Below are positions 1 through 64,000 of a stretch of 64,000 bases of DNA, in pieces. Source of the DNA: Vulcanisaeta souniana JCM 11219 (GTDB taxonomy: Archaea > Thermoproteota > Thermoprotei > Thermoproteales > Thermocladiaceae); assembly GCF_026000775.1 (NCBI RefSeq), contig NZ_AP026830.1, positions 829,056-893,055 on the forward strand, given 5' to 3'. A model generated the notes under the pieces. It saw nothing but the letters and a program-made list of their open reading frames with translations. It had not been told where the DNA came from and ran no database searches. A program made the translations under genes and the position numbers. The first letter of the stretch is position 1, and each line of letters starts with the position of its first letter.

Positions 1-694
1 TCTCTATCAGGGCTAACTTCCTGCCGTACTCGATACCCTCCCTCCACGCGTTAACGACGTTATCAATGCCGTACTTCTCCACCAACTCCCTAACCCTGGC
101 AACCCCAACCCTATTCGCGGCCAATTGAGCCGTTATATCGCCAATCGCCGTCTCTGGAGTCTTGAAGTTACTAAGTATTATATTGAGTATGTCACGCTGT
201 AGCTCGCCCTTAATCATAACCCTGACCGGCGGTATTACCAAGCCCTCCTCATAAATCGTCCTAGCGCTGGGATTAATACTACCTGGCACCGGCCCACCTA
301 CGTCGACATGGTGCGCCTTATTAACGACATAGCCAATGAGCTTATTGCCTACGTATATCGGTTCCATGACCATGACATCATTTAAGTGCGTACCGGATAT
401 GTATGGGTCATTGAGTAATACGGCATCGCCAGGGCCAAGCTCAACACCCTCCTTACTAAGCCAATTGAGTAAGTTCTTAACACCAACCCTGAAGGAGCCT
501 AGGTGCACCGGTATGTGCTCCGCCTGAGCCACGATATTGCCCTCCGCGTCCGTTATGGCGCAGCTGTGGTCCATCCTCTCGCGAATATTCGGTGAGAAGG
601 CCGACCTACGCAGTGCAACGCCCATTTCCTCGGCAATGAACACCGAGGCCCTAAACATGAGTTCCCACGAAACCATTCTGGGAATATTCTCCAA
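1..694 (-). CDS. hyuB: Hydantoinase B / 5-oxoprolinase B-type subunit, N-terminal part
   Basis: The reading frame runs off the left edge, so only about 230 N-terminal residues are seen. It carries the family signatures EEMGVALRRSAFSPNIRER, DHSCAITDAEG and AQAEHIPVHLGS near residues 15-75, followed by LNDPYISGTHLND. These belong to the ATP-dependent hydantoinase/oxoprolinase beta subunit, which with HyuA opens 5-membered cyclic imides or 5-oxoproline. Start: TTG at 694 (MENIPRMVSW) fits a TATA box about 34 bp upstream; the next ATG is at 676. An in-frame TAA lies just upstream, so the start must lie in this short interval. The HyuA partner would be beyond the edge or elsewhere. Substrate is not predictable. 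Confidence 0.9.
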   Translation of the reverse strand, partial: MENIPRMVSWELMFRASVFIAEEMGVALRRSAFSPNIRERMDHSCAITDAEGNIVAQAEHIPVHLGSFRVGVKNLLNWLSKEGVELGPGDAVLLNDPYISGTHLNDVMVMEPIYVGNKLIGYVVNKAHHVDVGGPVPGSINPSARTIYEEGLVIPPVRVMIKGELQRDILNIILSNFKTPETAIGDITAQLAANRVGVARVRELVEKYGIDNVVNAWREGIEYGRKLALIE

Positions 695-723
695 ACCCCT
701 AATAAAGCATTGCCATGGGTAGG

Positions 724-732
724 TTTAAATAA
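724..732. promoter_or_regulatory. Shared TATA box between divergent genes
   Basis: TTTAAATAA is nearly palindromic and lies about 30 bp before the ATG at 758 (plus strand) and about 34 bp before the TTG at 694 (minus strand). With only 63 bp between the starts, one TATA element could serve both leaderless genes. Inferred from spacing only. Confidence 0.5.
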
Positions 733-757
733 TTAAGTTCGACTTCCATATTAGTAC

Positions 758-1408
758 ATGGGCTCTGATTTAAGGAAGGAGCTTTTGAGGCTACTTAAGG
801 AGGATGAGGAGTTCAGGTATGCGGTAATGGGATTATTAGGCATCAGTGATCTTAAGTCCTCAGTGGACAACCTAGTTAAGGCCATAACTGACTTGAAGGA
901 TATTGTTGCTAAGCAGTGCGAAGAAATAAGCGAATTAAGAAAAGCCGTGGAAGCATTGAGTGAGGACGTTAGGAGGCATGGTGAGGTCATAATCGTTATG
1001 CAGACTAGTATTGAGAAGTTGACATCCTCAGTAACGGCATTGGGCTATAGATACGGACTTTTCACGGAGGAAGCCTTTAGGGAGTCCATTAAATACCTAG
1101 TCAGTGACCTGCTTAAAGTTTACGAGGTTAAGCATTGGACTTACTATGACAGCGATGGTTTCGTATTTGGTCGCCCGTCTATTATTGATGTCGATGTTCT
1201 CATTAGGGATAATGAGCACATACTCGTTGTGTATAGGGTGAGTATTGACCGTGGTGACGTGGCTGAACTATTCAGGGAGGGAGTCCTCTATGAGAGGGTT
1301 AATAAGGTGAAGCCGAGATTACTCATCGTTGGTCCGGTAATTAGGAGGAAGGCTCTTGAATTGGCTAGGGAGTTGGGTGTTGAGGTTAGGGCTTCTGAGG
1401 TCGTTTAA
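758..1408 (+). CDS. DUF3782-like coiled-coil protein with degenerate nuclease-like C-terminus
   Basis: 216 residues. The N-terminal half is a heptad-rich coiled coil (about residues 28-95). The C-terminal half (about 105-210) has the alpha/beta pattern of the archaeal DUF3782 / PD-(D/E)XK-like family: GRPSIIDVDVLIRDNEHILVVYRVSIDRGDV. In the relatives I know, the strand after DVLI-NEHIL carries an E-x-K pair; here it reads VVYRV, so a nuclease active site looks lost. Leaderless start, TATA about 30 bp upstream. Divergent from hyuB, tail-to-tail with the MFS gene 2 bp on. Role unknown. Confidence 0.75.
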   Translation: MGSDLRKELLRLLKEDEEFRYAVMGLLGISDLKSSVDNLVKAITDLKDIVAKQCEEISELRKAVEALSEDVRRHGEVIIVMQTSIEKLTSSVTALGYRYGLFTEEAFRESIKYLVSDLLKVYEVKHWTYYDSDGFVFGRPSIIDVDVLIRDNEHILVVYRVSIDRGDVAELFREGVLYERVNKVKPRLLIVGPVIRRKALELARELGVEVRASEVV

Positions 1409-1409
1409 T

Positions 1410-2681
1410 CTATTCAATTACGGTTACCCCACCACGCGTTGGCTTTGGGTTGGGGAAGAACCTTCTGTAAAGGGCTATGTTTATGACATTCACGATGAAG
1501 GCTATGGTGAATGGCACAGGGATTGGTAGGTAGTCAAGCATTGGGCCTGCCGCAGTCGTTGCCGTCGCTGATGGCAATAATCGCGCCGCCTGATTAACCC
1601 CAGAGACCGTTGACCTACTGCCCCTGCCAACAAGCTCCATCATCAAGGCCTGCTGTGGGGCTAGGGATGATACCCTGAACATTACGTAAACCACGTAGGT
1701 CACCACGGCCAGGTAGAGCGTCGTTGAGAATGGTATGAATATTAGGGCTATTGTTGAGATTATTCTCGGGATAATTATGGCATCCCTAAGTCCAAAGGCC
1801 CTCGAGAAGATTGGTGCCGTGAGTGAGGTGAAGGCTGCCGCGAGGCCTCCGATGAAGAATATGTCACCAACAACACCATTACTCACATGGAGAACAATTC
1901 TAAATATTATTGGTAGGAATGGTGTTACCAATCCCTGGGCAGTACCATTCAATGCACCAACAATTGCAAACCTCTTTATGTACGTTAGATCCCTCCTTAT
2001 CTGCTGAGTTATCGTCTTAGAGTTACCGTTTGGATCATCATTGATTCGCCGTCTAGGTTTATGCTCCTCCCTAATCGGTAGTACAATGAGTAGGCTCATT
2101 GCTGATAATGCTAGGGACATGTAAAAAACGTCCAGGTAACTGAGGTTTGCAAATAAAGCACCTACTGCTGATGCTGTCCCGGAGACCAGATTGAAGATTG
2201 CGTAGACCATCGACCTATCCATACCCTCCGTCCTATCAGCCAGTATCGCAGTCTGGACTGGGGCTGCCACAGCACCGACACTACCACTGGCCAGTGCACC
2301 TGCGGTTCCGAAACCACCCAATGCAGCAGCAAGCAGGAGTAGTGGGTAGTACCTTGTGATTAGGAGTATTGCCGTGGCTATGGGCAGAAAGGCTAACGTA
2401 AGCAGTAGTATGGCTTTCCTACTGTACCTATCACCTAACCTACCGAAGAGGAGCGAGAGGAGTGGTGCTGTGAATGCGCCAACACCGAAGAAAATGCCAA
2501 CCTCAGTTAATGACAAGTGCAGATAGTAATACAGGTAAAGCCCTGTCACCACGCCAAGCGCACCACCAGCCACGCTCCTCAAACCCCTTGAAGTAAGGAG
2601 TAGCCATACGTCCCTATCCCAATTGGGCACAGTCGATATCAAAATCAAATCCCTATAAAAACCAAATTCCCCGTAAGCCAA
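1410..2681 (-). CDS. Major facilitator superfamily transporter
   Basis: 423 residues, about 12 hydrophobic segments. The motif after TM2 reads GRLGDRYSRKAIL, the classic MFS loop-2/3 signature (G-x-L-x-D-R-x-G/S-R-K). A central Arg/Lys/Asp-rich cytoplasmic loop (REEHKPRRRINDDPNGN, about residues 204-220) separates the two six-TM halves. Length is typical for drug or sugar MFS exporters; the substrate cannot be told. The end is 2 bp from the convergent DUF3782-like gene. A decayed membrane-protein gene lies directly upstream. Confidence 0.9.
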   Translation of the reverse strand: MAYGEFGFYRDLILISTVPNWDRDVWLLLTSRGLRSVAGGALGVVTGLYLYYYLHLSLTEVGIFFGVGAFTAPLLSLLFGRLGDRYSRKAILLLTLAFLPIATAILLITRYYPLLLLAAALGGFGTAGALASGSVGAVAAPVQTAILADRTEGMDRSMVYAIFNLVSGTASAVGALFANLSYLDVFYMSLALSAMSLLIVLPIREEHKPRRRINDDPNGNSKTITQQIRRDLTYIKRFAIVGALNGTAQGLVTPFLPIIFRIVLHVSNGVVGDIFFIGGLAAAFTSLTAPIFSRAFGLRDAIIIPRIISTIALIFIPFSTTLYLAVVTYVVYVMFRVSSLAPQQALMMELVGRGSRSTVSGVNQAARLLPSATATTAAGPMLDYLPIPVPFTIAFIVNVINIALYRRFFPNPKPTRGGVTVIE

Positions 2682-2684
2682 CCA

Positions 2685-2988
2685 TTAAGGTGGCCCTCGA
2701 TTGACAATACCCAGTTCCCTCTCAATAGCCCTCTTAACATCGCCCAGGCCCATAAGCATTAGTATTACATCCACAATCCCTATTATGGCTGCTATAACAT
2801 TCTGTGATATCAATATGAATACAGTCATAATGGTTATGACCACGCCAATTTTTTAATCCGTCGGCGTTGAATTCTGAGCCAAGCCTATATAAGCTAAGCC
2901 CAATATCTATATACATACTCTCCTGAATCTTGGTAGCCCCATTATAAATCAGCTCCAGCTTTTCCCTATCCATAACTGCATCATGCAT
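2685..2988 (-). pseudogene. Decayed, internally deleted membrane protein, paralogue of the gene at 4331
   Basis: The 5' part reads MDREKLELIYNGATKIQ, resembling the start of the 4331-4975 protein (GGDKERMIYLYHGVSRI). After about 45 codons the frame breaks. The other frame then resumes with AAIIGIVDVILMLMGLGDV and ends KRAIERELGIVN, matching the paralogue's C-terminal GGIIGLIGFVLILVGLNEI. The central membrane segments are absent. So this is a frameshifted gene with a large internal deletion, adjoining a second fragment of the same family. Confidence 0.7.
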
Positions 2989-2994
2989 TTGAAA

Positions 2995-3163
2995 TCACCG
3001 CAACCACTTAGGCGCCATCCACGTCTCAATCCTATTCTTAACCTCGTTAAAGCCAACCAGCATTAATATAAAACCAACAAGACCCGGACACCTCCCACGA
3101 AGTTGATCACGGGTATTGCCGAGAGTACCGTGGCAAATATTAGAATGATAATGGTCACCATGT
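2995..3163 (-). pseudogene. Second C-terminal fragment of the same membrane-protein family
   Basis: Reads LIFATVLSAIPVINFVGG in one frame and GLVGFILMLVGFNEVKNR in another, corresponding to SLFATVLSAIPVIEIVGGIIGLIGFVLILVGL of the intact paralogue (4331-4975), so there is one frameshift. There is no start of its own: it is joined in frame to the nicotinamidase remnant upstream at about 3163. Only the last ~60 residues of the family remain. Confidence 0.7.
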
Positions 3164-3550
3164 GCCTAACGCATATGTTGGTGTGAAGCCCAGTGAAGAT
3201 TACCGTGTCCACACCCAGGGACCTCAGGAGCAGGCTCAGGCTAGTTTCATAAAATGCGTTGCACGTCCTCTTCTCAAGCACGTAATCACCCCCTTCGGCC
3301 TTAGTTCATCAACTACCTGAGCACCCTCCGTACCCTTCATTGAGTGTTCGCCCCAAACCCTCATCTCTGGATCAGTGGGTAGGTGGGCATCGCCAACGTA
3401 AATAATGGGCACCCTCTCCTCCCTGGCACTCTCTATCAGCTTCTTAAGCCTAGGTACTAGGTTCCTCGCCCTCTCATTACCCAACTTTCCATACACGAAG
3501 TCCTTATTCATATCTATCACAATTAAAGCCGGTTTCATATGCCCAGGCAC
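3163..3550 (-). pseudogene. Broken nicotinamidase / isochorismatase-family hydrolase
   Basis: The N-terminal 90 residues (PALIVIDMNKDFVYGKL, then PIIYVGDAH) are a normal cysteine-hydrolase start with the catalytic Asp in VIDMNKDF. The frame then shifts near 3275-3290. In the new frame EKRTCNAFYETSL continues the family, then LGVDTVIFTGLHTNICVRH follows, whose Cys sits at the family's nucleophile position. Homology stops right after this Cys and the sequence becomes membrane-protein DNA. The gene is thus both frameshifted and missing its last ~50 residues. Intact members deamidate nicotinamide or related amides. Confidence 0.8.
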
Positions 3551-3663
3551 GTAAACCTCACATGGTTAATATTTCCCTACAGGGCAAAACCTGTAAAGAA
3601 TGCTAAGGACAGGATGGTTAAGGCGCGACTAATTCTGTATAATCAAGTACGTCAATCATTACC

Positions 3664-4056
3664 TTAAATGGCAAATTCCCTCCTAACATAATCAATCAAT
3701 CTCTGAATAATTGGTATCCTCGCATTACCCTCGTCAATTCCAATCCTTACCTCATGAAAGCCATTCACACGTAGAAAGTAGGCCTCAGCCCATGCCTGCC
3801 TAACACCGTCGCCCAACTTAATGGCTGCCCTATCCAATAGGCTCACGGTCCACCTGCCCTTCTCCAGGGCTTCCCTCGCCTCATCGAGGTTCTTGGCAAT
3901 GGCTAATGCCTTGATGGCCTCCTCCACGGCCTTGTAAAGCTTCTCGCTCGATTGAATAATATCGCCTTTACTAATAAGATTGAGACCCTCATTGAACATG
4001 ACTATTGCCAACTCAGCGCGTTTCCGCGACTCATTGAATCCCTGGCTCATGATCAA
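3664..4056 (-). CDS. PaREP1-family protein
   Basis: 130 residues, all helical. The segment LISKGDIIQSSEKLYKAVEE near residues 28-48, then KALA, is the recognisable core of PaREP1 (a repeated family first noted in Pyrobaculum aerophilum). These are short HEPN-like helical proteins of unknown function, spread in many copies in Thermoproteales. The start could be MIMSQGF or the second Met. No stops or frameshifts, unlike the related decayed copy at 9048-9531. Stands alone, with weak flanking sequence. Confidence 0.8.
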   Translation of the reverse strand: MIMSQGFNESRKRAELAIVMFNEGLNLISKGDIIQSSEKLYKAVEEAIKALAIAKNLDEAREALEKGRWTVSLLDRAAIKLGDGVRQAWAEAYFLRVNGFHEVRIGIDEGNARIPIIQRLIDYVRREFAI

Positions 4057-4330
4057 AATTAAGTACGAAGACCATTGATAAGCCCTTTCCCGGAATTACG
4101 CCAAATCACCCCTTAACCGCACCTAATGGATAACCTAAGGCCCGGCGCACATAACTGAGACCTAACCCAGTAAATCCAGTATGGGGAAGACTAAGCCATA
4201 CATAGTGCTAAGCAATAAGCCTATGTACGTACCATTTTAAATACAGGAAATATCGCTGTAAATTAATGCGAGCCTGTTCGCATAATTTATTGATGAATTA
4301 TCTTGACTATTCATTATTATCGCCGTAGAT

Positions 4331-4975
4331 TTATCCAGAGGAAATTATCCTTTCAAGGCTCTTTTTAATCTCATTAAGGCCCACAAGAATCAGCACAAAG
4401 CCAATAAGACCTATAATGCCTCCTACAATTTCAATCACAGGTATCGCTGAAAGTACAGTGGCAAATAATGAAATAATAATACCAGCGGTTAGGTAGCCCA
4501 TATTGAAATAGTTACCAAGTCTGTACAGGGCTATGTACATAAGTAATTCAAATACGAAACCAACAATAATCGTCACCACACTCATAACTATGAAAATGAA
4601 GTAGGAAATACTTAGTACGAGAAGCAATACACCCTCTGGAATGAGAGCCGGACTCAGTGCTAGTGAACAAATGGCGCCAAACGCGCCAATGCCGTACCTA
4701 CCCCTATCCGCCATCGCCAAGTAGGTAAAGCCTCTGTACATGAAGAAGAAAGTGAAAGGAGAGCCTATAACACCAATTATTATGAGAAATATGCCGAAAT
4801 TATGTATAAGGGCGGCAACATTATCATCACTGGCTAGGATTATGGTCACAAGAATTATGACCAATAACGCACCCAACCCTATACCCACTATATACCCATC
4901 GAAAATCCTCGAAACACCATGATAGAGATAAATCATCCTCTCCTTATCACCACCCTGCCCTTCACCACCAGCCAT
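4331..4975 (-). CDS. DUF973-like multi-pass membrane protein
   Basis: 214 residues from an ATG at 4975, chosen because a TATA-like CTTAAATAC lies about 25 bp upstream (a longer frame starts at 5014, inside that promoter). About six hydrophobic segments; the C-terminal GGIIGLIGFVLILVGLNEI hairpin followed by a short charged tail resembles crenarchaeal DUF973 proteins. Two decayed relatives lie 1.2-1.6 kb away on the same strand, so this is the surviving copy of a local duplication. Function unknown. Confidence 0.7.
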   Translation of the reverse strand: MAGGEGQGGDKERMIYLYHGVSRIFDGYIVGIGLGALLVIILVTIILASDDNVAALIHNFGIFLIIIGVIGSPFTFFFMYRGFTYLAMADRGRYGIGAFGAICSLALSPALIPEGVLLLVLSISYFIFIVMSVVTIIVGFVFELLMYIALYRLGNYFNMGYLTAGIIISLFATVLSAIPVIEIVGGIIGLIGFVLILVGLNEIKKSLERIISSG

Positions 4976-5027
4976 TACTATCTCAAATAATAGGAAGTAT
5001 TTAAGAACCCGCAAACCACGGTGCTAA

Positions 5028-6452
5028 TCACAACAACAGCAGTAACTTAGGCAACCTACATGTCAGTATTTCGTAAATTACTGGGTGTAGTTCACGATTA
5101 ATGACCTCACCCAATGACTTGTCACTGCTTAACTTAAATAATTGAATTAATTGATTTACGAAATTCCCAAGCATTGTTAACCTCATACTTACATAATCAG
5201 TATTCACAAAATCCCTCTTGCCCAGGAGCAATTCGAGCAATTCCTTAAGGAATCTATGAACCTCCCCACCATAACCATCATTAATGACTTTAAATGTCTC
5301 ATCAAACTTACCAACCCCAATTAAAAGTACAGCAATCAACAACTTAACCTTACTTAGGTTAGCATTATCATTAATTGATGAGTAATACCTAAGCGAATCA
5401 TATAGGCTCCAACCACTCATTGATTCGAGATACCGCGAGTAATCAGTACAACCCACATTGCTAAGTATTGTTGATTTCACGTAATTATGATTGGACGATG
5501 CGGCAAATGATTCCTCACCCAGCCTAACGGATTCATTTAAAACACTTAGGAAGTAACGGGATGCCTCAGCGTAATTACCCGTCATGTAATTAACAACCCC
5601 CAGCCTATCCATGATCTCCAGCGCCGCACGGCGCCTGGTTATTTCATCCATGGCGCACTTGTTTAAAGTGTCTAAACTCTTGTTTAAGTCGCTGATCGCT
5701 TCCTCATAATTGCCTATGCCAGTTAATGCCTGAGCCTTAGTATTTAGTAACCTGACTCTTAAGTAACACGTGACCTCATCTACCACGTTGGACAGAGTTC
5801 TTAGGCCATCATCAATGAAGCGTAGGACCTCCCTGAAGTAATTGCGGCTGATGAAACCATCACCAACATGAAGCATCAACCCAACGTAATTAATAATGCA
5901 GTTCTTGATCAATTCCTTATTAATTGACATGGCCTGGCCGATAAATGGCATCAAACCCAGTGGATCGGCCTTCCTCACCGCGTAACTTAATCCATCAATG
6001 GCGCTGCAGTAATCACCGGCCCTAAGCCCAACAATGAATGCCCTAACCCCATACTTACGGGCAAGCTCGGCAACGTTGGACCCAAAACCAAACCTAGCAA
6101 GCCTAAGGCATACCTCAAGAACCTCCTTGGAGACGTCCTTAGGGAAGTTTAGATACTCAGCATACCTATAGCCATACTCGGCAATAGCAACATCCCTCTC
6201 AAGACTACGCGGCTTAGCCCTATAATACTCATAGAGCCTGCCATAAGCCTCAACCTCACAATTAATGCCCGAAGCCTCCTTAATACCCGCTTCATTGAGT
6301 TTAACGGTATCGCCCTCCATGGTAATTAACCCACTTACAGAATTCACCACATCATTAACTGAAACCCCAAGAATACCCACCAATTCCCTAACATCTACAG
6401 TCTCTAGTATCGAAAGTACCTTGACAATTAACTCCCTTAAACTACATGGCAT
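5028..6452 (-). CDS. Winged-helix plus TPR-like helical repeat protein
   Basis: 474 residues. Residues 1-55 (LRELIVKVLSILETVDVREL, then VGILGVSVNDVVNSV) look like a small winged-helix domain. Residues ~60-400 are helical repeats, clearest around NYEEAISDLNKSLDTL and NYAEASRYFLSVLNES, which fit TPR helix A/B spacing. Such HTH-TPR proteins act as regulators or scaffolds. No membrane segment. It sits alone in a minus-strand run with the membrane protein at 4331. Specific function not recognised. Confidence 0.65.
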   Translation of the reverse strand: MPCSLRELIVKVLSILETVDVRELVGILGVSVNDVVNSVSGLITMEGDTVKLNEAGIKEASGINCEVEAYGRLYEYYRAKPRSLERDVAIAEYGYRYAEYLNFPKDVSKEVLEVCLRLARFGFGSNVAELARKYGVRAFIVGLRAGDYCSAIDGLSYAVRKADPLGLMPFIGQAMSINKELIKNCIINYVGLMLHVGDGFISRNYFREVLRFIDDGLRTLSNVVDEVTCYLRVRLLNTKAQALTGIGNYEEAISDLNKSLDTLNKCAMDEITRRRAALEIMDRLGVVNYMTGNYAEASRYFLSVLNESVRLGEESFAASSNHNYVKSTILSNVGCTDYSRYLESMSGWSLYDSLRYYSSINDNANLSKVKLLIAVLLIGVGKFDETFKVINDGYGGEVHRFLKELLELLLGKRDFVNTDYVSMRLTMLGNFVNQLIQLFKLSSDKSLGEVINRELHPVIYEILTCRLPKLLLLL

Positions 6453-6598
6453 TATTTACCGGTAGTAAATATTTACGAGAACCCTTATTAAAACTATCAC
6501 GATGGTGGGATGATCATTAAACCATTACTTAAGCCATAACCCAGTGATTAACTGGACACGGGCAATCCTATTTAATTCCTCAATAGGCATGGGTATTA

Positions 6599-7342
6599 AT
6601 GATGGATGTTAAGGACATTAAACAGGCGATTAGGGAGAGGATTTGGAAGCTGCTTGAGGAGAGAAATGCGGCGTTATTCCCAAGGCCTGTCTATGGTAGG
6701 ATACCTAACTTCGTAGGTGCGGACAGGGCCTGCGAGTTGGTTGTTACCCTTTCTGAGTTCATTAGGGCCCGTGTGGTGAAGATAAACCCGGACAGTCCTC
6801 AACGTAGGTGTAGGGAATTAACGCTGATCAACGGAAAACTCCTAATAACGCCAACGCCAAGGATCAGGGAGGGCTTCCTAATGCTTGACCCACGTAAGAT
6901 ACCGAGGCAGTATTACGGCGAGGCATCTACAATAAGGGGAATGTTCAGGTGGGGCGTTCCGATCAAGCCCTGGGGCATGCCCAGGATAGACCTCGTAATA
7001 ATAGGCTCCGTAGCCGTCAACCCAAACAATGGACGCAGGTTAGGTAAATCGCATGGCTACGCAGAGATCGAGTGGGGAATCGCGAGCGCCCTGGATAAGG
7101 TTGGTGAGGATACGCCAGTAATAACCACAGTCCACGAATTACAGCTAGTAAGTGATGAAATACCCAGGGAACCATTTGATTTGCCCGTGGACGTGATAGT
7201 CACCCCAAGCAGGGTGATTAGGACCAATAGGGTTGACCCAAAGCCACGCGGCATTTACTGGGAATTCGTCACAAACGAAATGTTCAGTGAAATACCACTA
7301 CTCAACGAGTTAAAGGCTCGACTCAATAGTGCAGGACAGTAA
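6599..7342 (+). CDS. 5-formyltetrahydrofolate cyclo-ligase-like protein
   Basis: 247 residues, normal length for the archaeal branch of the 5-FCL / MTHFSD-like family. Visible marks: RIPNFVGADRACELV, VKINPDSPQRRCREL, and DLVIIGSVAVNPNNGRRLG followed by KSHGYAEIEWG, the glycine-rich ligand loop of the family. The classic enzyme converts 5-formyl-THF to 5,10-methenyl-THF using ATP. Crenarchaea use modified pterins, so the true substrate is uncertain. Two Met codons in tandem give the start. Monocistronic. Confidence 0.8.
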   Translation: MMDVKDIKQAIRERIWKLLEERNAALFPRPVYGRIPNFVGADRACELVVTLSEFIRARVVKINPDSPQRRCRELTLINGKLLITPTPRIREGFLMLDPRKIPRQYYGEASTIRGMFRWGVPIKPWGMPRIDLVIIGSVAVNPNNGRRLGKSHGYAEIEWGIASALDKVGEDTPVITTVHELQLVSDEIPREPFDLPVDVIVTPSRVIRTNRVDPKPRGIYWEFVTNEMFSEIPLLNELKARLNSAGQ

Positions 7343-7388
7343 GGAAATAAAAGCCGGTACGTACCTCCCGAGTGAAGTTATGGTGCCC

Positions 7389-7949
7389 TCATGGGCCACT
7401 TACCTGCTTAATCAACGTCTCATATATCCTACCCAACAACTCGTAAAGTCTATCAATCCTCTCAGCCAACCCATTTATACGCCCATTTAACTCGCCGTAT
7501 ATTGCATCTATCCTGGCGTTTATGGAATCAATCCTAACACTTAATGAGCTGCTACGTGACTCAGCCTTACCATCTACCTCATCGATCCTCCTCATCAACT
7601 CGCTAACCTTCTCATCAATTTTCCTATCTAGTATGGTAAATTTCTCATCTATTTTCTTATCAAGCTCTGCGAACTTATCATCAATCTTCTTATCGAGCAG
7701 GGCTATCTTCTCATCATACGCATTAAACCTCCCATTAATCTCATTCTCCAATGCATCAACCCTTTTATTGAATGCTTCAAATAATGTATCAACCCTCCTA
7801 TTCAAGTCATCAATCCTCCTGTTGGTCTCCCTAAACATGCCAAGCATTAATACGACTAAGTCCTCAGTAGTTAACTTCTTGCCACTCTCCACCTTCTTCA
7901 TCACGGCATCCAACGCCTTATCAATGACTGGGCCAACCACGGACTCCAT
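7389..7949 (-). CDS. Long coiled-coil protein
   Basis: 186 residues. From about residue 40 to 175 it is almost pure coiled coil, with a repeated unit of the form DKKIDEKFAELDKKIDEKF (an 11-residue rhythm) passing into RIDSINARIDAIYGELNGRI. Related in style to the protein at 34938-35348 (VALID shared unit: LGKKIDARFDELGRKID). An N-terminal globular cap (VIDKALDAVMKKVESGKKLT) precedes it. No signal peptide. Such proteins are common next to membrane genes in crenarchaea, possibly as oligomerising or scaffold parts; function unknown. Confidence 0.6.
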   Translation of the reverse strand: MESVVGPVIDKALDAVMKKVESGKKLTTEDLVVLMLGMFRETNRRIDDLNRRVDTLFEAFNKRVDALENEINGRFNAYDEKIALLDKKIDDKFAELDKKIDEKFTILDRKIDEKVSELMRRIDEVDGKAESRSSSLSVRIDSINARIDAIYGELNGRINGLAERIDRLYELLGRIYETLIKQVSGP

Positions 7950-8062
7950 TACTTAATCAATAAACCACCCCACACGGATATAAAAGCGTTTATCTCAGCA
8001 TTAGTTAATGTCGTATTAATCGTGATAATGTTAACCGATCAATTCCTAATAAACCATGCCCA

Positions 8063-8088
8063 ACAATGCACCTAACCTGGTGCATTGT
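8063..8088. promoter_or_regulatory. 10-bp palindrome upstream of transporter TATA box
   Basis: ACAATGCACC and GGTGCATTGT are perfect inverted arms around a 6-base centre (TAACCT). The palindrome ends 6 bp before the TATA-like box at 8095, where activators bind in archaeal promoters. Because it lies upstream of transcription, it is more likely a DNA operator than an RNA element. Confidence 0.5.
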
Positions 8089-8094
8089 GGTATT

Positions 8095-8104
8095 GCTTTA
8101 ATAC
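8095..8104 (+). promoter_or_regulatory. TATA box of the queuosine-type transporter
   Basis: GCTTTAATAC centred about 28 bp before the ATG at 8127, standard spacing for leaderless crenarchaeal mRNAs. This spacing decides the start of the gene below. Confidence 0.45.
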
Positions 8105-8126
8105 CTGCCAGTCAGGAATAACCTGT

Positions 8127-8855
8127 ATGATATTGAATAACCTGGTAAGCCTGCCTGAACTCTACAGCTACGCCCTAATAACGTACATAGCCGTTGCAGG
8201 CGTGTTGTGGCTACTGCATAGGTTTGGTAGGGATGACTTGTTGCTCCCTGTGGCTGCCATGAATTACATGCTCCTCCTCACAATTAGCCAATACATGGCG
8301 TCGAAGATTGGCGCATTCGTGGGCCCCATGGTAATACCCATGGGTGTCTTCACGTACAGTGCCAGCGTCGCAATGCTTGACTTCCTAACGCTCAGGTATG
8401 GTAGGAGGGTTGGTTATTGGGTTGTTAGGATTGCCGCCTATTTACAGGCGTTGATATTCATCATAAACTGGCTAGTCATCACATACCCACCCGCACCCTT
8501 CTGGCAGGGATTGCAGGGTGCCTTCGCAAGTATCATGAGTACCTCGGCGAGGATTGCCATAGCCTCAATAACGGCATTCATAATCTCCGAGACCTACGAT
8601 GTATTCCTCGTGAGTAGGCTGAGGGGTGGCGTATTGAGGAGGGTTGGTTATTCAGACCCTGTTGCGATGACCATAGACACCCTGGTCTTCATACCAACCG
8701 CCTTCTACGGTGTCGTACCAAACATCTGGCTATTAATGGCTTCGCAACTAGCAGTCAAACTAAGCCTAGTACCAATGACGGTGCTGGCCGTGTGGATTAA
8801 CAGGAGGGCGCTGCAGTATGGCCTTGCAACACAGCCAACTCCGACAGGCAGATAA
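8127..8855 (+). CDS. Queuosine-precursor transporter family (VUT/QPTR) membrane protein
   Basis: 242 residues, about six TM segments. Recognisable VUT features: ASKIGAFVGPMVIPMGVFTY, then AMLDFLTLRYGRRVGYWVVR, and SETYDVFLVSRLRGGVLRR. The family (YhhQ in bacteria) imports 7-deazaguanine precursors such as preQ0 or preQ1 for tRNA queuosine/archaeosine. In archaea the salvaged base would feed archaeosine. Start set at 8127 by the TATA position; a TTG at 8085 would fall inside the palindrome. Single gene, so probably regulated on its own. Confidence 0.8.
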   Translation: MILNNLVSLPELYSYALITYIAVAGVLWLLHRFGRDDLLLPVAAMNYMLLLTISQYMASKIGAFVGPMVIPMGVFTYSASVAMLDFLTLRYGRRVGYWVVRIAAYLQALIFIINWLVITYPPAPFWQGLQGAFASIMSTSARIAIASITAFIISETYDVFLVSRLRGGVLRRVGYSDPVAMTIDTLVFIPTAFYGVVPNIWLLMASQLAVKLSLVPMTVLAVWINRRALQYGLATQPTPTGR

Positions 8856-9047
8856 GTAATTCTAGTGCACTATACATTTTCTCCCCAAGACACCCGCTTT
8901 TCCAGGTGTTTCGTGGAATGACACAATAAAGTAGTTAGGTAATGCTATTAATCATCTTTGCGAGCCCTCATCACAAATTCAGCACTCGAGATCCAAATCA
9001 CCACAATAGGTATGCCAGGGCAAGTATTTAAGGTTTGATGAAACAAT

Positions 9048-9531
9048 ATGACAAGCGGCTAAGCCCTGGATAGACCTAGTAAATAGGGAGATTAGAGTGA
9101 AAGGGGACAAACCTAGGTTAAGCCGACCGAGAAATTCATCGAGTTGGATCTCATAAGGAGCTCGGCAGGTAAGGCATTTCAGGCATGGAAGGTTTTACTC
9201 GGAGCTTTGGCCATAGATGTTAGGGATAAAAATAACCAAGGCGTTTAATAGGGATATTGATCCCGAGGCGGGTTACTAAGGAGGTTGATTACACAATAGC
9301 CCTGATGCCCACGACTAGGGAGAAGGAAATAGCCAGGATAATCGAAGTAAAAATCCAAGTACATAAACAAACACACCACCGGCACTAGAACTACACGAGC
9401 ATCAATACAACGGACCAGGCCCAGAGGGAGCACTATCCATACACGAAAACAATGAAGTCGCACTAATAGGCACAAAGAAACTAATCAATATAAACAAAAA
9501 TAAACGAAATAATCATAAAAACACACAATGA
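9048..9531 (+). pseudogene. Decayed PaREP1/PaREP8-family gene
   Basis: Fragments in different frames follow the order of a PaREP1/8 protein: KPWIDLVNREIRV (from 9061), then SAGKAFQAWKVLLGALAID (about 9166-9222), then LMPTTREKEIARIIE (about 9303), then YNGPGPEGALSIHENNEVA and LIGTKKLIN, ending at a TGA near 9529. Several frameshifts and stops (for example TAA at about 9247 and 9278) separate them. A TATA-like TATTTAAGG lies 20 bp before the ATG at 9048. It cannot yield a full product. Confidence 0.75.
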
Positions 9532-9645
9532 AGAACACCTTGAGCATGCTAATAATAACTAAAATTAACCCAAGAAAATCAACAACATACTGAAACCATA
9601 AAGCAGGACAAAAAACTTAAATCCCCCAATAAGAAACACAGTCCC

Positions 9646-9719
9646 GCCCCGGTAGCTCAGCCTGGGAGAGCGACCGGCTGAAGACCGGTAGGACCCGGGT
9701 TCAAGTCCCGGCCGGGGCA
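9646..9719 (+). tRNA. tRNA-Phe (GAA)
   Basis: 74 nt cloverleaf. Acceptor GCCCCGG pairs with CCGGGGC; D arm GCTC/GAGC; anticodon arm ACCGG-CTGAAGA-CCGGT gives GAA; T arm CCGGG-TTCAAGT-CCCGG. Discriminator is A. No intron and no encoded CCA. A TATA-like AACTTAAAT lies about 30 bp upstream. The decayed PaREP gene lies immediately upstream, in keeping with tRNA genes as integration sites, though no direct repeat of the tRNA 3' end was seen. Confidence 0.97.
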
Positions 9720-9972
9720 TCAAATCGTTATTAATTCTTAGTGTCTTGGGGATTGATGGTGCATGGTTTCATTGAGGGCGTGCTTGTTTTGGGGGATTAT
9801 TGTCATGGGTTTGTGATTGTAATGTTTTGTTCCATTCCGTACTGTTTTTCTTCCCTTGCTTCGTGGTTTGTTGCGGATTATGTGATACCACGGTGTTTAG
9901 TGATGCCCTTGATGCTAACGCCCACTCACCGCATTAACAACTCAGCCATGTACCACATTGATCTGCTCAACA

Positions 9973-10128
9973 CTACCTCTTGCCTGCCTCGTCACTGGAT
10001 GCGTACCTAACCCTGACAACCCTCTCTTCACTGCTTGCCAGGACGTACGTGACCCTGCACCTAGGCCTAACAATATCACTGCCCAACGCTTTTACCTGCT
10101 TTATCACCTTGACTTCCTCACCAAACAT
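9973..10128 (-). CDS. Small uncharacterised protein, possibly N-terminally truncated
   Basis: 51 residues from the ATG at 10128 (starts FGEEVKVIKQVKALGSDIV, ends SSDEAGKR). The charged, alternating pattern RCRVTYVLASSEERVVRVRY looks like two or three beta strands. The frame is open further upstream to a TAA near 10178, next to a TTTTTAAAT TATA-like box, but no standard start is found there, so the gene may have lost its beginning. No family recognised. Confidence 0.35.
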   Translation of the reverse strand: MFGEEVKVIKQVKALGSDIVRPRCRVTYVLASSEERVVRVRYASSDEAGKR

Positions 10129-10358
10129 CTCCAGGCAATAGTCTTCTTCGTGCCCTATGCTTATGATTGACGCGATTTAAAAATCTATTTACGAGACCTA
10201 GAGTAATCACGTCCACCGTCACGATTTGAATAATATGCCCATTGCTTGACTCAGTTTTATCGTTACCAATTTACATCTGCTTTTCCCATTATTTACGGCT
10301 TAGTTTTAGCTTCATGCTTTCTGGTTCATTCTATTGCCATGAATGAAATGCCGTTATA

Positions 10359-10840
10359 TTATGGACTGCTGTTCAGTTTATAGATAGCCCTTGTGACTAT
10401 TATACTCACTATCACACCAACCATTATGGTTATTAGTACCATGGTTATGAACAATAAATAGTTGTTATTATAGGCACGCACGAAGTATGCCTGGGCTTTA
10501 CCTGGCACGTAGGTGGGACCTAGCGAGACTTGCGATGCTAAGGATTGTGTGCCAATAACGTAATTATTACTGGGGCTTACGGTAATGTAGGCAGGATTGT
10601 TGTGTAATATGTCGGCATATAAGGACTATTAGTCACAGTTTGACTTATTAATATTGGCCTACGTATACCGTGATTGCCACGGAATTATTGGCGGGTACCG
10701 TGGTCCCTAAGCCGTAGATCACCAATGATCATGAGATCGTTCTATTGACCGGCATCTCAATCATAATGATATTGACTGGGTAGTCGTACACATTGTTTAC
10801 TTCGTGGAATACGCAAACCACGGTAGTGTTAATACCAAAA
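10359..10840 (-). pseudogene. Decayed cell-surface protein with C-terminal membrane anchor
   Basis: Read on the minus strand, one frame gives GINTTVVCVFHEVNNVYDY, then meets TGA, continues LVIYGLGTTVPANNSVAITV, then TAA TAA. Another frame then gives PAYITVSPSNNYVIGTQSL and ends with FITMVLITIMVGVIVSIIV plus TRAIYKLNSSP. The layout (beta-rich, Asn/Thr-rich ectodomain, one C-terminal TM, short basic tail) is that of an archaeal surface glycoprotein. At least three disruptions. The intact plus-strand gene at 10897 diverges from it. Confidence 0.65.
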
Positions 10841-10896
10841 CTAAAATCTAGTAAAGAAATAAATAGGTAAACTAAACTATCTTTAACGGTATAATC

Positions 10897-12021
10897 ATGA
10901 GAGAGAAGGTCTCTGTATGCGTCGTCATTGTAATTATCCTTGTTATTGTCACTGCTTTCCTGGGTGTGGTAATTAGTAATAAGGCTTTAAAGATTGCCTC
11001 ACTGCAGTACGAGATTGGTGCCTTGAGAATAAACTACACGGCATTACAGGTACAATATGATCAATTAATGACGAATTATGTGAACCTTGAAACAGTGTAT
11101 AAGAATTTACTGGTGAATTATACAATGCTTCAATCTCAGTACAATAGACTGAGGGCTAATTACACGGGGATCGTCAATGCCGTTTATGAATCATTAATTA
11201 GAGTTGAGCCTGTACTCTACGCCTATACTAAGGTTAATGATAACCTTGCGTTGTTTCTAAACATAACGAATCCGACGAATGAACTCATGAGTATAACGAT
11301 GAGAGTATATGCTGGGCCACCAATATTCAGTGAATTAATACCAAACCAAACAGTGGTTCTAGTGCCACCAAGGTCCACGGTGATGTTACCAATTGCAATA
11401 GCATTATATAATTCAACACGTACCTACTTCGCGGGATTCGGCTATCCTGACTTTAAATCATTCAATGGCATTAATCTCACGGGTGAGTTAGTAGGTATGA
11501 AAGTATCAATTACAATAATTAACAATACCCTAGTGCCAGCTTGGGCTATGTATAACGCCTCAATAACCGAAATAATACCGGTAAATCAACCAATGGGCTT
11601 CGCAAAATACATCATAATACCTATGTACCTATACTGTACAAACTCCAGTTGCGGATCTCCAATTAGTGCAATTAACTTAGTCCTTGAGAACCCATTACCG
11701 AGTGCCATAACTATTAATGGTTACTATATATACATATATAATGGTTCATTACTAACCTCATGCACCCTAAACAGTCCATTGATAATAAATGCAACAAGCA
11801 TTGTCAACATATCCCTACCAGCCCAGTCATATCGCTCCACCTTAATGCCATTGAATGTTATAACATTAACAAGTAGTTGGGCATCATTATTCAAATCATC
11901 AATCACCTGTATTGCGAACCGCACACCCCCACTCAGTGCTGCCCAACTACCCTACGGATATGTCGTATTGAATACAAGCATTGGGAATTTAACAATACCA
12001 CTACTATCAAGCTATGGTTAA
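10897..12021 (+). CDS. Signal-anchored extracellular glycoprotein with coiled-coil stalk
   Basis: 374 residues. Residues 8-30 form a hydrophobic signal-anchor (VVIVIILVIVTAFLGVVIS). Residues 35-95 are a coiled coil with the repeating pattern NYTALQVQYDQL / NYVNLETVYKNL / NYTMLQSQYNRL, carrying N-glycosylation sequons in register. The rest is a beta-rich ectodomain with many N-x-S/T sites and four Cys. Likely an S-layer-associated or pseudomurein-less surface protein anchored by its N-terminus. No enzyme motif seen. Convergent with the gene at 12178. Confidence 0.7.
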   Translation: MREKVSVCVVIVIILVIVTAFLGVVISNKALKIASLQYEIGALRINYTALQVQYDQLMTNYVNLETVYKNLLVNYTMLQSQYNRLRANYTGIVNAVYESLIRVEPVLYAYTKVNDNLALFLNITNPTNELMSITMRVYAGPPIFSELIPNQTVVLVPPRSTVMLPIAIALYNSTRTYFAGFGYPDFKSFNGINLTGELVGMKVSITIINNTLVPAWAMYNASITEIIPVNQPMGFAKYIIIPMYLYCTNSSCGSPISAINLVLENPLPSAITINGYYIYIYNGSLLTSCTLNSPLIINATSIVNISLPAQSYRSTLMPLNVITLTSSWASLFKSSITCIANRTPPLSAAQLPYGYVVLNTSIGNLTIPLLSSYG

Positions 12022-12177
12022 TGACCCTTGTTCAAGTCTTCATTTAAAATGCCTCCGCACCGGAAGTTACTTCTATAATTGACGAGAAAGAAATAAGCAG
12101 GGTATTCTAATGTGATACTATATATTAAATTACCCGGCATCATTAGATTGGATCACAGCAAGCATCACATTATGTAA

Positions 12178-13044
12178 TTAGCCATTTCCCTGGCTTCTCG
12201 CCATTGAGATTAATTCATTAAATGCCGTTACATTAAAGTAACTTAATGTATAATTCACAAGCTCAGACTTGCTCTGCACGACGTACATGTACGTACTCCT
12301 ACTCGACAATGGGGATAGAACTACCGTTTCATTGATTATCCTAATTGCCGGTAAACCATTGGGTAGCAGGCATATTAACTCGGTTATATCATTACTACTA
12401 CGAAGCCCAAGGCTACCCGCCATGCTCTGCGCCCTGGTTAAATTACTAATCACGTTAAAACAATACACAGCCTGCCCATGCCATTTGGTGGTGTTGACGT
12501 AATTAATGTACGTGGTAATCGAATAATTAATACTGTACCCCTGAACAGCAATTGCAAATGTGGCATTACCCAATAACTCATCAAAGGGTAAAAATGCCGT
12601 AAATACTGAGTATCTCCCTAATGGTAGGCAGTTAATGCTACCTGACCCGTGATTATTCATAACCACATAAGCAGCCTCGCATAGGTCGCTTCCATTAATC
12701 CAATAGGCCATTTCCTGCATAGGTATGAATTGCACATTGGAAGCCAAGCCATTACATGTGGTCTTTATTACATCGATGAAAGCCCTACTACCATTAATTG
12801 ACCCAACACTAAAATCTGATGTTGAATTACAACGAATAACCTCATTGTTGGTGTTCGTAATTGATATTTCCACGTAACTCCCACTATACGTTGCCGTAAA
12901 CGAGCCATTGCTTAATAGGTCCCTGAAGTTATTGACATAACTCATGGGTGATGCGGGCTGCGTTGACTGCCTTAATACGGCGATTGACACGGCGATAATG
13001 ACTATTACTACTAACAATGCGGCAATTACGTACGTGCTTCTCAT
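12178..13044 (-). CDS. N-terminally anchored extracellular glycoprotein
   Basis: 288 residues from ATG 13044 (TATA-like CTTTAAAAATAAATA about 20-25 bp upstream). Residues 3-25 are a signal-anchor (YVIAALLVVIVIIAVSIAV). The ectodomain has about 14 N-x-S/T sequons and six Cys that could form disulfides. The motif MSYVNNFRDLLSNGSFTATY near residue 35, and INGSRAF near 85, recur in the truncated copy at 18019-18345. This defines a small paralogous family of unknown function; a lipoprotein Cys is absent. Confidence 0.7.
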   Translation of the reverse strand: MRSTYVIAALLVVIVIIAVSIAVLRQSTQPASPMSYVNNFRDLLSNGSFTATYSGSYVEISITNTNNEVIRCNSTSDFSVGSINGSRAFIDVIKTTCNGLASNVQFIPMQEMAYWINGSDLCEAAYVVMNNHGSGSINCLPLGRYSVFTAFLPFDELLGNATFAIAVQGYSINYSITTYINYVNTTKWHGQAVYCFNVISNLTRAQSMAGSLGLRSSNDITELICLLPNGLPAIRIINETVVLSPLSSRSTYMYVVQSKSELVNYTLSYFNVTAFNELISMARSQGNG

Positions 13045-13177
13045 TATCAATTACGTGCTATATTTATTTTTAAAGATTACGCACCATTAATGTATTTTTC
13101 CATGTTATTCTATTTATTTTTGTTTATTTTTATATACTTAGGGTAATTATTAAAAACTTAGTATAAGCAGTTTAACC

Positions 13178-14746
13178 GTGACCGGTAAGGTAACTTACGT
13201 AGCAATACTGGCAGATGAATCAATACATCCTCAGTACGAGAGGGCCCTTGAGGAGGTTAAGGAGGATTTAGGTAGGGAGTGGCCGATGTACATAGGCGGT
13301 AAGGAGACCTATACGGGCGGTAAGTTTGAGAAGAGAAGTCCAATAGATGTTAATATACTGATTGGCAAATTCCAGCGAGGGAGTGGCGAGGAGTTCAGCC
13401 GGGCTCTGGACGAGGCAATTAAGGCTTTCCGTGAGTGGTCAAGGCTTGACTGGAAGGATAGGGCTAAGGTAATGGGTAGGCTGGCTGACTTGATTGAGAG
13501 AGATAGGTTTAGGTTGGCCGCTCTCATAACCTATGAAGTCGGTAAGAATAGGTATGAAGCTCTAGCCGAGGTTCATGAGGCTATTGACGTGGTTAGGTAC
13601 TACGTGGACCTAATACATAAGGTTAACGGTTTCGAGGAGCCCATGCAGTCCCCAGTGCCTGGCGAGAGACCTGTCAGTGTTTTAAGGCCCTATGGGGCTT
13701 GGGCGGTTATTTCCCCATTCAATTTCCCAATAGCCCTGGCCAAGGGCATGCTGACCGGGGTACTGTTAATGGGCAATACCGCTGTTTGGAAGCCCACCAG
13801 TGAAGCCCCATTGACAGCAATAATGCTCTACAAATTAATGATCGAGGCCGGGATACCACCAGGCGTGGTTAACCTAGTGACAGGCCCCGGCGAGAGTTTC
13901 GAGGATGCGATCGTGGCCAACCCCAAGGTTGCCGGTATAGCATTCACGGGGTCTAGGGACGTTGGCATGAGACTTTACAGGAGGTTCACCCAGTCCCAGC
14001 CCTGGCCTAAACCCATAGTACTAGAGATGGGTAGCAAGAACCCAGTCATAGTAACGGCAAAGGCTGACCTGGATAAGGCAGCCGAGGGCGTTGTTAGGGC
14101 TGCCTTTGGTTATGGAGGTCAAAAGTGCTCAGCGACGTCGAGGGTTTATGTACAAAGGCAGGTGTATGATGAATTCCTGAACAAACTTATTGAGAAGACC
14201 AGGCAGATAGTCACGGTGGGCGACCCAAGGCTTAGGTCAACGTTCCTAGGCCCCTTAATAAACAAGAGGGCGCAGGATAATTACAGGAAGTACATTGCTG
14301 ATGCCGTTTCGGCAGGTGGTAAGGTTGTGTACGGCGGTAAGGTTCTAGAAAGTGGGGAGTTTGCCAGAGGTTACTACGTTGAGCCAGCCATAATTACTAA
14401 CCTACCCAGAGGAAACTACCTTTGGTATACTGAACTCTTCGTGCCAATACTCCTAGTGGACACCTTTGAAACGCTTGAGGAGGCCCTGGCCAAGGCCAAC
14501 GACACGGAGTACGGCTTAACAGCCGGTATATTCTCAGAGGATCCCAATGAGGTGCAATACTTCTTTGACAATATAGAGTTCGGCGTAGTTTATGCGAATA
14601 GGAGGGGAGGAGCCACCACCGGGGCCTGGCCAGGTGCCCAGCCGTTCACGGGGTGGAAGGCCAGTGGAGCTACAGGTAAGGGTGTTAATGGGCCATACTA
14701 TCTACTCAACTTCGCCAGGGAACAAGCCAGGACTGTGGTTCTTTAG
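13178..14746 (+). CDS. Aldehyde dehydrogenase, P5C-dehydrogenase-like
   Basis: 522 residues, GTG start behind an AT-rich promoter (ATTAAAAACTT about 25 bp upstream). Clear ALDH-superfamily marks: ISPFNFPIALAKGM, FTGSRDVG, the general-base Glu in LEMGSKNP, and the catalytic Cys in GGQKCSATSR. The long N-terminus and the GQKCSA loop resemble 1-pyrroline-5-carboxylate / 2,5-dioxovalerate dehydrogenases of archaea. It oxidises a semialdehyde with NAD(P)+; the exact substrate is open. Tail-to-tail with a second ALDH 30 bp away. Confidence 0.85.
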   Translation: MTGKVTYVAILADESIHPQYERALEEVKEDLGREWPMYIGGKETYTGGKFEKRSPIDVNILIGKFQRGSGEEFSRALDEAIKAFREWSRLDWKDRAKVMGRLADLIERDRFRLAALITYEVGKNRYEALAEVHEAIDVVRYYVDLIHKVNGFEEPMQSPVPGERPVSVLRPYGAWAVISPFNFPIALAKGMLTGVLLMGNTAVWKPTSEAPLTAIMLYKLMIEAGIPPGVVNLVTGPGESFEDAIVANPKVAGIAFTGSRDVGMRLYRRFTQSQPWPKPIVLEMGSKNPVIVTAKADLDKAAEGVVRAAFGYGGQKCSATSRVYVQRQVYDEFLNKLIEKTRQIVTVGDPRLRSTFLGPLINKRAQDNYRKYIADAVSAGGKVVYGGKVLESGEFARGYYVEPAIITNLPRGNYLWYTELFVPILLVDTFETLEEALAKANDTEYGLTAGIFSEDPNEVQYFFDNIEFGVVYANRRGGATTGAWPGAQPFTGWKASGATGKGVNGPYYLLNFAREQARTVVL

Positions 14747-14775
14747 GGGGATAAAGCGGGCAAACTCAAAATAAC

Positions 14776-16242
14776 CTAACCCTTTAAAGCTGATGGTATT
14801 GGGAATCTCCTGGTCCTTAGGGTTATCGTGAGCCACTTATCGTATGTGTTTTCGTGGAATGAATACTCACCGCCCTCCCTACCGAAGCCTGATGCCTTAA
14901 TTCCACCAAAAGGTACATGGCTCTCCTCGAGGAAGGTCACATCATTTATGTGGAACATTCCGGACTCCACGTTTTCAGCAATGTACATGGCCCTGTTAAT
15001 ATCCCTAGTTATGACCGCACCGCTTAAGCCGTAGTCTGTACTATTAACAATCTCAATTGCCTCCTCATCATTATCCACAACCACCACCGGCCTGATGGGG
15101 CCGAAAACCTCCTCCCTCATAACCCTCATGTTCAGGTCCACGTTTATTAATATCGTTGGTGTGAAGTAGTTTCCATTAACCTCACCACCAGTTAATACCT
15201 TAGCCCCCTTATCAAGTGCATCCTTTAAGAAGCCTCGCATTGTCTCAACCTGGTTTCTATTAATCAATGGGCCCTGGTCAACGTTCTTATCAACCCTCGG
15301 GTCACCTATCCTAAGCATCTTCGTATATTCAACAAACCTCTGTATGAACTTATCGGCTATCCCCCTATGCACGATTATCCTCTTAGCCGATGTACATATC
15401 TGACCCTGATGGAAGAACGCGGCAAATACAGCCAGCCTAGCGGCGTAGTCAGGATCGGCGTCGTCCAATATTATTAATGGGTCACTACCACCGAGTTCGA
15501 GGGTAACAGTCTTTAGAGCGCCACCTGCCTTTGACGCAATCTCCCTGCCAGTGGCCGACTCGCCTGTGAAGGTTATGTGCGTGACCTTCTTATTTACGAC
15601 AATCTCATCACCAACAACACCACCGAGCCCAAAGACCACGTTAAGAACACCCTTGGGTAAACCAGCCTTATGCGCAAGTTGAGCTATTAAGTAGCCTGTT
15701 ATGGGCGTGTCGCTGGCGGGTTTGTAGACAACCGTGTTCCCCGAGGCCAAGGCATGGGCAATCTTCTTCATGGATATGGATAAGGGGTAATTCCACGGGG
15801 TTATTACACCAACAACACCCTTCGGTTTCTTAAATACCATGGACACCGTGGCCTCGCTATCAGAGTTTAGGGTCTTACCCTCGATGTGCCTAGCCATTTC
15901 AGCGGCGTTTAGGATCAACCTTTCAGTAAATACAACCTCACCCCAAGCCTTCTTATAAATACCCCCACCCTCCTCAATCAACACCCTAATGAACTCGTCC
16001 TCCATTTTAACGAACTCCTCATGAATCCTGTAGAGGTATTCAGCCCTCTTAATTGCCGTTAACCTTGACCAGCTCCTCAAAGCATCATAGGCGGCGTCGA
16101 TGGCTGCTCTAGTATCATCTCTACCGCTGACGGGAACCTCAGCCAGTGGTGAATCATCGATAGGGCTTCTCTTAACCCTAAACTCCCCAGCGGAAGGAGG
16201 CGTGAATTCACCATTTATGTAATTCAAAATCCTCTCAACCAC
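14776..16242 (-). CDS. Aldehyde dehydrogenase (NAD(P)+-dependent)
   Basis: 488 residues from GTG at 16242. Rossmann and active-site motifs: TPWNYPLSISMKKIA, FTGESATGREIA, the Glu in LELGGSDP, the catalytic Cys in FFHQGQICTSAKR, and a C-terminal VPFGGIKASGFGREGG. The GQIC-TSAKR loop and length fit the lactaldehyde / glyceraldehyde / succinate-semialdehyde group rather than the P5C group of its neighbour. In Thermoproteales such enzymes are used in the Entner-Doudoroff branch and in aldehyde clearance; which substrate is not decidable here. Confidence 0.88.
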   Translation of the reverse strand: MVERILNYINGEFTPPSAGEFRVKRSPIDDSPLAEVPVSGRDDTRAAIDAAYDALRSWSRLTAIKRAEYLYRIHEEFVKMEDEFIRVLIEEGGGIYKKAWGEVVFTERLILNAAEMARHIEGKTLNSDSEATVSMVFKKPKGVVGVITPWNYPLSISMKKIAHALASGNTVVYKPASDTPITGYLIAQLAHKAGLPKGVLNVVFGLGGVVGDEIVVNKKVTHITFTGESATGREIASKAGGALKTVTLELGGSDPLIILDDADPDYAARLAVFAAFFHQGQICTSAKRIIVHRGIADKFIQRFVEYTKMLRIGDPRVDKNVDQGPLINRNQVETMRGFLKDALDKGAKVLTGGEVNGNYFTPTILINVDLNMRVMREEVFGPIRPVVVVDNDEEAIEIVNSTDYGLSGAVITRDINRAMYIAENVESGMFHINDVTFLEESHVPFGGIKASGFGREGGEYSFHENTYDKWLTITLRTRRFPIPSALKG

Positions 16243-16411
16243 AGAACTACCCCAAATAGAACCACTAATTAATACTATTTAATAAAGTTTAAGCCTAAGC
16301 CTAAGAACATTATTATATAAACATCATCAGCACTAAAGGAAAAGGAAACAACAAAGCAAAAAAGTCCGTAAGATTTATTACTCTTGATGGTTGTGGGGTT
16401 GAGGTGGTTGG

Positions 16412-18052
16412 TTGATCATAACCGCGCTCGTCATAATGGTTGCCTACTCGTCACTCCTTATTTACGCCCACATTGGTCGTGTGGTCCTTAGGTATAGTGG
16501 GCCTGGTTATGTGGTTGAGTACATTAGGTATCCCGAATTACCCTGGCCCCTGAACATACTGACCTTTAGCCCACCAAGTGAGTACCCACTCATAAACATC
16601 GCCATCACCAACGCCCCCACACCGTATCCCCACACCAACGCCAGGTTCTTCATATACGCCACAGGCCCCTCCGTTGGTGGTTTCGTCGATGTTGGGCATT
16701 ACCTGAGCAATTCAACGAGTTTCGTGATAAACGTGGGTAATTACACGGCGTATGCCCTTGAGCTTGATAATTACCTAAGGATGACCCCTGACATGGCTGG
16801 TCCATCGATAATCCTCTTCATAAGCACAATAACGAACACAAGCAAGGGCCCCTCCGTGGTCACGGGGTTCGTCACCATACCAATAATACCAATGCTCGCT
16901 AGGGGCTCGGTTGTTGATGTTGTAATTAATTATACGAGGGTAGCGAAGGTCGGGTTGACCGTGAATGCCACGGGTGGTGCTGCCCCATCCTTCCAAGACC
17001 CATCAACACAACCACCAAGCACAGCATCCGCTGGTTGTGTAGTTGCTAGTGGTGGCCCTTACAAGAGTGGGGAGGAGTGTTGGTATTGGCAACTTAACAC
17101 GGTGCTGCTGACTCGGGATAACACACCATTCCCGGTGGTGGCCCAGGTGGTACGGTCGTCGGAGGTGAATTACGTGGGTGAGAGTGATGTTCGGGTGGGC
17201 ATTGAGCTTAGCCAATCCACCTACACCGGGGCTGGCTTCACCCTATCACTGGCAATACCAACAAACGCCGGAGTTAATGTAGAAATACCCGGGATAGGCT
17301 ACATACTACAACTACAAAGTAACCAAAATAGCTACACGCTATTAAATTATGAATGCTACTTCACAAATCCATTGGTACCAATAACGCCTTTATGCGAATA
17401 TGCAAATGTGAGCGCAAATTATGCCGTCTCAGCGCCCAGTATTTCCAGCGCCGGTGCTTATGGCATTGCCATAATTGGTTATCTTGAGATTGCTAATTAT
17501 ACGGAGTATGAGTGTGTGGGTTCGTTGGGTGATCCCTGCATTGGCACTGTTGAGGCTGTGCAGTGGGCGATAATGACTTGGTTCGCAGCCTATAACAACA
17601 CCAACGTCAATGAGTTTGAGGCGGAGCCACTGGATCCAGGGGTGATTATGAAGTACATACAGACACTACTCAATAATAAGGCATTCAACACAATAACATT
17701 CCCAAGCGGTACAGGATATATTACCGCAGGGGATATTGATACTTAGGTAGGTGCGTCACCCCTCCTCGCCCTTGCAAGCGATATGGGCTCAATACTCGAA
17801 GCCATGGGCATATCAATACCCCCAAAGCTAGACCTGTTCCTAAACTACCTATTAGTGGGCATATCCTTCAACGCAGAGACAATCAGCACTATTTCATCAT
17901 CAATAAGTATTACGTCTGAACCCTTAACTGGCGCATGTAACGGTAACCCTATTGTTTATGAGTTTAATTACCAGGTTTACATAAGTAACCTAAGCAATTA
18001 CTACCCAGCACCAACGTTTTACGCAGACTTCAACGCACGCCCATGCCAATAA
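16412..18052 (+). pseudogene. Secreted beta-rich surface protein interrupted by one in-frame TAG
   Basis: An N-terminal hydrophobic helix (ITALVIMVAYSSLLIYAHIG) is followed by a Thr/Ser/Asn-rich ectodomain with paired Cys (GGPYKSGEECWYW, YECVGSLGDPCIGTVE). At 17744 a single TAG follows GYITAGDIDT; the same frame then continues with normal codon use (VGASPLLALASDMGSILEAM) to TAA at 18050, adding ~100 residues. So the gene is one reading frame of ~546 codons split by one amber codon. Pyrrolysine use is not known in this lineage, so decay or a sequence error is likelier. Confidence 0.65.
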
Positions 18053-18345
18053 CCCACAAATCCAGGGACTGCCCTACTTCCATTTATGAAGCCTATACCC
18101 ATATAGTCATAGTCAATTAAATGCTCATTAGACTCATAATGCATATTGCTCCCTATCGTGACGTAAGTGACATTTTCATAGTACATCGCAGCGAATGAAC
18201 CGTTGATTAGTAATTCCCTGAGGTCATTAATGTAATTCATGAACGATGAGGACTGACCTCCCAATCTTGATACAGCAATTATTATGGCAATTATAAGCAC
18301 AATAATCACTAATGCGGTTACCACGAATACCCTTCTCATCGCCAA
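18019..18345 (-). pseudogene. Truncated paralogue of the 12178 glycoprotein
   Basis: Starts MRRVFVVTALVIIVLIIAIII (signal-anchor), then SFMNYINDLRELLINGSFAAMY and INGSRAV, closely matching MSYVNNFRDLLSNGSFTATY and INGSRAF of the 12178-13044 protein. Homology ends at about residue 90, and the frame runs on into the 3' end of the convergent gene at 16412-18052 (antisense for its last ~15 codons). About 200 C-terminal residues are missing, so a recombination joined the two broken genes here. Confidence 0.7.
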
Positions 18346-18754
18346 AACACCTCACGCCGTTTTTAAAGCCTTATTACGCAACGTATCACCACATGAATGC
18401 TAGGGTAATCATAAGTGGATTGATCATGGGTTCACCGGCTCTAGCCTAAAGTAATTAATTACTTCATTAAATCGCGCATCACGTTAGATACGCATTAGAA
18501 TTTAAGATCACCACATAACTAAGCCGTTAGTAATGGCTTAATAAGCGTGACCTCATACGGATATGAAGATGTAATACCCTAAATAAGTATCGTAGTAGCT
18601 TACGCACAACGATAATCAGTAATACATTATTAATACCCAGTCCACGGTTGATATTTACATACCTACTAATATAATTATTAATGGATCAGAACCATTACCT
18701 ACATTATATTTTATCAGCAATTAATAATGATAATACTATTCGCAAATTATCTCC
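18346..18754. other. Non-coding stretch, nothing recognised
   Basis: AT-rich. The only element I can support is a TTTTTAAAGCC TATA-like box at about 18359-18369 serving the truncated gene at 18345. No ORF, RNA fold or repeat stood out. Confidence 0.5.
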
Positions 18755-19009
18755 TTACCTAACCTTTGTTATCGGTAGTTTTCCGTTTCTTAAGTCATTT
18801 ATTAATTGAACGACCTCATTTACCGCAGCCTCCAGTATTGCCTTGCCCTTCTCCTGGCTTGCCCTCGATGGGTATCCCTGCACGGCCTTCGTATACTCCA
18901 TCGCATAGACCTCCTTCCCATACACCCTAAACCTCACCTCAACCCACTCATCGGCTGAGCCATCCCTCGGAATCCACTTGACCAGGTCTGGGTATGCTGC
19001 CCAGACCTG
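18755..19009 (-). pseudogene. Gene fragment lacking a start
   Basis: An open frame reads VWAAYPDLVKWIPRDGSADEW, VEVRFRVYGKEVYAMEY, and ends AVNEVVQLINDLRNGKLPIT. The sequence is protein-like (amphipathic, charged) but begins with no start codon; a stop lies just beyond. A first Met exists at 18937. Its 5' end carries a perfect 10-bp inverted repeat (CAGGTCTGGG / CCCAGACCTG, 18983-19009). The ending resembles LIRELDNGKIPNL of the frameshifted gene at 22462, so both may be pieces of one family. Confidence 0.45.
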
Positions 19010-19154
19010 AAATCGACTATAAACTATAAACTATTATATCAATAATACTAGTAATGATTAATGATTAATGAAGTATGTATGTAATACGTATTCGGCTACC
19101 TAATCCTAAACGACATATCAATGCATGACTGGCAATCATTGCCGTTTGGTCCTT

Positions 19155-19325
19155 TTAAATGATTACTGCGCCATTAACAATACTAATACTTGAGTAAATT
19201 CCAGTCGAGTTAATTATTAGGGCTGGGTTGTTAAGTTGCTTAGGTATGTTATCAATAAGCGTAGCCCTTTTCACGCACTGCCACCGACTATTAACATGTA
19301 CAAATGAGCATTCGTTATCGCTGAA
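19155..19325 (-). pseudogene. C-terminal remnant of a secreted glycoprotein
   Basis: Open for 57 codons with no start: SDNECSFVHVNSRWQCVKRA, NNPALIINSTGIYSSISIV, ending NGAVII. The two Cys, Asn-rich content and sequon (NST) match the surface-protein genes nearby. A TGA precedes it. Remainder of the 19.0-19.6 kb stretch shows nothing else convincing except the next fragment. Confidence 0.35.
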
Positions 19326-19464
19326 TCAACCAATCCCAGGAGTTAAAGGGTTAAGCACCGACATTTCAACCCCATATAGACAAAAAGGCGGTATTTAAAC
19401 CCGCCACCTCGGAAGTACAAACCTACACATAGCAAGCACAAACTCCTTAAATTCAGCATTGTTA

Positions 19465-19623
19465 TTATCTCCGTGGGCTTTCCATGCCTAGTATGATGGT
19501 TGGGGCCAATGTCTCTAGGTGTAGGCTGCTGTCGATGGCCCTACCCACGTTAATGACTCCAACCCTTCCATCACCAACCACATTAACGAAATCGCTCGAA
19601 TCACCTTTGTGGATACCCGAGGT
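19465..19623 (-). pseudogene. Remnant resembling the 16412 surface protein
   Basis: Open for 52 codons between stops with no start: KGDSSDFVNVVGDGRVGVIN and SSLHLETLAPTIILGMES. VINVG then L-x-L then P-x-IIL resembles FVINVGNYTAYALELDNYL plus AGPSIILF of the protein at 16412. Weak alone, but it sits amid other remnants of the same type. Confidence 0.3.
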
Positions 19624-19634
19624 TTAGAAAGTCC

Positions 19635-19838
19635 GTGGGTTTTACCACCCTCGATGGTTATGGACTCCAAATATTCCCAGCCCTAGTACAATCACTAATT
19701 AGTTACCCACTCATTGAGTGGTCAAGCATTAGGCGCATCGTCGGTGCCCTGGCGGCCATGTGCATGATCTTCGCCCTACTAATGGGCATACTACCCACAG
19801 TACTAAACTCAGTGGGTTTAACGGCGGTGATTGCTTAA
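19635..19838 (+). pseudogene. Fragment with hydrophobic helix, start region like that upstream of 16412
   Basis: Frame VGFTTLDGYGLQIFPALVQ continues to IVGALAAMCMIFALLMGILP and ends SVGLTAVIA. The 40 bases at 19628-19667 (AAAGTCCGTGGGTTTTACCA and on) resemble 16361-16400 (AAAGTCCGTAAGATTTATTA and on), where the matching frame SVRFITLDGCGVEVVG hits a stop just before the 16412 start. So a conserved leader peptide or promoter segment is duplicated here, joined to a short TM piece. Not a complete known gene. Confidence 0.35.
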
Positions 19839-19946
19839 TCCTAAATGCCTTCAGTGCACCACCTCCTTTGGCAGGTTTTATTAAGGCACAAGACACCGCC
19901 TAGACAATTGGGTAATGTTTTAATTTGCTTGTTGGTTTGTTGTTTC

Positions 19947-20663
19947 ATGCCTGGTAAGGTTTTGGTTGTTGGTGTTGTGGTTGCCGTTGTTGTTATAGCC
20001 ATTGCCTTGATCCTACTGATGCATCCATTCGCCTCGAAGCCGTCGGTGGCTTACCTAACCGTTAACGCCCCATACGCATTCTTGAGACCTTTGGGGAGTG
20101 GGCAGTACGAACTATTCTACTACGATCAACAAGGCAATTTACACGACTTAGGAACATACAACGTATCCAGCACAGTATTGAATGAGGCAGTTAATGAAAT
20201 CAACTCATTCAACCAACAGAATGCCGGAACAATCATTAATGGGCAAAACTTCATACCATTAAGCTACGAAGTGGTTATAGGAAACTCAACAGGAGTAGTA
20301 AAGATACCGATACAGGGAAACACAATACTGCTGGATAAAGTCAACCCAGGATACTGGACAGTACTGGTAACAGACCAAAACGATTTAACAAAACTAGCAT
20401 ACGCACTAGACGTAGGATACAAAGAAGCAGCAACAGTATCAGGAACATCAAACCTATGGTACCAACAAGGAGTAGGAACAATATTAACCGAAACTTTTGA
20501 TTTAGGTAAGTATGCACTCAATCCATCCTTCGCAGGAGCAAATTTGATAATAACTAATAATGGAACATTTATTCCATTTGCATACATGCTTGGTACTAAC
20601 CAAAATTCCTATAGCTATCAGTTGACTTTCGTAGAACAATCTGACACTAATGTTTATAGCTAG
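19947..20663 (+). CDS. Signal-anchored secreted protein
   Basis: 238 residues from ATG 19947, chosen because GTTTTAATTT lies about 26 bp upstream (a longer frame opens at 19845). Residues 3-30 are a signal-anchor (VLVVGVVVAVVVIAIALILL). The ectodomain is Tyr/Gln/Asn-rich and beta-like (SGQYELFYYDQQGNLHDLG; LILTETFDLGKYALNP-like stretch) with sequons NSS, NST and NGT and no Cys. Codon use turns strongly AT-rich in the last third, up to the convergent gene 3 bp away. Function unknown. Confidence 0.65.
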   Translation: MPGKVLVVGVVVAVVVIAIALILLMHPFASKPSVAYLTVNAPYAFLRPLGSGQYELFYYDQQGNLHDLGTYNVSSTVLNEAVNEINSFNQQNAGTIINGQNFIPLSYEVVIGNSTGVVKIPIQGNTILLDKVNPGYWTVLVTDQNDLTKLAYALDVGYKEAATVSGTSNLWYQQGVGTILTETFDLGKYALNPSFAGANLIITNNGTFIPFAYMLGTNQNSYSYQLTFVEQSDTNVYS

Positions 20664-20666
20664 TCT

Positions 20667-21221
20667 CTAAGAAGGTACAGTTAACTCATATGGAACTCCG
20701 AAAGTAGCAATAACCCAATCTAAATACATATAACCAAAGCCCCCGCCTGAACCAGACGCAATAAATATATATGGCTGATTCAAATAATTAGTTATATTTT
20801 CAATCAAAGGTTCTATTGTAGGAGCATTAGGATAATTTTCCTTGTATCCAAATGTTCCATCAATAAAACCGTTTTGTAAATTTATTTCTTGATAGTTATT
20901 CAAAGCTACAGAATTTTCGGCTTCGAATGCTGTTTGATATGCGTTTTGGTAACTTGTCGCTAAGTACGTTGATGGTGGTAATGGTGATAACGTATATGCA
21001 CCTATAGATGGAACATACTGCATTGGTAAGTTATTATTGTAAATGTTTCCATTAACCATGAAGTAAACATTTAATGCATTTTGACCACTTTGATCTGGAG
21101 AAAACCAATAGTATGTATAAAGTACTCCATAGTACATATAATTTTGATTATTTTGCTGATCCTGTGGAGCAAATGGTATGTAGCCGGTGCTTGTCGTTGC
21201 CCAGAGTCTGTCATCGAATGA
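20667..21221 (-). pseudogene. Tyr/Asn-rich secreted-type protein without a start
   Basis: The frame is open from a TAG at 21222 and reads DDRLWATTSTGYIPFAPQDQ, then an Asn-rich linker, then YYGVLYTYYWFSPDQSGQNA, to a stop at 20667. The first Met (21137) lies inside the domain, so the N-terminus, including any signal peptide, seems lost. A Gly-rich turn ASGSGGGFGYMYLDW comes near the end. AT-rich and unlike flanking sequence on the right (from 21.2 kb). Resembles surface or viral structural proteins in composition only. Confidence 0.5.
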
Positions 21222-21311
21222 CTAATCGGCAACATTGATTCCCCTCAATTGGTCCTTATAATTTGGTTACGCCTGCGCTGGGTATTTAAGTCGTTGCTGG
21301 GAAGCGAGCCA

Positions 21312-21965
21312 ATGGGCTTTACTAAGCATTTACTTGCTGGTGTTTTTGGTGCCCTACTCTTCCTAGCCCTCTACCTGCTCGTCGTTTGGTTTCAGTTTCG
21401 CCTGATTGGTAGCTCCACGTTCATGCGTAGCCTCGGCCCGTACTCACCACTCGTGGTTCACATCGGTCACGTTGGGCTTGACCTGGTGCCGGTAATCATT
21501 GACGCCGTTGTTTTGGCAATGCTTACCCTAACCAGCCTTGGTTCTTTGAGTGAGTTGGTTAGGGCTTTGGAATTAACGGTAGTTGTCTCGGTAATCATCG
21601 CCTCAACAACCTCACTGGCCTACCTGCTGATTATTCACGGCTTGAGCGGCTTGTCTATCTACGAGTTTAGCTCACTCACGATATTTACAGCGTTGATGAC
21701 CGACGTAATTGCAGTAATGGCAATATGCATGCTGATTAAAGCCAAGGAGTGCCTAAGGCCCAGGGCCCTAGCCCTAATAACATACGCCAACGCATTAATC
21801 ATTGACTACCTAATCGATTCATTAAACTCAACGGTTATCGCCGCCATGAAGGGATTAGAACCAGTGATTGGGGCCTTGGGGCCGGTGGATGGCTTAGTGA
21901 TTGACCCACTACTGATCATGGCGATGGCTTACCTAACCCTCCGCTTAACTCGTAATAAGTCGTAA
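21312..21965 (+). CDS. Six-TM membrane protein, unknown
   Basis: 217 residues from ATG 21312 (MGFTKHLLAGVFGALLFLAL); a longer frame opens at 21249. About six TM helices: 8-30, 60-85, 95-120, 130-155, 165-185 and a C-terminal one (LLIMAMAYLTLRL). Short loops, basic C-terminus. No transporter signature recognised. Sits alone after the AT-rich block, with base composition back to the genomic norm. Confidence 0.6.
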   Translation: MGFTKHLLAGVFGALLFLALYLLVVWFQFRLIGSSTFMRSLGPYSPLVVHIGHVGLDLVPVIIDAVVLAMLTLTSLGSLSELVRALELTVVVSVIIASTTSLAYLLIIHGLSGLSIYEFSSLTIFTALMTDVIAVMAICMLIKAKECLRPRALALITYANALIIDYLIDSLNSTVIAAMKGLEPVIGALGPVDGLVIDPLLIMAMAYLTLRLTRNKS

Positions 21966-22019
21966 CTACCCTTAACATGGTGCTTTTAACCTGGGCGGCG
22001 GATCATTGAGATTGGGTGA

Positions 22020-22421
22020 CTAACATGTCAATGCCCAGATGTCCAAGCCACCTATCACCCGACCACAGAAGGCGCCCAGTGGCGTTACCCCTGTTGAGGC
22101 TGGCGCAAAGTTTTTCGGTAATATCCCTGATAGGTTTACCTTGAGTGATGTGCATTTGCCGAGGGTTATCGCGGTAACCGTACCCCAAATACTCGATTGA
22201 TAATTAACATCGACTGCGCATGCAGCACAACATGCTATGCGATTATTCGACCAATCCACTACGTAAAAAATCAGTAAATCACCAGGGTTGATGGCAAACC
22301 TACCATCAAGCCTAACCTTACAGCCACCGCATACACCTGAGCAGTTATCTACCTTAATCAACCAACAATTCCGCATCATAAGCAAACCGGCCTTTGTAGT
22401 TACTGAAATCAACCTCAACAC
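22020..22421 (-). CDS. Cys-rich hypothetical protein (possibly frameshifted)
   Basis: 133 residues at most. The first half looks real: CWLIKVDNCSGVCGGCKVRL, then ACCAACAVDV, a Cys spacing that could bind metal. Near 22200 a second frame (YGYRDNPRQMHITQGKPIRD, to a stop at 22003) looks as protein-like as the annotated one, so a frameshift may lie there. No family recognised; coding status is uncertain. Confidence 0.3.
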   Translation of the reverse strand: MLRLISVTTKAGLLMMRNCWLIKVDNCSGVCGGCKVRLDGRFAINPGDLLIFYVVDWSNNRIACCAACAVDVNYQSSIWGTVTAITLGKCTSLKVNLSGILPKNFAPASTGVTPLGAFCGRVIGGLDIWALTC

Positions 22422-22461
22422 TCGCAGACAGCACTCAACTTAATGCGTGCCTGATGAATAC

Positions 22462-22798
22462 GTGAGCATATGCAGGAAGGTGTCGAAATACCCAACACTA
22501 CTCCTAACCAGTGGTGACTACGGTGAGTGGGTTAGGGAGTTCTGGAGGGAGCTTAACCCCGGGCGAGAAGTTAATCGTGGCCAGGGAGATAGCCAAGGCA
22601 CTGGAGTTTCCGGGCATTAGGGTTGGTGAGGATGATGTTAGGCGATTAATTCGCGAGCTCGATAATGGTAAGATCCCCAACCTAGGCTTTAGGGTCATGG
22701 CCATACTATGCCCATGCGAAGACCCACTACTGATGAATTATAGCCCGAGTGATTACGAGAGTAACTGCAGGGAATGGAGAATGAAACACGAGGCCTAA
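22462..22798 (+). pseudogene. Hypothetical protein with a single-base frameshift
   Basis: From GTG 22462 the frame reads RKVSKYPTLLLTSGDYGEW then VREFWRELNPG. At the run CCCCGGGC (about 22556-22563) the sense passes to the +1 frame: GEKLIVAREIAKALEFPGI, RVGEDDVRRLIRELDNGKIP, to the stop at 22796. Removing one base in the C/G run restores a ~110-residue protein. The final CPCEDPLLMNYSPSDYESNC holds three Cys. Family not recognised; its RELDNGKIP resembles the end of the 18755 fragment. Confidence 0.5.
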
Positions 22799-22821
22799 GG
22801 CCCCGCGCAACCATTATCGTA

Positions 22822-23016
22822 TTAACCACCAGCACTATTTAACGTTTGAAAGTATATATCAATGGCATTGCAGGGCACGTGAAGAAGAGAGTTAGTGGCG
22901 TACTTCTCAGCATAGTTCCACATTAATTGTATGCAGGATGTCTTATAACCCAGTAAGTTTAACAATACGTTAAGCATCGTTGCATCATGCCTAGGCTTAA
23001 GTATTAAAATAGCCAT
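22822..23016 (-). CDS. Short hypothetical ORF
   Basis: 64 residues beginning MAILILKPRHDATMLNVLL. The start resembles crenarchaeal proteins that open with ILKPRHD-x-T, but homology is too short to name. TATA-like CTTTAAATAG is only about 10 bp before the ATG, closer than usual. May be a remnant. Confidence 0.25.
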   Translation of the reverse strand: MAILILKPRHDATMLNVLLNLLGYKTSCIQLMWNYAEKYATNSLLHVPCNAIDIYFQTLNSAGG

Positions 23017-23226
23017 GTTATTGCTATTTAAAGGCCAGGAACCCTCTTACTAAGAATCCCCAGATTATCCCTAATGAAATTAGCAAGAATTAGGCATGGG
23101 TTCAAGCCATCCTTAGATCTGCAGTCCTCAAAGCCCATTGAATGAGAATAGAAAGTAGGCTAATATACTTAACCTCAATTAATGAACCATTAACTAAACC
23201 GCTTTAGCAATGTGTTTTTCGTTAAC

Positions 23227-23871
23227 TCACACGGCGTAGTGCATCCCAATTAAGTGTTCATACTCCACTAATCCCAATAGTTGGGTGGGTAGTTTGTTCA
23301 TGAACTCCTCATGACTCTTCCTAACCATTTCGCCGTTGTTAATGCTCCCCCTGTCTAGTAGGTATAGGAAGAATTCGTGGTACAGTATTCGCGTGACTTC
23401 GTCACGGGTGACTACAATGTCTAGGTTAACCCTCTTGTATCCTTCTAAGTGTCTCCTGCAGTTTATTGTGAGGGCTAGTGGGTGTGCGTAGTACTCCCTT
23501 TGGCATGGATTCCAAGGGATGCCTAGGCTGTTGATGATTTGTGGGTGTAGGTCGTAGACTGGTTGGAACCTAAAGCCATTAGTCTCATCAGGCTCACACT
23601 CAAATAGTCCACGTATGAATTCCCAGAATTTATTAACGGCGCTGCCCTTTATGAAAATATCAACATCACCAACATCGCCACAGCACTTTAAGCCTGCGAG
23701 GCACTTAGCAACACCACCAATGATTATTACATCATTAAGAACGCCCAATTGGGAGGAAACCCTCTTAATGCAATCAATGATGTAACAGCTCTCTCTAGGA
23801 AGACCCGACCTGCATTGAGTACCTTGACCCATCAAATACCTAGGCATCCCACCCCTCAAAAACTTCATCAC
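23227..23871 (-). CDS. Nucleotidyltransferase-fold protein
   Basis: 214 residues. VIIIGGVAKCLAGLKCCGDV followed by GDVDIFIKG is the minimal nucleotidyltransferase pattern: GG-x-A then D-x-D, with a third acidic position in VNLDIVVTRDE. This resembles the DUF4433/AbiEii-like or CCA-like minimal NTases that modify tRNA or protein targets. Nine Cys, several paired (CC at 66-67), is unusual. No HEPN or other toxin partner is adjacent, so it may be a solitary NTase. The start may be the internal Met in GGMPRYLMGQG. Confidence 0.6.
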   Translation of the reverse strand: MMKFLRGGMPRYLMGQGTQCRSGLPRESCYIIDCIKRVSSQLGVLNDVIIIGGVAKCLAGLKCCGDVGDVDIFIKGSAVNKFWEFIRGLFECEPDETNGFRFQPVYDLHPQIINSLGIPWNPCQREYYAHPLALTINCRRHLEGYKRVNLDIVVTRDEVTRILYHEFFLYLLDRGSINNGEMVRKSHEEFMNKLPTQLLGLVEYEHLIGMHYAV

Positions 23872-24044
23872 TACCTAAACCAAGCGTTACTCCACGACAA
23901 CCAGGAAGGAACCCTGCATTGGGCTCCTCGGCGTTATTAAAAATATGATTGTTAAATCGTCAGTTATTTGGGATAGAAAGACTTATGAAAAGCCTAGTAG
24001 GACCTCGAACTCTTAAGACCTCAACACAGTAGGTGGTTGTCTAA

Positions 24045-24150
24045 TGGGTTGGTGATCGAGTTCATTATGAAACCATTGAAATGGCAACCAACGAAAAGGG
24101 GCTAATAAGTAAGGACAAAGCCCTAGATGCGCTAGGGATTTGCTTGTGAG
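24045..24150 (+). pseudogene. Gene fragment homologous to the window's right-edge gene
   Basis: Frame VHYETIEMATNEKGLISKDK then ALDALG meets a stop; one base back, DLLVSIEYEERYHRQGL continues. About 60 bases here (AATAAGTAAGGACAAAGCCC onward) match the reverse complement of 63935-64000 at roughly 80% identity, with the same frame break. Both are parts of an unidentified charged helical protein; this copy stops soon after. The rest of 23.87-24.30 kb shows nothing else. Confidence 0.45.
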
Positions 24151-24303
24151 CATTGAGTATGAAGAGAGATATCACAGACAAGGGTTGTAGAGAACTTGAT
24201 AAATTAATAACTACCAAATACCGCGAACAGGATAAGGGATAATATTTCAGTTATTTTATCCGATAGTTTTATGTATTTTTTACTTTCGCTGTACTAGTTA
24301 AAA

Positions 24304-24663
24304 ATGATAAGTGATACGATTACTAAGGTACTTGGATACCTTACGGAGTTCTTTGTATCGTTGTTATGGAATATTTCAATTACCATTGCATTTATTCTAA
24401 TAGCGCATGCGCCTAGTTGTCTCAGCAGTATACCCATTTTTACATATAGTCCATTCTACTCGTCGCTTCTTCGATTAATACCGATTTATTACGTGGGTCT
24501 ATTAGTGGTTGGTTTCGTAATCGCGCTTGCTACGAAAATCGAAATCGTTGGGTCACTCTGTAGATCCTACCTGCTTTACGGTGTAAGTTTCGACTTACTC
24601 GATTGGGGTGATGCCATAACCCTATTACTAAGTCTCATAGTGCTGTTATTAATCATCACATGA
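24304..24663 (+). CDS. Small membrane protein, four TM
   Basis: 119 residues with hydrophobic stretches at about 18-36, 55-75, 78-95 and 100-119; ends directly in the last helix (LLSLIVLLLIIT). ATG 24304 follows a GTACTAGTTAAAA promoter-like sequence. No charged motif or family recognised. Could be an orphan holin-like or accessory protein of the neighbouring accessory zone, but nothing shows that. Confidence 0.5.
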   Translation: MISDTITKVLGYLTEFFVSLLWNISITIAFILIAHAPSCLSSIPIFTYSPFYSSLLRLIPIYYVGLLVVGFVIALATKIEIVGSLCRSYLLYGVSFDLLDWGDAITLLLSLIVLLLIIT

Positions 24664-25362
24664 TGAGTACTTTAGGTAAGCTTAGCAATTGCCATTAATA
24701 CTGCGTTAAGTGCCATTGGAGTTAATGAAGCATTCGTACAAGCATGCTACTTAACCTGCGGGTGTCTTTAACTGCATTAGTGAGATTGTGTATAAGATTA
24801 ACAATCATTAATCTCATCGCATCATCCTAAAAATAAACACGGTTCAAGCCTAAGATACCACCTCAACTACCCCATGCCTTAATTACTAATAATGCTCTAA
24901 GGGCTTGTTAATCACTCAGTGAAGTCCTTCTCTGGGCATTTCCGTAACCATAAACATAGGTGAAGTCATACGCTAAACCACCAATAATTCACCAAAATTC
25001 TTATATAGAGATATACATTAGTATGGTGTACGCATAAATAATTTTTCAATATCCTAATTAAAATCTTCTCTCACTGTGACGTACATGAAATGAAACATTA
25101 AGAGTCTCCTAACGTCAGCCATACACTCCACCCTATAGAGGACCAATTACCTACTTAAGAGCGAGAGAGACCTACGAAGTGATCCTTCAAGTCCTCAAGG
25201 AATTAAGCCAGTCAATGCCTGGACCAACAAATATTACGGCAAATATACCTTGAATGATTTCCCAGACTTTATGATCTACTTTCTCTTAAGTTCAACGTTA
25301 CCATGAAGATAGAGAGGCACAATTAAGAAGTATTTTTTATTTTAGACCCTTAGAACGCAAAA
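24664..25362. other. 700-bp accessory intergenic stretch
   Basis: Mostly AT-rich without ORFs. One remnant is open on the plus strand at about 25139-25306: KSERDLRSDPSSPQGIKPVN then AWTNKYYGKYTLNDFPDFMI, ending at TGA 25304, with no start codon. This looks like a gene 3' end. A TATA-like TTCTTATATAGAGATAT lies at about 24999-25015 but no gene follows it. Confidence 0.4.
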
Positions 25363-25373
25363 ATTAAAAATAC
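25363..25373 (+). promoter_or_regulatory. TATA box of the radical SAM operon
   Basis: ATTAAAAATAC lies about 26 bp before the ATG at 25394, the expected place for a leaderless transcript covering both genes of the operon. Confidence 0.5.
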
Positions 25374-25393
25374 CTCTACGATTAAGTATAATA

Positions 25394-25882
25394 ATGATAA
25401 AAGATGTAAAAATATCTAAGTCAACTCAGCAAACCACGGAAAATAACGCTAAAGATCAAGACTTCATAGTCCCATACTTGTTAGAAACTTCTCAGGAATA
25501 TATTTCTAATGAAGATTACGAAATTAAAGAACTTAAGCTTAATGATTATAAAAATTATTATTTAATTCCTAAAGAAGTAAAGTACGTAGAGGGGCGAATG
25601 CCATGGAACCCATGGCAGCACGCTCAACACCCCAAACCTGCAGTACTTGTAAAAAGTAAAGGATGCGTAGACTTAAATGCGCTCCTTTCAAGCTACGTTG
25701 ATTTAAGATGGGAAGGTGATTTTGCTTTAATTTACAATAAAGTAACTTCATTAGTTTTCATGAGTAGCAGAGGTATTCATGATTTAATAATGTCCATGCT
25801 TAAGAGACCTGTTAAAGAATTAAAGGAAAAATATCCGCATATTTATGAGACCTTACTTATTAATGTTAAAGGGTGCCAATGA
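25394..25882 (+). CDS. Radical SAM partner protein with PqqD/RRE-like C-terminus
   Basis: 162 residues. N-terminal ~45 are polar and disordered-looking. Residues ~60-85 hold a striking EGRMPWNPWQHAQHPKPAVL motif (Trp-Pro-Trp, two His). The C-terminal third (GDFALIYNKVTSLVFMSSRG, then IHDLIMSMLKRPVKELKEKY) follows the PqqD / RiPP-recognition pattern: beta hairpin with 'LYN--T--VFLS-RG', helix, then '-V-EL---YP'. The stop overlaps the next ATG (ATGA), so translation is coupled to the radical SAM gene. Most likely a leader-binding or substrate-presenting partner; it could instead be the substrate. Strongly AT-rich compared with the window. Confidence 0.6.
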   Translation: MIKDVKISKSTQQTTENNAKDQDFIVPYLLETSQEYISNEDYEIKELKLNDYKNYYLIPKEVKYVEGRMPWNPWQHAQHPKPAVLVKSKGCVDLNALLSSYVDLRWEGDFALIYNKVTSLVFMSSRGIHDLIMSMLKRPVKELKEKYPHIYETLLINVKGCQ

Positions 25883-26898
25883 TGCTTTTTAATTTAAATG
25901 CTGATAAAGCACCTTGGCCAAAAACACCCCTTATTATTCAATTTGAGATAACATCATCGTGCAATTTGAATTGCATATATTGCTATGCAAAGCCGTTCAC
26001 GAATAAGATCATGAGATTTGAGGACTTTAAATATTTAGCTGATAAGACTTATAATGAGGCAAAACCTTTTGAATTTGGCATACTTGGTGGTGAACCATTC
26101 CTTCACCCTCAAATATTAGATATTATTGAATATTCGCTAGGAAAATTCCCTAGCGTAGGAATAAGTACTAATGGAACTTTAATATGGAAGCTAAGTAAAG
26201 ATGATTTAATAAGGTTAAAGTATGCTGTAGAATCTGGATTAGATTTACAGATATCGCTTGATTCTCATATATCTAGTATACATGATGCCGTTAGAGGATC
26301 TTTTAATCTTACATTAAAATCCCTCTACGTTTTAGAGAAATACAATATTCCGTTCACAATAGGTATAGTAGTGACGAGTGTAAATGCTCCTACATTAATC
26401 GAAACTGTTGAATGGTTAATAACAAACTTTAAAAATATTGAGAAGATTCATTTTGAAAATGTTATGCCCTCAGTAATTATGGATAGGGATTTATACTATA
26501 AATTAAGGCTAAAAGACCCCATAAAGTTTTGGCGTTCTATAACGCCTAAACTTGCTGAATTGAGTAGAAAATATAATGTATATATTGATTTACCTTTTAC
26601 AAATAACGCTAATCTTCACTATGTTATGCAGAATATTAACTATGGACTATGCCTAGCTGGGATTACAAGGGCTATTGTAAAGGTGGATGGTACAATTGTA
26701 CCTTGTGAATTGGTCCATACACTTAAGTTAGGCAACTTATATAAGGAGGATTGGCATACGATATGGGAAAGGGCACGTAAAATTATGTTAACTATTAACG
26801 AAAAAATAGTAAAAGGTCTTCAATTAAAAGGCTATGGACTATGCAGATTAATGAATTTAGAAAAAATAATTACCCCCAATGATATAGAGACCTTTTAA
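25879..26898 (+). CDS. Radical SAM enzyme with twitch/SPASM-like C-terminus
   Basis: 339 residues from ATG 25879. CNLNCIYC (about residues 27-34) is the CxxxCxxC motif that binds the [4Fe-4S]-SAM cluster; GILGGEPFLHP is the GGE SAM-binding motif; GISTNGTLI follows, as in peptide-modifying enzymes. The C-terminal GLCLAGITRAIVKVDGTIVP then CELVHTLKLGNLY then IW is a SPASM/twitch start (C-x-AG, DG-x-x-x-PC, GNL). Only three C-terminal Cys are visible (in GLCLAG, VPCEL and GYGLCRL), so one auxiliary cluster (twitch-like) is likelier than two. Coupled to the RRE-like gene. Known relatives act in RiPP maturation and anaerobic sulfatase maturation; no sulfatase is near. Confidence 0.85.
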   Translation: MMLFNLNADKAPWPKTPLIIQFEITSSCNLNCIYCYAKPFTNKIMRFEDFKYLADKTYNEAKPFEFGILGGEPFLHPQILDIIEYSLGKFPSVGISTNGTLIWKLSKDDLIRLKYAVESGLDLQISLDSHISSIHDAVRGSFNLTLKSLYVLEKYNIPFTIGIVVTSVNAPTLIETVEWLITNFKNIEKIHFENVMPSVIMDRDLYYKLRLKDPIKFWRSITPKLAELSRKYNVYIDLPFTNNANLHYVMQNINYGLCLAGITRAIVKVDGTIVPCELVHTLKLGNLYKEDWHTIWERARKIMLTINEKIVKGLQLKGYGLCRLMNLEKIITPNDIETF

Positions 26899-27353
26899 TA
26901 AAAAGGCAATTCTAATTCCATTTGTAAATTTTTGTCTATTTAAGTTTCATAGTCTCTAGCGGGAGTTTGCGTTATTATCTATGTCCTAATTAATACTAGA
27001 CAATAAGCCCGGCAATACTAACACCCCCATCATCAATATCATGGGAAAATTTCTAAATAATTTCAGGAAAAGACTTGAAAAATCGTATAATCCACGACGC
27101 AAACAATCGCAGGCGCTTACGTCGTGACTCCGTGGGCTTTCACGAAGTCGTTAATCGTGGCTTCGTGAGAAATTATTCTACCGTGGCTAGCCAACTGGGT
27201 GGGGTTCTACGTATGGTTAACTCCGGTGGGTCGTGGTTTTTCGTTTCATGGTGTTGCGGTGTTCACGACTTTCCGTGTGCTCACGTAAATAGCCCATCCA
27301 TTCACGGCTTGTGTTTGGGTGGTTGGGCCTTTTAAGGTGTCTTCATTGTTTTA
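26899..27353. other. Intergenic stretch with composition switch
   Basis: The AT-rich operon ends near 26940 and sequence becomes GC-rich from about 27080. A hairpin (CACGAAG / CTTCGTG) lies at about 27144-27170. An 86-codon frame at 27075-27335 has Cys/Trp-heavy, low-complexity sequence and no family likeness; I do not accept it. No small precursor-peptide ORF following the radical SAM gene was convincing. Confidence 0.4.
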
Positions 27354-27866
27354 ATGATGCGTTTGTGGTTCCTGGTTTTTCATGCCGAGCCTAGGGACTT
27401 GGTGTTTAATAGGAATGCGGTAATTGGCGCTGCGGAGGTTTGGGTTGATGTGGGTAACTGCCTCGTTGGGGTTGGTGGTGTTGATTACGTGGTGGTTGGG
27501 GTGGGGGTGCTTTCCAAACTGGTTGATGCGGCTAGGGAGGGCTTTAGGGCGAGGACTGCCTACCCACCAATGCTCATGAACTCCACATCCTACTTCCTGG
27601 CTAAGCTCGGATTACCCAGGTACATGTACAAGGTCATTGCCGCAGACCCCTGGGTTGTGCCGTTCAAGGCGGTTGGTGACTTGGGCCTTGTTAGGAATAT
27701 TGCCTACCTACACGGCATTCTGGAGCTGGTTAGGGGTTGGGGTAGGGTTGGTAGGAAGACCTCATACACAATACACGCACTACTGAGGGCGTCAGGGTAC
27801 AACGCGGATGAGGGGTTGGCATCGAGGGCTAGGCTACCGATGCCATGCAGGTTAAGGCTGACATAA
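27354..27866 (+). CDS. Uncharacterised GC-rich ORF
   Basis: 170 residues: begins RLWFLVFHAEPRDLVFNRN, with AAEVWVDVGNCLVGVGGVDY, later YFLAKLGLPRYMYKVIAADP and a basic C-terminus. A TTTTAAGG TATA-like box lies about 23 bp before the ATG (27330-27337), supporting expression. The alternating pattern in the first 60 residues suggests a beta sheet; the rest is helical. GC-rich relative to the flanking genes. No family recognised. Followed at once by a second promoter and the structured region. Confidence 0.5.
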   Translation: MMRLWFLVFHAEPRDLVFNRNAVIGAAEVWVDVGNCLVGVGGVDYVVVGVGVLSKLVDAAREGFRARTAYPPMLMNSTSYFLAKLGLPRYMYKVIAADPWVVPFKAVGDLGLVRNIAYLHGILELVRGWGRVGRKTSYTIHALLRASGYNADEGLASRARLPMPCRLRLT

Positions 27867-27871
27867 ACCCC

Positions 27872-27880
27872 CTTTTAAAC
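27872..27880 (+). promoter_or_regulatory. TATA box before structured GC-rich RNA
   Basis: CTTTTAAAC lies about 25 bp before the first stem of the structured region (27900), but no acceptable start codon follows. This placement supports a non-coding transcript. Confidence 0.45.
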
Positions 27881-27898
27881 CAAGCCATAGGCAATTAC

Positions 27899-28025
27899 AG
27901 AGGTGATGAGCCCCCGAGGTAGAGCACCCGGGGTTCGCCCGGGTGAAGCCCTCGGTTTGGGTGATCCAACGCGGCCGCCCCCGTGGGTAGTGCGGAGGCT
28001 TGGGCAATGAGGGGCTCATTGACTG
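27899..28025 (+). ncRNA. Putative structured RNA, novel
   Basis: Behind a TATA box, a closed fold can be drawn. Outer stem: 27904-27914 (TGATGAGCCCC) pairs with 28011-28021 (GGGGCTCATTG), 11 pairs including two G-U. Inside, CCGAGG 27914-27919 pairs with CCTCGG 27950-27955, enclosing the strong hairpin CACCCGGG-GTTCG-CCCGGGTG (27925-27945). TTGG/CCAA (27957-27969) follows. GC content far exceeds flanking coding DNA, the usual mark of ncRNA in a hyperthermophile. I looked for RNase P, SRP RNA, tRNA and C/D-box signatures and did not find them. Confidence 0.45.
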
Positions 28026-28135
28026 CGCATGCGGTCAATACCTCGGTGATGTCGATGATAGCAACAAAGCCACCTAGCCACTCACTCCCCAAGCCCGCCC
28101 CGCGCCCACTCCCTCCCCACACCCCTTACGAGCTA

Positions 28136-28227
28136 GTGCCGAGGCCTCCCTGGTTAGGGGGGCTCTCGGCACGTGAGGTTGGGCTGTTGGGCTGTAGGGA
28201 GCCTAAGCCCCAGAGCCGAGTGCCGAG
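28136..28227 (+). other. Strong hairpin with a duplicated arm
   Basis: GTGCCGAGGCCTCCC (28136-28150) pairs with GGGGGGC plus CTCGGCAC (28157-28172) around a 6-base loop: 15 pairs with a one-base bulge and one G-U. The 5' arm core GTGCCGAG is repeated exactly at 28220-28227, so CTCGGCAC could pair with either copy. Part of the same GC-rich tract (27.9-28.6 kb); overlapping ORFs here on both strands are low-complexity Pro/Arg/Gly and not accepted as genes. Confidence 0.5.
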
Positions 28228-28395
28228 GGCGCCACCTCGGTCGGCGGATATGGGGCCATGGGATCCACACCCGCCACCGAGGATGGCGGGGGGTGGGGCG
28301 GGGTGGGTTTGGGGATTGTAAGATGCAATTACTTCCAGAAGACCCTGGGCTAGAAAGAACAATAGGCATTTATTGCGTGGTTTATGTGGGATGCT

Positions 28396-28415
28396 GTTTC
28401 ACGGGTACGTGAAAC
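28396..28415. repeat. Perfect inverted repeat
   Basis: GTTTCACG-GGTA-CGTGAAAC, 8-bp arms around 4 bases, about 170 bp before the PaREP2b start. Could be an operator or an element end; no partner copy was seen at the 3' end of PaREP2b. Confidence 0.5.
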
Positions 28416-28474
28416 AAGCTACCAATGAAAAGGCCGAGTAGCGAAGGAATTTGGTGTGGGGAACCCTAGGCATT

Positions 28475-28574
28475 GCTGAACAAACGCCTTTAACCACCCC
28501 GTGGGCCTCCCCGTTGGGGCGCCAACCCATTGGGTGGTACGGCCCCGCGGGGACAGCCCACGGGGCGATTCAGC
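28475..28574. repeat. Nested inverted repeats in the PaREP2b leader
   Basis: Outer arms GCTGAA (28475-28480) and TTCAGC (28569-28574); inner arms CCCCGTGGGC (28497-28506) and GCCCACGGGG (28556-28565), both perfect; inside lie smaller palindromes (CCCCGTTGGGG, CCCCGCGGGG). It ends 15 bp before the PaREP2b ATG. Could be a leader RNA controlling translation or a cruciform at an element boundary. Confidence 0.55.
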
Positions 28575-28588
28575 ATAAGGTGGTGGGC

Positions 28589-30070
28589 ATGGCAGGGGAG
28601 GTAGAGAGAAAAATGGGTAACTCAAATCAAAACAACGGGGAGGGGGTGGGCCAAAGGCCCAACAACCCAACAACCAAGCCAAGGGCGGGTGGGGAAGAAA
28701 TACCAAACAAACCGCCACAAGCCATAGATGAGGAGACAAAGAAAATTCTTGAGGAGGTTAGATCAAGAGTAATGAGTAAACTGGGTGAAATAGATAATGT
28801 ATTCAATAGGGTGATTGAGGATTTAACGAGGTTTAAGTATCATTTAGTATCCTTAGCGGAGAAGTACGCGGAGAATGCTGATAATATTAAGGCGTTTACA
28901 GAGACGGTTGAGGAAATAGTGCAGTACGTGGATAGGGTTAAGCAATGGTACAAGGATAAGGTCTATAGTGAGGTCATTAGACTATTTAAGAGCTTTAGGG
29001 ACGTTGAAATAAGAATAAGGAAGAAGGGAATAACGATAAGAGGAAGATACGTGACGATAAGTGCTTCTAAAGCTGGTAGAACTGATGGTGGAATTACAGT
29101 GAAGTTTATAATTAAGGGTATCGGTAGTATTAATGTTAATGCGCTTCCTTTAATTCCAGAGCCAATAAGGATGTCAATACAAGTAGGGCTTATGAACACT
29201 GACGGGTATATTGATAAGAGAGGAAATCGGCCATGTATGAAGACTTCACACTTATGGCAAGTTATTCTATGGCTTCTCGCGTTCCCAGGAAAAACCACTG
29301 TTAGAATTGAGCTTCATGTAAATAAGAAAGAAGTGAAAGTCGCATGGACGTTGAGATCCCTTAACTACGCGTTTAAGATGAAACCTCAACCTCAGGATAC
29401 CCTAGATCCTCTACTTACTATCTTTGCTGCAATATTGGGTGATGGCACAATCACTAAACCTCGTAAACTTCGTGTAAGTTTTGCGACGTCAAAGGAGACA
29501 TTATGGAAAGAACTATTAGAGGGATGGCATAAGCGTAGTATACGTAAATTAACGGTGGCGGACGTATACACGTCATATGCCGTTGAGGTACTTAAGAGGA
29601 TATATCATGATGTTGCTATTAAAAGCCAAATATTGTTAGATATCTTGAGCATTCTGGCTATGCTTAATGATGCCGAAAAGATTAGGCGATTTTTTATGGG
29701 TTTAGAGACACGGTTTAAGAAGCCAAAATATAGCATTATCCTTTGTGGTAAAAAGTTTACGGTTATTCTTGATGGCGGTTATTTGCGTCTTGAGTGTGAA
29801 ATTAAGCCTGATGAGGAAGCGAGGATTATTGAGTGTTTAAGGGCTAAGGGAATCGTTGCGCGTGCAAAGGGTAAGAGAAGTCGAATAGTCACGGTATCAT
29901 CCAGTGAAGTGAGGAGGATGGTTAAGATGGATGAGAAATTGAGGGAAAGTATTACGGCAGTACTCTGCAAAAGGTATTACGACACGACAGATGAGAAAAA
30001 GAGACAAGCAATCAGAAGATACTTAATGGAACTCGCACCCATAGAGGGGGCGGCCGCAGCTATATATTAA
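28589..30070 (+). CDS. PaREP2b-family protein with LAGLIDADG-like motifs
   Basis: 493 residues from ATG 28589, just after the nested palindrome (the frame is open to 28451, but that part reads palindromic, Pro/Gly-rich non-protein-like sequence). Residues ~65-150 are helical with coiled-coil character; the core QVGLMNTDGYIDKRG (about 205-220) and LLTIFAAILGDGTI (about 285-300) look like the two LAGLIDADG-type helices of homing endonucleases. Multicopy family first described in Pyrobaculum aerophilum, where most copies are broken; this one is intact. It lies against a truncated creatininase gene, consistent with mobility. Confidence 0.75.
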   Translation: MAGEVERKMGNSNQNNGEGVGQRPNNPTTKPRAGGEEIPNKPPQAIDEETKKILEEVRSRVMSKLGEIDNVFNRVIEDLTRFKYHLVSLAEKYAENADNIKAFTETVEEIVQYVDRVKQWYKDKVYSEVIRLFKSFRDVEIRIRKKGITIRGRYVTISASKAGRTDGGITVKFIIKGIGSINVNALPLIPEPIRMSIQVGLMNTDGYIDKRGNRPCMKTSHLWQVILWLLAFPGKTTVRIELHVNKKEVKVAWTLRSLNYAFKMKPQPQDTLDPLLTIFAAILGDGTITKPRKLRVSFATSKETLWKELLEGWHKRSIRKLTVADVYTSYAVEVLKRIYHDVAIKSQILLDILSILAMLNDAEKIRRFFMGLETRFKKPKYSIILCGKKFTVILDGGYLRLECEIKPDEEARIIECLRAKGIVARAKGKRSRIVTVSSSEVRRMVKMDEKLRESITAVLCKRYYDTTDEKKRQAIRRYLMELAPIEGAAAAIY

Positions 30071-30577
30071 TGCCGCATGGCCCTCCGGCGTTTCTAGAAC
30101 CTTCTTCCTGGCTTCCTTTGCTAGGTCTATCCACCAGTTTATGATTATTATGACCAGGTTCGTCTCCTTGGCCACGTCCTTTGCCGCCATGTTTAGGGCG
30201 TCCGCGTTGCCTCCATGTCCGTTAATGACGATCAGGTACCTAATGCCGTTCCTAGCTACCTCCCTGAATATGTCCCTGTAGAGCATGTATAGTGTCTCAT
30301 TGCTTATGGATATGGTGCCGGGGAACTTATCGAGCACGTACGTATTCCCATACCAAACAGTGGGCAGTAGGAGCACGTTGGTCCTCTTTGCGGCCTCCTC
30401 GGCTATGTAAGTGGCCATTAACGCATCCGTACCCAGTGGTAAGTGTGGTCCGTGGGCCTCGACAATCCCCGTCGGTAGTAGGGCCACTGTCTTATCGACC
30501 TTTTCAAACTCAGGCCAGGTAAGTTCCCACCAACGCATTAACCATTGAATTGATAACGCCCTTAAATGCAATACCAC
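30071..30577 (-). pseudogene. Creatininase-family amidohydrolase, 3' end lost
   Basis: About 165 residues remain. Metal-ligand motifs are in place: IVEAHGPHLPLGTDALMATY (Glu, His, Asp) and VINGHGGNADALN. The last recognisable piece is LETPEGHA, where the family continues with a Gly-Glu-x-E-T-S segment; here it reads ALIYSCGRPLYGCEFH and runs antisense into PaREP2b. About 60 residues are gone. Intact relatives hydrolyse creatinine or formamide intermediates (ArfB). Truncation coincides with the 3' end of PaREP2b. Confidence 0.8.
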
Positions 30578-30583
30578 CCAGGG

Positions 30584-30999
30584 TTAAGGATCCCAGTACT
30601 GCCTAGCCCTATCCCTAAGCGCCAGGGCTAGTTCAAGGACCTTCCTATAACTCCTCGACCTAAGTATTTCATTAACCACGTTAAGGTCTAGGTTGGCGTA
30701 GCCGTGAACCACCACGTTCCTAAAGTCCACTACGACCTGACTAGGGCCTCCTCCTCGCTCGTCACTAAACCCATATCTCTTAACCTCCTAGCAATTCCTG
30801 AGTAGCCCTCGGCAGTAACGCCCATGTTGGATAATAACCGTTGGCATAAGTCGATAAAGGCCTGCGCTTGAACCTGCAGCGCGTGTATTGACGCCAGTTG
30901 ATCTCGCCAATTACTTAGATCATAACCGCGGTCAACAAATTCATCGAGTCTCCTAGTCATATCCTCGATAATACTCAGCAATTTATTTAGGATTGCCAT
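30584..30999 (-). pseudogene. hepT: HepT-type HEPN toxin, frameshifted
   Basis: The first 88 residues (LSIIEDMTRRLDEFVDRGYD, then YSGIARRLRDMGLVTSEEEA) end at a TAG at 30730. One frame over, right at this point, VVDFRNVVVHGYANLDLNVV continues, with the HepT catalytic motif R-x4-H-x-Y (RNVVVHGY), to a stop at 30584. Restoring one base gives a normal ~137-residue HEPN RNase. In known MntA/HepT systems, the Tyr of this motif is AMPylated by MntA. Overlaps the MntA gene by 13 bp. The toxin's active site is out of frame, so it should be inactive. Confidence 0.85.
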
Positions 31000-31409
31000 C
31001 TCATCACCAGGGCCCTATCCGCATTAAACACCAGGTCCAACTTCCTGGCGTCAATAAGGAAGTCCTCACAAATCGAAGCCCTCCTATGCATCCTCAGCCA
31101 TGCATCATCGCCAGCCATGTATAGTATTACGCCATCGCTGAAAACCTCATGAATCAGGTAACAATCAGCACTGTCGCTAATGGGCACTAGATCCACCTTG
31201 TCCGTACCCAGGTAATCAAATAGGTCAAAGAGTAGCCGTGAGTACCTACCCAGGTCAAGGCCTCCCACGAACTCCACCGCAATATCAACATCCTCACCAA
31301 AACCCCTCCTAACTATGGAACCAAAGAGAACCGCGTAGTAAATACCGTAGTTACCCCATGGAAACATCCTCAACCTGCTAATCACCGATTTATCAAGCAT
31401 TAAGTCCAA
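30987..31409 (-). CDS. mntA: MntA-type nucleotidyltransferase antitoxin
   Basis: 140 residues. YYAVLFGSIVRRGFGEDVDI is the minimal nucleotidyltransferase motif (GS-x9-D-x-D), with a third Asp in TDKVDLVPI. Upstream gene of an MntA/HepT (MNT-HEPN) pair with a 13-bp overlap, typical of this type VII toxin-antitoxin order. Established function: MntA transfers AMP to the HepT Tyr and silences its RNase activity. The C-terminal ~45 residues contain a basic helix (WLRMHRRASICEDFLIDARK). A later start (LDKSVISRLRM) is possible. Confidence 0.88.
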   Translation of the reverse strand: MDLMLDKSVISRLRMFPWGNYGIYYAVLFGSIVRRGFGEDVDIAVEFVGGLDLGRYSRLLFDLFDYLGTDKVDLVPISDSADCYLIHEVFSDGVILYMAGDDAWLRMHRRASICEDFLIDARKLDLVFNADRALVMRWQS

Positions 31410-31861
31410 TCTAAGGATTACATACTTACTTAAAGTATTTACACTGGTAAGGTGAGCTTACTCAGTGGCCTTGTTGCACGGTAGAGTTAGGCCATGGATA
31501 TAAAGGGCAGATGATCCAGGTAATAACCGCTACCAATTAAATTACGATGCCCGCAGGTCAATAATGCTCACCACCGCCAGACACAGTGATGGCTAACGAA
31601 TTCACAAAAAGCAGTGTAGAACTGCCACGACGTATTGGGATTAGTATATGTTTACGAGGCAAGGTATAGGTGGTTGTAGATTATGTTGTGAAGTAATTAA
31701 ATTATGTAATTATGTATGATGCGGCAAAGCCAATGAGTGACCCAATAATAGCGGTACCTCGCTTAAATCTGTCTCAGTGATTATCTCAGCAATAACGCCA
31801 CTGACATCAGCGCCCAGGCAAGGATATCCAAGTTATATGTCATTAACACCCTCTGTAAACC
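31410..31861. other. Non-coding stretch, nothing recognised
   Basis: AT-rich with a TTAAAGTATTTAC promoter-like sequence (about 31432-31443) that serves mntA on the minus strand. No ORF, RNA fold or long repeat could be supported. Confidence 0.45.
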
Positions 31862-32012
31862 ATATTCTACGACACTGCCTTAACGCTGGGACTAGGCGCA
31901 TTGCTAGGCCTGCGTACTGCCACCATAGTGAGTATTGCCAGGGTGATTATGTACAATGTCTTTGCTCGACTTGGCATGGTAATCGCTCTAATTACGGAGA
32001 TTTTTTACTCCG
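31862..32012 (+). pseudogene. Membrane-protein remnant
   Basis: An open frame with no start reads IFYDTALTLGLGALLGLRTA then TIVSIARVIMYNVFARLGMV then IALITEIFYSAIHK: two hydrophobic helices joined by a basic turn. A TAA precedes it and it runs into the 3' end of the convergent MBL gene. Resembles the end of an MFS/ABC-type membrane protein. Likely a decayed gene tail. Confidence 0.35.
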
Positions 32013-32654
32013 CTATCCATAAGAATTGCTCCCTGACCCGTCTAAGCATGCCTCCATCGGTATTACTACGTTATTAATCTTCTCCTCGCCAATCGTGGTT
32101 GATGGCCCATGGCCTGGGTAAACAATGAAGTTGTCGGGTAGCTCCCTGTATAACCCGCACACGGACCTCCTGAGTCTATCCATATTGCCCCCAGGTAGGT
32201 CCGTCCTACCGACACTACCTGCGAAGAGCGTGTCTCCAGTAATTACGAAGTCATCCCCAATTATCGAGATTGAACCTGGCGTATGCCCTGGCGTGTGGAT
32301 TACCCTTAGGTTAAGCGGTAGTTCTGAACCCTCACTGACGAACACGGGCTCCGGCAGTTTGGGTTTTGTGAATCCCCACCTTGTGGCCAACTCGTCGAAT
32401 ATCTTCTTCAATTCCCAATCAAGCCTATGTGCCATGAATGGAATGCCCAGTCGCTCGGTCAATTCCTTAACCGCACCCACATGATCAAAGTGCAGGTGTG
32501 TCGCGACCACGGCTAGGGCCCTCCTATTACTTAAGGCATTTAGTATGCTCTCGGCCTCATCCCCAGGATCAATGATTACGCAGGAATTACCATCACATAC
32601 CAGGTAGCAATTGGTTTCGAGCGGTCCAACAACCACTACCTCAACGTTGAGCAT
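32013..32654 (-). CDS. Metallo-beta-lactamase-fold hydrolase, glyoxalase II-like
   Basis: 213 residues. Metal-site motifs in order: THLHFDH, the His in HTPGHTPGS, the Asp in ITGDTLFAGSVGRTDLPGG, and YPGHGP. GRTDLPGG and the NCYLVCDG start are typical of hydroxyacylglutathione hydrolase-like archaeal proteins that handle thioesters or glyoxal products. Length (~210) fits the short archaeal form without the C-terminal glutathione-binding domain, so the physiological thiol is not glutathione. Directly followed by the membrane gene at 32655 on the same strand; they may be co-transcribed. Confidence 0.88.
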   Translation of the reverse strand: MLNVEVVVVGPLETNCYLVCDGNSCVIIDPGDEAESILNALSNRRALAVVATHLHFDHVGAVKELTERLGIPFMAHRLDWELKKIFDELATRWGFTKPKLPEPVFVSEGSELPLNLRVIHTPGHTPGSISIIGDDFVITGDTLFAGSVGRTDLPGGNMDRLRRSVCGLYRELPDNFIVYPGHGPSTTIGEEKINNVVIPMEACLDGSGSNSYG

Positions 32655-33236
32655 TTAGGTCACTACACTTTGGCTTTGCCTGCCCATTATTGACCATACC
32701 TCAATCGCGCAGGCGAGTATTGATAGTGATTGTATTGTAGCCACCACGTAGTTCACGACAGACCTACTTATTAAAGCCAGTATCACGGTGGCTATGATGA
32801 GTAGGGTACTCACTAGCCACATATACCTCGATGCCCTATGCGTTGCAACACTCGTTAGTACTGCGTAGACACCGACCATGAGCGCCAGGGCAATTATTAA
32901 GGAGATTAGTGAGGCTATGAACTGCCCAATGAATAGCAGGATTATGCCGATGACCATCGCTGCTGCGAAGATTGTCGGCACGTAACCCCTCCCAAGGCCG
33001 CCGCGTATAAGTACAATGCCCAGGTATACGTATAGGCCTAGGATTAGGGCTAGGGTTATTAGGGCTAGTACGGCAATGTTACTGGGTATGTACAGCATGA
33101 AGTATGGCAGTGGTATGTCCGTGTATATGGTTAGGTAGCTGGTTATGAAGAGCCATAATAAGGATGCGAAGTTAACAATAACAAAACCAGTGTAGAACCA
33201 GACGAGCCTGTCAATAACCTTCGCGTTTAGGCCCAT
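32655..33236 (-). CDS. Six-TM membrane protein, unknown
   Basis: 193 residues from ATG 33236, placed by a CATTTAAGG TATA-like box about 27 bp upstream (an ORF extends to 33257). About six hydrophobic helices with short loops; the first two (FYTGFVIVNFASLLWLFITS) and the last (SVVNYVVATIQSLSILACAI) are clearest. It abuts the MBL hydrolase gene with no gap, so is probably the first gene of a two-gene operon. No family recognised. Confidence 0.6.
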   Translation of the reverse strand: MGLNAKVIDRLVWFYTGFVIVNFASLLWLFITSYLTIYTDIPLPYFMLYIPSNIAVLALITLALILGLYVYLGIVLIRGGLGRGYVPTIFAAAMVIGIILLFIGQFIASLISLIIALALMVGVYAVLTSVATHRASRYMWLVSTLLIIATVILALISRSVVNYVVATIQSLSILACAIEVWSIMGRQSQSVVT

Positions 33237-33336
33237 ACTAAATAAACATACCCCCATATATCCCTTAAATGCTTTGCGGTAGTAGACGATATATAGTAAT
33301 CCTTATAACAATCCATGTAAACCGTGTGGTCAGGTT

Positions 33337-34161
33337 ATGAGTAGTAAATTGCGTGGTTACCTGGCAATGATTGGTGTCCTAGTTGCCTGGGGTTCGTCAT
33401 ACTCCATATCTAAGGTGGCCATGTATTACATGTCGCCCTTCGTACTCACGATGTATAGGTTCGGCGTTGGTGGGTTAGTTCTACTCCTAATTGGTAGGGG
33501 GTTGATGATAAATCGTAAGTACGTAATCAACGCATTACTAAATGGAGCCCTATTCGTGGTTTTCCTGAACATCGCCATCGAGTACAGCTCAAACCCGGCC
33601 CTGGTCTCGGTGCTGGTTTACACGCAGCCAATCTTCGTACTCATACTCTCAATTGCATTATATGGCGAGAGACCAACGGCTCTGCAGGTCGTTGGCATTG
33701 TACTGGCGTTTAGTGGCTTATTGATGGCCGTCGGTGTTTATAGTTTCGATATTGGCGATGCCATAGCGATACTTGGTGGTTTCATATGGGCATTGGGCAC
33801 CCATTACTATAGGAGGAACCTGGTTGGTGAGGACCTAATTAAATTGAATGCCTCAATGGCGGTCATATCGGCATTAATAGCGGCGCCAACACTCATCATC
33901 AACCCACACATGGAATTAACACTAAGTGCCGTTGCGTGGGGCATAGTTGTCGCATTGGTGGCCCAGGTAGTAGGCTTCCTGCTTTGGTTCCTCGGTGTTA
34001 AGGACCTTGGCCCCGTGACGGCAAGTTCAATGTCGATACTCGTACCTGCATCCGCATACTTATTCGCCCTATTAATACTCGGTAAGGTACCCACGGAAAT
34101 GGAGGTAATAGGCTCTGCAGTAACACTAATTGGCGTCTTAGTATCGCAATTAAGGGTTTAG
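33337..34161 (+). CDS. EamA/DMT-family transporter
   Basis: 274 residues, ten TM helices in two EamA repeats. First repeat opens IGVLVAWGSSYSISKVAMYY and includes the conserved MYRFGVGGLVLLL; second opens GDAIAILGGFIWALGTHYYR and ends LGPVTASSMSILVPASAYLF. Normal length for drug/metabolite exporters (RhaT/PecM-like). Substrate unpredictable. A TTATAACAATCC promoter-like stretch precedes it. The convergent pilin gene ends 6 bp away. Confidence 0.9.
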   Translation: MSSKLRGYLAMIGVLVAWGSSYSISKVAMYYMSPFVLTMYRFGVGGLVLLLIGRGLMINRKYVINALLNGALFVVFLNIAIEYSSNPALVSVLVYTQPIFVLILSIALYGERPTALQVVGIVLAFSGLLMAVGVYSFDIGDAIAILGGFIWALGTHYYRRNLVGEDLIKLNASMAVISALIAAPTLIINPHMELTLSAVAWGIVVALVAQVVGFLLWFLGVKDLGPVTASSMSILVPASAYLFALLILGKVPTEMEVIGSAVTLIGVLVSQLRV

Positions 34162-34167
34162 CGAGTT

Positions 34168-34623
34168 TCATTGGCCCTGCAGGTTCAGGGTTTCATAAAT
34201 AACCTGCTGGCCGTTGGTAAATACCGCCTCTGCCGTGTTTATGCCGTAAATCCTGGAATCGCCATTGTAATTCACGGTGCAATTCCCAACCCTTAGTACT
34301 ACACCTACGTAGTGCGTCCCATTACTGATTATAGTCAATAGTGCGGAGCTCCCAGGCAATACAGCGCATCTACTGCTTGACGTGAACTCAGCATTGTTAA
34401 TCACGACGTATGCCAACTCCACGTATTCCGTACCTGAATTGACTATTATAAACGTAACATTACCCTGAGACATACTCGGACCCTCAATGATCACCTTCAC
34501 GCCAAATGACTTCGATGCATTACCGGCTATCTCAAATATCCAAGCAGCGATTGCTATGACCAGTGTTATGGCGACCGCCACGAGTATTATTGTCGTTACT
34601 GTATCGCTCAATCCCTCACTCAT
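34168..34623 (-). CDS. Type IV pilin/archaellin-like protein
   Basis: 151 residues. A short charged N-terminus then GLSDTVTTIILVAVAITLVI and AIAAWIF is the archaeal class III (type IV pilin) signal: cleavage after the Gly, then a hydrophobic helix for filament assembly. The remainder (GVKVIIEGPSMSQGNVTFII; two Cys, NGTHYVG) is a beta-rich head with sequons. A single pilin gene without its own ATPase or platform, so it would depend on another locus. Could be an adhesion pilin or a surface-sugar-binding protein. Confidence 0.8.
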   Translation of the reverse strand: MSEGLSDTVTTIILVAVAITLVIAIAAWIFEIAGNASKSFGVKVIIEGPSMSQGNVTFIIVNSGTEYVELAYVVINNAEFTSSSRCAVLPGSSALLTIISNGTHYVGVVLRVGNCTVNYNGDSRIYGINTAEAVFTNGQQVIYETLNLQGQ

Positions 34624-34937
34624 TGTAGTTATTAAATTTCAATTCCCCTTAATAAGCATTATTCCTAATTAAGGCTATAGACCTCGTCAACCGTAAAACA
34701 TATGTTAAGTTTAAATATATTGTAGATTAAAATCGGCGTTAGGGCCTAACTTTGGCATTCATTGGTATTTATACTCATACTATATAGCGTTAATTTATAA
34801 TTCCATAACGTACAAAGGTACGTCAAGGCTCAGGGCGCATGGACCAATGACCCACGCCCAGGGTATAAACGACCTCCTAAATATAACCAATTCTATGGTA
34901 AGTAACTGCTGTGGAGTTAATGCTCGCCTTGAATGCA
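34624..34937. other. Intergenic stretch
   Basis: AT-rich. Contains TTAAATATATTG at about 34708-34719, which looks like a TATA box without a matching gene on either side, and GTTAGG-G-CCTAAC (34737-34749), a small palindrome. No ORF accepted. Confidence 0.4.
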
Positions 34938-35348
34938 TTATGTACGTGTTGGTGCGATGCTGCTCTCCATTAGCCTGGTCATTACCTTCGACGTTAATTC
35001 GTAGGTCGCGGCTATGTTTGAGTTCAGAACCCTCAATTGATTGCTTATGAAGTCAAGCCTGTCAACCATTTCCTTATGCATACTATCTATTTCTTTACGC
35101 AAATCATCAATCTTTCTACCCAACTCATCAAACCTAGCATCAATTTTCTTACCTAACTCATCCATCTTATTGCCTAGCCCATCTATTTTCTTGCCTAAAT
35201 CATCGAGCTTACTCATCATTGCATACATGAGTATTAACTCCGCGTCCTCCCTGGAGACCTCCTTCCTACTAATCCAACCAGGTAGTTGGGCAATAACGTA
35301 ATCCACACCTTTACTAAGTAATAGACTCATTAGCTCGCTTAAGTCCAT
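34938..35348 (-). CDS. Coiled-coil protein, relative of the 7389 protein
   Basis: 136 residues. Residues 1-40 form a helical cap (LMSLLLSKGVDYVIAQLPGW, then SRKEVSREDAELI). From residue ~45 it is coiled coil with repeats LDDLGKKIDGLGNKMDELGK and KIDARFDELGRKIDDLRK, the same unit as the protein at 7389. No TM or signal peptide. The two proteins share layout (cap, then DLGKKID-type heptads) and are likely paralogues. Function unknown. Confidence 0.6.
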   Translation of the reverse strand: MDLSELMSLLLSKGVDYVIAQLPGWISRKEVSREDAELILMYAMMSKLDDLGKKIDGLGNKMDELGKKIDARFDELGRKIDDLRKEIDSMHKEMVDRLDFISNQLRVLNSNIAATYELTSKVMTRLMESSIAPTRT

Positions 35349-35480
35349 AACCCATTAATAATGACCCTTCAGCATTATTTAAGCCTTCCTTTAATGAGTA
35401 ATTGCTACGCGATAAATGAATCATAAATCAAGGATTTACGCCTAAAGTACAATTAATTATCACGGTATATCGCAATTGCT

Positions 35481-36119
35481 TCAGTAAAGTACTGTTGGGT
35501 CCCTTCTAAGCGATGCTTCCCAAAACATTATCTCGAAATTAACACTATCCCTAAACGCCCTCTCCATGTCCGGCGTTACCCCGCACTTATCCAGCGTCCT
35601 CAATATAGCCTCAACCCTAGACCAGTAATCATTTGACGCGTAGAATTCAGCCCATGCATTAAATATTGAGTTACCTGTGCCAACAACGTACTTACCAATT
35701 TCGTAATAACCCCACATGCATGGCGCCCATGCCGCGAGGAATTGAGGCCAACCCAACGATGCATAGTAATGCAGGTGCTTCGTGTATGCGTAGTTGACTA
35801 GGTTAAACCCCGTATTATTAACCTCATCCTCCGTTATCGATAAATCATGAAACAACCTCTCATGAACCTCTGCACCCCTCTCAACGTTACTGAATACTGC
35901 CGTTAGTATGTCGATGGCCTCATTAAGTGGTGCCTTACTCGCAGCCTTAATCACGGCCTTCTGCATCTCCCTCACGTACTTCGTGTCCTGAATTAAGTAG
36001 TATCTGAACACATCCATTGGCAGTGAACCATTCCTGAGCCTCTCAACGAACTCATGCCTAGTGTACTTATTCCATAGATCACCCACTAAGTCCCTAAGTC
36101 TCTCATGGGTACTAACCAT
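35481..36119 (-). CDS. tenA: TenA-like thiaminase II family protein
   Basis: 212 residues, all-helical. TenA motifs: the Asp in RYYLIQDTKYVREM, Y/Cys pair in WAPCMWGYYEIGK (the Cys in the position of the nucleophile), and the acidic residue in NFEIMFWEASL near the C-terminus. Such enzymes hydrolyse aminopyrimidine products of degraded thiamin for salvage. No thi gene is adjacent. Complete length, so probably active. Confidence 0.88.
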   Translation of the reverse strand: MVSTHERLRDLVGDLWNKYTRHEFVERLRNGSLPMDVFRYYLIQDTKYVREMQKAVIKAASKAPLNEAIDILTAVFSNVERGAEVHERLFHDLSITEDEVNNTGFNLVNYAYTKHLHYYASLGWPQFLAAWAPCMWGYYEIGKYVVGTGNSIFNAWAEFYASNDYWSRVEAILRTLDKCGVTPDMERAFRDSVNFEIMFWEASLRRDPTVLY

Positions 36120-36165
36120 ACGTTTAATCCCATAATCACCCAGTTATTAAATATTATTAACAAAC

Positions 36166-36894
36166 TTATTGAACATTAGAACCGCATTTGCTAAGTTCGT
36201 TAATTACATCTATTGGATTCCTCTCAATGATCCTCCTCCTAACATACCTAACCCTTTCACCACTCCTCTTATCAACACCCTCAAGCTCAACCCATGCCCT
36301 GACTAGGCATGTGCCCAGGGACTCCCAGGTGAGCCTTGGACCACCCAGAGCCTTAATTACGTCACCTATGTGCGGAGTACTCTCCGGCGGAACCGCCCTA
36401 CTCCTTTGGGCTATTTCCACGTGGTAATTATTGAAGCCAACCCTAACCCTATAAAGCATGTACCTGGCAACATCACGGCAGGAATCATTAAGCGGGATAA
36501 CCCTAGCGTCGAAGTAAAGGATCCTATTAAGGGCGTTACTCACGATAGCTGACGCCAACCCAGCCATCGAGCTTACCAACTTGTACTCACGGCCATTAAA
36601 TGGCATGTAACTAAGGAGGAATACGTTAATCTCATCACTAATCACAAGCGCGTACTCACCCGAGAAGGTCCTCATCAACTCCGTAGCCGCCCTAAGCAAT
36701 GCCCTATGAACCCTCTCATCCCTAGGCCAGGTGAAGTCCCTAAGGGCCTTGCCAAAGCCGGCCCCATCAAGCCTAATGACCATCGGCGGCTTAACGATGC
36801 TGGTGATTACCCTGGAGTCAAAATCCCTCTCCAACTCCACGGGATTAGCACTAACTAGCAGACTAAGCACGTCAACACTACCCATTAAACTCAC
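36166..36894 (-). CDS. Thg1-like tRNA 3'-5' nucleotidyltransferase family
   Basis: 242 residues. PPMVIRLDGAGFGKALRDFT holds the metal-binding Asp of the polymerase-like palm; ALVISDEINVFLLS gives the second acidic cluster; IRYFDARVIPLND-type sequence (ILYFDARVIPLND) follows. Thg1 adds G-1 to tRNA-His; archaeal forms (TLPs) repair tRNA 5' ends by 3'-5' addition. In standard families the palm Asp pair is D-x-R-x-F and SDE, both present. Several conserved Arg/Lys in the C-terminal half (KRSGERVRYVRRRIIER) may bind RNA. Same strand as tenA, 46 bp upstream. Confidence 0.8.
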   Translation of the reverse strand: MSLMGSVDVLSLLVSANPVELERDFDSRVITSIVKPPMVIRLDGAGFGKALRDFTWPRDERVHRALLRAATELMRTFSGEYALVISDEINVFLLSYMPFNGREYKLVSSMAGLASAIVSNALNRILYFDARVIPLNDSCRDVARYMLYRVRVGFNNYHVEIAQRSRAVPPESTPHIGDVIKALGGPRLTWESLGTCLVRAWVELEGVDKRSGERVRYVRRRIIERNPIDVINELSKCGSNVQ

Positions 36895-37174
36895 GAACTA
36901 GTCAGGAAGAAGCCATTTAAAAATAAGCCCATGAACAATCAACGTAAAGCAATTGATATAACTAACGAAGCATTTTAAGTGAACACCCGTGTATACTGGA
37001 TGCCAAACATGCCATATACGTATGAGAGCTGTGCCTATGCTTATGCTACTATGGGTATAAACGGTGGATCTCCAGGTTGTTCATCAATAACAATAACAGG
37101 TTGATCTCCATGTTAGTCTCATTATCAAACTTTAAAAATAGTCCATTGCTTGATAATTCTATAGGTGCTGCCCT

Positions 37175-37783
37175 ATGGATGTGAAGAGGAAAAGGTTGAT
37201 CCTTAAGTATATCTATGCCTCAGTTATAATCTTATTTTTCAGTATACCAAGTGCCATGTATGGAGTATTTTCATCAATGTTTCCGGAGCCTAAGTCCTTA
37301 CTTTATGCGTTTAAAGAAACAGTTATACCTCCTCCTACGTGGGAAGTTGTATCATTTATCCTGTATGTCATCGCATCCTTCGCGCTGGATTTAGTGTTAA
37401 TACCGTACCTGTTCCGTGACGTGGGTATTAATAACTACATAAGTGCGGTGGTCTATATATTACCCATGTTTCTAATAATGCTCGTAGCCACTCTACAATC
37501 TATTTACGTTAATATATGGGCAGCCTATACTAACCTATACGCCGCAGCCACTGGTCATGAACCTGGCGGGGTGATTGTGCCACCTGCATCTCCACAGAAT
37601 GAGTTAGCTTGGCAATGGTTTGGGACTGGCGTGTCTGAAGTTTATTACGCGTTACTAACCTTCTACACTATACCCGTGGCCTTCGCCGTTTGGTTTGCCC
37701 TGGCTTACGTAACCCTCCTTTGGTCGAAGAGGTACATGGCTAAGAGGACCATTAAGGCGTTGACACCTAAAAAGAGTTATTAA
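37175..37783 (+). CDS. Four-TM membrane protein
   Basis: 202 residues, four TM helices (about 10-30, 60-80, 88-112, 160-185) and a long, Pro/Gly-rich extracellular loop (AATGHEPGGVIVPPASPQNE) between TM3 and TM4. Basic C-terminus (KRYMAKRTIKALTPKKSY). The layout recalls small accessory subunits of respiratory or transport complexes, but no family mark is found. Followed by a possible C/D RNA and the HEPN-MNT gene. Confidence 0.55.
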   Translation: MDVKRKRLILKYIYASVIILFFSIPSAMYGVFSSMFPEPKSLLYAFKETVIPPPTWEVVSFILYVIASFALDLVLIPYLFRDVGINNYISAVVYILPMFLIMLVATLQSIYVNIWAAYTNLYAAATGHEPGGVIVPPASPQNELAWQWFGTGVSEVYYALLTFYTIPVAFAVWFALAYVTLLWSKRYMAKRTIKALTPKKSY

Positions 37784-37800
37784 CGGGCATGGCTTTATCA

Positions 37801-37873
37801 AATGAGTGATGTGAAGCGGGGACGGATCTGATGGATGAGGAACCCAAGACCTGCGCGCTGATGGATCCTCATT
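37801..37873 (+). ncRNA. Candidate C/D-box sRNA
   Basis: Boxes in order: GTGATGT (37806-37812; C-like), CTGA (37828-37831; D'), GATGA within TGGATGA (C'-like), CTGA (37858-37861; D). Two guide-length spacers result (15 and 19 nt), and AATGAG / CTCATT close the ends (37801-37806 with 37868-37873). Boxes C and C' are imperfect, so confidence is modest. Confidence 0.3.
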
Positions 37874-37922
37874 AAGTTCCTGCAGTTGAGATGTGTAAGG
37901 TTTTTAGATTGGGTAAGGATGT

Positions 37923-38783
37923 ATGATTTGGCGTGGTAGTGTGATAATTAATGATAGATTAGCAATGGCTAGGAGTTATGTGAATATTCTGAGGTCGATC
38001 AGGGATAGAGTGAGGTCCATCGATGATTTAAATAGGGATTTAGTGCTTAAGGACGCTGTTGAGCGTTACCTGCACCTGGCCGTTGAATCCCTTATTGATG
38101 TTGGTATGAGGCTGTGCTCAATTCTTAATCTTAGTAAACCCGAGAGGTATAGGGATATTGCAAGAATATTGATGAACGCTAACATCCTTAGTGATGAAAC
38201 TGGTAGGCTGTTTGAATTGTGGATTGGCTTTAGGAATGTGCTTGTCCATGGTTATGCCGTGATAGATCCCGAGAGACTGATTGAGACTTTAAATGAGATT
38301 GACGAATTAGATAGGGTAATTAACGAGATTAGTAATTTTATTAGGGATAAGTCGATAGATCCTGCAGATAATCAGTCCATTAATAGTAGTGGGGAATTGA
38401 CGAATTTAATTAATAAGGCAAGGCAGGTATTGGAGAGGTTGGACTTCGTGGTATTCACATACGTATTCGGATCAAGAGCAATCGGTAGGGTACACCCAGG
38501 AAGTGATATCGATATTGCCATATTCACGAATAGGGAGTTAAGTTGGAAGGAGTTCGTGAGCGTTATGATTACCTTAGAGGATGTGCTTGGGCTTAAGGTC
38601 GACCTCGTTCACCTTAATAAGGCACCGTTATTACTGACATACGAGGCTGTAAGCAGGGGTGTCCTAATCCTAGATAGGGACCCTGAAAGGAGGATTAACT
38701 TTGAGGTTAAGATGATTAAGGAGTTCCTGGACCTTAAGCCGAGGCTCGCCCGGTACTATAGCACATTACTTACTCGTGGTTAA
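37923..38783 (+). CDS. One-piece HEPN-MNT fusion (HepT-MntA-type)
   Basis: 286 residues. N-terminal HEPN domain (about 1-145) with R-x4-H-x-Y as RNVLVHGY near residue 103. A linker (~146-170, DKSIDPADNQSINSSGELTN) leads into a minimal nucleotidyltransferase (~175-286): VFTYVFGSRAIGRVHPGSDI holds GS-x-D-x-D, with VDLVHLN the third Asp. Thus toxin and antitoxin, normally separate proteins, are in one chain, with HEPN first. Both motifs look intact. Leaderless promoter (GTTTTTAGA about 22 bp upstream). Could be a self-silencing module or a housekeeping tRNA/RNA enzyme. Confidence 0.85.
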   Translation: MIWRGSVIINDRLAMARSYVNILRSIRDRVRSIDDLNRDLVLKDAVERYLHLAVESLIDVGMRLCSILNLSKPERYRDIARILMNANILSDETGRLFELWIGFRNVLVHGYAVIDPERLIETLNEIDELDRVINEISNFIRDKSIDPADNQSINSSGELTNLINKARQVLERLDFVVFTYVFGSRAIGRVHPGSDIDIAIFTNRELSWKEFVSVMITLEDVLGLKVDLVHLNKAPLLLTYEAVSRGVLILDRDPERRINFEVKMIKEFLDLKPRLARYYSTLLTRG

Positions 38784-38840
38784 CAATAGTAGTGCATTAT
38801 TAATTGCAGGGAGAATTTTAAGTGAACAGCTAAGTAAAAA

Positions 38841-40642
38841 ATGCCAAAGGTATTAAGAGTGGTGGTGATTATGCATAGCTCGTTCAAGGTGTGGGTTTCA
38901 ATATTACTTTTAATAATAGTGGTGGCTCTGGCGATAACTGCCTATTCCCTAGGTTACTTAACTCCAAGTATTGTAGTTAATGTTGTTGTTGGTAAAAAGC
39001 CCGTGAATGCCTACGTCCAGGTCTTCGCCGTATTACCGCCAGGCCATAATGAATCGCTGATCGAGGTGTGGAGCGGCACGGCATCCAATGGGGTGGTTAG
39101 AGTGCCCATATCCGTACTTAGTAAAATAGCGAGTGAGTGGGTTGCCAAGGGTTACGGCAGTGAGGGGGTTGGTATTGAGGTCGTGGTTACCTACGTGAAT
39201 GGTTCAACGGTTTACTACGACATGATGTTCACAACGTATGAACCAGGTACGCTATTAAGCACGATAAGTAACCCAATGCTTAGCATGGCTAGGCTAAACT
39301 ACATGACAGTAAGCCTGAACCTCACCAATACCTATCAATTAGCAAAGGCATTAACTAAACCGCAGGTACCAACACCACCAGCGCCACCCGGGTGCTGGTT
39401 GGGTCAATATAACATCTAAATCCTGGCAAACACCCATCATAAAGATACCAATAGCTTGGGTCTACGACAATGTACCAAACTACCTAGGAGGCACGCTTGG
39501 CGCGTATTCTACACAGACAACAACCGCAACCGTGTACTTCTATGCCTCATGCCTCTGTGGGGTTAGCCCAGGGAGTCTCGACATCAGTTACCTACAAGTT
39601 CATTGGATATTCAACACACACAAGTTCCTCAAATTGGAATCAATTAGCCTTTGGAAAAATCCAGCCAACGGCCCCAAGTGCTGGTTTTCTGTATCAAAAC
39701 GGTACAATAGGAGTTGCCACACTACAATTGTACTGTATAACGGGTCCAACTAATCAATACGCATATGAAGCCTTCGTAGCCTCAATATCGAATGGTATAG
39801 GTACATCCTCAGATATTACCTACTTAAACGGATTCTTGAGCCAGTATAAGGCGTATACTGGTTATAGTCCTCAGTATGTGCCGTTTGATGAAATATACAT
39901 AGGTGGTGGTAAGACATATGACTACTGGTTTAGTAATGTCCAGGCATATAGCCCACCCTTCGGCTTCAGCGGTACAATACCAGTGGGTTTAATAATAGCA
40001 TACATAGCCCAGGCACTGGGTAAATACCTCAGCATCCCTGGCTTCATATTAGCTAACCTCGCGGCCGGCATACAGATAACCACAACGAACACAAACATAA
40101 TAGAGATATCCATTGCCTACACATCATCTAACTATGGTAGTGGCGACCTATTTGTTGCTGCTCTCCCAGTTAAGTATAGTAGTTCTTCGGGAAATTATTT
40201 CTATTATCCGTTCATTCTCGGCTTTAACGTTACTGGGCTGGGTAGTTACTCAAGTGGTACGTCCATTTATGTTGATGGGCCTGGCGTCATTTTCAACCCA
40301 TGCATACCAATTAACTCCTATAACTGGACGGTCTATGTTTCGATAGGCAATTCACCATTGTTAGTGCCCGGCGGCACAGTGACAGCCACGGTCTATAACT
40401 CCCAGGGTTCAATTGTTTGGAGTGGCACATTCACAATACCGACAAACATCGATGGCAAACCACCTCACCAACCCGCCGTCGTTAGTATACCCTGGACCAT
40501 ATTCAACTACGGTGTACCCTACAATACGTATTACATTAAGTTCAGTTATAATGGCTATACCACACCACAAGGCTCTATAAGGTATGGCTCATCAACCACG
40601 ACAATAACGATATACGCCGAACTCCAAAGCTGTGGTCCATGA
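38841..40642 (+). pseudogene. Secreted beta-rich protein with two frameshifts
   Basis: N-terminus: signal-anchor (VWVSILLLIIVVALAITAYS), then a beta domain ending PPAPPG at ~39390. There a GGG run (about 39390-39394) shifts the frame: in the next frame WVNITSKSWQTPIIKIPIAW, VYDNVPNYLGGTLGAYSTQT follow to VYFYASC near 39545. A second shift returns to ASVGLAQGVSTSVTYKFIGY and the rest (to 40640) is open: Ser/Tyr/Thr-rich, with QITTTNTNIIEISIAY. Together ~600 codons of one surface protein. Long Tyr/Ser-rich tail fits S-layer-associated proteins. Sequence errors could mimic this. Confidence 0.7.
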
Positions 40643-40700
40643 TTATGGTTTAAAGAAGGTATTTAATGATAAATTATTTCGGGATTAATTGCGTATCCCT

Positions 40701-41420
40701 TCACTTACCCACTAATGCCAGGGCATTTAATACCGCCTTACCAACCTTTAACACAACATTCCTCAACTCACTGGCTGTTAAGAACCTTCCAGCCCTGCCC
40801 TCGGTTAGGTTATTACTAACTATAAGCACGGCTGCCGTCTTTACGTTCTTTATAAGGCCCAGTAGGAATAGTATTGCGGTCTCCATTTCAACGCCCAGGA
40901 AGCCCCTCGAACCAAGTACGTTGACTAGGTCCTCCTCTGCATAAAAAGCGTCACTGCTATAAACTGGGCCGACCCAGGGCTTCAATCCAGCGGTTTCGAG
41001 GCTTCTTATTAACTCGCTCATTAGGTGGTAATCCGGTACTGCTGGGTAAGCCATGAAGCCGCCTAGGTACTGCGTGTATATGCCCCCGTAATTATATGCG
41101 GATCCCGTGGGCACAATTACATCGCCAAGTCCCACCTCCCTCCTCAGGGCTCCCGTGGTCCCAAGCCTAATTATGAACCTGGCACCCATGCTTATTAACT
41201 CCTCAATCACGATAGCAGCCGAGGGTGCTCCAATCCCGTGGGTTGCCACAGTAACGTCAACGTTATTGTACTTACCCGTGTACGTTATTAAGCCCCTATT
41301 CTCATTAACGAGCCTCGCACTAACGAGTAACTCACTTAATTGCCTAGCCCTCTCGGGGTCACCAACTGTTATGACCCTCTCCGCTATGTCCCCGGGATTA
41401 ACCCTTAGGTGTATTGGCAT
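40701..41420 (-). CDS. Purine-nucleoside / 5'-methylthioadenosine phosphorylase
   Basis: 239 residues, PNP-UDP family. ITVGDPERARQLS (phosphate), ATHGIGAPSAAIVIEELI, RLGTTGAL, SDAFYAEED, GVEMETA (ribose/base) and VSNNL are in order. It closely follows the sequence I remember for the Sulfolobus hexameric MTA/purine nucleoside phosphorylase (e.g. NENRG-x-x-YTGKYN, SSDAFYAE). Reaction: nucleoside + phosphate to base + (methylthio)ribose-1-phosphate, for purine and MTA salvage. First of a likely minus-strand operon with DUF711 (4-bp gap). Confidence 0.9.
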   Translation of the reverse strand: MPIHLRVNPGDIAERVITVGDPERARQLSELLVSARLVNENRGLITYTGKYNNVDVTVATHGIGAPSAAIVIEELISMGARFIIRLGTTGALRREVGLGDVIVPTGSAYNYGGIYTQYLGGFMAYPAVPDYHLMSELIRSLETAGLKPWVGPVYSSDAFYAEEDLVNVLGSRGFLGVEMETAILFLLGLIKNVKTAAVLIVSNNLTEGRAGRFLTASELRNVVLKVGKAVLNALALVGK

Positions 41421-41424
41421 TGTG

Positions 41425-42513
41425 TCACCTCATCATGTCGAGTAAGGGTGTCCTGCCAAAGTCCCCGAGGTCAACCTCAGCCTCACTGCCTGGGTATGGA
41501 ATTAACCTAAGTCCGATTGACCTACGCTTAATACTGGCTATTGCATGCAGGTCATTGATTAATTCCCTAATTAGTGGTACTTGACCGCTTGGTATTGGTA
41601 CCATGTCAACGCCAGCAACGCAGGTTGTTGTGTACTTGACCAGTTTGGAGAAAGTGATTAGGCCTTCCCTAGTTCTAGCCTTTAATTTCTCATCCTCAGC
41701 CAGTGGTAGCATTACTTCGTTGAAACCCGTAACCCTGAACTGGCTTGACACTTCCCAAATGGCCTTGTTCAACTTATAAATCGCACCTAACGTACCAGGC
41801 CCACCAAACCTAATTCCGTAAATCCTCTCAACCGTATCCACGACGGATTCCTCACCCCACGGTGACAATGAAGCATCAATGCCCAGGTAATCAGCACTTA
41901 GCTCGTTAGCTATCTCCTTACCAACGTCATCAGCAATCCCAAACACCCTAACTAGGTCATTACGTAAATTACGCTCATTACTTAACCCACTTGGGTACAG
42001 TATTGATAGGGCTATCCCATGACTATTATTGAGGTTTACTGAGTCGGGGTAGTAAGGCGTGAGTATTGCGGCGCCTATTAACGCTGCCATTCTCCTTGAT
42101 AAGGCCCATTGATTGAGCTCCACGAGCCTCCTGAGAACACTCGTGAAGAGCTCCGTATTGTAATAATCAAGTTCCTTAAAGTCACCAACCCAAATGCTCA
42201 AGTAACTCCCTGACCTAATGAACGCGTTGATCACCTTATCCAACTCAAACCTTGATCCCATGGCTATATTAAGCGATGCATGTATGTACCCAAGTTCAGC
42301 GCTTATCTTGTTTATCGTTGTTGATAATTCCTCAAAGTCCCAGGACGGGTCGGTGAAGGGTAATGTGACCCTCCAGGTCCTTATTTCAATCCCCCTTCTC
42401 TTACTAACATTGCTTATTACATTACGTAGTTTCATTAATTCCTGCCTAAGTTCATCTACGTTGACCCTACCACCCTCCACGGGGTAGAACAGCGTCACTG
42501 CACGGATAATCAT
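41425..42513 (-). CDS. DUF711 (UPF0210) family protein
   Basis: 362 residues. GFNEVMLPLAEDEKLKAR, TTCVAGVDMVPIPSG and the C-terminal RLIPYPGSEAEVDLGDFG are the conserved elements of DUF711 proteins, related to glycyl-radical-like PFL folds by structure but without the radical Gly. Function unknown; often encoded next to ACT-domain regulators, but none is adjacent here. Ends 4 bp before the phosphorylase gene on the same strand, so co-transcription is probable. Confidence 0.85.
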   Translation of the reverse strand: MIIRAVTLFYPVEGGRVNVDELRQELMKLRNVISNVSKRRGIEIRTWRVTLPFTDPSWDFEELSTTINKISAELGYIHASLNIAMGSRFELDKVINAFIRSGSYLSIWVGDFKELDYYNTELFTSVLRRLVELNQWALSRRMAALIGAAILTPYYPDSVNLNNSHGIALSILYPSGLSNERNLRNDLVRVFGIADDVGKEIANELSADYLGIDASLSPWGEESVVDTVERIYGIRFGGPGTLGAIYKLNKAIWEVSSQFRVTGFNEVMLPLAEDEKLKARTREGLITFSKLVKYTTTCVAGVDMVPIPSGQVPLIRELINDLHAIASIKRRSIGLRLIPYPGSEAEVDLGDFGRTPLLDMMR

Positions 42514-42555
42514 TAATTTAATTATTGCCTATTCTCATTTAAGTATTGTCATTAA

Positions 42556-43479
42556 TCAGTAATAATACGTTAAGTAGTGGTTGTGCTCGTTAATGAATAA
42601 GCCCCTGGCATAGGCATTGCACGCATTCCTCAATGGGCACTTATCGCATTGCGGCTTATCCCTAATGCATATGGTCCTCCCAAGCCTCCACAGGAAATCA
42701 TCAATCGCTATTGGGTCCAACTTACCAATCCTAATCACGGCATCCCAGGCATCACGAACAGCCAGCCTAAGCTCAGTGTCAAGCTCCCTACTGAAGTGCA
42801 TGCTGCGTCTCATCAACTCGAGTACCCAATCCTCAAGCCTAACAATACCTAGCCTATAGGCGATTCTCGTTAGGTGATTATCAATTGGCAACTTCATTTC
42901 CTGTGGCCTAACCTTGAGTAGCCCACGTAATGCCAGGAACTTTATCAACAAGTAAGCCTTCTTTCTGACTGGGTCTTCATACGCAGCCATTAGCGACAGT
43001 CTGTCAATCAAATCCTCAACACCAGAGGCATTAAATAACCTAATGGTTGTGCCGTAGTTCCCGACCACATACGATCCAACATCCCTAAGCAGATAAGCCC
43101 TAACTCCATAATCCCACACAGGTCCGTAATCACTGACTAACCAATCCCTAACCACGGCTGGATCAAGCCTCCTCAAATTGGTAGGACTAAAGAAGGCACT
43201 GTCCCTATTGAACATTTCCATTCCCAGTCTCCAGAGCAAGTCTGAACCCGTGAATTCCTCACCATCAATGCGCCTAGTGAATTGCTTATCGTCAATGTTG
43301 GTTCTATGATCTATCGCTACCATAGCTAGGAAGTAATTATACGTAGTCTCAACATCCACATTCTTCGGCGGGTAAAACCTTGGATCAAAGACGTCGGAAC
43401 TATGTAAGTCCAGGGACGATAAGGTATTGGCTACCTCAATAACCCTGTCCAAACTCAACGTTGCCGGTATCCTAGCCAT
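42556..43479 (-). CDS. HhH-GPD-like protein with endonuclease III-type Fe-S loop
   Basis: 307 residues. The end carries CIRDKPQCDKCPLRNAC: C-x6-C-x2-C-x5-C, the [4Fe-4S] loop of Nth/MutY DNA glycosylases. Upstream, KLPIDNHLTRIAYRLGIVRL looks like a helix-hairpin-helix region, with Asp in PIDNH. The N-terminal half (DPRFYPPKNVDVETTYNYFL, then AMVAIDHRTN) is unlike standard Nth, so this is a divergent archaeal branch sometimes called 'iron-sulfur cluster loop' protein. Base excision is a guess; the catalytic Lys of Nth is not evident. Operon with DUF711 (42 bp). Confidence 0.7.
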   Translation of the reverse strand: MARIPATLSLDRVIEVANTLSSLDLHSSDVFDPRFYPPKNVDVETTYNYFLAMVAIDHRTNIDDKQFTRRIDGEEFTGSDLLWRLGMEMFNRDSAFFSPTNLRRLDPAVVRDWLVSDYGPVWDYGVRAYLLRDVGSYVVGNYGTTIRLFNASGVEDLIDRLSLMAAYEDPVRKKAYLLIKFLALRGLLKVRPQEMKLPIDNHLTRIAYRLGIVRLEDWVLELMRRSMHFSRELDTELRLAVRDAWDAVIRIGKLDPIAIDDFLWRLGRTICIRDKPQCDKCPLRNACNAYARGLFINEHNHYLTYYY

Positions 43480-43534
43480 AATTAACTAAACATATGCTGT
43501 GTTTATAATCCCTTTGCGATCAAAATGGGGAAAC

Positions 43535-43699
43535 TCAGTAGTACTTCTTGAACCCTAATTGCGGTGCTACCTCCCTGAAGCACCTTCTGCATAGGTAAAG
43601 TCCGTACTTCCTAATGACTGCCTCATGGGTACCACATCTTTGGCACTTAATTACTGCCCTCCCATACTTACGCTCCTTTGGTGGCCTTATCTTTCCCAT
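43535..43699 (-). CDS. rps14: 30S ribosomal protein S14 (uS14), short zinc form
   Basis: 54 residues, too short for many gene finders: [20 protein letters not shown] then [20 protein letters not shown] then [14 protein letters not shown]. The four Cys (CxxC ... CxxC) bind zinc and the N-terminal basic tail binds 16S rRNA, as in archaeal S14. Start ATG 43699, TAA/TGA end TGA at 43535. Stands alone here; not in a ribosomal-protein operon in this window. A vital housekeeping gene. Confidence 0.95.
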
Positions 43700-43780
43700 T
43701 CACGTAGTCGTGAGAAAACTGGTTAAAAAGTATTTTGTTCCTGGAAATATTAATAGGCAAGTAATGCATCCACTGAGATC

Positions 43781-44755
43781 ATGCCCACTGTAATAGTAAG
43801 CACAATCGAACTACCCGAGAAGGCCAAGGAATTACTTCGTGATTACGACGTGGTTCTCTACGAATTACCAAGACTGGGTAAGGAAGAACTGGCTAGCGCG
43901 CTGTCCAGGGCTGAAGTATTAATGTGTTGGTGCGGTAGGGAGTTCGATTTAACCAGAAGCATTAATTCCATGCCTAGGTTAAGGGTGATACAGACGTTCT
44001 CAGCAGGCGTTGATCACCTACCATTCCCAGTAATACCAAGTAATATTGAGGTCTACAGTAATGCAGGGGCCTACTCAGTGCCCGTGGCCGAACATGCGTG
44101 GGCAATGATACTGACACTGGCGAAGGGATTGCACAGGCCAGTACTTAATGCCAGGGAGTACCTAGGCAATGAAATAACTAGTCCGCGTAGGATCATTGAG
44201 TCAACATTGCTAGTGTTGGGAACCGGTGGTATTGGTCTAGAAATCGCCAGGATTGGTAAGGAGGGGTTCAGGACGCACAACATTGGTATTAACAGGAGCG
44301 GTAGACCAACCGAGTACTTTGATGAGGTTTATCCAACGAATCAATTACTCGACGCACTGCCAAGGGCTGACATAGTGGCGATAGCACTACCACTAAATAA
44401 GTACACCAAGGCCCTGGTCAGTGAGAAGGAACTTAAGGCGTTGAAGCACGGCGCGATAGTGGTGAACGTTGGTCGTGGCGATGTGGTTAAAGAGGAAGAT
44501 CTATACAAGGTTCTTAAGGAGAGACAAGACATTAGGTTTGGCACGGATGTGTGGTGGATGCATGATGGACATGAGGAGATACCACCAATGACACCATTAA
44601 CAACACTACCTAACTTCCTGGGCACACCACACATAGCCGGCGGAGCTCAAAGGGAGATAGCCGAGTATGCGATGATTAGGGCTGTGGAAAATGTCATTAG
44701 GTACCTCAGGGGAGAAACACCTATGAATAAAGTCAGTATAAGTGACTATGTTTAG
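43781..44755 (+). CDS. D-isomer-specific 2-hydroxyacid dehydrogenase
   Basis: 324 residues. LLVLGTGGIGLEIARIGKEG is the GxGxxG Rossmann motif; the substrate Arg lies in NVGRGDVVKEEDL, the Asp/Glu in GTDVWW and the catalytic His in GTPHIAGGAQREIAEYA. VIQTFSAGVDHLPF marks the N-terminal substrate domain. Family members reduce 2-keto acids (glyoxylate, hydroxypyruvate, 3-phosphohydroxypyruvate) with NAD(P)H; the DVWW motif and length favour a glyoxylate/hydroxypyruvate-type reductase, but the substrate is not settled. Confidence 0.9.
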   Translation: MPTVIVSTIELPEKAKELLRDYDVVLYELPRLGKEELASALSRAEVLMCWCGREFDLTRSINSMPRLRVIQTFSAGVDHLPFPVIPSNIEVYSNAGAYSVPVAEHAWAMILTLAKGLHRPVLNAREYLGNEITSPRRIIESTLLVLGTGGIGLEIARIGKEGFRTHNIGINRSGRPTEYFDEVYPTNQLLDALPRADIVAIALPLNKYTKALVSEKELKALKHGAIVVNVGRGDVVKEEDLYKVLKERQDIRFGTDVWWMHDGHEEIPPMTPLTTLPNFLGTPHIAGGAQREIAEYAMIRAVENVIRYLRGETPMNKVSISDYV

Positions 44756-44854
44756 GCATTGTTACGAATTAACGATTACTCAGTTTATTTAGAATTTCTA
44801 ATTATACCCGCTATTAATCATAGTGTATAATTCAATAAAGTCTCACCGCAGTAA

Positions 44855-45115
44855 TTATTCCTCCCAATATTCACTACCATAACCAACCACGACACCTAGA
44901 TAATCATAAATAAATCCCCTCCTTACAGCCTCCTCGTAAATCCTCCAGATACGTTTTGTGGAAACGAGGCCTACATAGAAGCCCTCCTTCCTTAGTTCCT
45001 CACGTACCTTGTCAGGGAAGTCTATTGGCTTTATGATTGATTCACGGGAGAATACCCTAAGCATCGCGTTTAGTATGTCGTTATTGTGTGGATATGGTTT
45101 CTTCCTAGCCATCAT
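44855..45115 (-). CDS. Small helix-turn-helix-like protein
   Basis: 86 residues. ESIIKPIDFPDKVREELRKE, GFYVGLVSTKRIWRIYEEAV and a C-terminal YLGVVVGYGSEYW. The predicted helix-turn-helix with a beta wing is like small crenarchaeal regulators. Basic N-terminus (MARKKPYPHNND). No homologue named with confidence. Probably co-transcribed with the membrane gene 15 bp downstream on the same strand. Confidence 0.55.
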   Translation of the reverse strand: MMARKKPYPHNNDILNAMLRVFSRESIIKPIDFPDKVREELRKEGFYVGLVSTKRIWRIYEEAVRRGFIYDYLGVVVGYGSEYWEE

Positions 45116-45130
45116 TTACCACCGACTTCA

Positions 45131-46537
45131 TTAATATTCTTGAATTAATAATTTCCTGTAAAATTCGTGGTCATAGACGATGTAATAAATAAACAACGGC
45201 AGGTAGATTATTGATGCTATGTTTACGTAATTAATTGATGATTCCGTAAATGATCCATTACGCTCATTAACTAATCTTATCGCTGTTCTATTGGCCATGA
45301 ACGATACATTTACGTATTTCATCCTATAGTTAGTTATGAAGTAATTGCTGTAGGTATTAACTATAGCCGCTATGGTTATGTTTATTGGGAATACATAGTC
45401 ATAATTACTGAGCATGCAGTTGAGTAGGAAGCCATTCGGTACCGGTATGTGGTCACCTGCCGATAATGCGGGTATGTACGTCCACGAAACCTCGCCCGCC
45501 TTAATAACAGTCCTCACTGCCGTGCCCTGGTAAGTAACCTGCGACTCAGAACTAAGTGGGTTTGGTGGTATTGGCGGCATTTCGTACGGTATAGAGTATA
45601 CGGTCTTACTCGTGCTCGCGGGTGCCACGGTTATTAAATCTAAACAGGAATTAATACCAATAATCACCTTGATGTAGTAGGGTGGGAAAGCTACCATGAC
45701 GTAACCAAGTATGAATATGGAGTTGGGTACATATGTTTGATTAGTAATGCCAATATCCACCAATGAATAATTGAGTAATGCCATGTACTCCATGGGGTGC
45801 TTACCGCTAATGATTAGGCTGGTCACGGGGTCTAACCCACTATATTGTGGGTTTAATGACGTGGATAATAGTGACGATAAAGTCACCAGGGTTAATAATG
45901 ATAGCGCTATTGACCAGGCAATTATCCTTATTGCGTGCATCCTCGTAAAGCTAATGGATTTATTATCTCCCATGTTTATGTTTGGCATGAGCCAGGCAAT
46001 GAGGAGTAGTATGTATGATATCATTATTATGAGAACACCAACAATGGCTACGTACAGTACCGCGCCAATCAGTAGCGCAATACCTGAATACTTATGTAGT
46101 CTACTCAACCCATTAATCGCGTAGTATAGGTAGTACGAGAACGTGATCATTAACGGCCACACTGCGAATATTAATGCGTATACCAATGCTGCCTGATTAA
46201 ATGGGTACCTAAGCCATAATGGCGTGCTTGGCGATAAGTACATAATCACAGAGTACGAACTCGCAGTAACCTTAATAACGCCATAAAGCCCGAATATTAC
46301 CGCTGCCGCTATATAATTAAATGCAATAATGACAATAATGATTATTAATGCAATTTTGGCATTGATAAAACGGCCCATTAATCCAAGCCCCCTGAAAAGA
46401 TATAGCAACGTTACTAAACCAAGCACTGTGAATACTTCGTGGCCTATGAATTTAATTGAGCCGATTATCAGTAGAATTGAGGATAAGGCACCAAGTAACC
46501 TTGTATTAGTAATTGATTGAGATCGCCCATCACTCAT
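45131..46537 (-). CDS. Multi-pass membrane protein with large C-terminal ectodomain
   Basis: 468 residues. About seven TM helices in the first 240 residues, followed by a ~200-residue ectodomain (TYVPNSIFILGYVMVAFPPY ... NITIAAIVNTY) with several N-x-S/T sites, and a final TM (IASIIYLPLFIYYIVYDHEF). One Cys pair (NSCLD, LNCMLSN) could form a disulfide outside. No family recognised. Adjacent upstream genes on the same strand: 46577 (different function). Confidence 0.6.
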   Translation of the reverse strand: MSDGRSQSITNTRLLGALSSILLIIGSIKFIGHEVFTVLGLVTLLYLFRGLGLMGRFINAKIALIIIIVIIAFNYIAAAVIFGLYGVIKVTASSYSVIMYLSPSTPLWLRYPFNQAALVYALIFAVWPLMITFSYYLYYAINGLSRLHKYSGIALLIGAVLYVAIVGVLIIMISYILLLIAWLMPNINMGDNKSISFTRMHAIRIIAWSIALSLLTLVTLSSLLSTSLNPQYSGLDPVTSLIISGKHPMEYMALLNYSLVDIGITNQTYVPNSIFILGYVMVAFPPYYIKVIIGINSCLDLITVAPASTSKTVYSIPYEMPPIPPNPLSSESQVTYQGTAVRTVIKAGEVSWTYIPALSAGDHIPVPNGFLLNCMLSNYDYVFPINITIAAIVNTYSNYFITNYRMKYVNVSFMANRTAIRLVNERNGSFTESSINYVNIASIIYLPLFIYYIVYDHEFYRKLLIQEY

Positions 46538-46576
46538 TACTAATATGTAGCACTAAATCATTTATTCCCTACTCCA

Positions 46577-47824
46577 TTATAGTTTATCCTGCTCATAATC
46601 CCTGAGAAGGAATACCCTCGCCAACTCCTTGCCGAGGTACATGGCATGTGAGTAAATAGTGAAGTGATTACTGTTCTTAAACGTATTATACGCCTCCTCA
46701 AGGGAGTGGAATGAGAACCTCCTATGCAACTCATTAGTAATGGGTAACCTATGTTCAACAATTACTGAGTCACCCTCCCTCATTACCAAGAAGTTGCCCC
46801 TTGGGTCCTCAACGAACTCACTAAGCACATTGGCATTCCTCCTCACGAACTCCTCAGCCCTACCCAGGTCTTTGGTGTATATCCTGGCCGATAATGGCAT
46901 CACCGCCATGGAACCCACACTGTACCAAGCATTGAATTCCCTATTCAGGGTCTCGACCACCCTCTTCGCAAGTGACCACCACCTATACAACTGCCTGCAC
47001 CAGTCATTGAGCACGTCAATACTCCTTAAATAAACCAGTTGATTGTAATAATCACCGCTTATGATCCCCTGAATCAAGTAATCACCACCGTAATAAACAG
47101 CGCTCGTTGAGTGAGGGTTAACCCTCAACTCATTGATTATTGCATTAATAGCCTCGGCAAGTGGTTCAAAGCCCTTAAGCCCAGTCTCACTGAGTCTCCT
47201 GAATGGATGCGGTTTACCTGTGGAGTCTATAACCACCAACGGCGTTATAAACTCCCTGTAATCACCCTTATCAAAGCCGTAATTCAAAACCAAATCAACA
47301 AGCTTAACCCAGGACCTGTAGGTGTCCTTCTCATATATGAACCCACCGACTAATGGTATAACCCAGCCGCCACCATACTCGTGCTCGTTAAACTCGACGT
47401 TAATTAATGGCCTGACAGGCCTACGTCCAGGCCTGTAATTTTCATGGATAGCCCTTACCAAGGCATTGATATCACGTGATTTAAACGCCTCCCTTAGGTC
47501 TATTATCCTCACCGTAGACTTAATTTTGTCAACTATATCCCTATCTATGAGTATTATGTTGAGTCTTTCATTTTTAAAGAATTGAATAAGTATATCACCA
47601 ACACCATTATAATCAATGCCATACACCACCAGTGTGTCGATCCAGTTCATCTTACCCAGTGTACTAATCATATAGTTAATGCCTACTGATGTATATAGGT
47701 TACCGATTATACCCACTAGCCTTGCTGAGCTTCCCAGCATCCCCTTAATCTGGTTAATACTACTCCATAGAGTCACAAGAGCTATGTTGGAGTCCTCATT
47801 AATCACCTCATAATTGAATTTCAC
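46577..47824 (-). CDS. Thymidylate-synthase-like / DUF4346-type protein
   Basis: 415 residues. The first ~130 (LVGIIGNLYTSVGINYMIST, then WIDTLVVYGIDYNGVGDILI) resemble the DUF4346 / MtrA-like segment found before thymidylate synthase folds in archaea; the middle YRSWVKLVDLVLNYG matches the start of a ThyA-like domain; later AEAINAIINELR... YVSGDYYNQLVYLRS follows. The usual catalytic PCH motif of ThyA is not visible (the only central Cys is NDWCRQLYRWW, which could serve). So dTMP synthesis is possible but not shown. Confidence 0.55.
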   Translation of the reverse strand: MKFNYEVINEDSNIALVTLWSSINQIKGMLGSSARLVGIIGNLYTSVGINYMISTLGKMNWIDTLVVYGIDYNGVGDILIQFFKNERLNIILIDRDIVDKIKSTVRIIDLREAFKSRDINALVRAIHENYRPGRRPVRPLINVEFNEHEYGGGWVIPLVGGFIYEKDTYRSWVKLVDLVLNYGFDKGDYREFITPLVVIDSTGKPHPFRRLSETGLKGFEPLAEAINAIINELRVNPHSTSAVYYGGDYLIQGIISGDYYNQLVYLRSIDVLNDWCRQLYRWWSLAKRVVETLNREFNAWYSVGSMAVMPLSARIYTKDLGRAEEFVRRNANVLSEFVEDPRGNFLVMREGDSVIVEHRLPITNELHRRFSFHSLEEAYNTFKNSNHFTIYSHAMYLGKELARVFLLRDYEQDKL

Positions 47825-47870
47825 GACGGCACAGAGCGCATTAGTGGGTTATAATTCTTAGCCGCATTAA

Positions 47871-48500
47871 TTAAATGATGCTTAGTATGTATGGTATTAC
47901 CAACGCAATCGATATGGCGAACGCGAGGGCCCATACTCTAGTGTCTCTCCTGAATACCCTAAAGCCATCAAGCATCATGCCAGGTAGGGCAAGTGGTATT
48001 AAGTTGAAGAAGCCAAGCCACGCATTTGTGGCGTAAACTAGGTAAGCATAGGAGAATAATGAGCTCGGTAACACCAACCAAAGCGCTAGGAATACAACCG
48101 CAAATACCATATTGGTTGCAGGACCAGCTAGGGCTATCTTTAACTCATCTCTTTGCGATGGATAGCCCCACACCTTGGGTCCAATTACAGTGGCGCCGGG
48201 TAGCGCTATAATGAAGTGGAAGAAAGATGTTGCCAGAGCAAGCAGGAGCCCAACCCACCAAGCCTTGAAATAGGCTATGTAACCCAATCTCCGGGCTGCC
48301 TCCCTATGCATTAGTTCATGCGCAAGGAAGCCAGTTAGTACTGCTATAAATGTGGCTATCAACCCGCCCAGGCTCGTTAATGTACCAAAAAGTAAGGCGA
48401 ACGCTATGGTCATGGCAATGAGAGCTATAACAATATCCCTAATCTCATGCCTATACTTAAACGGTACTCCGTAACCACTACCCCAATAATTGTGGCTCAT
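47871..48500 (-). CDS. Site-2 protease family (M50) metalloprotease
   Basis: 209 residues, six TM. LAHELMHREAARRLGY carries the HExxH zinc motif in TM2; the third ligand Asp is in GMMLDGFRVFRRDT after FFNLIPLALPG; GPATNMVFAV is the conserved motif between. Short loops and no PDZ domain, so a compact archaeal S2P. Cleaves TM or membrane-anchored substrates in signalling. Separate from the pyr operon by 25 bp on the same strand. Confidence 0.88.
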   Translation of the reverse strand: MSHNYWGSGYGVPFKYRHEIRDIVIALIAMTIAFALLFGTLTSLGGLIATFIAVLTGFLAHELMHREAARRLGYIAYFKAWWVGLLLALATSFFHFIIALPGATVIGPKVWGYPSQRDELKIALAGPATNMVFAVVFLALWLVLPSSLFSYAYLVYATNAWLGFFNLIPLALPGMMLDGFRVFRRDTRVWALAFAISIALVIPYILSII

Positions 48501-48524
48501 TGAGCCACAAACAAAGTTATTTTA

Positions 48525-49487
48525 TTAATGTCTTTCGCCCACCTCCATAGACAATTCCCTAAACAATCTACCAAATGCAAAAGGGCCTTCAAAACCGAAT
48601 GCCGTAACCACACCAACTAGGTTGGCGCCATTTCTCATTAAATCAAGGATCTGCCAACCATACATAACACCGCCAAGCCCAATTATTAAATCACCAAACC
48701 CCCACTTCCTCGCCTTACTGATCAATGCCTTAACCAGTGGGTATATTGGATAACCGCTTAATCCGCCGTAGCCCACGGATATCCTGGACTCCCTAATAGG
48801 CAGTGTATTGGCTATTGTTAATCCATAACCACGTTTATTAGCAATGTCCACAATCCACCTATAGAAATCCATGTCGGCACCCAGGGGTAGTTTAACAAAT
48901 AGTGCCTTTGGAAAGTACTCAATAAGCCGAAGCAAATCACCTAGGTATTTCCTATCGGTTAACCATGATCCATGGTATGTTGGGCTACTTATGTTAAGCT
49001 CTACTGCATCAATGTCATAAACCCTAATTCTATCAAGCATGTATAGGAACTCACCTATTGAGAAACCAGCGAGGCTCACTATGACGTATACACCGAGCTT
49101 TCGCGCCTCCTTAACCAATCCTGGTAATCTGACCAAGAAGTCAAGGAATCCCCTGGACGGTAATCCCATGGCGTTAACCATCGCCTTTAAACCAGGATAC
49201 TTAATAATGCGCGGCTTTGGATTACCAGTACGTGGTTTGAGCGTTACTGAACCAATTGTTATGAAGCCAATCCCGGTCCTCACTATTCGCGGTGTTAGGA
49301 AGCCATCCTTATCAATACCTGCACCAAGCCCTATTGGATTCTTGATTAATCTGCCATTTATTTCAATGGGCATATCAATCCCGTAATTACGATAATTAAT
49401 AACACCACTCTTAATAAGTATGTGGGACGTTTCATAGGTAAACTCGGGAGGTAGGTAATTAAGTAGTTTAAGTACTCGTTGTACCAC
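48525..49487 (-). CDS. pyrD: Dihydroorotate dehydrogenase
   Basis: 320 residues, GTG start. FMN-binding and core motifs: IGLGAGIDKDGFLTPRIVRT (class 2-like), SVTLKPRTGNPKPRIIKYPG, NISSPTYHGS (substrate Asn/Ser), VKLPLGADMDFY (Lys), and IGLGGVMYGWQILD. Class 2 (membrane-associated) enzymes use quinone. Step 4 of pyrimidine synthesis. Overlaps pyrE by 20 bp, at the end of the pyrB-pyrI-pyrE-pyrD operon read right to left. Confidence 0.93.
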   Translation of the reverse strand: MVQRVLKLLNYLPPEFTYETSHILIKSGVINYRNYGIDMPIEINGRLIKNPIGLGAGIDKDGFLTPRIVRTGIGFITIGSVTLKPRTGNPKPRIIKYPGLKAMVNAMGLPSRGFLDFLVRLPGLVKEARKLGVYVIVSLAGFSIGEFLYMLDRIRVYDIDAVELNISSPTYHGSWLTDRKYLGDLLRLIEYFPKALFVKLPLGADMDFYRWIVDIANKRGYGLTIANTLPIRESRISVGYGGLSGYPIYPLVKALISKARKWGFGDLIIGLGGVMYGWQILDLMRNGANLVGVVTAFGFEGPFAFGRLFRELSMEVGERH

Positions 49488-50079
49488 GCATCTTCACCAG
49501 GTAATCAATTATGGAGTTCCGTAAATCATCACTTATTAATCCGCGGTTGACTAAGAAATCAATGACCTCAGTAACCCTAGCCAGGGAAACCACGTTAATG
49601 CCCTCCCTCCTTATGGCCTCAAGCCCGCCCTGCTCTCTGTCAATAAACACAGCGGCCGCAATGACATCACCACCCTGCCCCCTAATCGCCTTAATAGCCC
49701 TTATTATTGAGCTACCCGTAGTGACCACATCATCAATCACAACAACCCTCATACCCTGCCTCAAATCACCCTCCACAAGCTTGGCGGTGCCGTGTTCCTT
49801 AGTCTCCTTCCTAACGTATACAAGCCCCTTGTTGAGTTCATAGGCTATCATTGAGGCCCACGGAATGCTCGCCGTCTCTATACCTGCAATAATATCGGTA
49901 TTGAGCCCCGATAGCGCTTCCGCCATGGACTTAACCATACGCTTGTAAACGCTTGGGTATGTTATCGCAAGCCTTAGGTCGATGTAGAACGGGCTCTCAA
50001 TACCACTGGTTAACCTAAACCTACCAAACCTAATTGCGCCAATTCCATAAAGATCAAGTATTAAACCTTCATCAAGCAT
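49468..50079 (-). CDS. pyrE: Orotate phosphoribosyltransferase
   Basis: 203 residues from ATG 50079, which follows the pyrI stop by 4 bp; a longer frame begins at 50109 inside pyrI. RVVVIDDVVTTGSSIIRAIK is the PRPP-binding motif and GTAKLVEGD the flexible loop area; FGRFRLTSGIESPFYIDLRL opens the fold. Converts orotate + PRPP to OMP. No fused OMP decarboxylase; pyrF is not in this window. Tight spacing implies operon co-expression. Confidence 0.93.
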   Translation of the reverse strand: MLDEGLILDLYGIGAIRFGRFRLTSGIESPFYIDLRLAITYPSVYKRMVKSMAEALSGLNTDIIAGIETASIPWASMIAYELNKGLVYVRKETKEHGTAKLVEGDLRQGMRVVVIDDVVTTGSSIIRAIKAIRGQGGDVIAAAVFIDREQGGLEAIRREGINVVSLARVTEVIDFLVNRGLISDDLRNSIIDYLVKMRGTTST

Positions 50080-50083
50080 GGCG

Positions 50084-51540
<1,457 letters not shown>

Positions 51541-53832
51541 TCAGGAATTCAACATCCCAATAGTGTACTTACCACCATGTGTAACCCTAATAACGTTACT
51601 TGATATCATCTCGTACTCACAACCATCGCAATGAATCTCCTTGGGAATTACTGGCGAGTCAATTAATAATTCGTATTGCCCGTCGCCAATGGGTTTGCCT
51701 AAGCCTTCGTAGTTGATCACGAGTTCCTTATTTCTCATTAATACGCTTATGTTCTTTACTAACCCATGTATTGTTAATACGTTTCTTGCCGTAACTCCAC
51801 GCCTTAGTAAATCCATTGGCATGCCCCTGAGCAGTATCGGTGTTTCGAATGAGTCATTTACTACTAGGTCCCTGATGAGCATTATGAAGTCTGCCGCAGC
51901 CCAACCATGGGGCGCATCACCTTGCCCACCCCTCCCGGTTATTATTGATATTCCCTCGGCCCAGCCATAGGTCGGCGATGCATGATTGACGATCCACGTT
52001 AGATACCTGTTGACCCGCTCCCTATCACCGAGTATCGCCCAGGAATGCGCTAGGTTCATTGTTAGGTAACTACCGTAAGTACCCCATTGATGCGTATTTA
52101 CTATCCCACCATTCAACCCGTACAATTCCTCTGCAACCTCAAGTGTCCTCCTGACCAATGGATTATCGAGTGGTAACGCCATTGTCGGCCATACAACCGC
52201 TATAACCCTAGTCATTGCAGAATCAGCAAACCTCTCCGGCGCCGGCACTATGTAGTCAATGCCGAGTCTTGACCTGACCGTGTTTATTGAGTTAATTAAG
52301 GCATCCGTGAACTCCCTACGTAATCCCTCAACCCACCCATAATCTTCATGATTAACCTCCTTAAGTACCTTGCCCAATTCCCTCAATCCGGCTATGGCCC
52401 ACACGTCGTCCCAGTAATGATGGTCCATGGGCCCTGTATCCTCGGCAGACCAGGACGGCGGTAATAAACCCCTTATTGACTCATCACCCGCCACCTCCCT
52501 ATTCGTCTCCAACCACTCAATACCACGCCTAATCACTGGGTACCACTTCCTTAATGCATCGTGATCCCTCGTCAACTGCACGTACTTGCTCACGGCCCAT
52601 AGGACCTGCCCGTTGGCGTCGTACTCCCTTACATCAAAATCCACAGCCTTAAAATAACCACTGAGGTCAACCCTCCTCAGTAATTCCTCAATGACTGCCT
52701 TACCCATGTCAATTAGGTTAAGCATTGTGAGGGCTGTGGCCATGTACGATCCATCCCTTATCCAGAAGAGGTGGTAGATCAACGGGCCCGGCGTTATTTT
52801 ACCGCCATCCCACAACATCACTAAGTTTGCCATTGATTGACGAACAATATCACCAATGGAACTGTCGCTCACCAATATCGAGAACCCCGCATCATTTACG
52901 GCGTCCCAGTTCCTTAGTTCGGCATTTACATCGCTGTCACTCACCGACTTAATCAACAACCTATTATGCGATGTATTCCTTAATGGATCCAGCGGCGCCC
53001 TAACCCTTAACCTCCACTCATTATCTCCATTAATTATGGCGTTAAAACCGAGGGCTGCATGGGCCCAACCAAGTTCATCAACGACGTAAAGCTCACTGTT
53101 AAGTCTACCCAGGGAGGCATCCTCACTGGCGTCCCTACTTACACCATAAGAACCAAACTGCGTTGGTTCCCTATCCGTGGTCAACGCAAGTTCATCATTC
53201 ACAGTAATGAACCAACCATCACCCTCAATACCCGCCCTATTAACCTCAACAAAATGATCCACATTATATGGCCTCGTCACCAGGTACACCACGTAATTAC
53301 CCGGCAAACCCGTTAATCTAAAGTCCACAAGCAATACATCAACGCCTGACCTATTGGCAACCATGGACCTAGCGGTAAACCTTACAGGACCAAGATCCCA
53401 CTCATTAACTATCACTGGGTAACCAGGTCTCTCTAGGTATTGCCTAAATGAACCATGCGAACCAGGTGTGTACAACCTGGAACCATCGTAAATCCATGCC
53501 TCAAATGCAATGTTTCTACGAACCGCAAAGAGCATTGATGGGTCTATCATAGCCTCATTCACGCCCTGAACAGTACCAATCATTCCCCAATCCTTAAAGT
53601 GAATGTTCCTAAACGGCATCAATTGTGCAGGTTCAAAACCCTTACCGACAGGCTCCAACTGCTGCCTTAACCACCTAGGCCAGGCCCAATTGGGTCTCCT
53701 GTAGTATAGGCCCATTATGAACATGGAACTGCCGAAACTATTCAGGGCGGTCTTAACGAATTCATCGACATCCCTACCCCACATTACAGCTGCGTACTCA
53801 AATCGTTTACTAACGTGACTCATCAAGCTCAT
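51541..53832 (-). CDS. Glucoamylase-like (alpha/alpha)6 glycoside hydrolase
   Basis: 763 residues. The C-terminal two-thirds look like an (alpha/alpha)6 barrel of the glucoamylase/trehalase kind: HLFWIRDGSYMATALTMLNL, DANGQVLWAVSKYVQLT, SAEDTGPMDHHYWDDVWAIA (acidic Glu/Asp cluster), and GWAEGISIITGRGGQGDAPH followed by GWAAADFIMLI near the end, where GH15 enzymes carry the general base. N-terminal ~300 residues are beta-rich (a super-sandwich). A Trp-rich QEFRP-type surface is absent, so the exact CAZy family is uncertain. No signal peptide, so an intracellular glucan or oligosaccharide hydrolase. Confidence 0.65.
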   Translation of the reverse strand: MSLMSHVSKRFEYAAVMWGRDVDEFVKTALNSFGSSMFIMGLYYRRPNWAWPRWLRQQLEPVGKGFEPAQLMPFRNIHFKDWGMIGTVQGVNEAMIDPSMLFAVRRNIAFEAWIYDGSRLYTPGSHGSFRQYLERPGYPVIVNEWDLGPVRFTARSMVANRSGVDVLLVDFRLTGLPGNYVVYLVTRPYNVDHFVEVNRAGIEGDGWFITVNDELALTTDREPTQFGSYGVSRDASEDASLGRLNSELYVVDELGWAHAALGFNAIINGDNEWRLRVRAPLDPLRNTSHNRLLIKSVSDSDVNAELRNWDAVNDAGFSILVSDSSIGDIVRQSMANLVMLWDGGKITPGPLIYHLFWIRDGSYMATALTMLNLIDMGKAVIEELLRRVDLSGYFKAVDFDVREYDANGQVLWAVSKYVQLTRDHDALRKWYPVIRRGIEWLETNREVAGDESIRGLLPPSWSAEDTGPMDHHYWDDVWAIAGLRELGKVLKEVNHEDYGWVEGLRREFTDALINSINTVRSRLGIDYIVPAPERFADSAMTRVIAVVWPTMALPLDNPLVRRTLEVAEELYGLNGGIVNTHQWGTYGSYLTMNLAHSWAILGDRERVNRYLTWIVNHASPTYGWAEGISIITGRGGQGDAPHGWAAADFIMLIRDLVVNDSFETPILLRGMPMDLLRRGVTARNVLTIHGLVKNISVLMRNKELVINYEGLGKPIGDGQYELLIDSPVIPKEIHCDGCEYEMISSNVIRVTHGGKYTIGMLNS

Positions 53833-53987
53833 AATGCATTAATAGAGTATTTTAATAAATCCCCAATCAATGCCCCTAAATATTATGACTCAATATAATT
53901 ATACCCATTACTATAGTTAAACTGGTTATACTTAACCTATTGGAAAAATTTATTTTTATTTAAACAATCCAAGGCTACTGTAGGGAC

Positions 53988-55091
53988 ATGGTAAGGGTTT
54001 ATCTACATGATATTACGAAGATATTTGGTAAGAACGTGGTGGCGCTGGACAGGGTGGAACTTGAGGTCAAGTCCGGCGAGTTCATGGTTGTCATGGGGCC
54101 CTCTGGGCATGGAAAAACAACACTGTTAAGGATTGTCGCTGGCCTCGAGGAGCCGACGGATGGCGAGGTTTGGATTGGTGACATCCTCGTAGCATCACCA
54201 AGAAGGGGGATCTTCATACCTCCAAAGGATAGGAACATTGGAATGGTATTCCAAAACTGGGCCCTTTATCCGCACATGAAGGTATTCGATAACATAGCAT
54301 TCCCACTCAAATTAAAGGGGATTCCTAAGGGTGAGGTTGAGAAGAAGGTCAGGGGGATTGCTGAGGTTCTCGGTATTACGGAGACGCTAGATAGATACCC
54401 GAGGCAATTATCTGGCGGCCAACAACAGAGGGTTGCGATTGCAAGGGCGCTGGTTAAGGAGCCACATGTCCTCCTTATGGATGAGCCCTTCAGCAACCTT
54501 GACACCAGGATTAGGGTTATGGCAAGGGCATTCGTGAAGGACATACAGAGGAAGCTTGGAATAACCACAATACTCGTGACCCATGATCCAGCCGATGCAT
54601 TAACACTGGCCGACAGGATCGCAGTCCTTAGAAGGGGTGCTATTCAGCAGATAGGACCGCCAAATGAGGTTTATGATAGGCCGACCAACGTATTCGTCGC
54701 CAACTTCATAGGGGAAGTAAACCTAGTTGATGGAGTAATAATTGGTAAGGGCAATGAGGCATACTTCGATGGTGGCGGCATCAAGATCCAATTACCACCC
54801 AACTCAAATGCAATCAATGCACAAAACGTGATACTTGGAATAAGGCCCGAGGACGTATTACTATCCAGGGAAACACTTAGCGATAATGACTTACTTTATG
54901 CTGGTAAGGGCATTGTTGAGATTTCTGAATTCGCCGGCGGTAAGTTCAATGTGATGGTTAAATTACAAAGCACAGAGGTGAAGGCCGTTTCCTCGGTAAG
55001 CTTCGGTATTGGTGAAATAGTCAATGTGTACTTCAATGCGCGTAAGATAAAGGTCTTTGATAAGAAAACCGAGAATTTGCTGTATGGATAA
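53988..55091 (+). CDS. Sugar-type ABC transporter ATPase (MalK/GlcV/UgpC-like)
   Basis: 367 residues. Walker A VMGPSGHGKTTLLRIVAGLE (His in place of the usual Cys/Ser), Q-loop MVFQNWALYPHMKVFDNIAF, signature LSGGQQQRVAIARAL, Walker B HVLLMDEPFSNLDTRIR, H-loop VTHDPADAL. C-terminal ~120 residues form OB-type regulatory (TOBE) folds (GIRPEDVLLSRE). Works with sugar permeases; no permease or binding protein is adjacent, so it probably serves systems elsewhere. Next to a glycosidase, consistent with glycan use. Start preceded by a TTTATTTAAAC TATA region. Confidence 0.9.
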   Translation: MVRVYLHDITKIFGKNVVALDRVELEVKSGEFMVVMGPSGHGKTTLLRIVAGLEEPTDGEVWIGDILVASPRRGIFIPPKDRNIGMVFQNWALYPHMKVFDNIAFPLKLKGIPKGEVEKKVRGIAEVLGITETLDRYPRQLSGGQQQRVAIARALVKEPHVLLMDEPFSNLDTRIRVMARAFVKDIQRKLGITTILVTHDPADALTLADRIAVLRRGAIQQIGPPNEVYDRPTNVFVANFIGEVNLVDGVIIGKGNEAYFDGGGIKIQLPPNSNAINAQNVILGIRPEDVLLSRETLSDNDLLYAGKGIVEISEFAGGKFNVMVKLQSTEVKAVSSVSFGIGEIVNVYFNARKIKVFDKKTENLLYG

Positions 55092-55142
55092 TGAACTTGT
55101 TAAAATTTTAATACCTTAGGACAATTTCTCGACTTGATCCAA

Positions 55143-56459
55143 ATGTCATATAAAGTAAAGGACATATCACTTGCGGAGAGAGGTCGCCTGCTCATTGAGT
55201 GGGCTGAGAGACACATGCCGGTGCTACTGAAAATTAGGGAGAGGTTCATCAGGGAGAAACCGCTTGATGGCATAAAAATATCTGCCAGCCTACACGTGAC
55301 TAAGGAAACCGCGGTCCTAGTTAGGACACTGGCCGCCGGTGGAGCCACAGTGACCCTAGTCCCATCAAACCCGCTTTCCACACAGGACGAGGTCGCCGCA
55401 GCCTTGGCCGAGGAAGGGATTCATGTATATGCATGGAAGGGCATGAACGAGAGGGAATACTATAATGCAATTGGGTTTGCAATTTCGCAGGAGCCCGTGG
55501 TTACCATGGACGATGGTGCAGACCTAACGGTGACCTTTCATAAACTAGCCCTTGGAGTTAAGGGTAATGAGATTAATTACACCCTTGAGACTGCGGGTAA
55601 TAGGGACTTTAGCAAGTTAATAAGTAATGTATACGGTGGTACTGAGGAGACGACTACAGGTGTCATCAGGCTGAGGGCCATGGCCAGGGAGGACACGCTT
55701 AAGTACCCAATAATAGCCGTTAACGATTCATACACCAAGTACCTATTCGATAATAGGTATGGGACTGGTCAATCGACTTGGGATGGAATACTGAGGGCTA
55801 CGAACATCCTGGTTGCGGGTAAGGTGGTTGTTGTGGCTGGCTATGGTTGGGTTGGTCGTGGGATAGCCATGAGGGCCAAGGGCCTTGGTGCACGTAGAGT
55901 CATTGTTACTGAGGCAAACCCAGTAAGGGCTCTTGAGGCTGTCTTTGATGGTTTTGAGGTCATGCCCATGAGTGAGGCTGCGGAGGCTGGTGACATATTC
56001 GTAACTGCCACAGGCGACATCAACGTAATAGCCCTAGACCATATACTTAGAATGAAGGATGGAGCCTTACTGGCCAATGCTGGACACTTTAATGTGGAAA
56101 TTGACGTTGCCGGCCTGGAGAGAGTTGCGGCTGAGAAGAGGAGGATCAGAGATTACGTGGTTGAGTACAGGTTACCGAGTGGTAAGAGGGTTTACCTACT
56201 TGCAGAGGGTAGGCTGGTCAACCTAGTGGCCGCTGAGGGACACCCAAGTGAGGTCATGGACATGTCCTTCAGTAATCAAGCACTCGCCGCCGAGTACATA
56301 GTTAAGAATAGAGGTAGGATACAGCTTGGTGTTCATAAGTTACCTGATGAGCTGGACGTGGAAGTTGCAAGGCTTAAGCTTGAGACGATGGGCATAAGGA
56401 TTGATCAATTGACTGAGGAACAGAGACGCTACGTAACTGGTTGGGAGCTAGGCACTTAA
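55143..56459 (+). CDS. ahcY: S-adenosylhomocysteine hydrolase
   Basis: 438 residues from ATG 55143 (a TTG at 55134 is also in frame). Motifs: [40 protein letters not shown] (substrate and Lys/Asp), [20 protein letters not shown] (NAD), and [17 protein letters not shown] near the end. Length matches archaeal SAHH lacking the long insertion of some bacteria. Converts SAH to adenosine + homocysteine, keeping methylation going. The nucleoside phosphorylase at 40701 could use its adenosine branch. Downstream of the ABC gene by ~40 bp; possible operon. Confidence 0.96.
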
Positions 56460-56511
56460 ACCCTTGGCTGGAAAACCTTTATATCATTACTTTATACTGC
56501 ATAGACTAAAA

Positions 56512-57312
56512 ATGATAATACCACTGTTGCTATGGGTAATAACACTATACGGTAATGGAACGGCCACAGTGGGTCTCAACACGACAATAACGGGGCAATC
56601 CATAACACTTGCGCTACCGGTTCAACCACAATCCTACATAATGGTCACAGTCAATGGCTCACCGTGGTACTACATACTCAATGGTTCATTGATAACGGTG
56701 CCCATCTTCGGCACAGCCAACGTATCAATAACATACGTACCGCATGCACTCATGGAAAACAACTTCATTGGTATAAACGTGGGAAACTCAACGGTGGAGA
56801 TAACCATACCAAGTGACGTGCTAATAGCGAACATAACGCTTTCATTAATTAACATGACCATGTCCAATAACGAATTAATTATAATAGCTAAGGGACCGGG
56901 GGAATTCCTATATACAGTAATGCCAACATCAACGTCGCATGGGGTAACCACAATACAACGAAAAATGCAGATCACGCCTTATAACGAAGCACTGATAATA
57001 ACCATCATAATTATAATGGTAGTAATAGTGGCATTCGCCATGTATATACTCATCATAAAGCGCAGAACAACCTCCACTAAGCCTCTAACCACTGCCTCTG
57101 TTGGTTTTAATCTAAATGAGTACGAGGTATCGATACTTAGGTATCTGGAATCCAGGGGCGGCTCTGCCTTCGAGATAGATATTTCCAGGGATCTCGGCAT
57201 ACCGAGGACAACCGTGTGGAGGAGCGTCAGGAGACTCGAGGGCCTTGGCATGGTTAGGATTAGTAAGGTCGAGGGTAAGAATATGGTGACTCTCATAAGG
57301 AGAATTAGGTAG
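56512..57312 (+). CDS. Membrane-bound extracellular-domain winged-helix regulator
   Basis: 266 residues from ATG 56512 (TATA-like CTTTATATC at 56477-56485; the ORF extends to 56464). Signal peptide (PLLLWVITLYGNGTATVG), a ~150-residue beta-rich ectodomain with sequons, one TM (EALIITIIIIMVVIVAFAMY, ~177-197), then a cytoplasmic IclR/MarR-like winged helix (NEYEVSILRYLESRGGSAFE, IDISRDLGIPRTTVWRSVRR). One-component transmembrane regulators of this layout bind DNA directly while sensing outside signals. Target genes are unknown; the neighbours are candidates. Confidence 0.7.
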   Translation: MIIPLLLWVITLYGNGTATVGLNTTITGQSITLALPVQPQSYIMVTVNGSPWYYILNGSLITVPIFGTANVSITYVPHALMENNFIGINVGNSTVEITIPSDVLIANITLSLINMTMSNNELIIIAKGPGEFLYTVMPTSTSHGVTTIQRKMQITPYNEALIITIIIIMVVIVAFAMYILIIKRRTTSTKPLTTASVGFNLNEYEVSILRYLESRGGSAFEIDISRDLGIPRTTVWRSVRRLEGLGMVRISKVEGKNMVTLIRRIR

Positions 57313-57769
57313 CACTGAGAATATTAACTAGGTTAAGGAATGAGCTGATGATACCCTTAATTAATTCATTACCCACCTCCTGGTGAATTGCCGTGACCTT
57401 ACTAATTAACGAGTAATCACCCTTAACTAATTGCATGGTGGTTGCCATTAGGAACTGAGTGAGACTTGAAAGATCGTTAGCCCTAAGCACAGCATTAACC
57501 AGCTCATCATAATTCGTAATCGGTGAACCACCACCTAATGATCTTAGTAGTCCAAGACCCAGGCAGTAGAGTGCATGTAGTTTTGATGCGCGTTCCAGTG
57601 CATCACCAGTTAACGTTTCGTTTTCTGAAACCGTGTATGTTAGCTCCTCATGCAACAACTCAATACTTGATGCAAGGTAATCTACATTACCCAACCTATA
57701 TGCAGTTACCAGGGCTTTAATAACCTCGTTAATACTCAATTCCTTAATTAATTCATTAAGGGACTTCAT
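57305..57769 (-). CDS. Helical hypothetical protein
   Basis: 154 residues, fully helical (LNELIKELSINEVIKALVTA; YLASSIELLHEELTYTVSEN; ALYCLGLGLLRSLGGGSP; LMATTMQLVKGDYSLISKVT). Low charge on one face; no TM. May resemble PaREP1/HEPN-like helical bundles by layout (KGDYSLISKV recalls the GDIIQSSEKL core), but the likeness is too weak to assign. Ends antisense inside the regulator gene's last codons. Confidence 0.5.
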   Translation of the reverse strand: MKSLNELIKELSINEVIKALVTAYRLGNVDYLASSIELLHEELTYTVSENETLTGDALERASKLHALYCLGLGLLRSLGGGSPITNYDELVNAVLRANDLSSLTQFLMATTMQLVKGDYSLISKVTAIHQEVGNELIKGIISSFLNLVNILSAT

Positions 57770-57814
57770 GCCCTATAAGGCATTAAAGCCTTTTTAAATA
57801 AGTACTTTCTATAT

Positions 57815-58072
57815 ATGGAGGTGCGTACCGAGAAACTTGAGAACAAAATCAGGGAGTTTGTTATTAGGTATATGAACCCTGAGAAATTTGGGGGCCGTGT
57901 ATTCCTGGTTCACGGCAACGAGGCCAGGGAATACCCGGATCCAGGCAGTGCCCGCAGTGCCGCACTCTCATTACCTGGGATTTCAATAATAATTCAAGTC
58001 CCTAACAGGGATGAAGCAGGTCAATACTTCACAATATTCCTCAGACTCAATAAGGAAACGCACTCTGCATGA
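57815..58072 (+). CDS. Small conserved-looking protein
   Basis: 85 residues: VRTEKLENKIREFVIRYMNP, GRVFLVHGNEAREYPDPGSA, then RSAALSLPGISIIIQVPNRD and ISIFLRLNKET-type strands. A helix then a four-strand sheet; GRVFLVHGNEAREYPDPG is a distinctive loop. TTTTTAAATAAG (about 57790-57801) supplies a TATA box. No family recognised. Confidence 0.55.
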   Translation: MEVRTEKLENKIREFVIRYMNPEKFGGRVFLVHGNEAREYPDPGSARSAALSLPGISIIIQVPNRDEAGQYFTIFLRLNKETHSA

Positions 58073-58191
58073 CCTCATTTAGCCATTGATTGAACCCGTT
58101 ATGGCAGAACAGGGACCCAATATATCTAAGTAGGGTTACTTCGAGTATAAAATGTAAATGCTTAAATTAAGGCTAGTCTAGCACAGTTATC

Positions 58192-59316
58192 GTGAGACTC
58201 CTTGAGTACAAAGGCAAGGAATTACTGAATAAGTATGGCGTTAAAATACCGAGAGGAGCCATAGTAAAAAGCCCCGAAGATGTACAGACACTAAAGGCAC
58301 TGAAATTCCCACTATTCGCGAAGTCCCAGGTACCCTTCGCAGGCAGGGCTAAGATGGGCCTAGTGAGGAGGGTCGATACTATTAAGGATGCTGAGAACGC
58401 AGCCAGGGACTACCTAGGCAAGGTGATCCAGGACTACCCAATCAGGAAGGTATTATTCGAGGAAGGTGTCAATGTTGCCAAGGAACTCTACATATCCATA
58501 ACCCTGGATAGGGAGAACAGGGGTTACCTAATGCTCGCATCCACAGAGGGTGGCATCGATATTGAAGAAGTTGCCAAGAAGAGCCCTGAGAAGATAATTA
58601 GGCTTTACATCGATGATTATGAGGGACTTAGGGACTACATGATCAGGGGGGTGGCCCAAAAGCTTGGTTTAGAGGGATCTGCGGCTCAAGACTTCGTGAC
58701 AGTTGCTAGGGCCATGTACAAGGTGTTCACAGAGTACGATGCAGAGCTTGTGGAGATAAACCCACTGGCATTAACAGCTGATGGGCAATTAATGGCCCTT
58801 GATGTTAAGGTCATGATCGACGACAACTCATTGTTTAGGCATCCAGACATCAGTGTTGAGGATAGTGACTACACAATGGAGGAACTTGAGGCGAGGAAGT
58901 ACGGGCTTCACTACGTGGAGTTGACGGGCTACGTTGGGATCATGGCAAATGGCGCAGGCCTAACAATGGCTACAATGGACCTAGTTAAGGAGTTCGGGCA
59001 TGAACCGGCTGACTTCCTCGATGTTGGCGGTGGCGCCAGTGAGGACTCAGTTAAGGAGGGACTGAAGATGCTGCTGACTGATGATAGGATAAAGGCGGTC
59101 CTAGTTAACATATTTGGAGGAATAACTAGGTGCGACGAGGTAGCAAAGGGAGTCGTTAGTGCCTTAAATGAAGTTAAGACCAACAAACCAATCTTCATTA
59201 GGCTTAAGGGCACTAACGAGGAGGAGGGCAAGAAGATACTGGCTGAGGTAGGACTTAAAACTTACGAAACAGCTGAGGAGGCAATGGAAGCACTATCAAA
59301 GGCGATAACGAGGTGA
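58192..59316 (+). CDS. sucC: Succinyl-CoA ligase, ADP-forming, beta subunit
   Basis: 374 residues, GTG start. ATP-grasp N-domain: RLLEYKGKELLNKYGVKIPR, FAKSQVPFAGRAKMGLVRRV; the nucleotide-binding part includes ELVEINPLALTADGQLMALD and KVMIDDN. The power helix / Cys-containing CoA ligase part has VNIFGGITRCDEVAKGVVSA. Pairs with sucD 6 bp on. TCA-cycle step succinyl-CoA + ADP + Pi to succinate + ATP, or the reverse in reductive cycles. Confidence 0.95.
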   Translation: MRLLEYKGKELLNKYGVKIPRGAIVKSPEDVQTLKALKFPLFAKSQVPFAGRAKMGLVRRVDTIKDAENAARDYLGKVIQDYPIRKVLFEEGVNVAKELYISITLDRENRGYLMLASTEGGIDIEEVAKKSPEKIIRLYIDDYEGLRDYMIRGVAQKLGLEGSAAQDFVTVARAMYKVFTEYDAELVEINPLALTADGQLMALDVKVMIDDNSLFRHPDISVEDSDYTMEELEARKYGLHYVELTGYVGIMANGAGLTMATMDLVKEFGHEPADFLDVGGGASEDSVKEGLKMLLTDDRIKAVLVNIFGGITRCDEVAKGVVSALNEVKTNKPIFIRLKGTNEEEGKKILAEVGLKTYETAEEAMEALSKAITR

Positions 59317-59322
59317 TGGGGC

Positions 59323-60201
59323 ATGGCAATACTCGTAAATGAGAACACCAAGGTCTTGGTCCAGGGAATAACGGGTAATGAAGGCTCAAGGCACGCGCAA
59401 TATATGCTTCAATACGGCACAAAGGTAGCGGCTGGGGTAACACCAGGAAAGGGCGGACAGACAGTACAGGGAGTACCCGTATTCGACACTGTGGAAGACG
59501 CATTAAGGAAAATCCCCGACATAAACACCTCAATAATCTTCGTACCAGCCCGATTCGCCGCCGACTCAGTCTATGAGGCAATAGACGCCGGCATCAAACT
59601 AGTCATAATAATCACAGAGCACATACCAATACACGACGCATTGAGATTCGTCAACTACTCAAAGAGGAAGGGAGTCACAATAATAGGTCCGAACTGCCCA
59701 GGGGTAGTAAGCCCACTAAAGTCCAAGGTAGGCATACTGCCAAACCACATATACACTAGGTCAGGACCGGTGGGCATAGTCTCGAGGAGCGGAACACTAA
59801 CCTACGAAATATCCTACCACCTAACCCAGGCAGGCATTGGGCAATCAACGGTCGTTGGCATCGGTGGAGACCCAATAATCGGCACAGACACACTTGAGGT
59901 AGTAAAGATGTTCGAGGAGGACCCAGAGACCAAGTACATAGTGGTCATCGGTGAGATAGGCGGAACAATGGAGGAGAGATTGGCCAAGTACATAGGGTCT
60001 GGGAAGATTACGAAGCCCGTGGTAGCCTACATATCTGGAAGGACAGCGCCACCAGGCAAGAGAATGGGGCATGCGGGAGCCATAGTTAGCATGGGCATGG
60101 GATCCTACGAAAGCAAGGTTAAGGCATTCCAGGAGGTTAATGTACCCGTTGCCAGGACACCCACTGAAGTCGTTAAGCTAATCAAGCAATACATACGTTA
60201 A
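59323..60201 (+). CDS. sucD: Succinyl-CoA ligase, ADP-forming, alpha subunit
   Basis: 292 residues. CoA-binding start [40 protein letters not shown]; phosphorylated His in [14 protein letters not shown] near residue 247; [20 protein letters not shown]. Functions as heterodimer with sucC. Operon spacing of 6 bp supports co-translation. Convergent with the wHTH gene at 60245. Confidence 0.96.
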
Positions 60202-60244
60202 ACACGGATCATTAATAACTATAAATTAAAAATTATTGGTAGAT

Positions 60245-60847
60245 TTATATTGATCCACCATTATTAACATGAAGATCAATATAGTCATTAAGGAGTATCT
60301 TAACGAGACCCTCATTAATTATTGTACTAATCAACTCAAGATATGCATCCGCGGGGGTCACGGACTTTATTGTGATACCCAGCGACTTACTGATGCTCCT
60401 AATATTGTTCGTACATTCCTGAAGCAGCGGACACCTTGGGCAGGCCCTTGGTGATTCCTTACCATTAATAATCACGAGACCGGCCTTCTGGTCAACAATA
60501 GCACCCTTATCATTGAGAACCTCGAGGACCGCGTAGTCTCCAAACCCCCTAACCCTGTAGACTAGGAATATAGTGGCGGCTAGGTAATAACCACCATCCT
60601 TCCTAACCAACCAACCACGCTTAATAAGGGCGTTTAAGTACCTAAAAACCCTGGCCCTGGGCATATTCAACCTCCTAACAAGCTCGGTGGGACTAGCCAC
60701 ACCGAATGCAATGAGCTTAAGGAGCTTAGCCCTATCAAGCTGAACACCAAAGTCAAAGTTATACTCACTGAGTATACGAATACCACCACTAATAACACTT
60801 GGAAACCTAGGAACCCTAATACCAACCTTAACCTTAATACTCATCAA
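60245..60847 (-). CDS. Winged-helix regulator with Cys cluster
   Basis: 200 residues. Central ~40-100: RAKLLKLIAFGVASPTELVR, RLNMPRARVFRYLNALIKRG and WLVRKDGGYYLAATIFLVYR make a winged helix like the archaeal TrmB/IclR wHTH. Then a short C-terminal domain with the cluster CPRCPLLQECTNNIRS (three Cys in C-x2-C-x5-C), suggesting a metal or Fe-S sensing site, and a helical tail. Converges on sucCD and lies upstream of the NuoI-like ferredoxin; redox control of energy genes is an inference only. Confidence 0.65.
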   Translation of the reverse strand: MMSIKVKVGIRVPRFPSVISGGIRILSEYNFDFGVQLDRAKLLKLIAFGVASPTELVRRLNMPRARVFRYLNALIKRGWLVRKDGGYYLAATIFLVYRVRGFGDYAVLEVLNDKGAIVDQKAGLVIINGKESPRACPRCPLLQECTNNIRSISKSLGITIKSVTPADAYLELISTIINEGLVKILLNDYIDLHVNNGGSI

Positions 60848-60906
60848 TAATCAAAAAGAAATTAGGTATTAACCAATTACTCTCGAAATCTAAAACAAAG
60901 CGCTGA

Positions 60907-61488
60907 TTATGTTGACGAACCAGCCGCTGCAGGGGCACCTCCAGACCGCTCAATGACCTTATCGAGTTCCTCAATCCTCTTCTTGATCTCATCCTTAGGC
61001 AGGGCAATCTTTAACAACTTACCATCCTTAATCTCATACTTAATAACCCTCTCGGACTCGTCAAAGACGTACTCAGGAGGTCTAGACATGTCCTCGGGCT
61101 TGAACTTAACCTCATCGAAATCAACATAGGCAATATCATGAACAGGCGTAGGAACTAAAGCACCCACCGGACATGCATCGACACAGAAGTGGCATAGGAT
61201 ACACTCTGTGTACCTAATGCCTGGATAGAATTTCCCATTTGGAGCCCTATACATCTGAATAGCATTCACTGGACAAGCCCATGCGCATTGAAAACAACTT
61301 ATGCATTTCTTAATGTCAAGCATTATCCATCCTCTGAACCTCTCAGGAACCCAACGAAGTTCACGTGGGTACTGTATCGTCAGCCTATTTGGCTCAATGG
61401 CCTCCTTAAAGCCAGTGATCAACGCATTTGCATGATAAATAATGTCTTCCGCAAGGGTTCCCCTTGGTTGTTTTATCTTTATGACCAC
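60907..61488 (-). CDS. nuoI: NuoI-like [4Fe-4S] ferredoxin
   Basis: 193 residues. Two ferredoxin motifs: CISCFQCAWACPVNAI and CILCHFCVDACPVGAL (C-x2-C-x2-C-x3-CP each), carrying two [4Fe-4S] clusters, the NuoI/NQO9 signature of respiratory complex I. The N-terminal region (GFKEAIEPNRLTIQYPRELR) is the conserved NuoI segment that contacts the membrane arm. Lone gene here; the rest of complex I is elsewhere. Acidic/Ala-rich C-terminus (RIEELDKVIERSGGAPAAAG) is a possible flexible tail. Confidence 0.88.
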   Translation of the reverse strand: MVIKIKQPRGTLAEDIIYHANALITGFKEAIEPNRLTIQYPRELRWVPERFRGWIMLDIKKCISCFQCAWACPVNAIQMYRAPNGKFYPGIRYTECILCHFCVDACPVGALVPTPVHDIAYVDFDEVKFKPEDMSRPPEYVFDESERVIKYEIKDGKLLKIALPKDEIKKRIEELDKVIERSGGAPAAAGSST

Positions 61489-61673
61489 GTCGTCTATTAT
61501 GCCCTTGGAGTATTTTAAGCTTTGTGGTGTATTCTCACCACACTGCGGGTACTTATCGTCTCAGGGGAACTAGTAATTGAAACAACACCAACCTCAATAT
61601 TCCTCATTAAAAGGATATTATTAAAAACATGCAATGCCCAATTTTAAACGTGAAACAACTGACTTATTACGCT

Positions 61674-63020
61674 CTACCCAAGCGATATGTTGCTCACTAT
61701 CTGCGTGGAGTTAATGACACAGGTGTATGGCGTTACCTGGACTATGTCGATCGGCTTACCCTCGAGTAATAAATCTACCCACTCATATACGGGCAATCCA
61801 CAGATACTGAAGGTGTAGAAGGCATTGGGTGGAAGTAGGACTGGGTATACCAGGATCATGTGCGCATAGCCAATGGGTAGGTACCTAAAGAAGTTGTTTG
61901 GTGCAAACTGCCTAAGCTTCCCAGTGTAGTAAAGTAGGACCTGTTGATACTCATTGGGTGTGTAACCTAGGAATAACGTGCCCATGACAAGGTCCTCCTG
62001 CATCTCATAAAGCGCAAATGTGACGTTCTTGCCAATTGTTTGGAATTCATACTCAAGGCCGAGCAGCGGCTCGCCTGTCTCCTCAACAATCTCACGCGCC
62101 TCCGGAGTCATTAATTCAAGATAGCCCCAACTCTGTTCCGTGGTTTCAAAGGTGAAGTGCGGATTGACGGTTGACGTGAGACCAGGCCCTGAGTCGTCAA
62201 TTACAATTAAGTGCGAATCATTAAATATCTGTACTGTGTAGTATGATAGTAATATCGTACCCACGCCACCGGCGCTTGATCCAGCGAGGACCACTTGCTT
62301 CCAGGGTCCCTGGGCTGCTGCCCACCTCATTGCCATTATCGCATCGACAAAACCAACGTGATACGTCGTCACGCAGTCCATCATGCCGTTAATGCCAATC
62401 CCGCAGTACTCCATGACCCTATCCCCAGAGAATACATCGCCTGTGTCGTATGGTATGAATACGTACGTCCAGTTCCTGAAGGGATTTAATGGGTTGCTTC
62501 TATTGAGAATTCCCGTGTACGCGAATAGGTCGATCCAGATGTTTGGGTATGTAGCGTTCATAGTCAATACGGTACTGACGCCAGGCACTGGGTACCAACA
62601 GGTGTAGTAATCTGTGCATGCACCACCGGGTTCCAGGAATATTAGTAGTTTGTCCTCCGTACCCCTACTCACGAGTATGTACGTCCTACTACCATTACCG
62701 GCCCTGGCTGGGTCTGGGAGCCAAATCAACGTCCACCGAATCCCCTGACTTGGGTAATTAATGGGTAAACTACTCAGGCTTGGCATGCCGGCCAAGGATA
62801 CATTGAATGGATTTGCGTAATATGGTATTAGGATTATCCTAAGGTCTGTGGTGCAGTTAAGAGGCATGGAGTTACACTCATAGGGGGCTAGCGTGAAGGA
62901 TAAAAGCGTGTAATTCGACTGTACTGCATGGGCGCCGTGGGCTTGAGCGATTATTATCATTATTGCCAGTATTAACAACGCGGGAAGAGCCCTATAGATT
63001 CTGTAGTACATCATGGTCAT
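61674..63020 (-). CDS. Secreted pectinacetylesterase-like hydrolase
   Basis: 448 residues. Signal peptide (IYRALPALLILAIMIIIAQA). KLLIFLEPGGACTDYYTCWY holds the oxyanion-loop GGAC of pectinacetylesterase/Notum; QVVLAGSSAGGVGTILLSYY is the Gly-x-Ser-x-Gly nucleophile elbow; the acid/His pair may be in DDSGPG and YAHMILVYP. Deacylates polysaccharide or protein in the family. Many N-x-S/T sequons and Cys in pairs, as expected of an extracellular protein. Which acyl substrate is used is unknown. Confidence 0.75.
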   Translation of the reverse strand: MTMMYYRIYRALPALLILAIMIIIAQAHGAHAVQSNYTLLSFTLAPYECNSMPLNCTTDLRIILIPYYANPFNVSLAGMPSLSSLPINYPSQGIRWTLIWLPDPARAGNGSRTYILVSRGTEDKLLIFLEPGGACTDYYTCWYPVPGVSTVLTMNATYPNIWIDLFAYTGILNRSNPLNPFRNWTYVFIPYDTGDVFSGDRVMEYCGIGINGMMDCVTTYHVGFVDAIMAMRWAAAQGPWKQVVLAGSSAGGVGTILLSYYTVQIFNDSHLIVIDDSGPGLTSTVNPHFTFETTEQSWGYLELMTPEAREIVEETGEPLLGLEYEFQTIGKNVTFALYEMQEDLVMGTLFLGYTPNEYQQVLLYYTGKLRQFAPNNFFRYLPIGYAHMILVYPVLLPPNAFYTFSICGLPVYEWVDLLLEGKPIDIVQVTPYTCVINSTQIVSNISLG

Positions 63021-63220
63021 TAATTCACGTCTTGTCTTTTAAACTTTATCTATATTTACCCTAAATAGTGGGTAATTAATAAAAGATCTATTCCTAATAG
63101 GCAAATATTATTACTTAATAATCCATGGCAGGGTCATTAGGCATGTATCTAAGGTGGTTATCGAAGTAACTACATAAATTATGTATGTAAGCTAGGCTAT
63201 GGGTGCGCCGTGGATGTTGA

Positions 63221-63718
63221 TTATATGGGCTCTATGCTCTCAATAGGTCTTACCACGGCCCTATATATATTATTGAACTTCTCAATATTAATGTAATGTA
63301 GCCTTGATGGTGCTGTGTTTATTAATCCGTGTATGTAGCCCTCTGTGAATGATCCGTCTAGTTCCTCGTCGAATGGCTCCTCAAACTCAACCCTAACCTC
63401 GTTGTTCCTAATCTCGAGACCCCTGAAGGCAAGCCTGTTATAGGCTGTGGCCGTGTATAGGTACGTGCTTATAGTACTCACGGGATCACCCATCGGCATC
63501 TCCGTGGCCACCGCCCTCGCGTACTCATAACCAATCCTATACAAGGTACTGTTCAGGGCCTGGACACCTACCTGCTGTAGGACTGACTTAAGGGCGCTTA
63601 TGAACTGCTTTCTCGAGAAGGCTATGGACATCACGGATTCATTAATGACATTAATCAATTCAACACCCTCAGTGACAAGCTCATTAATGGCTAACGTCAG
63701 ATTCTCCACCGGCATCAA
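63221..63718 (-). CDS. V4R-like ligand-binding domain protein
   Basis: 165 residues. INESVMSIAFSRKQFISALK, then LQQVGVQALNSTLYRIGYEY and AVATEMPMGDPVSTISTYLY resemble the V4R (4-vinyl reductase-type) ligand-binding fold: ALNSTLYRIGYEYARA is like the conserved 'L---G---G' core, ending NIEKFNNIYRAVVRPIES. No Cys. Usually found with regulatory or heme/corrinoid-related partners. Start is uncertain (63718 or 63715), inside the overlapping ACT-like gene; a fused protein broken by a frameshift is possible. Confidence 0.5.
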   Translation of the reverse strand: MMPVENLTLAINELVTEGVELINVINESVMSIAFSRKQFISALKSVLQQVGVQALNSTLYRIGYEYARAVATEMPMGDPVSTISTYLYTATAYNRLAFRGLEIRNNEVRVEFEEPFDEELDGSFTEGYIHGLINTAPSRLHYINIEKFNNIYRAVVRPIESIEPI

Positions 63719-63842
63719 GCATTATGGCCCTAGTATTACCAATACCACTGGTTGCATCAAGACCAAGGCCGCCAACCACCAAGGTCAGGTCACGAAGCAG
63801 CCCAGGCCTATCCCTAACAACCCTATATAATAGCCAGGGCAT
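63684..63842 (-). CDS. Small ACT-like domain protein
   Basis: 52 residues: YRVVRDRPGLLRDLTLVVGG then LGLDATSGIGNTRAIMLDAG. DRPGLLRDLT is the hallmark of ACT ligand-binding domains (D-x-PG-L), here lacking the third strand. Overlaps the V4R gene by 35 bp in a different frame, so either two coupled genes or a frameshifted ACT-V4R protein; in relatives the ACT part precedes V4R in one chain. TATA-like GGCTTAAAGG lies ~30 bp upstream. Confidence 0.5.
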   Translation of the reverse strand: MPWLLYRVVRDRPGLLRDLTLVVGGLGLDATSGIGNTRAIMLDAGGESDVSH

Positions 63843-63895
63843 CAGGACATTTTTAATGAAGAAACCTTTAAGCCTTACAATTAACAGACAAAGCT

Positions 63896-64000
63896 CTAAT
63901 TCATTAACGCCTCAATCCTTATGCACTTACTACTCTTAATATCATACTCGATGTTCACAAGTAATTCCCTAGTGTGTCTAGTGCTTTGTCCTTGTTTATT
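63896..64000 (-). CDS. Partial gene at right edge, paralogous to 24045 fragment
   Basis: Frame reads NKQGQSTRHTRELLVNIEYD then IKSSKCIRIEALMN to TAG at 63896; the start lies outside the window. In the alternative frame the same DNA reads INKDKALDTLGNYL. The 5' sense (KALDTL) and 3' sense (RELLVNIEYD) join across a frame shift at CTAGGG, as in the copy at 24045. A helical, charged protein of unknown function. Confidence 0.4.
   Translation of the reverse strand, partial: NKQGQSTRHTRELLVNIEYDIKSSKCIRIEALMN

Follow-up and report, generated by a model that had tools for sequence, protein, structure and literature searches.

Among the described systems closest to the gene pair considered here, the sporulation killing factor maturase SkfB combines a radical SAM core with a twitch end that carries one auxiliary cluster. 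Its crystal structure displays an RRE domain together with a twitch domain, in which three cysteine ligands are visible and one site is open (PMC6231123); the RRE is fused to the enzyme and the precursor, SkfA, is a separate protein. SuiB, a Lys-Trp cyclase of the streptide type, likewise possesses a fused RRE, a radical SAM domain and a C-terminal cluster domain, the latter being a complete SPASM that holds two auxiliary clusters (PMC6231123); it is associated with a short precursor. RREs are defined by an order of three strands followed by three helices (PMC12710340). In PqqD/PqqE, MftB/MftC and GeoRSP a small partner, which is a discrete RRE protein, accompanies a SPASM/twitch radical SAM enzyme, and in the case of darobactin a radical SAM enzyme is known to cross-link tryptophan (PMC9055067). 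Archaeal peptide-modifying radical SAM systems appear to be scarcely described in the literature searched.

The pair comes from the hot-spring archaeon Vulcanisaeta souniana JCM 11219 and was analysed within a window, that is, the whole stretch of 64,000 nucleotides at positions 829,056-893,055 of the forward strand of NZ_AP026830.1 (assembly GCF_026000775.1). We favor, with a probability of roughly 45% for the explanation as a whole, the reading that its two genes, P0001 and P0002, constitute a horizontally gained two-gene modification module:

25364-25372, plus strand: TATA-like TTAAAAATA, candidate promoter of a leaderless operon, read by eye
25394-25882, plus strand: P0001, orphan partner protein, 162 aa
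25589-25630, plus strand: EGRMPWNPWQHAQH stretch of P0001 (residues 66-79), which may serve as substrate or for recognition, from the sequence
25694-25858, plus strand: C-terminal third of P0001 (residues 101-155), possible RRE-like domain, from AlphaFold secondary structure at low confidence
25882-26898 (with an ATG also at 25879), plus strand: P0002, radical SAM enzyme with a twitch-like end, 338 aa

The open reading frames, their coordinates, the motifs CNLNCIYC and GGEPF and the ATGA overlap given in the original prediction could all be verified directly. The stop of P0001 and the start of P0002 overlap as ATGA at 25879-25882, and the two are real genes which are coupled through it. The TATA-like element, as read by eye, lies ~26 nt upstream of the P0001 ATG, a spacing that agrees with archaeal promoters. 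The pair had further been described as AT-rich relative to its flanks, and this is borne out by GC fractions of 0.33 for P0001 and 0.32 for P0002 against 0.43-0.50 for most of the window. In 300 order-2 Markov shuffles of the AT-rich stretch, read in six frames, the longest open frame had 151 codons (mean 72); as P0002 with its 338 codons exceeds this maximum, its frame is not due to chance.

P0002 scores above the Pfam cut-offs both for Radical_SAM (PF04055; 53.6 bits against 29.5) and for SPASM (PF13186; 27.5 bits against 21.5). We aligned it with 39 relatives (the 40-sequence alignment A3), and the positions that bear on its predicted clusters are:

25960-25983, plus strand: CNLNCIYC, radical SAM [4Fe-4S] ligands C27, C31 and C34, the cysteines invariant in A3
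26086-26100, plus strand: GGEPF, SAM-binding motif, GGE invariant in A3
26650-26652, plus strand: C257, first Aux I-type cysteine kept, invariant in A3
26704-26706, plus strand: C275, second Aux I-type cysteine kept, invariant in A3
26842-26844, plus strand: C321, third cysteine kept, aligned in A3 with the final Cys of CGGC

All A3-invariant residues are retained in P0002, including C27/C31/C34, GGE, N97, C257, C275 and C321. The C-terminal cysteines of A3 that it keeps are exactly C257, C275 and C321, which we take to be the Aux I ligands by the usual anSME numbering; it has neither the CxxC pair nor the remaining Aux II cysteines. Thus, despite the PF13186 score, P0002 lacks the set of approximately seven cysteines at the C-terminus, covering Aux I as well as Aux II, that is expected of a two-cluster SPASM protein, whereas the presence of Aux I-type cysteines only, together with a fold match to SkfB, MoaA and BtrN, assigns it a twitch-like, one-cluster pattern, the cluster itself being predicted. 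A frameshift that might conceal a fuller SPASM end was sought by eye just past 26840 and none was seen. Judged by sequence, then, the cysteine pattern is an ordered one, unlike random decay, and P0002 is an intact if very divergent radical SAM enzyme; both the radical SAM identity and the truncated SPASM/twitch end proposed earlier hold up, the former through PF04055 and the invariant CxxxCxxC, the latter through reduction of the SPASM cysteines to three.

Many named radical SAM families are matched weakly by P0002. None of the NCBIfam equivalog cut-offs (ScmE, AlbA, AhbD, GeoRSP, MftC, WgkB, PapB, viperin) is exceeded; the top score is 77 bits against a cut-off of 400 and the remainder are likewise far below theirs, with AlbA, WgkB, mycofactocin maturase and GeoRSP among the best of these matches. 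A prokaryotic viperin, with a role in defence, was considered and rejected, the NCBIfam viperin score being 42 bits against a cut-off of 180; the viperin-like PADLOC match (E 5e-16) spans the radical SAM core only.

The AlphaFold model of P0002 built from A3 (pLDDT 78, pTM 0.82) finds as its best PDB fold matches SuiB (E 2e-13) and SkfB (E 8e-13), both RiPP maturases, with BlsE, anSME, MoaA, CteB, EpeE and PqqE further down the list. The best PDB match by sequence is again SkfB (E 5e-11 with P0002 alone, 2e-49 with the A3 profile). These results agree with the earlier suggestion of a radical SAM enzyme of the peptide- or protein-modifying type, a placement which they support without proving it. 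At the same time the differences from both maturases are clear: unlike SkfB, P0002 has no N-terminal domain, has a separate orphan partner and spaces its cysteines otherwise than the CX33CXC of SkfB, and its identity to SuiB, the best fold match, is 18-19%.

In the phylogenetic tree P0002 joins a group of archaeal proteins in which a PqqD-like domain at the N-terminus precedes a radical SAM-SPASM module in one fused chain (support 85/91). This placement is uncertain because P0002 forms the longest branch of the tree (3.02 changes per site), which calls for caution about long-branch effects. Its tree neighbours (L011/L058, L012, L063, L074 and L111) differ from it in having the fused domain and a fuller SPASM cysteine set, at 23-30% identity; the N-terminal domain of L011 scores as PqqD (24.4 bits against a cut-off of 23.4) and that of L012 is sub-threshold. 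In one taxonomic family of the Thermoproteota (f16; loci L030, L037, L039, L040 and L044-L046) there is a ~212-aa protein in which a DUF59/MIP18-like N-terminal domain, as judged by eye, is fused to PqqD, and no radical SAM ORF was found within about 1.5 kb of it. Relatives of P0002 were sought in the phylum at 1e-30, in the class at 1e-19 and in a scan of genome contigs, so that those in the wider phylum lying between the two thresholds could have escaped; all relatives from the class search and among the matches listed in the contig scan have 22-33% identity. A radical SAM gene ~28% identical to P0002 is also present on small Klebsiella and Escherichia plasmids of 4.8-7.7 kb (H1-H6).

Many of the bacterial relatives, among the matches listed, resemble the AhbC/AhbD haem enzymes, and these keep in play the reading that P0002 acts on a small molecule, such as a cofactor, a tetrapyrrole or a nucleotide, with P0001 as an accessory or unrelated protein. 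The generic similarity of P0002 to the AhbD, NirJ and MoaA profiles and the viperin-like PADLOC match point in the same direction. However, the AhbD, NirJ, MoaA and viperin-type profiles all score far below the NCBIfam cut-offs, the top folds are those of RiPP maturases and no genes of a small-molecule pathway were recognised in the insert that carries the pair, and we regard a small-molecule substrate as distinctly unlikely.

P0001 is more enigmatic. No family of Pfam, NCBIfam or PADLOC matches it, and its PHROG match (phrog_32553, E 0.004) has no function assigned there. Searches at E 0.01 found nothing credible in 45 genomes of the order or in 398 Thermoproteota genomes of 163 genera (a draw from a larger group), nor was there anything credible in plasmids, phages, viral contigs or ~210 fetched loci. 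By homology P0001 is hence an orphan in the data searched. The pairing, for which the original prediction had proposed a search in other genomes, was accordingly encountered in none; yet this does not refute the pairing, since P0001 itself was absent from all of them and was never found apart from the enzyme. Several apparent matches were discarded: L010, at first a possible viral homologue, owes its match to the chance presence of KEKYPHIYE in a large viral protein; a DNA-level search of viral contigs for a W-N/H-P-W-Q-H pattern yielded three frames, all out of context and attributable to chance; and FERM domains, retrieved as a fold at E >= 0.3, come from a poor model.

The single-sequence AlphaFold model of P0001 has a pLDDT of 35 and no fold match. 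Within it, residues 101-155 are predicted in the order E-E-e-H-H-H (pLDDT about 35), and to this extent the PqqD/RRE-like layout originally proposed for the C-terminal third fits the strand and helix order of an RRE. The similarity searches did not sustain that proposal: besides the lack of a Pfam match, the PF05402 profile found nothing in the P0001 locus at E up to 1, and hhalign of P0001 against archaeal PqqD-like domains performed no better than a shuffled sequence. The predicted layout, the coupling of the genes and the domain architecture of the relatives of P0002 give only a hint that P0001 may be an RRE. Similarly, the pair recalls PqqD/PqqE, MftB/MftC and GeoRSP in combining a small partner with a SPASM/twitch radical SAM enzyme, but differs from them in that P0001 lacks a PqqD match and P0002 is far below the family cut-offs. 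In its chemistry the pair probably follows a known type, namely radical SAM/twitch modification with a partner protein, whereas as a system it is new by sequence comparison: it is above no named-family threshold and is known from one genome.

The EGRMPWNPWQHAQH segment of P0001, rich in Trp, Pro and His, is predicted in the low-confidence AlphaFold model to be irregular and to lie between a hairpin and the C-terminal domain. It is conceivable that P0001 is itself the substrate, with P0002 modifying the WNPWQHAQH loop, for instance through a cross-link centred on Trp or His as in three-residue cyclophane peptides, and with the C-terminal part of P0001 serving as its own recognition domain. The predicted want of regular structure in this segment is consistent with such a role, as is the tryptophan cross-linking described for darobactin in the source cited above. 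The same can be said of the precursor search: no separate precursor-like ORF is present in 24650-27100, as the original prediction had also found, and besides in-frame fragments of the pair this interval holds ATG ORFs of at most 31 aa and one 60-aa antisense frame, so that it lacks the short precursor gene of a RiPP-cluster operon. Conversely, P0001 is lengthy for a precursor, the motif has no homologue in the searched data and none of the neighbouring ORFs could be recognised as belonging to a protease or exporter family. On balance we consider modification of P0001 unlikely; its most elaborate form, in which the pair would represent a new archaeal class with recognition domain and modified WNPWQHAQH substrate in one protein, carried as a two-gene mobile cassette, is very doubtful.

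We therefore return to the reading of the pair as a modification module. P0002 would cleave SAM at the cluster bound by CNLNCIYC (CxxxCxxC), generating a 5'-deoxyadenosyl radical that would take a hydrogen from a side chain or an alpha-carbon of a peptide or protein, with a cross-link or another C-centred modification as the outcome. One auxiliary Fe-S cluster of the Aux I type, bound by three cysteines and probably leaving a site open as in SkfB and MoaA, might function in substrate binding or in oxidation of the radical. P0001 would be the dedicated partner of P0002, made together with it by translational coupling, and its C-terminal third would most likely bind the substrate, like the fused N-terminal PqqD/RRE of the archaeal relatives of P0002. 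The preserved catalytic and SAM motifs, the retention of Aux I-type cysteines only, the fold, the overlap of the genes and the insertion are what the analysis shows, and the peptide or protein substrate, the binding role of P0001 and the type of bond are what we infer; the enzymatic part of the scheme appears reasonably probable, while for P0001 as the binding partner the odds are about even at best. Counted against the module are the lack of PqqD/RRE similarity in P0001, its unusable model, the lack of any known precursor gene, conserved neighbour or target, the uncertain placement of P0002 on its long branch and the AhbC/AhbD-like appearance of many bacterial relatives. If it works as proposed, the pair would be a minimal modification module of a hyperthermophilic archaeon, with a one-auxiliary-cluster enzyme and a separate, unrelated partner. 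As a thermostable system of two proteins that brings its own candidate substrate, it would be easily testable.

The genomic setting of the pair is a set of nested inserts:

19009-30071, no strand: outer insert, 11 kb, splitting a creatininase-family gene; in two sister genomes the gene is whole and the site empty
30072-30577, minus strand: 5' part of the creatininase-family gene, whose 3' part extends up to 19008
21183-27026, no strand: inner insert of ~5.8 kb, carrying the pair and breaking gene B (20667-21137, minus strand)

Two sister genomes (G015 and G018) lack 19009-30071, and in them the flanks are joined via 17-18 bases (G015 L139 15581-15599; G018 L142 14795-14812) inside an intact creatininase-family gene. 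These target bases are missing in the present genome and a target duplication is not evident. As for the inner insert, 19910-21182 (80%) and 27034-27157 (88%) match one contiguous stretch elsewhere in G015; homology to this contiguous copy ends at 21182 and restarts at about 27027-27034, and gene B, of 204 aa in G015, is cut to 156 aa here. Besides the pair, the inner insert holds an orphan nucleotidyltransferase-like ORF and a gene with multiple membrane spans from a repeated family. Its GC fraction is uneven, being ~0.41-0.52 over most of 21200-24200 and 0.28-0.39 across 24600-26950, and for this reason the AT-rich operon may be a further inserted piece in its own right. With the mapped edges of these inserts and the split creatininase gene, the earlier view of a recent transfer among decayed genes gains substance, and horizontal gain of the pair, as judged from these comparisons, is strengthened. 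The nested inserts also illustrate a route by which such orphan enzymes enter genomes.

Such surroundings could also suit a decaying, nonfunctional remnant of a transferred operon from which other genes, including the true precursor, have been lost. The broken genes and nested inserts around the pair, the short C-terminus of P0002 and the failure to find a copy elsewhere speak for this. Against it, the frames of 338 and 162 codons have both stayed open, with a GC content of 32-33%, every invariant residue of P0002 is kept and its cysteine loss is ordered; decay of this kind has in our view a small likelihood.

The nucleotidyltransferase-like ORF, P0003 (23227-23871, minus strand), is an orphan assigned by eye from GG...DVD...LDI, for which 398 genomes yielded no credible relative; a match in G147 was rejected as a poor alignment to a protein of another architecture. 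A count prompted by eye located DNA encoding PWNPxQ at only two sites in the 2.43-Mb genome, in P0001 and P0003, which are 2.1 kb apart in the same insert, and the reversed control pattern had zero occurrences. BLASTP of P0001 against P0003 gives E 0.003, but we do not claim a shared origin, as similar scores on the PWNPxQ segment are reached by two frames of the window that are unrelated.

Other parts of the inserts recur in related genomes. An ORF at 21249-21965 (plus strand), with several apparent membrane spans, is found again at G000:C1:271550 and in several sister genomes at 70-76% DNA identity. The ORFs at 19845-20663 (plus), 20667-21137 (minus) and 28451-30070 (plus) belong to a unit that occurs repeatedly and is made up of a membrane-anchored gene, its divergent partner gene and a repeat-family protein of 540-650 aa. 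The same unit is present elsewhere in G015 (L141 8731-12917) and partly in G017, and it may be mobile or paREP2-like.
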